From Methanothrix sp. (GTDB lineage Archaea; Halobacteriota; Methanosarcinia; Methanotrichales; Methanotrichaceae), in assembly GCF_030055635.1 (NCBI RefSeq), contig NZ_JASFYM010000019.1, positions 1-37,424 of the forward strand: a stretch of 37,424 bases of DNA, read 5' to 3'. The notes beneath the pieces were generated by a model. It searched no databases. It was not told where the DNA came from and saw only the letters and a program-made list of their open reading frames with translations. This document shows positions 1 through 37,424 of this stretch, piece after piece (position 1 is the first letter of the stretch; each line of letters begins with the position of its first letter). Made by a program: the position numbers and the translations under genes.

Positions 1-420
1 AACTCCTCAGGAGAGGGGCAGGTAGTTGTCGGCGGCCCGTGTGAGTACGAGATGTACAACGGAACTGCCACGATCTGTTCGGTGATGCAGACGAACGAGT
101 CGATAGCTCAGGCAGAGATCACAGGAGGGCCGGGGTATGCTGGATACGAGGTGAGGTATGAGTTCACGCCATCTGAAGAGCTGCCGGTGTGGGTCTCAGA
201 TCACCTCAACCAGAGCGGGAACTGCAGCCTGCTGCTCCAGCTGTGCAACTCCTGGTATCCGGGGCCTGCATTCCTCGAGAAGTACAACATCACCGAGGGA
301 GCTGTCTTCCGGGCCACCCTCAGGGCGATAAGGACCGGGAGCTGCACGCCTGTGATTGTAGAGCTGGAAGGGGTCGAACGATGCGATTACTTCGAGTCAG
401 GATCGCCCCAGGCGAGCTGA
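1..420 (+). CDS. 3' end of a secreted, sequon-rich hypothetical protein (partial)
   Basis: The reading frame is open from the first base of the window and ends at TGA 418-420, so only the C-terminal 139 residues are visible. I do not recognise the family. The segment has regularly placed Cys residues and several N-glycosylation sequons (NGT, NES, NQS, NCS, NIT). It has a beta-rich look, with a repeated pattern of the form Y-x-G-x-A-x-I-x-S-V. That composition fits an exported archaeal surface or lipoprotein-like product. No membrane anchor is visible in the part seen. The next gene is convergent on the minus strand. Function cannot be assigned from this fragment. Confidence 0.7.
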   Translation, partial: NSSGEGQVVVGGPCEYEMYNGTATICSVMQTNESIAQAEITGGPGYAGYEVRYEFTPSEELPVWVSDHLNQSGNCSLLLQLCNSWYPGPAFLEKYNITEGAVFRATLRAIRTGSCTPVIVELEGVERCDYFESGSPQAS

Positions 421-508
421 GGATCCTGGGAGGCGCGAGGTTTGGGGCAGAGGGATACAAGGCATCTGGATCGGCGAACAGGGCAACAATCGGTTCCCGG
501 GCATCATC

Positions 509-1390
509 TCATTGAGCTGGATTCATGATATCGCGACCGTATCCGGCGACCCGCAGTGCGAGGTAGCAGTGCTCGAGCGCAGATATGCCGCCGAAGGGAG
601 ACCTCCTGAAGCCTCCATTATCGTTTTGAAGAAGATCAACAAATGATCTGATCCCAGGAGGTTCCCTGTGTTTTATACGCCTCGCTATCATGCAGCCTGC
701 GTATGTGCTCTCAAGGGTCTCTGTGGTGGATTCTGGATTCGGTGTGTATCCCCTTCCGGTCTCGCAGCTCTCAAGCAGCCTCATGAGTTGTGTGATGTGG
801 AATTCTGAGAGCTTCGCCTGGCCCGCTCTTTTGGCGATCCCCTCCAGTATCTCCAGCGCCATGTAGGCTCTGACGAGCTCACGGCTCTTTTCCAGAAGCA
901 GAAGCGCAGGTCTCCTGATACTTTCAACATCCTCATCAGGGCTCACCGCGCCAAGCTCTAGGCGCCTGAGAAGCGTGCCGAGGGAGGACGAGAATATGCT
1001 TGAGGCGTGCATTCCGTAGAGATCGTACTCGAAGTATTTGATCAGCGGAGTCCTGGGGATGAAGCACTCTATCGCGTGATGCTCTCCGCGGTACAGCCAT
1101 TCGAGCTTTCCGTCATTCAGCTCAGGCATGCATCCAGCAAGCTTCAGACATCCTGCTGCGTAATAGGCACGGCTTAGATCGAAATAATCATGATTCAGGA
1201 TGAAGCACACGACCTCATCATCCGGGGATTCGGCGTTCAGCATCTTTAGTGATGCAATGGCGAAGAAGGTATCCTGAACGCTCGGCTCGGTGCCCCTTAC
1301 CGAGGAGTAACCGCTTGTGAAGCAGTCCTTCCAATGTATTCTGACACGCCTCTCGTTTATGTACCTCAGCAGCGCTTCCAGGTTCAGCAC
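509..1390 (-). CDS. prenyltransferase/squalene-cyclase-fold (alpha-alpha toroid) protein
   Basis: The 293-residue protein is built from repeats typical of the six-hairpin toroid of protein prenyltransferase beta subunits and terpene cyclases. Examples are SVQDTFFAIASLKML near the N-terminus, a middle FDLSRAYYAAGCLKL unit and a C-terminal GGFRRSPFGG-x-SALEHCYLAL unit. In protein farnesyltransferases one repeat supplies a zinc-binding Asp-x-Cys. The matching position here reads LESTYAG, so the Cys is missing, while the His of SALEHCYLAL is kept. The role is therefore unknown and it may not be a protein prenyltransferase. I chose GTG 1390 because GGAGG precedes it by about five bases; a TTG at 1405 is an alternative start. 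Confidence 0.75.
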   Translation of the reverse strand: MLNLEALLRYINERRVRIHWKDCFTSGYSSVRGTEPSVQDTFFAIASLKMLNAESPDDEVVCFILNHDYFDLSRAYYAAGCLKLAGCMPELNDGKLEWLYRGEHHAIECFIPRTPLIKYFEYDLYGMHASSIFSSSLGTLLRRLELGAVSPDEDVESIRRPALLLLEKSRELVRAYMALEILEGIAKRAGQAKLSEFHITQLMRLLESCETGRGYTPNPESTTETLESTYAGCMIARRIKHREPPGIRSFVDLLQNDNGGFRRSPFGGISALEHCYLALRVAGYGRDIMNPAQ

Positions 1391-1481
1391 AAAAACCTCC
1401 GTCAACGGCTCGGAAAGCCAGAAGGCATCAGAAGCATTTGAGAAGTTCGGAATGGAAGAGCATCCAGAGACACCGAAAGCA

Positions 1482-1763
1482 TCAGCCGTCCGACGACTGC
1501 TGCCCCTTCACAATATCCGCGCGCGAGAAGACCGTTCTTCCCCTGTATACTATCTTCTCTATCCTGTGATACGGTATCTCGGTGCCCATGTACGTGAAGA
1601 ACGACCTGCCGAGCGCTATCTCGCTTGCTCTTGCGCGGATCCTGTCCGACGGCGCGCCCCTGTGGAGTATCTCGATCTCCACATCACCGAGATCAAGGCC
1701 GCGCCACTTCATCTCGTTAAGGACGCGCTTCGGATGTCTGCCGAATGGGAATAGCTCCTCCAT
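1482..1763 (-). CDS. DUF504 / UPF0248 family protein
   Basis: This 93-residue protein shows the DUF504 (UPF0248) signature: an N-terminal VLNEMKW, a central IEILHRGAPSD segment and a C-terminal IPYHRIEKIVYRG-x-VFSR block. Family members are small archaeal proteins proposed to be RNA-linked, sometimes fused to RNA-processing domains; no function is established to my knowledge. The gene starts at ATG 1763, diverging from alaS, with 63 bases between the two starts. It is followed at about 90 bases by the prenyltransferase-fold gene in the same direction. Family membership is secure from the motifs; the role is open. Confidence 0.85.
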   Translation of the reverse strand: MEELFPFGRHPKRVLNEMKWRGLDLGDVEIEILHRGAPSDRIRARASEIALGRSFFTYMGTEIPYHRIEKIVYRGRTVFSRADIVKGQQSSDG

Positions 1764-1826
1764 CGTGCTCAGAAAGTCTTTTAGAGCTGATAAGATATTC
1801 GCTCTGTATCACGCTGGTAGATTGAT

Positions 1827-4568
1827 ATGTTTCCCGAGGACGAGTACCAACTGGAATTCTTCAGGGCAGAGGGTTTTGTTCGCAGGATGTGCGAGAGCTG
1901 CGGAGGCAGGTTCTGGACCAGGGATGCCTCTAGGAGGACATGCGGAGATCCGCCGTGCGATCCGTACTCATTCATAGGCACTCCTGTTTTCAAAGAGATG
2001 GATCTGGACTCGATGCGCGAGCACTACCTGGGGTTCTTCGAGGCGCACGGGCACACGAGGGTGCCGAGGTATCCTGTCGTCGCGAGATGGAGGGATGACA
2101 TCTACCTCACCATAGCATCGATAGCCGACTTCCAGCCGTTCGTCACATCAGGCCAGGTCCCGCCGCCGGCCAATCCCCTCACGATCTCCCAGCCGTGCAT
2201 CAGGCTGGACGATCTCGATTCCGTGGGACGGAGCGGGAGGCACCTCACCACATTTGAGATGATGGCGCATCACGTCTTCAACACAAAGGAGCACGAGATC
2301 TACTGGAAGGACAGGACTGTGGAGCTTTGCGACGAGCTCCTCCTCGGGCTGGGCGTGGATCCTGAGAGCATCACATACAAGGAATCTCCATGGGCCGGAG
2401 GCGGAAACGCGGGCCCGAGCCTTGAGGTACTCGTCGGGGGGCTGGAGCTGGCGACCCTGGTCTTCATGAACCTTAGGCTTGATCCCAGGGGAGAGTATGT
2501 CATAAAGGGCGAGCGCTACAGCCGCATGGACAACTACATCGTTGATACAGGATATGGACTCGAGAGGTTCGTCTGGGCCTCCAGGGGATCTCCAACAATA
2601 TACGACGCTGTCTTCCCCGATGTGGTGAAATCCCTTTCAGAGATGGCAGGTGTGGAGCACGATCTTCATGATCCGGAGTACGCGGAGATATTCGCGAGAA
2701 ATGCCAGGCTCGCAGGCATGATCGATCTCGGAGAGGCCTCGCTGAGGGATCTGAGAAAGAGGATCGCAGAGAGCATAAACACCACTCCTGACAGGCTCGA
2801 GAGCATAATGGCGCCGATGGAGAGGATCTATGCGATCGCGGATCACACCAGATGCCTGGCATACATGCTCGGCGATGGTATAATTCCATCTAACGTCAAG
2901 GCCGGCTACCTCGCGAGGCTCGTGATTCGAAGGACCCTGAGAATGATGAGGGATCTGAAGCTGGAGATCCCGCTGTCTGAGATCGTCGGGATGCAGATAT
3001 CCAGGCTCGACTACCCGGACTGGAGAGAGCGGATGGAGACGATCTCAGAGATCCTGTCGCTGGAGGAGCAGAGGTATTCTGAGACCCTGGAGAAGGGGAG
3101 CCGGATGGTCTCGAAGATCGCATCGCATTACTCAAAGAAGGGCGGCCGGATACCCCTCACAGAGCTTGTATCTCTGTACGATACTCACGGTATTCCTCCT
3201 GAGATCGCGAAGGAGACCGCCGGTGCGCTCGGCGTGGATGTGGAGCTTCCGGATAACTTCTACTCCATAGTAGCATCGACACACAGCAGGGCGGAGCAGA
3301 GTGAGGTCGAGACGCGCTCGCCGCCGTTCGAGAAAACCGAGCGCATCTTCTATTACAGACCATTCGATCAGGAGTTCGAGGCAACTGTACTTGGCATATT
3401 CGAGGGCTGTGTTGTCCTCGACAGAACACTCTTCTACCCAGAGGGCGGAGGCCAGCCCGCTGATCATGGAGTCCTGGAGAGAGACGGTCAGGTGTTCAAC
3501 GTCACCGATGTGCAGATGATCGATGGGGTTGTCCTGCATCGGGTGGAGCCCGAGGGGCTCTCCCAGGGCGACAGGGTCACCGGAAGGATCGATATGCGCA
3601 GGAGAATGGCGCATGCGAGGCACCACACAGCCACGCACATCATCAATGACTCGGCGAAGCGTGTTCTGGGAAGACACGTCTGGCAGGCTGGCGCTCAGAA
3701 GAGCGAGGACAGGGCAAGGCTGGACATATCCCACTACAGGAGGATCTCCGAGGATGAGCTGAAGGCGATAGAGCTCGAGGCGAACCGGCGCGTGATGGAG
3801 ATGATTCCTGTGATCACTGAATTCATGCCGCGCGAGGAGGCTGAGAGGCTCTTCGGCTTCCAGCTCTACCAGGGAGGCGTGCCGCCGGGCAGGGAGATCC
3901 GCGTTGTGAGGGTTGGATCTGACATAGAGGCCTGCGCCGGCACACATGTCACGAACACCGGAATGATCGGCCCGATCAAGATACTAAGGACAGAGAGGGT
4001 CCAGGATGGCGTGGAGCGGATAGAGTTCGCAGCGGGAGAGGCAGCCGTCCAGAGAATCCAGGAGAGGGACGATATACTCGCGGAGGCAGCATCGGTTCTG
4101 AGGGTGCCGGTGGAGCAGCTTCCCAGGACAGTGGCCAGGTTCTTCGAGGAGTGGAAGGAGCAGCAGAAGGAGATAGAGCATCTGAAAGAGGAGATCGCAA
4201 GACTCCGGATACTCACGCTCTCAGCAGAGGCTGTGGATGTGAATGGTGTGAGGATCGTCGCCAGGGATCTTGAAGAGGCAGACGGCGAGACCCTGCTCAA
4301 GGCCGCGACGATGCTCTCAGAGAGCGATATGGTCGCGATACTCGGCGGTGCCAGCGGCGGCGCGGCCAAGATCGTCGTGTCTGTGGGAAGGTCCGGGGTC
4401 GAGAGGGGGCTGAACGCTGCTGATATCGTGAGGGCTGCTGCAAAATACATCGGCGGAGGAGGCGGCGGAAAGCCTGATCTTGCGCAGGGGGGAGGACCGA
4501 ACATCGGAGGGCTGAAGGCGGCAATCGATGCAGGGCTGAGCGCTGCCCGGAGGATGCTCCACGGCTAG
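1827..4568 (+). CDS. alaS: alanyl-tRNA synthetase, archaeal type
   Basis: The 913-residue enzyme charges tRNA-Ala in the cytoplasm. It has the archaeal N-terminal extension starting EDEYQLEFF, followed by a Cys-rich CESCGGRFW...TCGDPPC segment. The class II catalytic core follows (about residues 60-350, with RLDDLDSVGRSGRHLT and the GYGLERFVW helix). The editing domain has HARHHTATHI and CAGTHV, whose HxxxH and CxxxH residues form the zinc site that removes misacylated Ser and Gly. The C-terminal C-Ala domain carries GGGGGGKPDLAQGGG. Length matches the archaeal family. ATG 1827 is used because the archaeal consensus starts with this segment. A free-standing editing protein, AlaX, lies at 32552-33250. 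Confidence 0.98.
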   Translation: MFPEDEYQLEFFRAEGFVRRMCESCGGRFWTRDASRRTCGDPPCDPYSFIGTPVFKEMDLDSMREHYLGFFEAHGHTRVPRYPVVARWRDDIYLTIASIADFQPFVTSGQVPPPANPLTISQPCIRLDDLDSVGRSGRHLTTFEMMAHHVFNTKEHEIYWKDRTVELCDELLLGLGVDPESITYKESPWAGGGNAGPSLEVLVGGLELATLVFMNLRLDPRGEYVIKGERYSRMDNYIVDTGYGLERFVWASRGSPTIYDAVFPDVVKSLSEMAGVEHDLHDPEYAEIFARNARLAGMIDLGEASLRDLRKRIAESINTTPDRLESIMAPMERIYAIADHTRCLAYMLGDGIIPSNVKAGYLARLVIRRTLRMMRDLKLEIPLSEIVGMQISRLDYPDWRERMETISEILSLEEQRYSETLEKGSRMVSKIASHYSKKGGRIPLTELVSLYDTHGIPPEIAKETAGALGVDVELPDNFYSIVASTHSRAEQSEVETRSPPFEKTERIFYYRPFDQEFEATVLGIFEGCVVLDRTLFYPEGGGQPADHGVLERDGQVFNVTDVQMIDGVVLHRVEPEGLSQGDRVTGRIDMRRRMAHARHHTATHIINDSAKRVLGRHVWQAGAQKSEDRARLDISHYRRISEDELKAIELEANRRVMEMIPVITEFMPREEAERLFGFQLYQGGVPPGREIRVVRVGSDIEACAGTHVTNTGMIGPIKILRTERVQDGVERIEFAAGEAAVQRIQERDDILAEAASVLRVPVEQLPRTVARFFEEWKEQQKEIEHLKEEIARLRILTLSAEAVDVNGVRIVARDLEEADGETLLKAATMLSESDMVAILGGASGGAAKIVVSVGRSGVERGLNAADIVRAAAKYIGGGGGGKPDLAQGGGPNIGGLKAAIDAGLSAARRMLHG

Positions 4569-4599
4569 GCGATCCGGAATGTGGAGGGAAATCAGTACC

Positions 4600-4692
4600 C
4601 AGATTCTGCGGAGATGCTCTGAGGAATCTGCATGTTATCACACTTGCTCGGGGAGGTGAGCAGGGCGCAGATCGTGTGCGCCCGGTTTCATG
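4600..4692 (+). promoter_or_regulatory. structured leader of map: two hairpins and a distant Shine-Dalgarno
   Basis: The 121 bases between alaS and map contain two inverted repeats. The first is CAGATTC (4600-4606) with GAATCTG (4624-4630), with an inner GAG/CTC pair; it could end the alaS transcript. The second is GGGCGCA (4663-4669) with TGCGCCC (4677-4683), a perfect 7-bp stem with a 7-base loop. The only strong Shine-Dalgarno sequence, GGAGGTGA at 4652-4659, lies about 30 bases before ATG 4690. It is separated from it by exactly this second hairpin. An in-frame TGA at 4657 rules out an upstream start. If the hairpin folds, the remaining spacing is about nine bases, a normal distance. Confidence 0.55.
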
Positions 4693-5565
4693 GATGATGA
4701 GGTGCTGAAAAAATACAGAGCTGCAGGCAGGATACTTGCAGATGTCATCAGCAAGGCCTCTGCGAGAATAGACGTCGGCGTGTCTCTTCTCGAGGTGGCA
4801 GATTACGTGGAGAGCAGCATCCGGCAGCTTGGCGGGGAGCCTGCATTCCCGTGCAACATATCACGGGATCGCGAGGCAGCTCATTACACACCAAAACCGG
4901 ATGATGATGCGGTCTTCGGCGAGGAGATGGTAAAGCTCGACATAGGGGTGCATGTCGATGGCTACATCGCGGATGCAGCTGTTACTGTCGACCTGAGCGG
5001 CCACCCGGATCTTGTGGATGCCTCCAGGGCGGCGCTGGATGCGGCTCTCGAGCTGGTCGCACCTGGGGTGAGCACGTGTGAGCTCGGCAGGGCCATAGAG
5101 TCAGCGATAGAGGGCTACGGATTCAGGCCGGTCTCAAACCTGACAGGCCATGGTCTATCGAGATTCAACGCGCACACAGAGCCGACCGTTCCGAACAGGT
5201 CTTGCAAATCGGGCGTGGAGCTCAGGCCTGGTGATGTGATCGCGATAGAGCCTTTTGCGACGAACGGCTCGGGGAGGATATCAGATTCCCCAGTCGTCGA
5301 GATATTCGGCTTCACATCCCGCAGGCCCGTGAGGGACAGGCGGGCGAGGGCGCTGCTCGCTGAGATCGAGACGAGGTTCAACGGGCTGCCTTTCGCCCGC
5401 CGCTGGCTTATGGGGGAGAGCGTGGATTATTCTCTCCAGAGACTGATCCGTGCCGGTGCGGTTCACACATATCCTGTGCTCTGGGAGATCGAGGGCGCTA
5501 TGGTCTCGCAGGCGGAGCACACTGTGATTGTGACAGAGAGCGGATGCGAGGTAATAACAAGGTAG
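4690..5565 (+). CDS. map: methionine aminopeptidase, type II
   Basis: The 291-residue cytoplasmic enzyme removes the initiator Met from new proteins. It has the pita-bread fold and the five metal ligands of the family: VKLDIGVHVDGYIADAAVT supplies the two Asp ligands, GHGLSRFNAH the His, AIEPFAT a Glu and SQAEHTVIV the last Glu. The helical insertion near residues 190-240 and the overall length fit the archaeal type II family. The gene follows alaS in the same direction and has the unusual structured leader described separately. The minus-strand gene downstream ends only two bases after it, so the two genes converge. Confidence 0.96.
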   Translation: MDDEVLKKYRAAGRILADVISKASARIDVGVSLLEVADYVESSIRQLGGEPAFPCNISRDREAAHYTPKPDDDAVFGEEMVKLDIGVHVDGYIADAAVTVDLSGHPDLVDASRAALDAALELVAPGVSTCELGRAIESAIEGYGFRPVSNLTGHGLSRFNAHTEPTVPNRSCKSGVELRPGDVIAIEPFATNGSGRISDSPVVEIFGFTSRRPVRDRRARALLAEIETRFNGLPFARRWLMGESVDYSLQRLIRAGAVHTYPVLWEIEGAMVSQAEHTVIVTESGCEVITR

Positions 5566-5566
5566 C

Positions 5567-6163
5567 TCATATCTCCTCCTCGAGCGGGCTCCCGTCCTCC
5601 TCCTTGTAGCTTGTGTCCCCGACCATTGCAGCTGCTATCGCATCTATCCCGTCGAGAAGCTCTGCCACAATGCAGTAATCCATATCAGGGATCTCCGGCG
5701 GCTTCTCCCCGGCTATAACCCTCGCGCCGATGTTGCCCACGACGGCAAGGGCGTCCTCTATCCGCCCATCCTTTTCTGCTCTCACCGCCTCGCTGATCAT
5801 ATCCTCTAAATTCCGATCCCTGTCGTAATCCCCGAGGATGTAGCTGTTGCACGATTCGAAGACCGCGGCCAGCGATGTTCTGAGCGAGGCGAGCATCATA
5901 TCCGCATCCTCGCCCAGGCTCTCGTGCTCCGCTGAGACGATATCCCTTATGCTCCGTATCGTCGCAAGCGCCTCATCCTGGCTGAGCATGCCCTTCTCCA
6001 GTCTGGCTATGACCTTTAAACATGCCAGGATCACATCGTCCATGATGTATACAAAGACCGCCCCTGCAGCGTCCTGCTCAGACTCGGGGAGCCTGAACTG
6101 GCTCTCCTTTACCTTGTTCATCCAGTTCAGCCAGCGCTTCTGTGTGTAGAACTCCTCCTTCAT
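5567..6163 (-). CDS. DUF2150-like archaeal protein
   Basis: The protein has 198 residues from ATG 6163, which is preceded by GGAGGGAGGAG. A longer frame back to 6265 would run through the end of the upstream gene and is rejected. The protein is helical and acidic, beginning KEEFYTQKRWLNWMNKV, with a central ILACLKVIARLEKG segment and an acidic C-terminal tail. It resembles the archaeal DUF2150 family, an assignment made from memory without alignment. No catalytic motif or membrane segment is visible. It follows the Cgi121 gene by 19 bases, so the two are probably co-transcribed. The function is unknown. Confidence 0.75.
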   Translation of the reverse strand: MKEEFYTQKRWLNWMNKVKESQFRLPESEQDAAGAVFVYIMDDVILACLKVIARLEKGMLSQDEALATIRSIRDIVSAEHESLGEDADMMLASLRTSLAAVFESCNSYILGDYDRDRNLEDMISEAVRAEKDGRIEDALAVVGNIGARVIAGEKPPEIPDMDYCIVAELLDGIDAIAAAMVGDTSYKEEDGSPLEEEI

Positions 6164-6182
6164 GCTCTCCTCCCTCCGGATG

Positions 6183-6662
6183 CTACCTGTACGCATCGAC
6201 CAGCGCCACTCTCTCCAGAACCAGATCCGGTATCCTCTCCTCTCCAGCAGCCTCAATCTCGGCATCTGATATATCGTAAAATCTCCTCACCCTCTCAGCA
6301 TCAAAGCCAACCCCTTTATCATCGGGCTCGATGAGCGTGCCTGCGATCCTCCTGACCTCGTCCTCCTCTAGATCGTCGACGATGAGCAGGGCCACACGCT
6401 CCGTCGCATCAGTCACACCCAGAGACAGCGCCTTCTCTATCTGCCTCTGGCCGGATGCGTATCTCAGGATCTCAATGCCGAGGTCCTTCGCCACATTTCT
6501 GCCCTCCTGGAACGCTGCTATGGCCTTCTCGGCTGCATAAAACACATGCCTCTCGCTCACAACCATTGCAGCATCCAGGGCCTGTATCAGGTAGCCTTTT
6601 GATCTGAGGCTCTTTATCGCATTCACTACGCCAGGAATCGGCCTGCCGAAGAGTAGCCGCAT
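6183..6662 (-). CDS. cgi121: KEOPS complex subunit Cgi121
   Basis: The 159-residue protein matches the Cgi121 family. It contains the diagnostic block EILRYASGQRQIEKALSLGV and a terminal segment like those that bind the Bud32 kinase. KEOPS (Kae1, Bud32, Cgi121, Pcc1) makes the t6A modification at position 37 of tRNAs that read ANN codons, and Cgi121 helps to bind the tRNA 3' end. The other KEOPS genes are not in this window. A TATA-like element at 6684-6693 lies about 25 bases before ATG 6662 and no Shine-Dalgarno is visible, so the message is probably leaderless. A DUF2150-like gene follows. Confidence 0.85.
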   Translation of the reverse strand: MRLLFGRPIPGVVNAIKSLRSKGYLIQALDAAMVVSERHVFYAAEKAIAAFQEGRNVAKDLGIEILRYASGQRQIEKALSLGVTDATERVALLIVDDLEEDEVRRIAGTLIEPDDKGVGFDAERVRRFYDISDAEIEAAGEERIPDLVLERVALVDAYR

Positions 6663-6683
6663 AACAACCCGAAGATTTCCTGG

Positions 6684-6725
6684 TTTTTAATAGGTTGTGG
6701 TACGTCCAGAGGAGCTACATTTATC
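6684..6725. promoter_or_regulatory. divergent promoters of cgi121 (minus) and the HAD gene (plus)
   Basis: The 88-base region between the two divergent genes carries two TATA-like boxes. TTTTTAATAG at 6684-6693, read on the minus strand, is about 25 bases before ATG 6662. TTTATC at 6720-6725, read on the plus strand, is about 26 bases before ATG 6751. Both positions put the predicted transcription start within a few bases of the start codon, and neither gene has a clear ribosome binding site. Leaderless translation is therefore likely on both sides. The boxes were recognised by eye only. Confidence 0.5.
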
Positions 6726-6750
6726 TTTTTAGAACGATACCACTGAGGCG

Positions 6751-7521
6751 ATGGCCCGGATCTCTGCATTTCTCATGGACCTAGATGGTGTGCTGTATGT
6801 TGGAAGGAGCCCGGTTCCCGGTGCGAGGGAGTGCCTGGAGCGGATGGAGGAGCTTGGACACAGCTTCAGGTTCGTCTCGAACTCAACCCGCAGATGCAGG
6901 GAATCTGTTGCGAAGCGGCTCTCGGATATGGGATACAGAATAAAGCCTGAGCATATCTTCACGCCCTCTGTTGCAGCAATCGAGAGGATCCTTCGATCCG
7001 GGAGGAGAAGATGCTACCTTCTCTCAACAGGGGATGTACACAGGGACTTCGAGGATGCTGGCATAGTTATTGCAGAGGAAGATGTGGATTTCGTGGTTGT
7101 GGGGGATGCGGGCAGCAGCTTCACCTTTGAGCGCTTGAACGCAGCATTCAATCATGTTCTGAATGGCGCTGATATCATAGCTCTTGAGATGGACCGGTAC
7201 TGGCGGGACTCTGAAGGGCTGGTCCTATCCGCGGGGCCGTTTGTTGCAGCGCTCGAGTATGCTACCGGAAAGAGAGCGGAGCTAGTGGGCAAGCCATCGC
7301 CTGAGCTCTTCAGCATGGCCCTCAGGGATATGGGTGTGAGCGCATCCGAGGCCGCCATGATCGGGGACGACATAATCACAGATGTAGGCGGAGCCCAGAG
7401 GATCGGCATGCGGGGCATTCTTGTCAGAACGGGGAAATACCGGCCTGAGCATGTGGAGAGCTCCGGCGTGAAGCCAGACTGTGTTCTGGACTCGATCGCG
7501 GATCTTGTGAGATGGCTCTGA
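6751..7521 (+). CDS. HAD-superfamily hydrolase, class IIA (NagD/phosphoglycolate phosphatase type)
   Basis: The 256-residue protein is a cytoplasmic phosphatase of the NagD-like branch of the HAD superfamily. Motif I is FLMDLDGVLY near the N-terminus, with the nucleophile Asp and the Asp two residues later. Motif II is RFVSNSTRR, motif III includes the Lys of VGKPSPELF and motif IV is IGDDIITDVGGA. The class II cap domain lies between motifs II and III. The substrate cannot be read from sequence; relatives act on p-nitrophenyl phosphate, nucleotides or 2-phosphoglycolate. Eight consecutive T residues at 7529-7536 probably form the terminator. Confidence 0.92.
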   Translation: MARISAFLMDLDGVLYVGRSPVPGARECLERMEELGHSFRFVSNSTRRCRESVAKRLSDMGYRIKPEHIFTPSVAAIERILRSGRRRCYLLSTGDVHRDFEDAGIVIAEEDVDFVVVGDAGSSFTFERLNAAFNHVLNGADIIALEMDRYWRDSEGLVLSAGPFVAALEYATGKRAELVGKPSPELFSMALRDMGVSASEAAMIGDDIITDVGGAQRIGMRGILVRTGKYRPEHVESSGVKPDCVLDSIADLVRWL

Positions 7522-7528
7522 GATGCGC

Positions 7529-7536
7529 TTTTTTTT
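7529..7536 (+). terminator. T-tract terminator after the HAD gene
   Basis: A run of eight T residues starts seven bases after the HAD stop codon. Archaeal RNA polymerase commonly stops at such tracts without a hairpin. It separates the housekeeping genes upstream from the CRISPR operon. Confidence 0.6.
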
Positions 7537-7658
7537 GCAGCAGTGATGTGTGAGCGTGAGCTCACGGGTCTGGCACTGTTCTCATTATGATCGGATTGTT
7601 TGTTCAGATACAAAATTCTCCAATCCCATTTGCCAGATCAAGCAGCTGGAAAGGCAGA

Positions 7659-7689
7659 GCTCCAGTCAGGTCTTTATAATGACTGGAGC
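7659..7689 (+). promoter_or_regulatory. TATA box enclosed by a 10-bp inverted repeat, candidate CRISPR operon promoter/operator
   Basis: GCTCCAGTCA (7659-7668) and TGACTGGAGC (7680-7689) form a perfect 10-bp inverted repeat. The 11 bases between them contain CTTTATAA (7672-7679), a good TATA box. A repressor on the repeat would cover the promoter. The predicted transcription start is near 7705, about 175 bases before the first cas gene. A second, AT-rich candidate box, TTTTTTAATAATT (7811-7823), is closer to the gene. The whole 7522-7879 interval has no convincing gene. It also contains a 10-bp palindrome GTGAGCTCAC (7556-7565). Confidence 0.5.
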
Positions 7690-7879
7690 GGCAGAGGTGG
7701 GGTTACGCTGCACTTTAAACAGATGCGCAGAGGATGTTGTGGAATTTCGGATTCAAAAAAGCACATTACAACCGTTACATTTTCCATTGAATGGATACCA
7801 TCGACCGACATTTTTTAATAATTCCTGTATGTGTTTTTGTTTGATGTGCATTGCCAGTTGATGTACGGATTGATGCTGT

Positions 7880-9559
7880 ATGGCGAATCGCATGCTTTTG
7901 ACTGCACTGGGGCTTGGCCCGAAGGAGACGAAATACGCTCTGGAGAACAGAACCTGGAAATCCTCTCTGTCTCCGGTGGCTCTGTACAATCTGCTTCCGG
8001 AAGACGGGCGGTTTGAGAGTGTGCTGGCCCTCTGCACGGAGGAGGTTCTTGAAAAGACATTTCCAATACTAGAGCAGGAGCTGCCTGTAAGGTGTGAGCC
8101 CGTGTGTGTGCCGCATGGCGTAAGCTCTGGTGATCTTCAGGCAACTGTGCATAACATACTGGAGAAGATACCACCTAAGACCAAGCTGACGCTCGATGTG
8201 ACTCACGGGTTCAGGCATTATCCGTTCCTCTTCTTTGTTGCTTGTCTTTATTTGATGGCACTGAAGGACGTTGAGATCCATAAGGTCTGGTACGGACGGC
8301 TGGATGCAAAGAACCCTGATGGTGCAGCACCATTTATCGATCTGAGCATGCTCCTTGATATGGTTGAGTGGTTCCGTGTCGTTCAGTCATTCAGGGACAT
8401 GAGCAACCCGAAGGCGCTGGCGGATATGCTGCTTGCATATGGAATGGATGAGATAAAGCCGGCCAGGAACATATCCCCTGATGCTAAAAAGAAGTACAAC
8501 GCGGTCTCCAGCGCTGCAAAGGATTTCGCAGAGCTGTTCGGCATGGGTCTCCCGTTGGAGCTTGGCATGGCTTCAGCAGATCTGCAGAGGCGGATAGAAG
8601 AGCTGCGCAGGGTGGGAGATATTTCGTCGATAAAAATCCCCCTTGCGAATGAGTTGCTGCTGGAGATAGAAAAGGCAGCAGAGCGCTTCAGGCTGCCAGA
8701 AAGCAAGGAGAAGAAAGATCTCGTTCTAGATCTTGAGGAGATCCACAGGCAGGCGAAGCTGATAGATACATACTTCGAGGCGGGTTATTATAACAACGCT
8801 ATCGGGCTGATCAGAGAGCTGATCATAAGTAGGCTGATGCTTGCAGATGATGAAAAGAGCTGGCTTGACATATCTCAGCGGAGGGATACCGAACGGCGTA
8901 TTGGATCCCTTATGGATTACAGCAAAAAGAACAGCGCAGCTCTCACAGATGACAGGAAGATGCTTGCGGGCATCTGGAGTTTCATCGTCGATGCCAGAAA
9001 CAAACTGCACCACCATGGAATGACAGAGGGTGGTGTCAAGCAAATCAAGATCCCAGAGTGGTGGGACAAGTTCAAGCAACGCCTTGATGACAATTCTTTC
9101 TGGGATTGCGGTTTCGGCGGAGGCTCTGGAAGGCTTCTGATCTCTGCACTGGGCCTTCACCCCGGATTTCTGTACACTGCTCTGAGACAGGTGAATCCAG
9201 AGGTATGCCTGGTGGTTGCATCAAATGAAACTGTGGGCGGATTGGAGGAGCTCACAAGAACAGCTGGTTACAGTGGCGACCTCGAGATTGAGGTTATGAA
9301 TGCATATTCGTTCAACGGTATAAAAAATATCGTGGATAAATTTGAGGGGCGTATTATCGGATTCGATGAGGTTGTGTGCAATCTGACCGGTGGAACAGCA
9401 GCCATGCAGTATGCTGTCATCCAGTTTGCGAGGAGGGCAGAGCGCCTGGGAAGAAATGTCAGATGGATCGCAGTCATCGATAATCGTTTGCCAGATGAGC
9501 AGAAGCTCGACCCCTACTTTGAGGGGGAGGTGGTCTTTTTGGAGGATGCCGGAATATGA
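7880..9559 (+). CDS. CARF-HEPN-CARF fusion, type III CRISPR ancillary effector (TM1812/Csx2-like)
   Basis: The 559-residue protein has three recognisable parts. Residues 1-165 match the TM1812-like (TIGR02221, Csx2) CARF domain: LLTALGLGPKE at the N-terminus, TLDVTHGFRHYP at 104-115 and KVWYGRLDA after it. Residues about 290-400 carry the HEPN RNase motif Rx4-6H as RNKLHHHG (373-380), preceded by a long helical region. Residues 418-559 form a second Rossmann-like CARF domain that starts LLISALGLHPG and has NLTGGTAAM at 501-509, closer to the Card1 type. Such effectors bind cyclic oligoadenylate and cut RNA. The last base of the gene overlaps cmr1 (ATGA). ATG 7892 is an alternative start. No signal peptide is present. 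Confidence 0.88.
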   Translation: MANRMLLTALGLGPKETKYALENRTWKSSLSPVALYNLLPEDGRFESVLALCTEEVLEKTFPILEQELPVRCEPVCVPHGVSSGDLQATVHNILEKIPPKTKLTLDVTHGFRHYPFLFFVACLYLMALKDVEIHKVWYGRLDAKNPDGAAPFIDLSMLLDMVEWFRVVQSFRDMSNPKALADMLLAYGMDEIKPARNISPDAKKKYNAVSSAAKDFAELFGMGLPLELGMASADLQRRIEELRRVGDISSIKIPLANELLLEIEKAAERFRLPESKEKKDLVLDLEEIHRQAKLIDTYFEAGYYNNAIGLIRELIISRLMLADDEKSWLDISQRRDTERRIGSLMDYSKKNSAALTDDRKMLAGIWSFIVDARNKLHHHGMTEGGVKQIKIPEWWDKFKQRLDDNSFWDCGFGGGSGRLLISALGLHPGFLYTALRQVNPEVCLVVASNETVGGLEELTRTAGYSGDLEIEVMNAYSFNGIKNIVDKFEGRIIGFDEVVCNLTGGTAAMQYAVIQFARRAERLGRNVRWIAVIDNRLPDEQKLDPYFEGEVVFLEDAGI

Positions 9560-10773
9560 TTGAGGCGAGGTTCACTATCGTCACTCCGCTCTTCATGGGC
9601 GGGGCGGATCCTAAGGTGCCGGAGCTGCGCGTGCCGGGAATAAAGGGCGCCCTCAGGTTCTGGTGGCGCGCTCTGGCATGGAGCTGGTGCGGAGGAGATC
9701 TGAGCAGAATCCGCGATCTCGAGGGGCAGATCTTCGGGAGCACGAAGAACGGGCAGTCCAGGGTGATCATGGATCTATGGGGAGCAAATGCAGAGCCTGC
9801 AAATGATCGCTTTTTTGAAAAATGCCAAGGGAAAAAGCGCCAAAAGTGCCAGGGTTTAATTTACCTGGGATACGGGCCAATTGACAGGGGCGAGCTGACC
9901 CGCGGTTATCTTAAAACGCCCCTTGATGCGACTCTTAGGATAAGAATTCGGCCGACGAGGAGCAATAAAGCTCCGGAACATTATGATGAATCAGAAATCA
10001 AAGATCAGATATCGAAGGCCCTGATCGCCATGGGGCTCTTTGGGGGTCTCGGAGCAAGATCAAGGAGGGGGTTCGGATCGTTCAATCTGACCGAGCTGAA
10101 TGTGGATGGCAAAACAGACTTCAAATGCCCTGGGGGTTTGAAGGAGCTCGAAGCCTCAATAAAAAGGTTCTTTGAAGATCTGGATCTATACAACGGGCTG
10201 CCGGAATACACCGCTTTCAGCTCGGATACAGAGGTATGTCTTTTTGAAAATACTAGTGCTGACTCACTGGAACTGCTGGACATGGTTGGCAGGGCGATGA
10301 TGGCGTACCGTCTGGGCACCAAGAAGCGAAGCTGGAAAGCATTTGTGAAATCCGGCGGATTCGAGAAGGACACAGAACTCGCTAAGAGAGCTCTGAACAG
10401 CAAGGTAAGCGAACACCCGAGGCGACTTTTCTTCGGTCTTCCCCACAACTATCACTTCAAGAATTCGAAAAAGAACCTCGAGATCAGAGGCAAAAACCAC
10501 GATCGAAGGGCAAGCCCTTTGCTGATACATGTCCAGAGGCTGGGCACAGAGTATGCAGCGGTTGCAGCACTCATGCCTGCGAGGTTCCTGCCTGAGGGGG
10601 AGAAGATTCTGATGAGGGCCACAGAAGAAAAGGAAGAGACTGGAGATGCGAGGGTTCCGGTGGTAGGACATCCCAGAAGTTCTCCTAAATCGTGCGTTGA
10701 GCTCGACAGGAATGAGGCAGAGGAGTTCACTGTGATCAAGGATTTCCTGAAGTCCTGGCAGAAGGTGATCTGA
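9556..10773 (+). CDS. cmr1: type III-B CRISPR RAMP protein Cmr1
   Basis: The 405-residue protein has the Cmr1 signature near the N-terminus: FTIVTPLFMGGAD, then ELRVPGIKGALRFWWRAL. A glycine-rich GLFGGLGARSRRGFGSF loop follows near residue 170, as in RAMP folds. Cmr1 sits at the 3' end of the crRNA in the Cmr complex and helps capture target RNA. Start ATG 9556 overlaps the stop of the effector gene, and the cmr2 start overlaps its own stop, so the genes are translationally coupled. Length is within the usual range for the family. Confidence 0.95.
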   Translation: MIEARFTIVTPLFMGGADPKVPELRVPGIKGALRFWWRALAWSWCGGDLSRIRDLEGQIFGSTKNGQSRVIMDLWGANAEPANDRFFEKCQGKKRQKCQGLIYLGYGPIDRGELTRGYLKTPLDATLRIRIRPTRSNKAPEHYDESEIKDQISKALIAMGLFGGLGARSRRGFGSFNLTELNVDGKTDFKCPGGLKELEASIKRFFEDLDLYNGLPEYTAFSSDTEVCLFENTSADSLELLDMVGRAMMAYRLGTKKRSWKAFVKSGGFEKDTELAKRALNSKVSEHPRRLFFGLPHNYHFKNSKKNLEIRGKNHDRRASPLLIHVQRLGTEYAAVAALMPARFLPEGEKILMRATEEKEETGDARVPVVGHPRSSPKSCVELDRNEAEEFTVIKDFLKSWQKVI

Positions 10774-12740
10774 TGAGTGCAGAGGATAACATGATCAACT
10801 TCACCATCGGTCCTGTCCAGGGGTTCATCGGGCAGGCGCGTCGTACCAGGGACCTCTGGAGCGGCTCATTTCTTCTCTCATACCTCTCCGGCTGCGCCAT
10901 GGCCGAGATAAGGAGAATCGGGGGCAGCATAATAGTTCCGGATGTCGAAGAGGATTGTCTGCTCAGATGGATCGAGAAGAAGGGCGATGGAACACCACCC
11001 AGGATCGGCACGCTTCCCAACAGGTTCAGGGCATCTGCAGAAGATCCTGCTGTTGCTGCCAGAAGCGCCGCGGAGAGGGTGAGGGGTGCGTGGAAGGAGA
11101 TCGCAGACTGCGTCTGGAGGAGATACGTGGAGGATGTTGCGGATATCGGAAAGAGCACTCAGGAGATCTGGAGGAGACAGGTGGATAGCTTCTGGGAGAT
11201 CCACTGGACGATCGGCGCGATGGAGGGCATGGAGGCGCGCAAGAACTGGAGGTTCTACAGGGACTGGGCGGATGGGCGGCCGACCATCGAGGGGGGAGAC
11301 CACTGCACGATCATGAGCGACTGGCAGGAGATCTCAGGATATGTGCGCGCAACCGATGGGATGAAGCAGGAAGCTTTCTGGAGAAAGTTCTGCAAGAACA
11401 CAGGCGGCATGGATCTGAGAAGCGACGAGCGGCTCTGTGCGATCGCACTGATCAAGAGGATGTTTCCCTCCGTCTCAAAGGATGCGATCGGCTGGGATGT
11501 GAACGCGGACACCTGGCCCTCAACGCTCTACGTGGCGGCGATACCCTGGTTCAGATCTGTGATTGCATCGAATCGGGATGTTGCGAACAGCTACGCGGAA
11601 AAGGCGAGGAGCTTCGCGAAGCACATACAGAGAAAGGGTGTTGCGGAACAGATCTTCAAAAAGAGCGATCCCTTCCTTGAGATCGATGCGAACTTCTACT
11701 ACTCCACGCCTCTGAAGGATTCGAAAAGGACGCCTCTTGATGGAACCACCGAAAAGGGAGACGAGCCGGAGGATGTGAGGGAAAGACGCCAGGAGCTCGA
11801 AAATTACCTGGATGAGCTTTACAGGAGAAACGGAAGACCATCTCCCTTCTACGCGATGCTCCTCATGGACGGGGACAGCATGGGGAGGCTGATCAGGGAG
11901 AGGGGAGAGGCGGTCAGCAGGGCTCTGGCAGCGTTCGCAAAAGGCGTTGATGGTGTTGTGCGTCAAAACCTCGGAGTCCTGGTATACGCAGGAGGCGATG
12001 ATGTTCTCGCGATGCTGCCTGTTGAGTGCGCCATGAGCTGCGCGCACAAACTCTCCGTTAAATTCACACGATCGTTCAAGGATTACGGGATGGATGCGAC
12101 CATATCCGCAGGCCTGGTTTTTGCGAGCTACCGCGTGCCGCTTCGCTCTGTGATTCGGGAGGCGCATGTGATTCTCGATGACATCGCGAAGGACGAGAAC
12201 GGCAGGGGAAGCATAGCTGTCAGCGTCCTCAAGGGCAGTGGCAGGTACTGCAGGTGGGTCAGCTCCTGGAGCGGTGCTGTTTCCTCGGAGACCAACGAGG
12301 TCCTTCTGGAGAGGCTGGCGAGGGTGTTTAGAGAGAAGGAAGAAAATGCATCGGGCTCTTCATCATCACCTAGTTCCACAACGTCCTCACAGGCGACTTT
12401 TAAGGAAAAACACGCATCGAGCTCTTTCTTCTACAAATCCAGGGAGCTGCTGCTCATGCTATCCGGCGAGCAGCAGTGGCGCCCTGGGATGTTCTTCGAT
12501 CTCTCCAGTCTGGAGGGGTTGGATATAGGGGAGCTAATGCTGGCTGAGTACCTGAATGCGCTGGAGCACAGGTCTGAGATAACCGAGGAGGTCCGCGCCA
12601 CAGCAAGGAGGTATGTGGGAGATCTTCTTTCGGTGAGCAGGAGGAACCCAGGGCCTGAGTATGGAAGGGATGGCGGTGAGATCTGCGCGGATGGAATGCT
12701 GCTTGTGAAGTTCCTATCACAGAAGGAGGTCTCGGAGTGA
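10773..12740 (+). CDS. cmr2: type III-B Cas10/Cmr2, cyclic-oligoadenylate synthase without an HD domain
   Basis: The 655-residue protein is the large subunit of the Cmr complex. It begins directly with INFTIGPVQGFIGQARRTRD, the start of the first palm-associated region. The N-terminal HD nuclease found in many Cas10 proteins is absent. Palm 1 includes FYAMLLMDGDSMGRLI (about residues 360-375). Palm 2 has the intact active site GGDD at 407-410, within VLVYAGGDDVLAML. The protein should therefore make cyclic oligoadenylate from ATP on target RNA binding but not cut ssDNA through an HD site. A low-complexity Ser/Thr stretch (SGSSSSPSSTTSS) lies near residue 530. Neighbouring CARF proteins are the expected receivers of the signal. 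Confidence 0.96.
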   Translation: MSAEDNMINFTIGPVQGFIGQARRTRDLWSGSFLLSYLSGCAMAEIRRIGGSIIVPDVEEDCLLRWIEKKGDGTPPRIGTLPNRFRASAEDPAVAARSAAERVRGAWKEIADCVWRRYVEDVADIGKSTQEIWRRQVDSFWEIHWTIGAMEGMEARKNWRFYRDWADGRPTIEGGDHCTIMSDWQEISGYVRATDGMKQEAFWRKFCKNTGGMDLRSDERLCAIALIKRMFPSVSKDAIGWDVNADTWPSTLYVAAIPWFRSVIASNRDVANSYAEKARSFAKHIQRKGVAEQIFKKSDPFLEIDANFYYSTPLKDSKRTPLDGTTEKGDEPEDVRERRQELENYLDELYRRNGRPSPFYAMLLMDGDSMGRLIRERGEAVSRALAAFAKGVDGVVRQNLGVLVYAGGDDVLAMLPVECAMSCAHKLSVKFTRSFKDYGMDATISAGLVFASYRVPLRSVIREAHVILDDIAKDENGRGSIAVSVLKGSGRYCRWVSSWSGAVSSETNEVLLERLARVFREKEENASGSSSSPSSTTSSQATFKEKHASSSFFYKSRELLLMLSGEQQWRPGMFFDLSSLEGLDIGELMLAEYLNALEHRSEITEEVRATARRYVGDLLSVSRRNPGPEYGRDGGEICADGMLLVKFLSQKEVSE

Positions 12741-13822
12741 GGTATCTCATTTTAACACCCGTTGATTCCTGGTTCTTCAGGGATGGCAGGCCGTTCCACA
12801 AGGGAGAGGCGACATCTGATGTTGGCGGTTTCTTCCCTCCAAGCGCGTTCACAGTCGCTGGAGCGATAAGGGCGCATCTGGCCCGAAGCATGGGCTGGCG
12901 TGAGGACAGGCGCGAGCGCAGGTGGAGCGACGAGATCTGCAGGGTGCTCGGGGATGGATACGATCTGAAGGGTCTCAGGTTCAGGGGACCGCTGCTGTGC
13001 AGGGAGAGCGATCATGGTCTGGAGATACTTTTTCCGGCTCCTTTGAATCTCTACGGGAAGAAGGGCGATCGAGGGTATGAGATGAGACTCCTCCGCCCTG
13101 GAGCTGAGGTCGAGTGCGATCTCGGAAGGGTCAGGCTTCCATCCGCTGAGGGCATCGATGGGATGAAGCCTCTGTCAGGGTACATCACTGGAGATCAGCT
13201 GAAACAGGTGCTTCGCGGGGAGGTTCCGGAGGGACGGGTGATTCCGGCTGAGGAGTTATGGAGCTCTGAGTACGCAGTTGGTCTTGCGAGAGACTTGGAA
13301 ACCAGGACCGCGAAGGAGGCGCACCTCTACTCGATAAACAGGATCAGGCTCGAGAGGGGAGTGCATCTCCTCATGGGCGTTGAGGGGATTGAGGATATGC
13401 TGAAAGAGCTGGATGGCGCGGTGATGCCCCTCGGTGGTGAGGGGCGGATGGCATCTGTGGCCATCACAACTCTCGTAGAAGACATCTATGGATTCAGGCC
13501 TGAGCTCAGATCCGAAAACGGAACGGTCAGGTTCACGCTCCTGCACATCACACCAGCTTTTCTGAGCAGATGGCCTGGTCCGGGAGATGCCATTCCCGGT
13601 GTTCCCGGCAGGGTCGTATCCGCATGCATCGAGCGGGCGATGCGCATCGGTGGCTGGGATTCTGCGAACCGGAGGCCTGTGGATCTCAAGCCGTTCATCC
13701 CTCCGGGGTCTGTCTGGTTCTGCGAGGCCGATGATGATAGGCTGGAGGATGTGAGAAGGCTGAGCAGGGTGGGAGAGTATACGGAATTCGGTTTTGGAGA
13801 GGTTGCTGTAGGCGTTTGGTGA
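12737..13822 (+). CDS. cmr3: type III-B CRISPR RAMP protein Cmr3
   Basis: The 361-residue protein opens with the Cmr3 signature LILTPVDSWFFRDGRPF, followed by GGFFPPSAFTVAGAIRAHL. It ends with the glycine-rich YTEFGFGEVAVGVW. Cmr3 binds the 5' tag of the crRNA and joins Cas10 to the backbone. The start is GTG 12737, overlapping the cmr2 stop (GTGA), and GGAGG lies just upstream. Position, overlap and motifs agree with the standard cmr order. Confidence 0.95.
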   Translation: MRYLILTPVDSWFFRDGRPFHKGEATSDVGGFFPPSAFTVAGAIRAHLARSMGWREDRRERRWSDEICRVLGDGYDLKGLRFRGPLLCRESDHGLEILFPAPLNLYGKKGDRGYEMRLLRPGAEVECDLGRVRLPSAEGIDGMKPLSGYITGDQLKQVLRGEVPEGRVIPAEELWSSEYAVGLARDLETRTAKEAHLYSINRIRLERGVHLLMGVEGIEDMLKELDGAVMPLGGEGRMASVAITTLVEDIYGFRPELRSENGTVRFTLLHITPAFLSRWPGPGDAIPGVPGRVVSACIERAMRIGGWDSANRRPVDLKPFIPPGSVWFCEADDDRLEDVRRLSRVGEYTEFGFGEVAVGVW

Positions 13823-13827
13823 TGGTT

Positions 13828-14646
13828 ATGAAGGGCATGATGCTCGGAATGCTTGCTGAGACTAACATACATTCAGGTGCAGGCAGGTCTGAGGGCTTTG
13901 TGGATCTGCCGGTGGCGAGAGAGGCTGTGACCGGCTATCCGGTTATAGCTGGATCCAGCCTCAAGGGCGCGCTGAGGGACACGGCCAGGGAGAGTGGGTT
14001 GGATGAATCCATCTGTAAATCTATCTTCGGCACCGAGGACAGGGCCGGGGATATACTGGTATCGGATGCCAGGCTTCTCCTGCTCCCTGTGAGAAGCCTC
14101 ACCGGTCCCTACAAATGGATCACCTGTCCTCACATCCTGGAGAGGCTGAGCAGGGATCTGAAGCTCTGTGGTCTCTCTGATGGATTTGAGGTTGTGAGCG
14201 TCAAAAAGGGGGAGGCGATCTGGAGTGGGGATCATCTCTTCCTGGAGGAAAGGGAGTTCCGGCGGGTAGACGGTATGGATGAGAAACTGAAGCCGGTAAG
14301 GGCTGCGCTGGAGAAGATGATTCTCCATCAGAAGACCGCATCCAGGCTCGATAAGCAGCTTGTGATAATCAGCGATGATGATTTCCAGTGGTTCGCGAGC
14401 TACGGGCTGCCTGTGGCCGCAAGGAACAGGCTGGATGAGAACAAGAAGAGCAAGAATCTCTGGTACGAGGAGTCGCTCGCTCCGGACACGCTGATGTACG
14501 CGATGGTATTCGAGCGCAGGGATGGCGCGCTGGAGAGGTTGAAATCGATGTTTCAGGACAACCCCTACCTCCAGCTCGGCGGAAACGAGACCGTCGGCAT
14601 GGGGTGGTTCGCTGTGAAGATCCTGGAGAAGGGTGAGGGGAGATGA
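13828..14646 (+). CDS. cmr4: type III-B CRISPR RAMP protein Cmr4, target-RNA endonuclease
   Basis: Cmr4 is the repeated backbone subunit that cuts target RNA at 6-base intervals. From ATG 13828 the protein has 272 residues and begins KGMMLGMLAETNIHSGAG. The catalytic Asp of the family, D26 in the Pyrococcus protein, falls exactly at residue 26 here (GFVDLPVARE). This favours this start over ATG 13822 or TTG 13816. Further family features are YPVIAGSSLKGALRD and the glycine-rich C-terminal LQLGGNETVGMGWF. The next gene starts in an ATGA overlap. Confidence 0.95.
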   Translation: MKGMMLGMLAETNIHSGAGRSEGFVDLPVAREAVTGYPVIAGSSLKGALRDTARESGLDESICKSIFGTEDRAGDILVSDARLLLLPVRSLTGPYKWITCPHILERLSRDLKLCGLSDGFEVVSVKKGEAIWSGDHLFLEEREFRRVDGMDEKLKPVRAALEKMILHQKTASRLDKQLVIISDDDFQWFASYGLPVAARNRLDENKKSKNLWYEESLAPDTLMYAMVFERRDGALERLKSMFQDNPYLQLGGNETVGMGWFAVKILEKGEGR

Positions 14647-15026
14647 GGAGCCTGGAGCAGGAGCGAGCGGCCCATGCCCTGGATGCCGTGAACTCCATCA
14701 GGAACAAAAGCTGTGCATCCAAGTTCCGGAGCTACGTGGAGCGTCTTCCTGCGGCCATCGTGATGAACGGCCTGGGCCAGGCGATGGCCAGCGAGCTTGC
14801 TGCTGCCGGACGGGCGGAGAGGGAAGAGGACAAGTCCGCCCACGAAAAGCTCTACGATCTGGTCTCTGACTGGATCCACAAGCGGGGAATATACTCTGAG
14901 AAGGACCTGATGGCTGCGATTGTCAAAGGGGAGCAGGATCGGTATGTTCTCGCACAGGCTGAGGCGCTGGCGTACCTCGAGTGGCTGAAGAAGTTCAGCC
15001 AGGCCTTCCTGGAGAAGGAGGTGTGA
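14643..15026 (+). CDS. cmr5: type III-B CRISPR protein Cmr5, small subunit
   Basis: The 127-residue all-helical protein is the small subunit that forms the second filament of the Cmr complex beside Cmr4. It has the Cmr5 pattern of an N-terminal RAAHALDAVNSI, a central FRSYVERLPAAIVMNGLGQAMA and a terminal ALAYLEWLKKFSQAFL. It starts at ATG 14643 in an overlap with the cmr4 stop. Its stop overlaps the GTG start of cmr6. The length is typical of the family. Confidence 0.94.
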   Translation: MRSLEQERAAHALDAVNSIRNKSCASKFRSYVERLPAAIVMNGLGQAMASELAAAGRAEREEDKSAHEKLYDLVSDWIHKRGIYSEKDLMAAIVKGEQDRYVLAQAEALAYLEWLKKFSQAFLEKEV

Positions 15027-16060
15027 TCACGCCAAGACCTCTTTACAGAACCACCTCTGAGCCTGTGCTCAGCGGCGGAAACGCAGGGCTCTGGTACGAC
15101 AAGTTCTGCGACGTGTGGAACAATGATTTCAGCAGCCTCGGAGATCGCGGAAAGCAGGAGTGGATCGAAACAGTTCTGAATGAGGATGTTGGAGATGCAG
15201 ATCTTCTCACGGAGATGCAGGAGCGTGTGAAATCGCTGATCTCAAATTCAGGCGGAAAGTTCATGTTCTTCAGGACCACTGCGCCCTTCGTCACAGGCCT
15301 CGGCCGGAGCCACCCTGTGGAGAACGGCTTCGCATGGCACCACACCCTCGGCGTGCCGTACCTCCCCGGATCATCTGTGAAGGGGTTGGTGAGGTCCTGG
15401 GCGAGCATCTGGAAGAAGGTGAACGGTGAGGAGATCAAGAGGATCTTCGGAGAAGAACCGGAGAGCTCAGGCGGTGTGGGATCTGTGGTCTTCCTGGATG
15501 CGCTCCCGAGACAACCTGTGAAGCTGAAGGCAGAGATAATGACGCCCCATTACGCGCCATACTACCAGGGGAGAGAACCTCCCGCGGACTGGCACAGCCC
15601 TGTGCCGATACCGTTCCTAGCTGTCGCTGAGGGACAGGAGTTCCTCTTCGGGGTCATCCCGAGAAAGAACGGCTCTGAGGAATGCGAGAAGGTGATGGTG
15701 TGGCTGAAGGAGGCGCTGGAGTTTGCAGGCGCGGGCGCGAAGACCGCGGTCGGGTACGGCAGGTTTCTCTCTCAAGATACAGAGACCGCAGAGTCAAAAC
15801 CGCCAGAGACCAGGACACCCGGGCGCGAGTGGCTGGAGAGTCTCGCTGAGGAAAAAAGAATGAGCGTGGAAGATCTTGTCAACAAGAGCTACAAGATGCT
15901 TAAAGATGAATGGGAGAAGATTGAGGGTCAGGAGCTGAAGCTATCTGCCTTACAGGAGATCAAGAGGCTCTACCAGACAAAGGGGCTCTGGGAAAATCCC
16001 CCCACAAAAGAACTGAAAAAGGCGATTAACCGCTACAAGGAGTACGAGAGGGAAAAATGA
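15023..16060 (+). CDS. cmr6: type III-B CRISPR RAMP protein Cmr6
   Basis: The 345-residue protein has the Cmr6 core FRTTAPFVTGLGRSHPVENG, followed by LGVPYLPGSSVKGLVRSW and a glycine-rich TAVGYGRF near residue 240. Cmr6 caps the 3' side of the Cmr4 filament next to Cmr1. I chose GTG 15023, which overlaps the cmr5 stop and has GGAG about eight bases before it. A GTG at 14981 would give an overlap of 46 bases and is less likely. After the RAMP core there is a C-terminal charged helical extension of about 90 residues (from about residue 250) that I do not recognise. Confidence 0.94.
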   Translation: MITPRPLYRTTSEPVLSGGNAGLWYDKFCDVWNNDFSSLGDRGKQEWIETVLNEDVGDADLLTEMQERVKSLISNSGGKFMFFRTTAPFVTGLGRSHPVENGFAWHHTLGVPYLPGSSVKGLVRSWASIWKKVNGEEIKRIFGEEPESSGGVGSVVFLDALPRQPVKLKAEIMTPHYAPYYQGREPPADWHSPVPIPFLAVAEGQEFLFGVIPRKNGSEECEKVMVWLKEALEFAGAGAKTAVGYGRFLSQDTETAESKPPETRTPGREWLESLAEEKRMSVEDLVNKSYKMLKDEWEKIEGQELKLSALQEIKRLYQTKGLWENPPTKELKKAINRYKEYEREK

Positions 16061-17262
16061 AAGCCATGCTCTGCCTGATCAGCGAGCAGCATGTTCCGAA
16101 CCTTCTGGGCGTTCACGAGCTGGAGCCGGATATTCTCGTGCTGCTTGAGACCGAGGGGATGCGAAAGAAGGATGCTGCGAACAACTTCCTGAAGGCCCTT
16201 GCGATCGGCGGCCGTGATTATTTCACGAGGCATGAGATAGTGCCGCTGAAGGATGGCGATTCCATAGAGGAGACGGAGAAGGCGCTGGAGGGGGTTTACA
16301 GGAAGTACAGAGATGCTGAGTGGGTTGTGAACATCACCGGCGGCACTAAGCCGATGAGCATAGGGGCGTATGAGTTCTTCAGGCATAAGGAAAACTCCAG
16401 GATAATCTACATCTCCGCATCAGATCAGTCAAAGGCGATCGACTTCTCTCTTGGAGCGGACATACCTCTGAGGCACAGGACGACTGTTGCAGAGTTCCTC
16501 GCAGGCTATGGCTTTGATGTGCTCAAATATGAGAAGATGAAGGAGAACGAGATGAGGAGCGAGAGGTGGCTCGGTCTCGCGGCAGAGATCGCGGCGAGGA
16601 GCCAGAACGGCGCAGTTCTGGGATTTCTGGCGAATTTATCGAGGATCTCGAACGATCGGAAGGGCAGGGACAGAGGGCTGGAGATCTCTGAGGCAGATGG
16701 TCTCTTCCTGAGCGATGATCATTTGCGCGAGATGATCGCATCGAGCTTCGCACTGGCATGTGATGGCGAGCGTTTCACAGGCGCTCTTGATAAGTACGCT
16801 GTCAGGTTCCTCACGGGCGGATGGCTTGAGGTATTCACCTGGGGATTGCTGAAGGGGCTTGATCGTGCCTGGGATGTGCATCTGGGTTTGCAGATCGAGA
16901 GGAAGAATGAAATGCTCCAGAACGATCTGGATGTCGCATTCATGACGGATCAGTCCCTCAGGATCGTGGAATGCAAGACCGGCGGACAGGAGCATGACAG
17001 GGAGGGGAGCGATACGCTGTACAAGATCGAGGCGATACGGAGGCAGCTTGGAGCCCTCCGTGTTCAATCGTATCTTGTCACGACCTCAGAAAATGTTATC
17101 GATTCTGGTACAGGGAAGGTCAAGGAGCATCTGGAGAACAGATCCAGGCTTTATGGGTGCACGATCATCGATCCGAGAAGGGTTGCAGAGCTTGCGCGCA
17201 TGTACCTCGCAGGTGATGCGCAGCTGAATGCGAAAGTGGCGCAGGTCTTCCTGGGTGGTTGA
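16057..17262 (+). CDS. card1: Card1/Can2-type CARF nuclease (DUF1887), cyclic-oligoadenylate-activated
   Basis: The 401-residue protein has an N-terminal CARF domain (about residues 1-150) with the ligand-binding NITGGTKPM at 92-100. A PD-(D/E)xK nuclease domain follows, with FLTGGWLEVF (Glu 258), NDLDVAF (Asp 290 and 292) and the core ECKTG (Glu 305, Lys 307). This order is that of Card1 and Can2, which bind cyclic tetra-adenylate and then cut ssDNA, RNA or nick supercoiled DNA. Start ATG 16057 overlaps the cmr6 stop. Its position in the operon, with a GGDD Cas10 upstream and Csx3 directly downstream, supports this role. The exact substrate is not readable from sequence. Confidence 0.92.
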   Translation: MKAMLCLISEQHVPNLLGVHELEPDILVLLETEGMRKKDAANNFLKALAIGGRDYFTRHEIVPLKDGDSIEETEKALEGVYRKYRDAEWVVNITGGTKPMSIGAYEFFRHKENSRIIYISASDQSKAIDFSLGADIPLRHRTTVAEFLAGYGFDVLKYEKMKENEMRSERWLGLAAEIAARSQNGAVLGFLANLSRISNDRKGRDRGLEISEADGLFLSDDHLREMIASSFALACDGERFTGALDKYAVRFLTGGWLEVFTWGLLKGLDRAWDVHLGLQIERKNEMLQNDLDVAFMTDQSLRIVECKTGGQEHDREGSDTLYKIEAIRRQLGALRVQSYLVTTSENVIDSGTGKVKEHLENRSRLYGCTIIDPRRVAELARMYLAGDAQLNAKVAQVFLGG

Positions 17263-17263
17263 T

Positions 17264-17536
17264 ATGATGGAAAAAATTGTCTTTTACCACATCGGCGTCG
17301 ATTCGCCGATCGCGCCGGACGAGCCGCTGCCGCCACTGCCACCGATTCCTCGCGGCTCGCTTGTCGTCGTGGAGGGGCGGGCGCCGATATGGCGCTACGG
17401 CCTCGCCCTCCATCTCCTCCACGGATCTCCTGCGGCGGCAATCGCTTTTTTTGATCCCCGCCTCGGCGCGGTCATCGTCGTGTCTCACAGTCCTGCCTAC
17501 CGCCCCGGCCAGGTCATCGATGTGACGCTGCCGTAG
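17264..17536 (+). CDS. csx3: Csx3/Crn3-like ring nuclease, CRISPR-associated
   Basis: The 90-residue protein carries the Csx3 core VVEGRAPIWRYGLALHLLH followed by AFFDPRLGAVIVVSHS and GQVIDVTLP. It resembles Archaeoglobus AF1864, where conserved His, Asp and Arg residues of this core are needed for cleavage. The likely equivalents here are His 53, Asp 64 and Arg 66. Csx3 proteins degrade cyclic tetra-adenylate and so turn off the type III response. A proline-rich stretch (PDEPLPPLPPIPR) follows the first strand. The start is ATG 17264 or 17267, after GGGTGG and directly after the Card1 stop. The C-terminus is shorter than in AF1864 as I recall it. Confidence 0.88.
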   Translation: MMEKIVFYHIGVDSPIAPDEPLPPLPPIPRGSLVVVEGRAPIWRYGLALHLLHGSPAAAIAFFDPRLGAVIVVSHSPAYRPGQVIDVTLP

Positions 17537-17608
17537 TCACATCCCTGCTTTCCTGGAACTCGCTCTTCGACATGAGCTGCAAACAGCAAGCTACGCCTAT
17601 GTCGCCAT

Positions 17609-17644
17609 ATTTCAATCCCTGTTTGCTCTTATCCATCTGATAAC
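17609..17644 (+). repeat. solitary CRISPR-repeat-like 36-mer
   Basis: This 36-base stretch begins ATTTCAATCCCTGTTT and ends ATCTGATAAC. The start and end resemble common methanogen CRISPR repeats of the form ATTTCAATCCC...TCTGATTTTAAC. It occurs once, with no second copy and no spacer-like spacing in the window, so it is at best a remnant or a chance match. Its place directly behind csx3 is what makes it notable. The 17537-17693 interval around it holds nothing else I recognise. Confidence 0.25.
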
Positions 17645-17693
17645 TTGCCCGGAGAAATAGTGATAATGCTATGCATTTGTGATGATTGAATGA

Positions 17694-17875
17694 GTGGTTC
17701 CAGCAACCGACTTGCATAACATCCGAGTTGCTGGATACATAAGAGCTTTGCAGAAAAACCCGATCCCTGAATCTCCCGACATGCAGGAGAACCGTAAATC
17801 CCTGCCCCTCAGGTATGGAGGATTCACAGAAACATCAGCCCCTACCCTCGAGGGGTAGGGTTCTGATCATACACA
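17694..17875 (+). mobile_element. probable 3'-end relic of a TnpB-type (IS200/IS605) element
   Basis: A frame open from 17694 to TAG 17856-17858 encodes 54 residues ending RYGGFTETSAPTLEG, which looks like the divergent C-terminal tail of TnpB proteins. The stop lies inside a perfect hairpin, CCCTACCC (17840-17847) with GGGTAGGG (17853-17860) and a 5-base loop. Such a hairpin overlapping the tnpB stop is the usual layout at the right end of IS200/IS605-type elements. No catalytic RuvC motif, TnpA or left end is visible, so only a remnant is proposed. The assignment is from pattern, not from alignment. Confidence 0.4.
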
Positions 17876-17986
17876 TGTATCAAGAAGCCCCTTCTTCTTG
17901 CCGCCACGCTTCTCGCCAGGCTTTACAGGCTCAACCTTGGCGCCCTCTTCCTGCTTCTCCTCTTCCTTTTTCTCGTGATGGGTCAT
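17867..17986 (-). CDS. small charged protein, 39 residues
   Basis: On the minus strand, ATG 17986 opens a 39-codon frame rich in Lys, Glu and Gly (EKKEEEKQEEG near the start, KRGGKKKG near the end). The signals around it support a real gene: GGTGG lies five bases before the ATG and a TATA-like CTTAATAAA (plus-strand 18019-18027) lies about 25 bases before the predicted transcript start. The composition suggests a nucleic-acid-associated or disordered protein. I do not recognise a family. It diverges from the XPD helicase gene and ends a few bases from the TnpB-like hairpin. Confidence 0.45.
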   Translation of the reverse strand: MTHHEKKEEEKQEEGAKVEPVKPGEKRGGKKKGLLDTCV

Positions 17987-18135
17987 TTTTCCACCGTTCA
18001 TTGTTATTTTCACCAACATTTATTAAGCTTTCCAGTACGGTGCGCTGAGCGCGTGCAGTTCCGCTGGTGCTCTCATTGTGTGACGAGCGGCAGAACTCGT
18101 GCAGCCAAGCTTTTATCTCCGAGAAGGTCCACACT

Positions 18136-20277
18136 GTGGCTGTGTATCTCGACTACATCCCCTATCCATCGCTGCGCCCGCATCAGGATGAGATGCTCGA
18201 CGCTGTCTACGATGTTGTCTCCACAGGCGGCCACGGCGTTCTGATGATAGATGCGCCCACAGGCTCAGGAAAGACGAGCTGCATATCAGCGGCACTTGCA
18301 GCCGCTCCAGGAAAGATCGTGGTGGCGGTCAGGACCGTGAGCCAGATAGGGGTTTATCTCGATGAGATAAACAGGATCTGGTCGAAAACAAGACACAGGC
18401 CCACGGTCTCGTATCTGATAGGAAAGCAGAAGGCATGCCCCCTTGCATCTGAGATCTGGGGGGAGAGCATCTACTACGCGTGCATGAGGCTCAGAGAGGG
18501 CTCGAAGAACTACATGGCCTCCAGGCTGGAGAGGGGACATAATGATGTCTACGATCCCTCCAGGGACGAGATACCGGATGAGCCTCCTGGGGAGAGAACT
18601 GTCTGCCCTTACTACCTGAGAAGCAAAGAGGCGTTTGAGATCAACGGGAAGGTTTACTTCAGGTCCTCATCGGCAGCTGTGGATGCTGCAGAGAGGATGA
18701 GCAGGAGGATCGTGCCTGTTGATGCCCTCGAGAAGACCTGCAGGGGCGTATGCCCTTATGAGGTGATGTCTCTGCATGCGAAGAGCAGTGACATCACCAT
18801 TTTGAACTACCATCACCTCTTCAGCCCGGATTTCCAGGACGCGATAATCCAGTGGCTCGGTCTTGAGGCAGACCGCATGACAGTGATTGTGGACGAGGCC
18901 CACAACCTGGGCGACTCTGTGAGGGAGATGAACACCCGCGTGCTCACGCCCAGGATCCTGGAGCTGGCGGAGCGCGAGATCAACAGGTTCGAGAAGGCTC
19001 TGGGCCAGGCGAAGCTTGGGGAGGAGCATCACGACTGGCGCAGAGAGGGTCTGAAGACGGCCAGACATCTAATACCGAGAATCCAGAGGTTCATCACAGC
19101 CAGGGAAGCAAGATCGAAGGATGGGGAGACGCTTCTCGATGGCGAGCTCTTCAGGCAGTATGTGTACGATGGAATCGACGATATAGATCTCGCTCTCTCA
19201 TATTTGAGTGATGTGGCGGTTGCGATCGCGGAGATGAAGCTTGCAGAGAGCGATCACGAAACACTGTATGGGGACATACAGCCCAGCCTAGCCACGATGG
19301 TCCTCTTCCTCAGAGAGGTCGAGGAGGCTGAGCATGACCCTTCATACCAGAGAAAGATCGTGACTACATCATCAGGAGAGAGGAGGTGGACCCGCCTGGA
19401 GGTGACGAAGATCGATCCCGCGCCTGTCATAAGAAGGGTTGTCGATAACGTCAATGCAACACTGATGCTCAGCGGCACCCTCTCGCCGATCGATGCATAT
19501 GAGCTCTACTGTCTCGGCGAGCCAGGCAGAGCCAGAAAGATCTCCCTGCCGAATCCATTTCCCCAGAGCAACCGCCTGATCATAGCAGCTGACAGGGCGA
19601 CTACACAGCTCAGCGCAAGGGAGAACCCGGAGAACAGGAACCTGATATCCGGATACATCAGCGCCCTGATAGAGGAGGTGCCTGGAAACGTCGCGGTGTT
19701 CTTCACATCCTACCCGATGATGGCCTCGTACAGGGATGCGTGCGCCAGGTTCGCACGCGGCGCAGGCAAGCGGGTCTTCACAGAGCCCAGATCCGCAGAG
19801 GATATCCCTAAGATCCTGGAGGAGTTCTTCAGGGCCGGCAGGAGCGCGGGCGCTGTGCTGCTGGGGGTCTCTGGAGGAAAGCTCGCGGAGGGCATAGACT
19901 ACAAGGGCGAGGCTCTCAACGGGGTGGCTGTTGTCGGTCTACCCCTCTCAGTATTCGATGAGATCCAGAAGGAGGTCATCTCCTATTACACCCAAAAGTA
20001 CGGCAAGAAGCGGGGCACGCTGATAGCTTACACTCTTCCAGCAATCAACCGCGGGCTCCAGGCCGCTGGCAGGGTCATAAGGGCGGAGAGCGAGAGGGGT
20101 GTCATACTCCTGTGCGACAGCAGGTTCGCATCCAGGGGTCTGGGAGGCGTCAGGATGTATCTGCCGGAGTGGGTTCAGGGTGAGATGGTGATGGCAGATC
20201 CTGAGAGGTGCAGGCTTCTGATAAGAGAGAAGCTGAGAGAGTGGGGGGAGACGTTTGCATGCTCAAAAAACGGATGA
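18136..20277 (+). CDS. xpd: XPD/Rad3-family FeS DNA helicase
   Basis: The 713-residue superfamily 2 helicase unwinds DNA 5' to 3'. Walker A is APTGSGKTS at residues 40-48 and the DEAH box is at 253-256 (VIVDEAHNLGD). Between them, Cys residues near 101, 116, 157, 202 and 206 fit the iron-sulfur cluster domain. C-terminal helicase motifs include LMLSGTLSPIDAYELY, GVSGGKLAEGIDYKG and AAGRVIRAESERG. I prefer GTG 18136 because a TATA-like TTTTATC at 18113-18119 would start the transcript close to it and GAGAAGG is upstream. GTG 18067 would add 23 residues without similarity. Archaeal XPD is linked to repair, but its exact role is unsettled. Confidence 0.93.
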   Translation: MAVYLDYIPYPSLRPHQDEMLDAVYDVVSTGGHGVLMIDAPTGSGKTSCISAALAAAPGKIVVAVRTVSQIGVYLDEINRIWSKTRHRPTVSYLIGKQKACPLASEIWGESIYYACMRLREGSKNYMASRLERGHNDVYDPSRDEIPDEPPGERTVCPYYLRSKEAFEINGKVYFRSSSAAVDAAERMSRRIVPVDALEKTCRGVCPYEVMSLHAKSSDITILNYHHLFSPDFQDAIIQWLGLEADRMTVIVDEAHNLGDSVREMNTRVLTPRILELAEREINRFEKALGQAKLGEEHHDWRREGLKTARHLIPRIQRFITAREARSKDGETLLDGELFRQYVYDGIDDIDLALSYLSDVAVAIAEMKLAESDHETLYGDIQPSLATMVLFLREVEEAEHDPSYQRKIVTTSSGERRWTRLEVTKIDPAPVIRRVVDNVNATLMLSGTLSPIDAYELYCLGEPGRARKISLPNPFPQSNRLIIAADRATTQLSARENPENRNLISGYISALIEEVPGNVAVFFTSYPMMASYRDACARFARGAGKRVFTEPRSAEDIPKILEEFFRAGRSAGAVLLGVSGGKLAEGIDYKGEALNGVAVVGLPLSVFDEIQKEVISYYTQKYGKKRGTLIAYTLPAINRGLQAAGRVIRAESERGVILLCDSRFASRGLGGVRMYLPEWVQGEMVMADPERCRLLIREKLREWGETFACSKNG

Positions 20278-20287
20278 GCATGGTCAT

Positions 20288-20692
20288 ATGCTGCGACCGG
20301 TTGCGGTGAGTGATTTTGCCAGTGCTCCCGGCAATAGGCCGGGCTGCTGCCTGCTCACGAGGATTTTGATCGGCCTTTTTGTTATCTGCATCGCTCTCAT
20401 TCCGCCGGTTACTTCCCGTGGTATCCACAGGCAGCATGCAGCAACTGCATCATTTCATTCAGGACTCCATTTCCTGGCCTTCATGACATTTGCTCTGCTC
20501 ATGTGCTCCTGGATCCCCACAGCAGCGGAGACAGGCGCTCCGGTGCCTCCGGAGATGTTCGGGGATGACTACTACAAGGTCTACGGCACGCCGGATCTCA
20601 CAGTCTCGCTGGAGATCCGGATGGCACTGGTCGTTTTCTTCACACTGTCATTCGCAGCTGCCACACTGGTCTTGCAGAGAGAGGTGGCGTGA
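20288..20692 (+). CDS. small membrane protein, possible internally deleted S-layer-type (COG1361) gene
   Basis: From ATG 20288 the product has 134 residues with hydrophobic segments near 21-41, 61-79 and 112-130. From ATG 20483 (residue 66) the start looks like a signal peptide, FALLMCSWIPTAAETG. It is followed by PPEMFGDDYYKVYGTPDLTVSLE, a segment typical of the mature N-terminus of methanogen S-layer-related COG1361 proteins. Directly after that comes a terminal membrane anchor, ALVVFFTLSFAAATLVL. The large extracellular part expected between them is missing, which suggests an internal deletion. It overlaps no neighbour and lies just after xpd. No clear ribosome binding site was seen. Expression and start are uncertain. 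Confidence 0.45.
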   Translation: MLRPVAVSDFASAPGNRPGCCLLTRILIGLFVICIALIPPVTSRGIHRQHAATASFHSGLHFLAFMTFALLMCSWIPTAAETGAPVPPEMFGDDYYKVYGTPDLTVSLEIRMALVVFFTLSFAAATLVLQREVA

Positions 20693-20721
20693 GGTTCAGT
20701 ATGTCATCGGTTGAGAAGGGT

Positions 20722-20751
20722 TGTCATGACATGGAGGTAACTACCTCTGTC
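20722..20751. promoter_or_regulatory. nested palindromes after the small membrane gene
   Basis: TGTCATGACA (20722-20731) is a perfect 10-bp palindrome. It is joined to a hairpin, GAGGTA (20734-20739) with TACCTC (20742-20747), extended by GACA/TGTC with a two-base bulge. The structure lies 30-60 bases after a stop codon and about 130 bases before the next start. It could be a transcript-end structure or a protein-binding site. Confidence 0.35.
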
Positions 20752-20849
20752 AGATTGTTTGAACGAAACCAGCCCGCATCTCAAACGCTCTCACCCTTTC
20801 GGCACACATTTTTATTGCACTGGGTTTAGGAAGCAACCTTCCAAAATTA

Positions 20850-20859
20850 CTTATATTTT
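20850..20859 (+). promoter_or_regulatory. TATA box of the zincin-like gene
   Basis: CTTATATTTT lies about 25 bases before ATG 20878, preceded by an A-rich stretch that could be a BRE. The predicted transcript starts at or next to the start codon, so the gene is probably leaderless. Confidence 0.5.
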
Positions 20860-20877
20860 GAGGTAAATGGTAAATTT

Positions 20878-22155
20878 ATGATGGAAGTTTCATCTCAGCT
20901 GAGAGGGCTCACGATCACGAAGAGCTCGAACGCGTTGCTTTTAAAAAACACCGGCAAAAAAGACCTCACGCTGTCGGTCGAGCTTGCGGGCAGTAAGGCG
21001 TTATCCGTACCTGAAAAGTACAGAACACTCAAAATTAAAGCGAATGGCTATGCAAGGATCCCGTACAGGTTCGGAAAAATGAATATCGGCTGGCCGATAG
21101 CTCTCAATGGGAGGCATACAGCCGCGATCCGGCTTTGGAGCAAGGACCCGAAGAGCAAAAAGAAGGTATTGATCGCTAATACGATCGTGGAGACACGGTC
21201 TCCGATCTTTGTGACTGAGCTCCACTGCATGGAGACCACAGAGCAGGAACAGCATGCCATGAAGGGCAACAGTCCGCCTGTTATCACAATGAGGGCTGTG
21301 AAGCCCGGGACATCGGTGCCGAAAAACACGGGAGAGGTTGAGCTGAGCTGGGAGATCACTGGTGCTGATGTGATGGAAGACTACATCACTTCTCCAGACG
21401 CAGAGGTTCTGGAGCCCGGATCATTTACAGCCGGGGGTGGCTGGGAGTGCTCCCCCCATGTTACGCCACCGAGCAACTCGTACATCTACACTCCAGGTCC
21501 CACAATCACTCAGACATTGCATGCGCGCAATGCGGATGGGGAGGTGTATGAGCATGAGACCATCTATTACACAGCCAGTGTGGGCTACCATAACGCAAGA
21601 TGTCCGGCTGGAGGAACAATACATACTGATGAGCTGGGCACCATCAGGAGTTTCCTGGAGGATATCGAGGCGCGACTCAGGTCCAATGCCCTTGCGGATC
21701 TGCCGGAGTTCGTTGAGGATTGGAACAGAACGATAGAGGAGAGGATCGAGAGGGGCGAGCTTCCCGATCGTGCCAGAGACTTCATGTTCCCCGAGTTCGA
21801 TGACATGGATTACCTGAGTGGACGTGTTGGAACTGGCAGTCTGGCCGATGATATTCTCAGTGCTATGGAGAACGTCTTGATATATATTAAACCGTACACG
21901 CTTCCAAGAGGGTACAGGCCGGGCACACTTCCTGCAGACAGGCATGCGCTCTGCGACGATGGGGTTTACGGGATGACGTTCCACTCTAGTAGACATCCCG
22001 ACTGCAACTGGGTTTCTGTATGCCTTGATAGTGATGCAGACGCCCTGACACTTCTCCATGAGCTGTACCACTACGCCACTGGTAGCGGTGATGAACATAA
22101 AGCCTTTGCCGTATCTTGCTGCTGCTTCGATTTCCTGGCACCAGAGCACTGGTAA
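20878..22155 (+). CDS. putative zincin-type metalloprotein with Ig-like middle domain
   Basis: I do not recognise this 425-residue family. The N-terminal 110 residues are beta-rich, with a repeated TLSVELAGSKAL-like pattern. Residues about 130-235 look like an Ig-like domain (PPVITMRAVKPGTSVPKNTG, VELSWEITGAD). The C-terminal part has HELYH at 394-398 followed by GSGDEHKAF at 402-410. That is an HExxH zinc site with a possible third ligand, Asp 405 or Glu 406, in an arrangement that recalls aspzincins (M35: GTxDxxYG). The protein ends with a Cys-rich SCCCFDF. No signal peptide or membrane segment is visible, so it may be cytoplasmic. A strong TATA box and ATG 20878 or 20881 support the start. 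Confidence 0.75.
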   Translation: MMEVSSQLRGLTITKSSNALLLKNTGKKDLTLSVELAGSKALSVPEKYRTLKIKANGYARIPYRFGKMNIGWPIALNGRHTAAIRLWSKDPKSKKKVLIANTIVETRSPIFVTELHCMETTEQEQHAMKGNSPPVITMRAVKPGTSVPKNTGEVELSWEITGADVMEDYITSPDAEVLEPGSFTAGGGWECSPHVTPPSNSYIYTPGPTITQTLHARNADGEVYEHETIYYTASVGYHNARCPAGGTIHTDELGTIRSFLEDIEARLRSNALADLPEFVEDWNRTIEERIERGELPDRARDFMFPEFDDMDYLSGRVGTGSLADDILSAMENVLIYIKPYTLPRGYRPGTLPADRHALCDDGVYGMTFHSSRHPDCNWVSVCLDSDADALTLLHELYHYATGSGDEHKAFAVSCCCFDFLAPEHW

Positions 22156-22265
22156 TAGCGATAAATCGACCATGTGTGTTTGCCAACTTCAGCTCATGAA
22201 AGCAAGTTGCTGATCACATTCACCAGATCACATCGCCACGCTGGCATACTCGTGAGCAGACCATC

Positions 22266-22305
22266 AATTAGATCAACTATTTTTATTTTTACTGAATTCT
22301 TGATC
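22266..22305 (+). terminator. T-rich terminator with inverted repeat
   Basis: TAGATCAA and TTGATCTG flank a T-rich stretch that contains TATTTTTATTTTT, about 110-150 bases after the zincin-like gene. The T tracts fit archaeal termination. The rest of the 22156-22355 interval has no gene I can support; it contains the TATA box of the RuBisCO transcript. Confidence 0.45.
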
Positions 22306-22319
22306 TGAGCCGAATCGGC

Positions 22320-22330
22320 AACTATAAAAG
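22320..22330 (+). promoter_or_regulatory. TATA box of the RuBisCO transcript
   Basis: AACTATAAAAG is a strong TATA match about 135 bases before the RuBisCO start. It places the transcript start near 22350, so RuBisCO has a leader of about 110 bases that begins a few bases before ATG 22356. Confidence 0.55.
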
Positions 22331-22355
22331 CATCCGCACCGCGATACATCTGGGT

Positions 22356-22502
22356 ATGGGGTGCTTTGAGGATTTTATGGAGCTGAGGGAGAGCGTCGAG
22401 GACGCCCGAAGGAGGATCTCCCTGCGGCGCAGTTCATTATCATCAGAAAGGGTGGAAGAAGATGCACAGAGATGTTGTGGCGCGCTACCGCGTCGAGACT
22501 GA
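22356..22502 (+). CDS. possible 48-residue upstream ORF overlapping RuBisCO
   Basis: ATG 22356 is about six bases after the transcript start predicted from the TATA box, so it could be read as a leaderless ORF. It encodes 48 residues, starting [20 protein letters not shown], a credible helix. It ends at TGA 22500-22502, 41 bases inside the RuBisCO gene in another frame. Ribosomes finishing it would pass the RuBisCO ribosome binding site and could affect its use. It could equally be an untranslated leader with a chance frame. No homologue is known to me. Confidence 0.3.
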
Positions 22503-23631
22503 TCTTCCCCTGAGAAAAGCTGCTGAGGCGATAGCTGCTGAGCAGTCGACGGGGACATGGACCGAGGTGAGGGGAGCTGAGAGCGATCTTGCAGCCAGGG
22601 TTCTATCGATAAATGGCAATACTGTGGAGATTGAGTTCCCCGTTGAGCTTTTCGAGCCGGGGAACATACCGCAGTATCTCTCTGTTATAGCGGGCAACCT
22701 CTTCGGTCTGGAGGCTCTGAAGAAGGTCCGGCTCCTCGATGTTGATTTTCCGGAGTCGCTGGTCAGGGCGCACAGCGGACCGAAGTTCGGGATAGAGGAG
22801 GCGAGGAGTATCATCAACGTGCATGATCGGCCTCTTGTCGGCACTATCGTCAAGCCCAAGGTCGGGCTGAACCCCAGGCAGACAGCCGAGGTCGCTGGGG
22901 CTGCTGTGAGGGGCGGCCTTGATCTCGTCAAGGACGATGAGACGCTCACAGACCAGAGATTCTGCCCGATGGAGGAGAGGGTCGAGGAGGTCATGGCCGA
23001 GCTCGACAGGGTCGAGAGCGAGACCGGGAAGAGGGCGTTCTACGCTGTCAACGTCACAGCTGGCGCTGATACAATCCTTGAGAGGGCGGAGAGGGCGATC
23101 GACCGGGGCGCGAACATGCTCATGATCGATGTCCTGACAGCTGGCTTCTCAGCGCTCGAGGCGCTCGCAAGGGGAGTGGATCTGCCGATACATGTGCACA
23201 GAACAATGCACGGAGCGATTACCAGGGACAGAGCGCATGGAATATCGATGCTTGTCATAGCGAAGCTCGTGAGGATGGCGGGAGGCACCAACCTGCACAC
23301 CGGCAGCTATGTTGGCAAAATGGCCAGCGATGTCGAGGAGAACAACCAGTGCAGAGATGCCTTGCGTGGGGAGTGGTATGGCCTTAAGAGGGTATTCCCT
23401 GTGGCTTCAGGCGGCATACATCCCGGGAAGGTCGCAGGCAACCTGGATGGCTACGGTATGGACTGCATAGTGCAGGCTGGCGGTGGCGTACATGGTCATC
23501 CCGATGGGACTACCGCCGGAGCGAGGGCCATGGTGCAGGCGGTTGAGGCGTGGCTGAGCGGCGTGCCGGTGAGGGAGTATGCGAAGAGTCATAAGGAGCT
23601 CGAGCGTGCGCTTGAGCGATGGGGTGTTTGA
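22462..23631 (+). CDS. rbcL: form III-type ribulose-1,5-bisphosphate carboxylase
   Basis: The 389-residue protein retains the active-site residues of true RuBisCO (spinach numbers in brackets): Glu 27 (60), Trp 33 (66), Asn 79 (123), Lys 131 (175) in [10 protein letters not shown], and carbamylated Lys 157 (201) in VKDDET. It also has His 246 (294) in HVHRTMHG, His 279 (327), loop-6 Lys 286 (334) in SYVGKMASD, Ser 316 (379) and the Gly triplet near 340 (403-404). In archaea form III enzymes serve AMP/nucleoside salvage or, with phosphoribulokinase, a reductive hexulose-phosphate pathway. No partner gene is in the window. The N-terminus is some 20-40 residues shorter than in the Methanosarcina enzyme I recall. 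ATG 22462 has GGGTGG about five bases upstream. Confidence 0.93.
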
Positions 23632-23659
23632 GCTCCTCCCATGGAAGTGAAACCGAAGG

Positions 23660-23732
23660 TTTTATATTCGTAGATGGGGATGGATTGACAGTCTGTCACG
23701 AGTCAAGCGACGCGCGCTGTTTGAAAAACAGC
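23660..23732 (+). promoter_or_regulatory. promoter and structured leader of the ATP synthase operon
   Basis: TTTTATATTCG at 23660-23670 is a TATA box that would start transcription near 23690. A palindrome, TGACAG-T-CTGTCA (23686-23698), lies exactly on the predicted start. A perfect hairpin, GCTGTTT (23716-23722) with AAACAGC (23726-23732) and a 3-base loop, lies in the leader 22 bases before the first gene. The two elements could be an operator and an mRNA stability or translation element. The palindrome has no repeat in this window that I saw. Confidence 0.5.
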
Positions 23733-23753
23733 ATGGATGTAGTGAGGGATCAG

Positions 23754-24080
23754 ATGGCGAGACACGAGATCTTGTCGAGAATCAAGCAGGCAGAGGCGGA
23801 TGCGAAGGCCAGTGTCCAGCAGGCCTTGCAGGAGAAGGAAAAACGCATCGCTGATGCCACTACCGAAGCAGCGAACATAGTGCGTACAGCCGAATCCGAA
23901 GCACAGGCCTTCTACGAGAAGGAACTCGCCAAGGCGGAGGGCGAAGTTAAGGCCAAGAAGCAATCGGTTATTAGCGAGGGCATGCGAAAGGTCGATGCCT
24001 TGAGGTCTAGTGCAAGCGCAAAACTGGACAAGGCGGTTGAATACATGCTAAAGGAGTTTATGGGGTTGTTGCATGCTTAG
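23754..24080 (+). CDS. ahaH: A1Ao ATP synthase subunit H (peripheral stalk)
   Basis: The 108-residue protein is an all-helical coiled coil starting ARHEILSRIKQAEADAKASV, the standard AhaH opening. Subunit H pairs with subunit E to form the peripheral stalk that holds the catalytic head to subunit I. Heptad patterns run through most of the length, with many Ala, Glu and Lys. I chose ATG 23754, which has GAGG upstream and gives the typical length. ATG 23733 would add seven residues, and a frame reaching back into RuBisCO is rejected. It opens the operon. Confidence 0.92.
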   Translation: MARHEILSRIKQAEADAKASVQQALQEKEKRIADATTEAANIVRTAESEAQAFYEKELAKAEGEVKAKKQSVISEGMRKVDALRSSASAKLDKAVEYMLKEFMGLLHA

Positions 24081-26097
24081 ACCCGTTGAGATGAGCCGTG
24101 TAGTCGTCGCCGGGTCGAAGAATGTGATGGAGTCTGTGGTGGAGAAGCTCCATGAGCTCAACCTCATGCACATCGTCAACTACACAGGTGGTGCAGACTA
24201 TTTTGAGCAGGGCAAGACGATGGGCAAGGGCAAGGAGTTCTCCGAGAACCTCATAAAGCTCAGATCGATTGAGAGATATCTGGATATAAAGCCAAAGGCT
24301 CCCGATGTCAGGTTTGCGGAGTCCCAGATAGTATCCCAGATGGACGATCTGCTGGGAAGGCTTGCGAATGATGTGACCTCTACCTATGAGCGCATAACTG
24401 CGATCGAGGCTGAGGTCAAATCAAAGCAGGATCAGATCAATGCGCTTCGGCCACTGGCGGCGATCGACCTGCCCATAGAGCTGTACTCAGGCTATGAGAC
24501 CCTGGCGGTCTTCGTGGGAACGGTTGAGTCCGCAGTTGACGCCGATGTAGCAAAGGTCGCTCCCAAGAGCGAGGTCTTCACAGGGAGCTTCAAGAACACC
24601 ACGGTGGTCGCGGTGTTCGTGCCCGTTGAAAAGGCCTCTGAGGTTCAGGCAATCCTTGCCGAGCATGGGTTTGCAGAGATCTCGGTTCCAAAGCTTACCG
24701 GAGCTCCCGATGTGGCCATAGCCACACTGGAGGCGGAGATAAAGCGGCTGGAGTCCGAGAAGGAGCCACTGCAGAAGAAGCTCAAGGATCTGAAGAAGCA
24801 GTATGAGGACATCATACTCGCTGCGGATGAGTACCTGAGCATCCAGACCCAGAAGACCGATGCGCCTCTCAGGTTTGCAACAAGCGAGAACGCGTTTGTC
24901 ATAGATGGCTACGTTCCGTCAGCGGACTATGATAAGCTCAAGAGCGCGCTTGAGAGCACAACCGGCGGCAGAATACACGTTGAGAAACTCTCTGAGAGCG
25001 AGATGGAGGAGCTGGTCGAGAAGAAGGGCGAGGATATACCCACGAAGATCGAGAACCCCGGGATCGTGAAGCCTTACGAGCTCATCACCAGGCTTTTCGC
25101 GATACCTGAGTACAAGGAGTTCGATCCGACGCTTCTGATATTCGTGTTCTTCCCGATAATGTTCGGGATGATCCTCGGCGACGTCGGATACGGCATCATG
25201 ATAATACTCGTGCTCATGATGCTGAAGAAGAAGTTCAGAACTGAGGGATGGACACAGCTGATCAACATCGTGATGATCGCAAGCGTCTGGTCTATAATCT
25301 TCGGCCTGATCTTCGGCGAGATCTTCGGGCCAATGGGCCTGTGGGGCAAGATCTTCGGGCAGCTGCCGCATGAGGAGATCCTTGCGCTGGAGGAATCCGG
25401 AAGGTTCTTCGGCGAGGGTGTCTTCGGTCCGCTTGGCAGGGTTGGCCCGATGGGAATGTTCCCGCTGTACAGGCTGGCCACTAATGCGGTGCTGATGCTG
25501 ATCGGTGTCAGTATCTTCATCGGTGTTCTCCATTGTGGAATCGGTTCCATACTCGGCGTCAAGACAGAGCTCAATTATGGTGAGAAGAAGCACGCGTATT
25601 TCGAGAGGCTTCCGGTGCTGATCTTCCAGGTGGCTTTTGCGCTGCTGCTTCTCGGCCTGGTTCTGGGCTTCATGCCCATGGTGTATCTCATGGGTCTCCT
25701 TGTTGTGGTGGCTATCGTCATGATGGTCATGGGCCCGGAGGGTGTGATGGGTGCCACACATCTGCCGTTCTATGTGAGCAACCTGATATCCTACCTGAGG
25801 CTTCTGGCCATTGGCCTCGCATCAGTTGGTGTTGCATTTGCGGCCAACAAGCTGGCCTTTGGCGTCATCATGCCGATGCTCAGCGGCGGTGAGCACCTCA
25901 CGATGGTCGCTTACATCGTGGGAGTCATCGTGCTGCTTGTGGTGCACTTCATCAACCTGCTGCTTGGTATACTGTCTCCGTTCATGCACCCCCTGAGGTT
26001 GCATTACGTCGAGATGTTCACCAAGTTCTACAGCCAGCATGGTGGTGGAGTTGAATACAGTCCCTTCGGACACGTCCGGAGGTATCTGAAGGTATAA
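24073..26097 (+). CDS. ahaI: A1Ao ATP synthase subunit I (subunit a)
   Basis: The 674-residue protein joins the peripheral stalk to the membrane rotor. The N-terminal half (about 1-330) is soluble and helical with coiled coils (for example RLESEKEPLQKKLKDLKKQY). The C-terminal half has about seven or eight membrane segments, starting PTLLIFVFFPIMFGMILGDVGYG. The segment FYVSNLISYLRLLAIGLASVG contains the conserved Arg that faces the rotor ring and is essential for ion transfer. ATG 24073 overlaps the ahaH stop by eight bases. The length matches archaeal family members. Confidence 0.96.
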   Translation: MLRPVEMSRVVVAGSKNVMESVVEKLHELNLMHIVNYTGGADYFEQGKTMGKGKEFSENLIKLRSIERYLDIKPKAPDVRFAESQIVSQMDDLLGRLANDVTSTYERITAIEAEVKSKQDQINALRPLAAIDLPIELYSGYETLAVFVGTVESAVDADVAKVAPKSEVFTGSFKNTTVVAVFVPVEKASEVQAILAEHGFAEISVPKLTGAPDVAIATLEAEIKRLESEKEPLQKKLKDLKKQYEDIILAADEYLSIQTQKTDAPLRFATSENAFVIDGYVPSADYDKLKSALESTTGGRIHVEKLSESEMEELVEKKGEDIPTKIENPGIVKPYELITRLFAIPEYKEFDPTLLIFVFFPIMFGMILGDVGYGIMIILVLMMLKKKFRTEGWTQLINIVMIASVWSIIFGLIFGEIFGPMGLWGKIFGQLPHEEILALEESGRFFGEGVFGPLGRVGPMGMFPLYRLATNAVLMLIGVSIFIGVLHCGIGSILGVKTELNYGEKKHAYFERLPVLIFQVAFALLLLGLVLGFMPMVYLMGLLVVVAIVMMVMGPEGVMGATHLPFYVSNLISYLRLLAIGLASVGVAFAANKLAFGVIMPMLSGGEHLTMVAYIVGVIVLLVVHFINLLLGILSPFMHPLRLHYVEMFTKFYSQHGGGVEYSPFGHVRRYLKV

Positions 26098-26150
26098 TAG
26101 GACGAACAGAAATTGAATGGTTATAATAATAGTAAGGAGGTTTGAGGAAT
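26098..26150 (+). promoter_or_regulatory. AU-rich translation-initiation region of ahaK
   Basis: The 53 bases between ahaI and ahaK are AT-rich (GGTTATAATAATAGT) and end in a near-perfect ribosome binding site, AAGGAGG at 26134-26140, ten bases before ATG 26151. Most other genes of this operon overlap or are only a few bases apart. This is the layout expected if subunit K must be made in excess for the multi-copy rotor ring. The TTATAATAAT stretch could also act as an internal promoter. Confidence 0.5.
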
Positions 26151-26408
26151 ATGGCTATAACGGATGCGGGAGTAATGTACGGTCTGTTGGCAGTTGGTGC
26201 GGGTCTTGCGACTGGGCTTGCCGGTATCGGTGCGGGTGTCGGTGAGCAGGGCATCGGAGCCGCCGTCGTCGGCGTCGTTGCAGAAGAGCCTGGATTCCTG
26301 GGCAAGGGCCTGTTCCTGATGCTGCTGCCCGAGACGCTGATCATCTTCGGGCTTGCCGTCTCGCTGATCCTGATGTTCGCCTGGTCACCCTTTGCCGCGT
26401 TACTCTGA
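26151..26408 (+). CDS. ahaK: A1Ao ATP synthase subunit K (proteolipid c)
   Basis: The 85-residue protein forms the rotor ring. It has two membrane helices: a glycine-rich first helix (LLAVGAGLATGLAGIGAGVG) and a second, LLPETLIIFGLAVSLILMF. The second holds the ion-binding Glu in LPET. A single hairpin of this size fits the ordinary 8-kDa type, not the duplicated or triplicated proteolipids of some methanogens. ATG 26151 follows AAGGAGG; a TTG three codons upstream is rejected. The ion, H+ or Na+, cannot be decided with certainty by eye. Confidence 0.95.
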   Translation: MAITDAGVMYGLLAVGAGLATGLAGIGAGVGEQGIGAAVVGVVAEEPGFLGKGLFLMLLPETLIIFGLAVSLILMFAWSPFAALL

Positions 26409-26436
26409 GCACCCCCATCCAGAAGGGTGAGAGGCA

Positions 26437-26985
26437 ATGGCACTAGATGCAGTGGTTGAGGATATTCTGGCAACAAGCAAGAGCAAGGTCGCCCAGATAA
26501 ATGCGGAGGCCGAGCAGGAGGTTGCCAGAATACTTAGTGAGGCCAGAGAACGTGCCGCCGATATAAAGTCCAGGAAAGAGGCAGAGGCAAAGCACGACAT
26601 AGAGGCTCTTGTGCGCAGGGAGATGTCCAGCGCAAACCTGGAGCTCAAGAGGGCTGAGCTGAACGTTCACAAGGAACTCCTTGAGCAGGTGAGGACGAAG
26701 TTCCTCGAGGGGGTCGCAAAGCTGCCCAAGGACAAGAACGAGGCTCTGATAAAGAAGCTCCTGGAGCCCTATGATCTCAAGGATATGAAGGTCTACTCCA
26801 GCAAGAGAGATCAGGCCTTTGTATCCTCTCTTGTCCCCAACTACGGAGGCACGCTGGATATAATCGGTGGCGTGGTGGTCGAGAGCAAGGACGGGTCAGT
26901 GAGGTTCGATCTCTCATATGAGACTCTAGCGCGGGATATATTCAACGCCAAGGTCAAAGAGGTCTCCAAGCTCCTGTTCGGGTGA
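26437..26985 (+). CDS. ahaE: A1Ao ATP synthase subunit E (peripheral stalk)
   Basis: The 182-residue protein has an N-terminal coiled coil ([20 protein letters not shown]) of about 100 residues that pairs with subunit H. A globular C-terminal domain follows that binds the A3B3 head and contains the family's typical [27 protein letters not shown] precedes ATG 26437. The ahaC reading frame begins at or just after its stop codon. Confidence 0.95.
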
Positions 26986-26990
26986 GAGCG

Positions 26991-28040
26991 ATGCCAGTAC
27001 TACGTTTGCCGAAGTTCGGAAAACCGGTGAAGTACGCATACATCACGGGCAGGGTAAGAGCGATGAAGACAAAGCTCATACCCAACGAGATGTATGCCAG
27101 AATGCTTAACATGGATATACCAGAGATTGCAAGATACCTCGAAGAGACCCAGTACAAGGAGGAGATCGATGCTCTGGCCAAGGACTACTCCGGTGCAGAG
27201 CTGATCGAGCATGCGACCTTTGCAAACCTGGCAAAGACCTACAGGAAGCTCCTTGAGGTCTCGATAGATGAGCCCCAGTTCCTGATACTGGAGTACCTGA
27301 GGCGCTGGGACATCTGGAACATAAAGACGATCCTCCGCGGGAAGTTCTATGGCGCCAGCGACTCTGAGATAATGAAGTACATAGTGCCGGCTGGTGAGCT
27401 GGACAGGGAGTTCCTGGAGGGGCTTGCCAAGAAGGACTCGATCAACGATGTCATAGCAGCATTCGAGGGCACGGACTTCGCTGAGGCTCTCTCCAAGTAC
27501 GATGGGAAGTTCCTCGCCTCTGTGGAGAACGCCCTTGACAAGCTCTATTACTTCAGAATGGAGCGCGCTGTGGGCGGAACGCTGTCAGTCGGCGGCGGTC
27601 TCCTTCTCAAGTACGTGAGGAGAGAGATCGATATCAAGAACCTCATAACCCTCTTCCGCATGAACAAGGCTGGAATCGAGGCCGGCATCGTTCAGGAGAA
27701 CCTGATACCTGGCGGCAAGCTCAGCGAGGAGCTGAGCCGGATGGCAGGACAGCCCTACGCGGATTTCGTCAGAGGGCTCGAGGGCTATCCGTTCTGGAGC
27801 GCAATCTCAGATGTGGCGACCGCAGACCTCGATGGCGTGAGCAGAATAGAGGCAAGACTGAAGGCCTATCTCATAAGATATGCCTGGTCTCTCTCCAACT
27901 ACCATCCGCTGTCGATCCTGCCTGTGCTTGGCTACATAGTCACAAAGGAGACAGAGGTTGCCAACATCAGGAAGATCGTCAGAGGTAAGGAGGCTGGACT
28001 GCCCAACGAGCTAATCGAGGAGCAGATGGTGGTGGCATAA
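26991..28040 (+). CDS. ahaC: A1Ao ATP synthase subunit C (central stalk socket)
   Basis: The 349-residue helical protein couples the rotor ring to the central shaft formed by D and F. The N-terminal [16 protein letters not shown] is the usual opening of subunit C, and the C-terminal [34 protein letters not shown] is highly conserved. I prefer ATG 26991, with GGTGA five bases upstream. GTG 26982, overlapping the ahaE stop, is an alternative that adds three residues. The ahaF gene starts in a TAATG overlap with its stop. Confidence 0.94.
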
Positions 28041-28339
28041 TGGAGATTGCAGTTATAGGTAATAGTGATGCGGTCATCGGATTCAGCCTCGCAGGGATCA
28101 AGAAAGCCTACGAGGCCACCTCGGAAGAGGAGCTGATAAACAAGATAAATGAGGTAATGGCTGATCCGAATGTGGGAATTCTGGTCCTGCACCAGAATGA
28201 CTATAACAGGCTTCCTAAGAGGCTGCAGTCGACCTTATCTAACTCCGTTAGGCCTACTGTTATCGCTATCGGAACCGAGCAAAGCACAGAGATGAGAGAG
28301 AAGATTAAAAGGGCAATAGGTGTCGATTTATGGAAGTAG
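28040..28339 (+). CDS. ahaF: A1Ao ATP synthase subunit F
   Basis: The 99-residue protein is the small central-stalk subunit that contacts subunit D and may regulate activity. It has a Rossmann-like start, [18 protein letters not shown], and the family's [12 protein letters not shown] segment before the C-terminal helix. ATG 28040 overlaps the ahaC stop, and its own stop overlaps the ahaA start by ten bases. Length and position in the operon are standard. Confidence 0.95.
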
Positions 28340-30060
28340 GAAGAGTAAAGAGAGTCGCCGGACCGGTCGTGCAGGCCGTTGGTCTGAAGGCTTCGATGTA
28401 CGACCTGGTTCTGGTCGGCGAGGAAGGCCTGATGAGTGAGGTCATCGGCATTTCCGGAGATAAGCACATCATCCAGGTATACGAGGATACCTCGGGTATC
28501 AAGCCTGGTGAGCCGGTCAAGGAGACCGGAGGGCCTCTGATGGCCCAGCTTGGTCCTGGCATCCTCACTCAGATCTACGACGGCGTTCAGAGACCGCTTC
28601 CCCTGCTGGCCGAGAGGTCTGGAGACTTCATCAGCAGAGGCCTCTTCGTCGATGGTGTAGATCACAAGAAGAAGTGGGAGTTCCAGCCCCTGGTGAAGAA
28701 GGGCGATAAGGTAAAGCCCGGACAGCCCATAGGTGTCGTCCAGGAGCAGCTCCTGATCAAGCACAAGATCATGGTCCCACCGAAGCACAAGGGTGGGGTA
28801 GTCAAGGAGATTTACAGCGGGAACTTCACGGTCGAGGAGACTGTCTGTGTGCTCGAGGATGGCTCACAGCTCACGATGCTCCAGAAGTGGCCTGTCCGCC
28901 AGGCACGTCCTGTTGTGAGGAAGCTGCCTCCGACGATCCCGCTGAGGACCGGACAGAGAGTTATCGATGGGTTCTTCCCGCTGGCAAAGGGCGGAACCGC
29001 AGCCATCCCCGGTGGATTCGGCACGGGCAAGACTGTCATGCAGCAGACGCTCTCAAAGTGGTCCGACGTCGATATAGTCATCTACGTCGGATGCGGCGAG
29101 CGCGGCAATGAGATGGCAGATCTGCTCCACGAGTTCCCCGAGCTGGTGGATCCGAGGACGAACAGGCCGCTGCTCGAGAGGTCGATCGTCTACGCCAACA
29201 CATCCAACATGCCAGTCGCGGCTCGCGAGGCGTCGATCTACACAGGGATGACCACAGCGGAGTACTACAGAGACATGGGATACGATGTGCTGATGACCGC
29301 GGACTCGACATCGAGATGGGCAGAGGCCATGAGAGAGCTCGCCTCGAGGCTTGAGGAGATGCCTGGTGAGGAGGGCTACCCGGCGTATCTCGCTGCAAGG
29401 CTTGCCGACTTCTACGAGCGCGCTGGAAGGGCCGAGATCCTGGCCGGTGGAGAGGGCTCGGTCGCGGTCGTGGGCGCTGTATCGCCACCCGGCGGAGACT
29501 TCACAGAGCCTGTGACACAGAACACGCTCCGTATAGTGAAGGTCTTCTGGGCGCTCGACTCCAGACTTACACAGCGCAGGCACTTCCCGTCGATCAACTG
29601 GCTCGATTCGTACTCGCTGTACGAGAAGGATCTGGAGAGCTGGTATGCTGAGAACGTCGCTCCTGACTGGAACCAGCTGAAGAGGAGAGCGATGGCGATA
29701 CTGCAGGAGAACGCCGAGCTCGAGGAGATCGTCATGCTGGTCGGCTCGGATGCGCTGCCCGAGGATCAGCAGCTGACGCTCGAGGTTGCCAGGATGATCA
29801 TCAACTTCTGGCTGGCGCAGAGCGCGTTCCACCCGGTGGATACATTCTGCCCGTACAAGAAGCAGTATGATCTCCTGAAGGCGATACTGACGTACAGAGA
29901 CTACGCATTCGATGCTCTCCGCAGGGGTGTAGCGGTCGATCAGATCAAGAGCGTACCCTCCAAAGACGCACTAGCCAAGCTCAAGATGGTTGAGGACTAC
30001 GAGCCCGAGCTCAAGAAGGTCATGGACCAGATGAAGGCCGAGTTCGAGGCTCTGAAGTAA
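28330..30060 (+). CDS. ahaA: A1Ao ATP synthase catalytic subunit A
   Basis: The 576-residue catalytic subunit binds ATP. It has the P-loop [12 protein letters not shown] (the SPFGSGKT-type element seen as PGGFGTGKT), the A-type non-homologous insertion before it (about residues 110-200) and the conserved [11 protein letters not shown]. The segments [16 protein letters not shown] and [21 protein letters not shown] are also typical. No intein is present. Length matches the family. It overlaps ahaF and is followed after 11 bases by ahaB. Confidence 0.97.
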
Positions 30061-30071
30061 GGGGGTTGCCA

Positions 30072-31463
30072 ATGACCAAGGAATACAAGACTATAACCGA
30101 GATCTCTGGACCCCTGGTGTTCGTCGAGAAGACCGAGCCGGTAGGCTACGGTGAGCTCGTCGAGATCAGGACGGCCAGCGGTGAGGTGAAGAGAGGCCAG
30201 GTCCTGGACACCTCGGATGAGATCGTCGTCGTCCAGGTCTTCGAGGGTACCGGTGGCCTCTCAAAGGATAGCTCCGTGAGATTCACTGGAGACGTCATCA
30301 AGATGCCGCTCTCTCCGAGCATCATAGGGAGGGTCCTCTCCGGCTCCGGCAGGCCGAGGGATGGCGGGCCACCCATCGTACCAGAGGTGGAGCGCGAGAT
30401 CATCGGGGCTGCAATAAACCCTGCCTCGAGGGAGAAGCCAAGGGCTTTCATCCAGACAGGCATCTCGACCATTGACGGGACCAACACCCTTGTGAGGGGG
30501 CAGAAGCTGCCCATCTTCTCAGGTGCAGGTCTCCCGCACAACGATGTCGCCCTTCAGATCGCCCGTCAGGCAAAGGTCCTGGGTGAGGCAGAGCAGTTCG
30601 CGGTGGTCTTCTGCGCCATGGGCATCACAAACGAGGAGGCCCAGCACTTCATGGCAGACTTCGAGAGGACAGGCGCTCTCGAGAGGGCTGTGATCTTCCT
30701 CAACCTGGCAGATGATCCGGCCGTCGAGAGGCTCCTGACTCCGAAGCTCGGCCTGACAACGGCTGAGTACCTGGCGTTCGATCTGGACATGCACGTGCTG
30801 GTCATCTACACAGACATGACCAACTACTGCGAGTCCCTGAGGCAGATGGGAGCTGCCCGAGAGGAGGTTCCCGGACGCCGCGGCTATCCGGGTTACATGT
30901 ACACAGACCTTGCCACGAACTACGAGCGCGCCGGGATCATAAAGGGCAAGAAGGGGTCGATCACACAGTTCCCGATCCTCACGATGCCAGGCGACGACAT
31001 CACCCACCCGATTCCGGATCTCTCAGGATACATCACAGAGGGCCAGCTCATCGTATCGCGTGAGCTCCACAGGAAGGGCATATATCCGCCAATCGACATC
31101 CGCCCGTCCCTGAGCAGGCTGATGAACTCAGGAATCGGCGCCGGACACACCAGGGAGGATCACAGGGCTGTGTCGGATCAGCTCTACGCGTACTACGCAG
31201 AGGGCTGCGATCTGAGGGGCCTCGCTGCGATCGTCGGTAAGGAGGCTCTCTCTGAGCGCGACAAGCTCATCCTGGAGTTCGCCGACCAGTTCGAGCGCAG
31301 GTTCGTCAACCAGGGCAGGGATGAGGACAGGTCCATCATAGAGACCCTCACCATCGGGTGGGAGCTCCTCTCGATGCTGCCTGAGACGATGCTCACCAGG
31401 ATCGACGACAAGTACATCAAGAAGTACCATCCGAAGTACGCAGGCACCGCAAAGAAAGAGTGA
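30072..31463 (+). CDS. ahaB: A1Ao ATP synthase non-catalytic subunit B
   Basis: The 463-residue protein alternates with subunit A in the head. In place of a true P-loop it has [19 protein letters not shown], the degenerate site typical of B subunits. It also has [31 protein letters not shown] and [18 protein letters not shown] chose ATG 30072 after GGGGG; the TTG two codons upstream is less likely. The ahaD gene follows after four bases. Confidence 0.97.
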
Positions 31464-31467
31464 GATC

Positions 31468-32157
31468 ATGGCCGTAATAAGAGGGACAAAGCCGACCAGG
31501 GCAGTGCTCATCGCCCTTCGAAGAAGGATTAAGGTGGCACAGACTGGTCACGAGCTCCTCAAGATGAAGCGCGACGGCCTCATGATCGAATTTTTTGAGG
31601 TGCTGAACAGGGCGAAGACGATACGGCAAGAGCTCGTCCAGGATTACATCCGGGCGGAGCAGAGGCTCAGCATGGCGAAGGCCGCGGATGGCACCATAGC
31701 AATAAAGAGCGTGGCCTTTGCCCTGCAGAAGGAGCCTGTCGTGGATCTGCAGTCCAGAAACATCATGGGCGTTGTCGTTCCCAAGATATCCGCAGAGGCC
31801 GTGCACAAGAAGATGTACGAGCGAGGATACGGTATCATAGGAACAAGCGCCGCCATAGATGAGGCTGCAGATGCCTATGAGAGCCTGGTGGACAAGATAA
31901 TCACAGCAGCAGAGGTCGAGACCTCGCTCATGAAGCTCATAGATGATATCGAGAAGACCAAGAGGCGTGTCAACGCTCTCGAATTCAAGGTCATACCCGA
32001 TATCAAGGACACCATCAGGTTCATAGGCTTCGCGCTGGAGGAGATGGACAGGGACAACATAGTCAGGCTGAAGAAGCTGAAGGCGAAGGCTCAGAAGCGC
32101 GCAAAGGCTGAGGAGGCTGAAAAGGCGGCCAAAGCAGCTGCCGAGGCTGCCACATAA
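31468..32157 (+). CDS. ahaD: A1Ao ATP synthase subunit D (central shaft)
   Basis: The 229-residue protein forms the long antiparallel coiled-coil shaft inside the A3B3 head. It begins PTRAVLIALRRRIKVAQTGHELLKMKRD, the family hallmark, and has a second long helix from TSLMKLIDDIEKTKRRVNALEF. The C-terminus is an Ala/Lys/Glu-rich tail (KAKAQKRAKAEEAEKAAKAA) that extends beyond the conserved part and is probably disordered. It ends two bases before the next small gene. Confidence 0.96.
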   Translation: MAVIRGTKPTRAVLIALRRRIKVAQTGHELLKMKRDGLMIEFFEVLNRAKTIRQELVQDYIRAEQRLSMAKAADGTIAIKSVAFALQKEPVVDLQSRNIMGVVVPKISAEAVHKKMYERGYGIIGTSAAIDEAADAYESLVDKIITAAEVETSLMKLIDDIEKTKRRVNALEFKVIPDIKDTIRFIGFALEEMDRDNIVRLKKLKAKAQKRAKAEEAEKAAKAAAEAAT

Positions 32158-32159
32158 GC

Positions 32160-32348
32160 ATGACCGGATGGGCCGAGCGCAAGGCAAAGGAGTGGTTTGG
32201 AACCCCCGAGAAGAAGATGAGGTTGCTGCAGTGGCTGGTGTACATCTCCAACCTCTACGTGATTCTCGGGGTATTCATATTAATTTATATTCTCTACGGA
32301 GAGCACCTTCACGCGCTCTGGGACGCGATCAGGAGCGGTGAGCTTTAG
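32160..32348 (+). CDS. small membrane protein at the end of the ATP synthase operon (AhaG-like position)
   Basis: The 62-residue protein has an N-terminal charged helix, one membrane segment (about residues 24-46, LVYISNLYVILGVFILIYILY) and a short soluble tail. It starts two bases after the ahaD stop, so it is certainly in the operon. In Methanosarcina a small hydrophobic gene, ahaG, holds this place. I infer a counterpart by position and size only, not by clear sequence similarity. Its function is unknown; an assembly role is one possibility. Confidence 0.75.
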   Translation: MTGWAERKAKEWFGTPEKKMRLLQWLVYISNLYVILGVFILIYILYGEHLHALWDAIRSGEL

Positions 32349-32411
32349 CTGCTGTTGCCTCAGCGGGATCTGCCTGGATCACGCAATGGTTGTATGCTTT
32401 CTGGAACGGCG

Positions 32412-32417
32412 TTTTTT
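32412..32417 (+). terminator. T-tract terminator of the ATP synthase operon
   Basis: Six consecutive T residues lie about 65 bases after the last gene of the operon, followed at 32427-32437 by another T-rich stretch. Both fit archaeal termination before the AlaX unit. Confidence 0.4.
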
Positions 32418-32477
32418 ATGACTTGGGGGTTCTTTCTTTCCGGCATCTCTGTACCGGCATACCTTTTGATCGAGTGA

Positions 32478-32491
32478 GCTGCGATCGCAGC
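32478..32491. promoter_or_regulatory. 14-bp perfect palindrome upstream of alaX
   Basis: GCTGCGATCGCAGC is a perfect 14-bp palindrome 60 bases before the alaX start. A TATA-like CATATTTGC follows directly. The layout suggests an operator next to a promoter for the alaX-mmp8 unit. It also contains GCGATCGC, so a methylation or binding site is possible. No second copy was noticed in the window. Confidence 0.4.
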
Positions 32492-32551
32492 ATATTTGCA
32501 GAATCATACGGAGGGAAACCGATTTCTCCAACATACTGATATCTCACTCTC

Positions 32552-33250
32552 ATGACTCAGGCTCTTTATCTGGATGACAGCTACCTGCGCAGCTTTGATG
32601 CAGTCGTCATTGATGTTGATGACACAGGAGTTTATCTAGACAGGACCGCATTCTATCCGAGATCCGGAGGTCAGCCATCGGATTTGGGAATTCTGATCAG
32701 AGTCGATCAGGTGTTCAGAGTTGAGGGTGTTGAGCCGTCAGAGCATGGCATATGCCATCGCGCTCAGGGGCTCTCTCCCGGAGAAGAGGTCAGGGGCGAG
32801 ATAGACTGGACGCGGAGGTACAGGATCATGCGTAGCCATACGGCATGCCACATCCTGAGCGCGGTGATATTCAGAGAGACCGGAGCGCTGATAACCGGGA
32901 ACCAGATCGACACTGACAGGTCACGGGTTGACTTCAGCCTCGAGGCGTTTGACAGGTCGATGATAGAGACATACGTGGGAATGGCAAACGATCTCATAAA
33001 AGAGGGTCATCCGGTAAGGGTGAGGTTGATGACCAGAGATGAGGCGATGGAGATCCCGGATCTCGTAAGGCTTGCGAAAAACGTTCCGGAGAGGGAGAGC
33101 GTGAGGGTCATTGAGATCGAGGGTGTGGATCTGCAGGCATGCGGGGGCATGCATGTCAGGAACACCTCAGAGATCAGGGAGATACGATTGGTTAAGGCGG
33201 AGAACAAGGGAAAGAGCAACAGAAGGGTTTACTTCGAGCTGGTGGGATGA
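32552..33250 (+). CDS. alaX: alanyl-tRNA editing protein AlaX
   Basis: The 232-residue free-standing editing protein hydrolyses Ser- or Gly-tRNA-Ala made in error by AlaRS. It corresponds to the AlaRS editing domain: FYPRSGGQPSDLG, then RSHTACHIL with His 96 and His 100, and QACGGMHVRNT with Cys 197 and His 201, together the zinc site. The size fits the medium class (AlaX-M). ATG 32552 lacks a clear ribosome binding site. The following gene starts in an overlap with its stop, so both are probably translated together. Confidence 0.95.
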   Translation: MTQALYLDDSYLRSFDAVVIDVDDTGVYLDRTAFYPRSGGQPSDLGILIRVDQVFRVEGVEPSEHGICHRAQGLSPGEEVRGEIDWTRRYRIMRSHTACHILSAVIFRETGALITGNQIDTDRSRVDFSLEAFDRSMIETYVGMANDLIKEGHPVRVRLMTRDEAMEIPDLVRLAKNVPERESVRVIEIEGVDLQACGGMHVRNTSEIREIRLVKAENKGKSNRRVYFELVG

Positions 33251-34092
33251 TGCACATAATGGAGCTTCTCGGAAGATGCAGGGTGAAGATTAAGGACGAG
33301 CAGGTGGTTGAGACCACAGAGCCGCTCATAGAGTGGTGCCCTCTTTTCGACAAGGTCCGGGGAATAAAGAGGATAACATCCGAGGCTGCTGCCAGGAATG
33401 CTGAGTTCCGCATGAGAGAGCACGGGATGTTCACGCCCAGGCGGAAGCTCGAGATGAAGACCTTCGTGAGCTTCGGCGCCTCTGAGACCATGATGACAGG
33501 CATAGCCCGGGGGCTGATCGAGGCAGCGGTCACTGTTTGTGATGGGGCAGGCACGGTTATATCAGATTCCCCATCGCTGGTCCAGGGCATGGGTGGCTGG
33601 ATCTCCGGCCTCCTGGAGACCGAGCCGATACCGGAGGTCATAGAGTACATCGAGCGGAAGGGCGGCATTGTGCTCTCTCCCAAGGATGCGAGGATCGATC
33701 AGCTCGAGGGCGCGAGAATTGCATCTCAGAGGTACAGGAGATTCGCGGTCACGGTCACAGATGCAGAAACTGCATTCAAGCTGAGAGAGCTGGAGCAGGA
33801 GACCGGCTGCAGGATACTGATTGTGGGGGTACATCTGACCGGCATATCAAGGGATGATGCCGAGCGGCTTCTATCCACTGCTGATATAGTAACGGGGTGC
33901 GCATCGAAGCATATCCGTGAGCTAGTGAGGCCACTCGTGCAGGTCGGGACCGCGGTGCCCCTCTTCGGCCTGACCAGGTGGGGAAAGGAGCTTCTCGTCG
34001 AGCGCGCGAAGGATGTGGAGCAGCCCCTACTCATAAACACGATGCCCCTGCCGGTTCTGCCTGAGCAGAAGCAGCCCAGGCCACTGGTGTGA
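33247..34092 (+). CDS. methanogenesis marker protein 8 (DUF2099)
   Basis: The 281-residue protein matches methanogenesis marker 8 (DUF2099). It has LIEWCPLFDKVRGI near the N-terminus, then NAEFRMREHGMFTPRR, FVSFGASETMMTGI, VTVCDGAGTVISDSPSLVQG and a terminal IVTGCASKHIREL. The family is found in methanogens and related methane-cycling archaea; a proposed link to methyl-coenzyme M reductase or its activation is not established to my knowledge. It overlaps the end of alaX (ATG 33247). The downstream gene, cdc6, is convergent. Confidence 0.92.
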   Translation: MMHIMELLGRCRVKIKDEQVVETTEPLIEWCPLFDKVRGIKRITSEAAARNAEFRMREHGMFTPRRKLEMKTFVSFGASETMMTGIARGLIEAAVTVCDGAGTVISDSPSLVQGMGGWISGLLETEPIPEVIEYIERKGGIVLSPKDARIDQLEGARIASQRYRRFAVTVTDAETAFKLRELEQETGCRILIVGVHLTGISRDDAERLLSTADIVTGCASKHIRELVRPLVQVGTAVPLFGLTRWGKELLVERAKDVEQPLLINTMPLPVLPEQKQPRPLV

Positions 34093-34202
34093 GGCTCTAT
34101 GGGCGCGAGCTCCGGTCTTCGTCGATCTATCCTTGGCACATGGGATGAGCCTGTGGAGGCATCGGTGACCGGCCTTTCGTCAAAGGCAGTGCGGAAAGTG
34201 GA
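34093..34202. other. convergent intergenic region with hairpin
   Basis: The 110 bases between mmp8 and cdc6 contain a GCCTTT (34172-34177) / AAAGGC (34182-34187) hairpin with a tetraloop, which could end either transcript. No gene is supported here. I saw no origin-recognition-box-like repeats. Confidence 0.35.
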
Positions 34203-35324
34203 TTACAGTCCGACTCTTGCGAGCACCTCTGCTGGATCATACCTAAGGCGTATGATCCTGCTTCTTCCCCTCATGCCTGATCCAGTGAAGCTTGTCTCTA
34301 CAAGCCTCAGCGCCTCCAGCCTCCTCAGGATCCCGTAAAACTTCGTGTAGCCTGCATCTGCGATCTCACGGTATACGCTGTAAAGCTCGCCGGACTGCGC
34401 TTTACCTTCGGGCTGCTCTGCGATTATCCTCAGCAGAGCTCTCTCGTCCCTGCTCAGCGATCTTATCGCATGCTCGAGATGCAGGAACCTGGAACTCCCG
34501 AACGCCTTTCTCACATCATCCTCTGATATGCTCCTGGACGCTCTTCTCTCCGCTTCCATTCCAGCGCGCTTGAGCAGGTCTATCCCCACCCTGAGATCGC
34601 CGGATTCTGCGGTTAGATCCACCACAGCATCAAGCACATCCTGGGAGAGAACACCTGGATAGAATCCGAGCTGAGCCCTTCGGGAGAGTATCGCGAATAT
34701 CTCATCTCTTTTGTAGTGCGGAAACATTATCTCCTCAGGCCTGAAGACGGACTCAACTCTGGGATCGAGGATGTACTTCATGGAGGGCTCGCTGTGTGCA
34801 GCTATCACACCCGCCCTGAATCCGGGCAGCGACTCATGAGATCTGAGAAGCGTGTATAGTATGTGATCAATCTCCTTCTCGGGAAAGAGATAGCTTACAT
34901 CGTCCAGAGCCACAATCAGAACGACTCCCCTGGATGCGAGCTCATTTGCTATTTTATCGAAGAGGTGCTTGAAGGAGATGCCGCTTGAGGGAGGGGTGAC
35001 TCCAAAGATCTTCTTGTATATCTTCGAGAAGATGCTGTACCGTGTCCCGGCTATCTGGCAGTTTATATGGACAGGGATCACGCTTCTCGTATGCTTCTCC
35101 AGCTCCTCGAAGAGCTTTATTATCGCGGTGGTCTTTCCCGTGCCAGGTGGGCCCATGCAGAGCGCGTTCACAGGCCTGGCTCCACGAATGGCTGGACGCA
35201 CGCAGAACCTCAGGCTCTTCATCTGAGCCTCTCTGTGATCGAATTGCTCCGGCACATAGTCCAGCTCGAAGACCTCAGGGTCCTTGAAGAGCGTCTCGTC
35301 CCAGAGAAGCATGTCATCTTTCAT
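34203..35324 (-). CDS. cdc6: Orc1/Cdc6 replication initiator
   Basis: From ATG 35324 the protein has 373 residues. It is an AAA+ ATPase that binds replication origins and loads the MCM helicase. Walker A is MGPPGTGKTTAI, Walker B is VLIVALDDVSYL, and arginine-rich sensor elements follow (LTAESGDLRVGIDLLKRAG). The C-terminal winged helix includes YREIADAGYTKFYGILRRLEAL. The TTG at 35351 is in frame but lies inside the TATA box region, so it is rejected; ATG 35324 is about 28 bases from the box. ATG 35315 is another option. No ORB-type repeats were found nearby, so an adjacent origin is not supported here. Confidence 0.95.
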   Translation of the reverse strand: MKDDMLLWDETLFKDPEVFELDYVPEQFDHREAQMKSLRFCVRPAIRGARPVNALCMGPPGTGKTTAIIKLFEELEKHTRSVIPVHINCQIAGTRYSIFSKIYKKIFGVTPPSSGISFKHLFDKIANELASRGVVLIVALDDVSYLFPEKEIDHILYTLLRSHESLPGFRAGVIAAHSEPSMKYILDPRVESVFRPEEIMFPHYKRDEIFAILSRRAQLGFYPGVLSQDVLDAVVDLTAESGDLRVGIDLLKRAGMEAERRASRSISEDDVRKAFGSSRFLHLEHAIRSLSRDERALLRIIAEQPEGKAQSGELYSVYREIADAGYTKFYGILRRLEALRLVETSFTGSGMRGRSRIIRLRYDPAEVLARVGL

Positions 35325-35350
35325 CTGCTTCAATCCACTATTCGAGAACA

Positions 35351-35361
35351 ACTATATATAT
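35351..35361. promoter_or_regulatory. shared, symmetrical TATA box for cdc6 and the Hfq-like gene
   Basis: The sequence ACTATATATAT contains a self-complementary TATATATA core. Read on the minus strand it is about 28 bases before cdc6 ATG 35324. Read on the plus strand it predicts a transcript start near 35384, just before the ribosome binding site AAAGGAGG at 35387-35394. One box can thus serve both genes. Confidence 0.5.
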
Positions 35362-35402
35362 GCCTGTGCATTGAAAGAGTTCTCACAAAGGAGGGAGCAT
35401 AT

Positions 35403-35642
35403 ACGACAGATACACAGGCTGGAGCGCAGGAGCAGGAAGAATCGAAGACCAAGATGCCGCAGTTCCTGCCGAAGCTTAGGGGCCAGCAGGTGATGATAAG
35501 GATGAACGACGGCAGGCCGCTGAGCGGTAAGCTTGTCTCGTTCAACGCATACGAGATAGTGCTCGATGCCGGGCCCAGGACATATCTGCTCTTCAAGCAC
35601 GCCATCGCCAGCATAGAGGTCCCGAAGGGAATCCTGGACTGA
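35403..35642 (+). CDS. Hfq-like Sm family RNA-binding protein
   Basis: The conserved part starts MPQFLPKLRGQQVMIRMNDG and continues with GKLVSFNAYEIVLDA and YLLFKHAIASIEV. The KHAI motif in the second Sm block is typical of Hfq, the hexameric RNA chaperone, more than of archaeal Lsm proteins. The start is unclear. ATG 35454 gives 62 residues. However, the best ribosome binding site, AAAGGAGG, lies at 35387-35394 and the frame stays open with a coding-like, charged tail (TTDTQAGAQEQEESKTK). No ATG, GTG or TTG lies at the right distance; only ACG 35403 is in frame there. I give the longer form, with start uncertain. Confidence 0.7.
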   Translation, partial: TTDTQAGAQEQEESKTKMPQFLPKLRGQQVMIRMNDGRPLSGKLVSFNAYEIVLDAGPRTYLLFKHAIASIEVPKGILD

Positions 35643-35779
35643 GATGTCCGGGGAATCCACGGTATGCAGCTGGGGCTCAGAGCCCGGCGTTTATAACATC
35701 AGGGCCTCAGAGAACTTGCAGCATAAGTTAATATTCTATCAGCGTACCAGATCGTTATAAAGGGTTTCAAGGGAGTGGT
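35643..35779 (+). promoter_or_regulatory. intergenic region with TATA-like boxes upstream of fae
   Basis: The region contains a GGGCT/AGCCC hairpin (35673-35685) that could end the Hfq-like transcript. Three TATA-like boxes follow: TTTATAA (35690-35696), TTAATATT (near 35727-35734) and TTATAAAG (35755-35762). The middle one would give a leader of about 25 bases that contains the AAGGGAG ribosome binding site at 35769-35775. Which one drives fae cannot be decided by eye. Confidence 0.4.
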
Positions 35780-36289
35780 TTGTTGTCTCAGGATTTCAGC
35801 AGGACTTTAGTTGGGGAGGCGCTGGTTGGGGATGGGCCTGAGGTTGCGCATATCGATCTGGTCATAGGGCCGAAGGGCGGGGCGGTTGATGATGCATTTG
35901 TCACATCGCTGGCATCACCGCGAATGGGTCACACGCCACTTCTCGCGGTTCTGGAGCCGAATCTGCCCGCAAAGCCATCGACTATGATCGTGAACAAGGT
36001 GACGATCAAGAATGCAAGGCAGGCGGCACTGATGTTCGGACCGGCTCAGGCAGCGGTCGCAAAAGCCGTGATGGACAGCGTCGCGGAGGGGGTTATACCC
36101 AGGGAGAAGGTCGAGGATATTCTCATAGTGGTCTCTGTATTCATCGAGTGGGATGCAGAAGACAAGAAGAAGATCTACGAGAACAACTACCTCGCGACGA
36201 AGATGGCAATAAAGAGAGCAGTTCGATCTGAGCCCAGGGTCGATGAGATCCTCTTCAGGAAGGATACTGCAAGACACCCATTCGCATGA
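35780..36289 (+). CDS. fae: formaldehyde-activating enzyme (Fae)
   Basis: The 169-residue enzyme joins formaldehyde to tetrahydromethanopterin, giving methylene-H4MPT. It has the family start VGEALVGDGPEVAHIDLVIGPKGG, in which the His of EVAHIDL is the catalytic residue known from Methylobacterium Fae. It also has SPRMGHTPLLAVLEPNLPAKPSTMIVNKVTI and FGPAQAAVAKAVMD. It is the stand-alone form, not a fusion to hexulose-phosphate synthase. There is no ATG; translation starts at TTG 35780 or 35783 after AAGGGAG. In methanogens Fae may detoxify formaldehyde or work with the hexulose-phosphate pathway. Confidence 0.95.
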   Translation: MLSQDFSRTLVGEALVGDGPEVAHIDLVIGPKGGAVDDAFVTSLASPRMGHTPLLAVLEPNLPAKPSTMIVNKVTIKNARQAALMFGPAQAAVAKAVMDSVAEGVIPREKVEDILIVVSVFIEWDAEDKKKIYENNYLATKMAIKRAVRSEPRVDEILFRKDTARHPFA

Positions 36290-36538
36290 TAACATGCGTC
36301 TGATATCAGCGCTTCTCTGATGCAGATCACCAGAAACGAGCTGCATGGATTGTGAAGATCTCCATGAGCTATATGTGATCTACAAATGATTCATATCACT
36401 CATAGATATCAGCAAATCGAGTAATGGAAGCCCTACATGAAAATTAGCTACTTAAGCCGGTCAGTCTCCATCCTTGCTTGAGGTGCGAACCTCTGAGCGG
36501 GCAGGAGAGTGACGGATTGGATGATCGGCAGGGGAATT
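36290..36538 (+). other. intergenic region with inverted repeats and a GNRA-loop hairpin
   Basis: The 249 bases contain a perfect palindrome CTGATATCAG (36300-36309) and an imperfect inverted repeat at 36369-36379/36395-36405. They also contain a stable hairpin at 36476-36498. In that hairpin GAGGT pairs with ACCTC around a GCGA loop, and GCTT pairs with GAGC across one bulged T. GCGA is a GNRA tetraloop. A weak TATA-like stretch lies near 36440-36455. No gene or tRNA is supported. Confidence 0.4.
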
Positions 36539-37424
36539 ATGAGCGAGATGATTTCGTTGTATGATAAAATTTGCAGCAGCAGGAATGCAGATCGAGTTCT
36601 TATGGTCACGATCTCGATCATATTCGGCATATTCCTGATCGTGTCTGCATCTGGGCAGGAGCCCGGTTTTATCGGGCCGGATCTTGCCGGGAATCAGCCT
36701 CCAGCTATAACGTCATTTGTAAGTGATCCGCAGAGCCCGCAGGATGCGGGTGTGGAGGTGAAATGGATCGTAAGTGCAATCGATCCAGATGGTGATGTGC
36801 TGGAGTACATGTTTCTCCTGAAAGGTCCGGCGACAGGAGACAGCTGGAAGGATATGACCGGCTGGATAACCGAGCCGAGATGGGTTTGGAGGACATCTGA
36901 GAAGGATGTTGGCTCCAACGAGATCGAGGTTCGTGTGAGAGATGGATATGAGGATCTGGATGATGGTTATGATGTAAAAGAAACAGCCAGATATGTCATC
37001 AATCGTCCGGTTCCACCGAACCGTCCGCCACAGGTGATGGGCCTGTTTGCATCTCCTGAGCCTCCACAGGTTGCCGGTACAGTGGTCATGTGGAGTGCGA
37101 GTGCATCAGATCCTGATGGAGATGCGCTTCAGTACCAGTTCTTGCTCGATGGCAACGTTGTGAGGGACTGGTCGTCTGATAACACATGGGCATGGTCGAC
37201 GACTGAGGTAGAAGCAGGATCTCACAGTGTGACGGTTGCTGTCAGAGACGGTGTTAATGAGCCGGTATCGACATCAGCTCCGTACACGATACTCATGCCG
37301 AACCGTCCGCCACAGGTGATGGGCCTGTTTGCATCTCCTGAGCCTCCACAGGTTGCCGGTACAGTGGTCATGTGGAGTGCGAGTGCATCAGATCCTGATG
37401 GAGATGCGCTTCAGTACCAGTTCT
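36539..37424 (+). CDS. large secreted protein with Ig/PKD-like tandem repeats (5' part)
   Basis: ATG 36539, with AGGGG five bases upstream, opens a frame that runs off the end of the window (295 codons seen). ATG 36521 is an in-frame alternative. A membrane or signal segment, VLMVTISIIFGIFLIVSASG, lies near residues 21-40, so the protein is probably exported. A first beta domain begins PPAITSFVSDPQSPQDAG and includes AIDPDGDVLEYMFLL. The next domain begins NRPPQVMGLFASPEPPQVAG, with SASDPDGDALQYQFLLDG. It recurs after exactly 94 residues. The domains are Ig-like, of the type found in archaeal surface proteins. Function is unknown; adhesion or cell-surface structure is plausible. Confidence 0.85.
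   Translation, partial: MSEMISLYDKICSSRNADRVLMVTISIIFGIFLIVSASGQEPGFIGPDLAGNQPPAITSFVSDPQSPQDAGVEVKWIVSAIDPDGDVLEYMFLLKGPATGDSWKDMTGWITEPRWVWRTSEKDVGSNEIEVRVRDGYEDLDDGYDVKETARYVINRPVPPNRPPQVMGLFASPEPPQVAGTVVMWSASASDPDGDALQYQFLLDGNVVRDWSSDNTWAWSTTEVEAGSHSVTVAVRDGVNEPVSTSAPYTILMPNRPPQVMGLFASPEPPQVAGTVVMWSASASDPDGDALQYQF
37016..37424 (+). repeat. exact tandem DNA repeat, 282-bp period, within the surface protein gene
   Basis: Bases 37016-37142 and 37298-37424 are identical over 127 bases; the second copy is cut by the window end. The offset of 282 bases equals 94 codons, one Ig-like domain. Identity at third codon positions points to recent duplication or gene conversion. Confidence 0.9.

Follow-up and report, generated by a model that had tools for sequence, protein, structure and literature searches.

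Phage T4 provides the closest described systems. According to the consulted excerpt of PMC3014915, a structure between the Shine-Dalgarno sequence (SD) and the AUG of T4 gene 38 reduces their distance from 22 to 5 nt, while in gene 25 the SD lies 27 nt from the AUG in linear sequence and 11 nt away once the intervening RNA is folded. The gene 25 arrangement is reported in the same excerpt to occur in close T-even phages and to be absent from more distant relatives (PMC3014915). The proven cases that we encountered are T4 phage genes, and the statement in a preliminary description of the present locus, that T4 genes are known in which a hairpin restores spacing, is borne out by genes 38 and 25. 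For archaea, a review of translation initiation discusses SD-led and leaderless mRNAs, and its consulted portion mentions no such structure (PMC7531240). An archaeal split ribosome-binding site was not found in the literature searched, which does not establish its absence from print.

The window, i.e. the whole 37,424-nucleotide stretch of DNA that was analysed, is contig C19 of a 1.76 Mb Methanothrix genome. On its forward strand alaS (1827-4568) is followed after 121 nt by map (4690-5565, ATG at 4690-4692), which encodes a type II methionyl aminopeptidase (TIGR00501, 333.5 bits, cut-off 222.65). The leader of map consists, all on the forward strand, of a distant SD, GGAGGTGA (4652-4659), a 5' spacer GCA (4660-4662), the 5' arm of a stem, GGGCGCA (4663-4669), a 7-nt loop, GATCGTG (4670-4676), the 3' arm TGCGCCC (4677-4683) and a 3' spacer GGTTTC (4684-4689) that directly precedes the start codon. 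Read from the sequence, the hairpin is located wholly between the SD and the start codon. It takes up 21 nt of the 30-nt gap, leaving 3 + 6 = 9 nt. The preliminary description had proposed a perfect 7-bp stem at this place and a spacing of about nine bases upon folding; the two arms can be read directly, and the folded spacing is 9 nt in the window and 7-9 nt across six map leaders. No Rfam 15 family matched the window at its gathering score. Elsewhere in the window, a gene for a CARF-HEPN-CARF protein (7880-9559; PADLOC CARF2--CARF_HEPN_CARF, E 2.8e-227) adjoins those of Cmr1 (9556-10773) and Cas10/Cmr2 (10773-12740), a CRISPR locus of type III-B that includes a two-CARF effector.

A 16S sequence gave no match in the genome's own assembly; in the congener G046 the 16S 3' end reads GGATCACCTCCTA, to which GGAGGTGA is fully complementary. 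As for the start codon, no ATG, GTG or TTG is found in the map frame between the SD and position 4690, and the frame is closed by a TGA at 4657-4659, inside the SD, so that a search for an in-frame upstream start came back empty. Among 24 map loci read from the 40 other-genus genomes with a match, 23 carry an ATG at the aligned position, which supports the annotated start codon; in the remaining one (L019) the ATG lies a few codons further on.

By its anatomy, the leader may be assigned to the split kind of ribosome-binding site. We consider it fairly probable that it is a split, or accommodated, site working like those of T4 genes 38 and 25. The anti-SD of the 30S subunit would pair with GGAGGUGA at 4652-4659, the GC-rich hairpin at 4663-4683 would stay folded and be set aside, and the start codon of map, now effectively about 9 nt from the SD, would enter the P site. 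We infer that initiation takes place with the hairpin folded in the mRNA, that the distant SD is used and that translation of map is thereby raised. The SD, stem, spacers and start codon hold their positions, pairing and conservation across the genus and recur at two more genes. The T4-like reading suggested in the preliminary description is supported by anatomy, by conservation in all five congeners and by recurrence, while its functional part is inferred and the leaders of other genera are unrelated.

In the source genome, SD words peak at 3, 4 and 5 nt in AGGAGGTGAT register (18, 9 and 6 cases among 557 ORFs), with 0 to 4 cases at each of the other distances listed. The map SD, at 29 nt in this register, therefore lies far beyond normal use, as the preliminary description had stated for its 30-base distance. 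The folded spacing, 8 in register, is still longer than the usual 3-5 nt. SD use in this genome is itself modest, given that the count over -3 to 8 nt (47) barely exceeds that of the highest of four scrambled words (43, 34, 28 and 12). Shuffling of the 30-nt gap yielded an equally good stem in 1.2% of dinucleotide shuffles (p = 0.012) and 2.7% of mononucleotide shuffles, and the fold z-score for 161 nt is -1.9. In 837 kb of the source genome, the complete layout was counted 6 times for the real SD and 0-7 times for each of seven scrambled words; layout counts in one genome were consequently rejected as evidence. With such modest shuffle probabilities, z-score and chance-level counts, the layout pattern alone proves little, and the map stem by itself is weak evidence and only mildly unusual.

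Comparison within the genus carries more information. Six Methanothrix genomes were compared, the source genome included, and map is present in all six. Every one of them keeps GGAGGTGA unchanged, the 3-nt spacer, the stem, the 6-nt spacer and the ATGGA that begins map, the spacers being measured beside the common 7-bp stem. One extra base in the loop of G046 (8 nt) lengthens the linear gap to 31 nt and leaves both spacers as they are. Across the six stems, pairing is kept in 41 of 42 cells. Three pairs are invariant and three have changed in one partner, giving G-U or U-G; at the innermost position four genomes have A-U, one has G-C and G042 has A.C. Identical columns amount to 11/60 just upstream, 24/43 from the SD to the start codon and 40/60 in the first codons. 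Loss of the stem in close relatives, named in the preliminary description as a finding that would speak against the idea, was not encountered, as 5/5 congeners retain it. Outside the genus, an SD-hairpin leader before map was seen in none of the 24 loci read, whose leaders are unrelated. Several of these have a near SD instead (e.g. L009, L010, L025 and L028), and by eye the product of the gene preceding map in other genera has an end resembling that of an Xaa-Pro peptidase.

The preliminary description had also pointed out a second inverted repeat just upstream and suggested that the region might act as a switch. The repeat exists (4600-4630), as does a weaker, alternative small hairpin around the SD (4645-4662); neither is kept across the genus, and the former is probably not part of the element. 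The switch idea found no support. The 4600-4630 hairpin is predicted in two of the six genomes (the window and L003), the pairing that encloses the SD differs or is missing elsewhere, and no conserved, mutually exclusive upstream pairing was found in the map leaders of the six genomes. An upstream CGCATC considered by eye as a partner of the 3' arm suits some genomes and not others.

Two further genes carry the same layout. The first encodes an AIR-synthase-like protein (AIRS; G000:C3:52281, minus strand, L089, with orthologs L090-L094) and was noticed among 100 listed of 143 pattern matches in the source genome. Its product matches PF00586/PF02769, all NCBIfam matches falling under their cut-offs. 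The leader reads GGAGGTGA-GC-GGTGCAGG-atcatga-CCTGCGCC-CATCGT-ATG and is kept in 6/6 genomes, with 43/43 cells paired over five distinct rows; the stem has 9 bp in four genomes and 8 bp in two, and the linear gap differs by one base. Other in-frame starts were considered and set aside, namely a codon in the loop, which is ATG in four of six genomes, ATA in one and GTG in one, and an ATG overlapping the SD, which is in frame in three, out of frame in two and absent in one. The other gene encodes a DrrA-type ABC ATPase (G000:C4:90027, minus strand, L184, with orthologs L185-L189; TIGR01188 drrA, above cut-off). Here the arms GGCGCR and TGCGCC, forming 6 bp, are kept in all six genomes and are preceded by GGTGAT in all six, the distance between the arms being 10, 11, 11, 14, 14 and 11 nt. 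Four genomes allow a seventh pair where the other two have G.G, and the stem extends to 10 bp in L189. A weaker SD precedes the ABC stem: three genomes have GGAGGTGAT, one has GAGGTGAT and two have only GGTGAT. SD and spacer lengths are conserved along with the stem in map and AIRS.

The three leaders can also be connected by covariance models. Model R1, built from map alone, recovers the AIRS leader in 6/6 genomes (E 0.10-4.1) and the ABC leader, which first came to light through this model, in 4/6 (E 0.28-1.8), the two remaining ABC leaders scoring E 0.69 and 2.6 in a smaller search. Model R2, built from AIRS alone, recovers map in 4/6 genomes (E 0.21-7.4) and ABC in 3/6. Taken singly, these cross-matches are weak, and at times another place in the same genome scores better; they carry force since the orthologous sites come back in several genomes and each time lie between SD and start codon. 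For model R3, 15 leaders were used; run on 50 genomes with stricter filters, it gave convincing matches only for the three genes in the genus Methanothrix. Another 21 listed matches outside the genus (best E 0.001, in G016) appeared by eye to be coding or unrelated and were dropped, and peroxiredoxin-like matches (L168, L172 and L175) were likewise judged coding by eye.

A scan of conserved start codons was carried out on 838 non-overlapping ORFs of the source genome and 823 of G046, from sampled parts of each, which gave 317 ortholog pairs defined as reciprocal best hits at no less than 60% identity. The layout occurs at the same conserved start in both genomes for 5 genes with the real SD and for 1, 0, 0, 0, 0, 1 and 0 genes with scrambled words. 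The five are map, the ABC ATPase and three apparently coding or internal cases; AIRS was not in the portion of G046 that was sampled. Each genome may therefore contain a handful of such genes. C4:87895 and C5:39512 were set aside, their candidate start being a GTG 16 and 26 codons inside an open frame, and C7:22944 was rejected because it falls within the coding end of the gene upstream of cfbE, where the layout is probably a coincidence. As a separate observation, GGAGGTGAC-ATG at G000:C7:22944 (minus strand) opens an 8-codon Arg-rich frame that ends at the candidate cfbE ATG and is identical in G046.

Changes in the stems of the three genes were scored by hand and without a tree, with a shared change counted once, over 7 pairs in map, 8 in AIRS and 6 in ABC, leaving out the ninth AIRS pair and the seventh ABC pair. 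All 12 substitutions are transitions, and they result in one broken cell, while random placement gives 7-11 broken cells on average. The probability of at most one broken cell is 0.011 if all changes are transitions, 0.0013 if 80% are and 0.00008 at 60%; transversions do occur in the map loop and spacers and in the AIRS loop. The preliminary description had proposed a search for covarying stem pairs in relatives. Compatible changes do keep the stem, but two-sided covariation is thin, with one such pair in map and two in AIRS, values reached by 192 and 125 of 500 shuffles, respectively. A joint alignment, A6, exceeds all 500 shuffles. We give it little weight: the three sites it combines are not homologous, the alignment was fitted to the structure, and 15 of the 18 leaders are in it, three having fallen under the cut.

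Folded alone, the gap gives a stable predicted hairpin at both 37 and 60 °C, with energies of -6.1 to -15.6 kcal/mol at 60 °C over the 18 leaders. Within 100 nt of context, the whole stem is part of the minimum-energy fold in 13/18 leaders at 37 °C and 13/18 at 60 °C, and 13 and 15 of the 18, respectively, reach a mean pair probability of 0.5 or more for this stem. The map stem of the window reaches a mean pair probability of 0.97 in 100 nt at both temperatures. Altogether four of the six map stems are present in the 100-nt fold, with high values in L004-L006, whereas other folds are predicted for the L003 and L007 leaders (mean stem pair probability 0.01-0.13 at both temperatures). The map SD is only partly free in the predicted folds (0.22-0.67 unpaired at 37 °C).

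The stem is absent from the 100-nt predicted fold in 5/18 leaders, which weakens the case for bridging and, together with the predicted partial pairing of the SD in many leaders, would also suit a hairpin GGCGCR...YGCGCC that is mainly the site of a trans-acting protein or a temperature sensor, with bridging being secondary. A regulatory hairpin recognised by a factor is the main rival, as the stems share sequence beyond what pairing needs: GGCGC/GCGCC is present in map, ABC and most AIRS leaders, and models built from one gene find the leaders of others, i.e. the shared stem sequence suffices. We nevertheless regard this explanation as improbable, considering that the loop differs in letters and length, that the three genes are functionally unrelated and that no alternative pairing is kept in the map leaders. 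A GC-rich stem predicted to be stable at 60 °C makes no obvious thermometer either.

A 7-bp inverted repeat in an intergenic region could equally be read as a DNA operator bound by a transcription factor. The repeat, however, falls between SD and ATG at all three genes, several G-C to G-T differences keep RNA pairing and break DNA symmetry, and the arms are not a fixed distance apart (7 or 8 nt in map, 10-14 nt in ABC), so that what is preserved is RNA pairing and not DNA symmetry; an operator is thus very unlikely. Equally remote is a distant SD that map does not use, serving instead a short upstream frame or being bypassed by a leaderless map mRNA with the stem as a by-product: an ATG at 4632 does open a 21-codon frame that overlaps the map start in the window, with a similar frame in L006, but elsewhere this frame is disrupted, by a stop within the SD (L003) or the loop (L005), by the missing ATG (L004) and by a stop or shift (L007), and an SD unchanged in all six genomes argues for its use by map.

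In archaea, transcription usually starts about 26 nt downstream of the TATA-like box. At AIRS and ABC, all 12 leaders have such a box with its centre about 23 nt upstream of the SD, matching 6-8 of 8 consensus positions. The AIRS and ABC mRNAs may accordingly begin at or just inside the SD, which would place the hairpin near the mRNA 5' end; part of the SD may be untranscribed at these two genes. At map no box recurs at a fixed position, the best candidates matching 5-6 of 8 positions at scattered locations. The map leader is therefore probably read from an alaS transcript or from an unrecognised promoter, and, alaS ending 121 nt upstream, the map hairpin is probably internal in its mRNA.

Outside the genus, no SD-hairpin was seen by eye at AIRS or ABC in 24 of the 41 AIRS and 24 of the 29 ABC genomes with a match. 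In other genera (L254-L301), an AT-rich box can be made out by eye about 25-30 nt ahead of the ATG at many AIRS loci and at the g8 ABC loci, which look like leaderless genes. A gain of the SD-hairpin leader inside the genus Methanothrix is possible, and the box position before the SD at AIRS and ABC agrees with insertion of a short new leader between the promoter and the coding sequence. A wider proposal, which we put forward as tentative and rather doubtful, is that a shared leader of roughly the form GGAGGTGA-(0 to 4 nt)-GGCGCR...YGCGCC-(5 to 7 nt)-AUG originated within one Methanothrix clade, where three unrelated genes acquired it, AIRS and perhaps ABC in exchange for an apparently leaderless start. 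Together the three would make up a small translational regulon that corresponds, in a cellular archaeon, to the T4 split site, and a trans-acting factor might recognise the element.

If a conserved set of such leaders does work as split ribosome-binding sites in cellular archaeal genes, archaeal 30S subunits, too, would accommodate an mRNA whose SD and start codon are separated by a folded hairpin, and some apparently SD-less genes would be explained. The six genomes and three genes, with 7 to 14 nt between the arms, provide a natural series for testing this.

Among known systems, the standby sites in structured 5' UTRs of E. coli, as presented in the consulted part of PMC3936740, are similar in that the ribosome accommodates a folded hairpin near its platform, but there the hairpin is located upstream of the SD and here between SD and start codon. 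T4 gene 38 shares with map a structure between SD and AUG that shortens the spacing, and differs in being a phage gene tested by mutation, as far as the excerpt of PMC3014915 reports. Gene 25, at the gene 26-25 junction, is similar in more respects: going by the same excerpt, it combines a far SD and an intervening hairpin with an intercistronic position and a distribution limited to close relatives. It is a phage gene whose arrangement was proven, as described there, by reporters and DMS probing, whereas map is a cellular archaeal gene whose leader is known from sequence. In contrast to gene 25, map goes from 30 to 9 nt, and three genes here carry similar stems.
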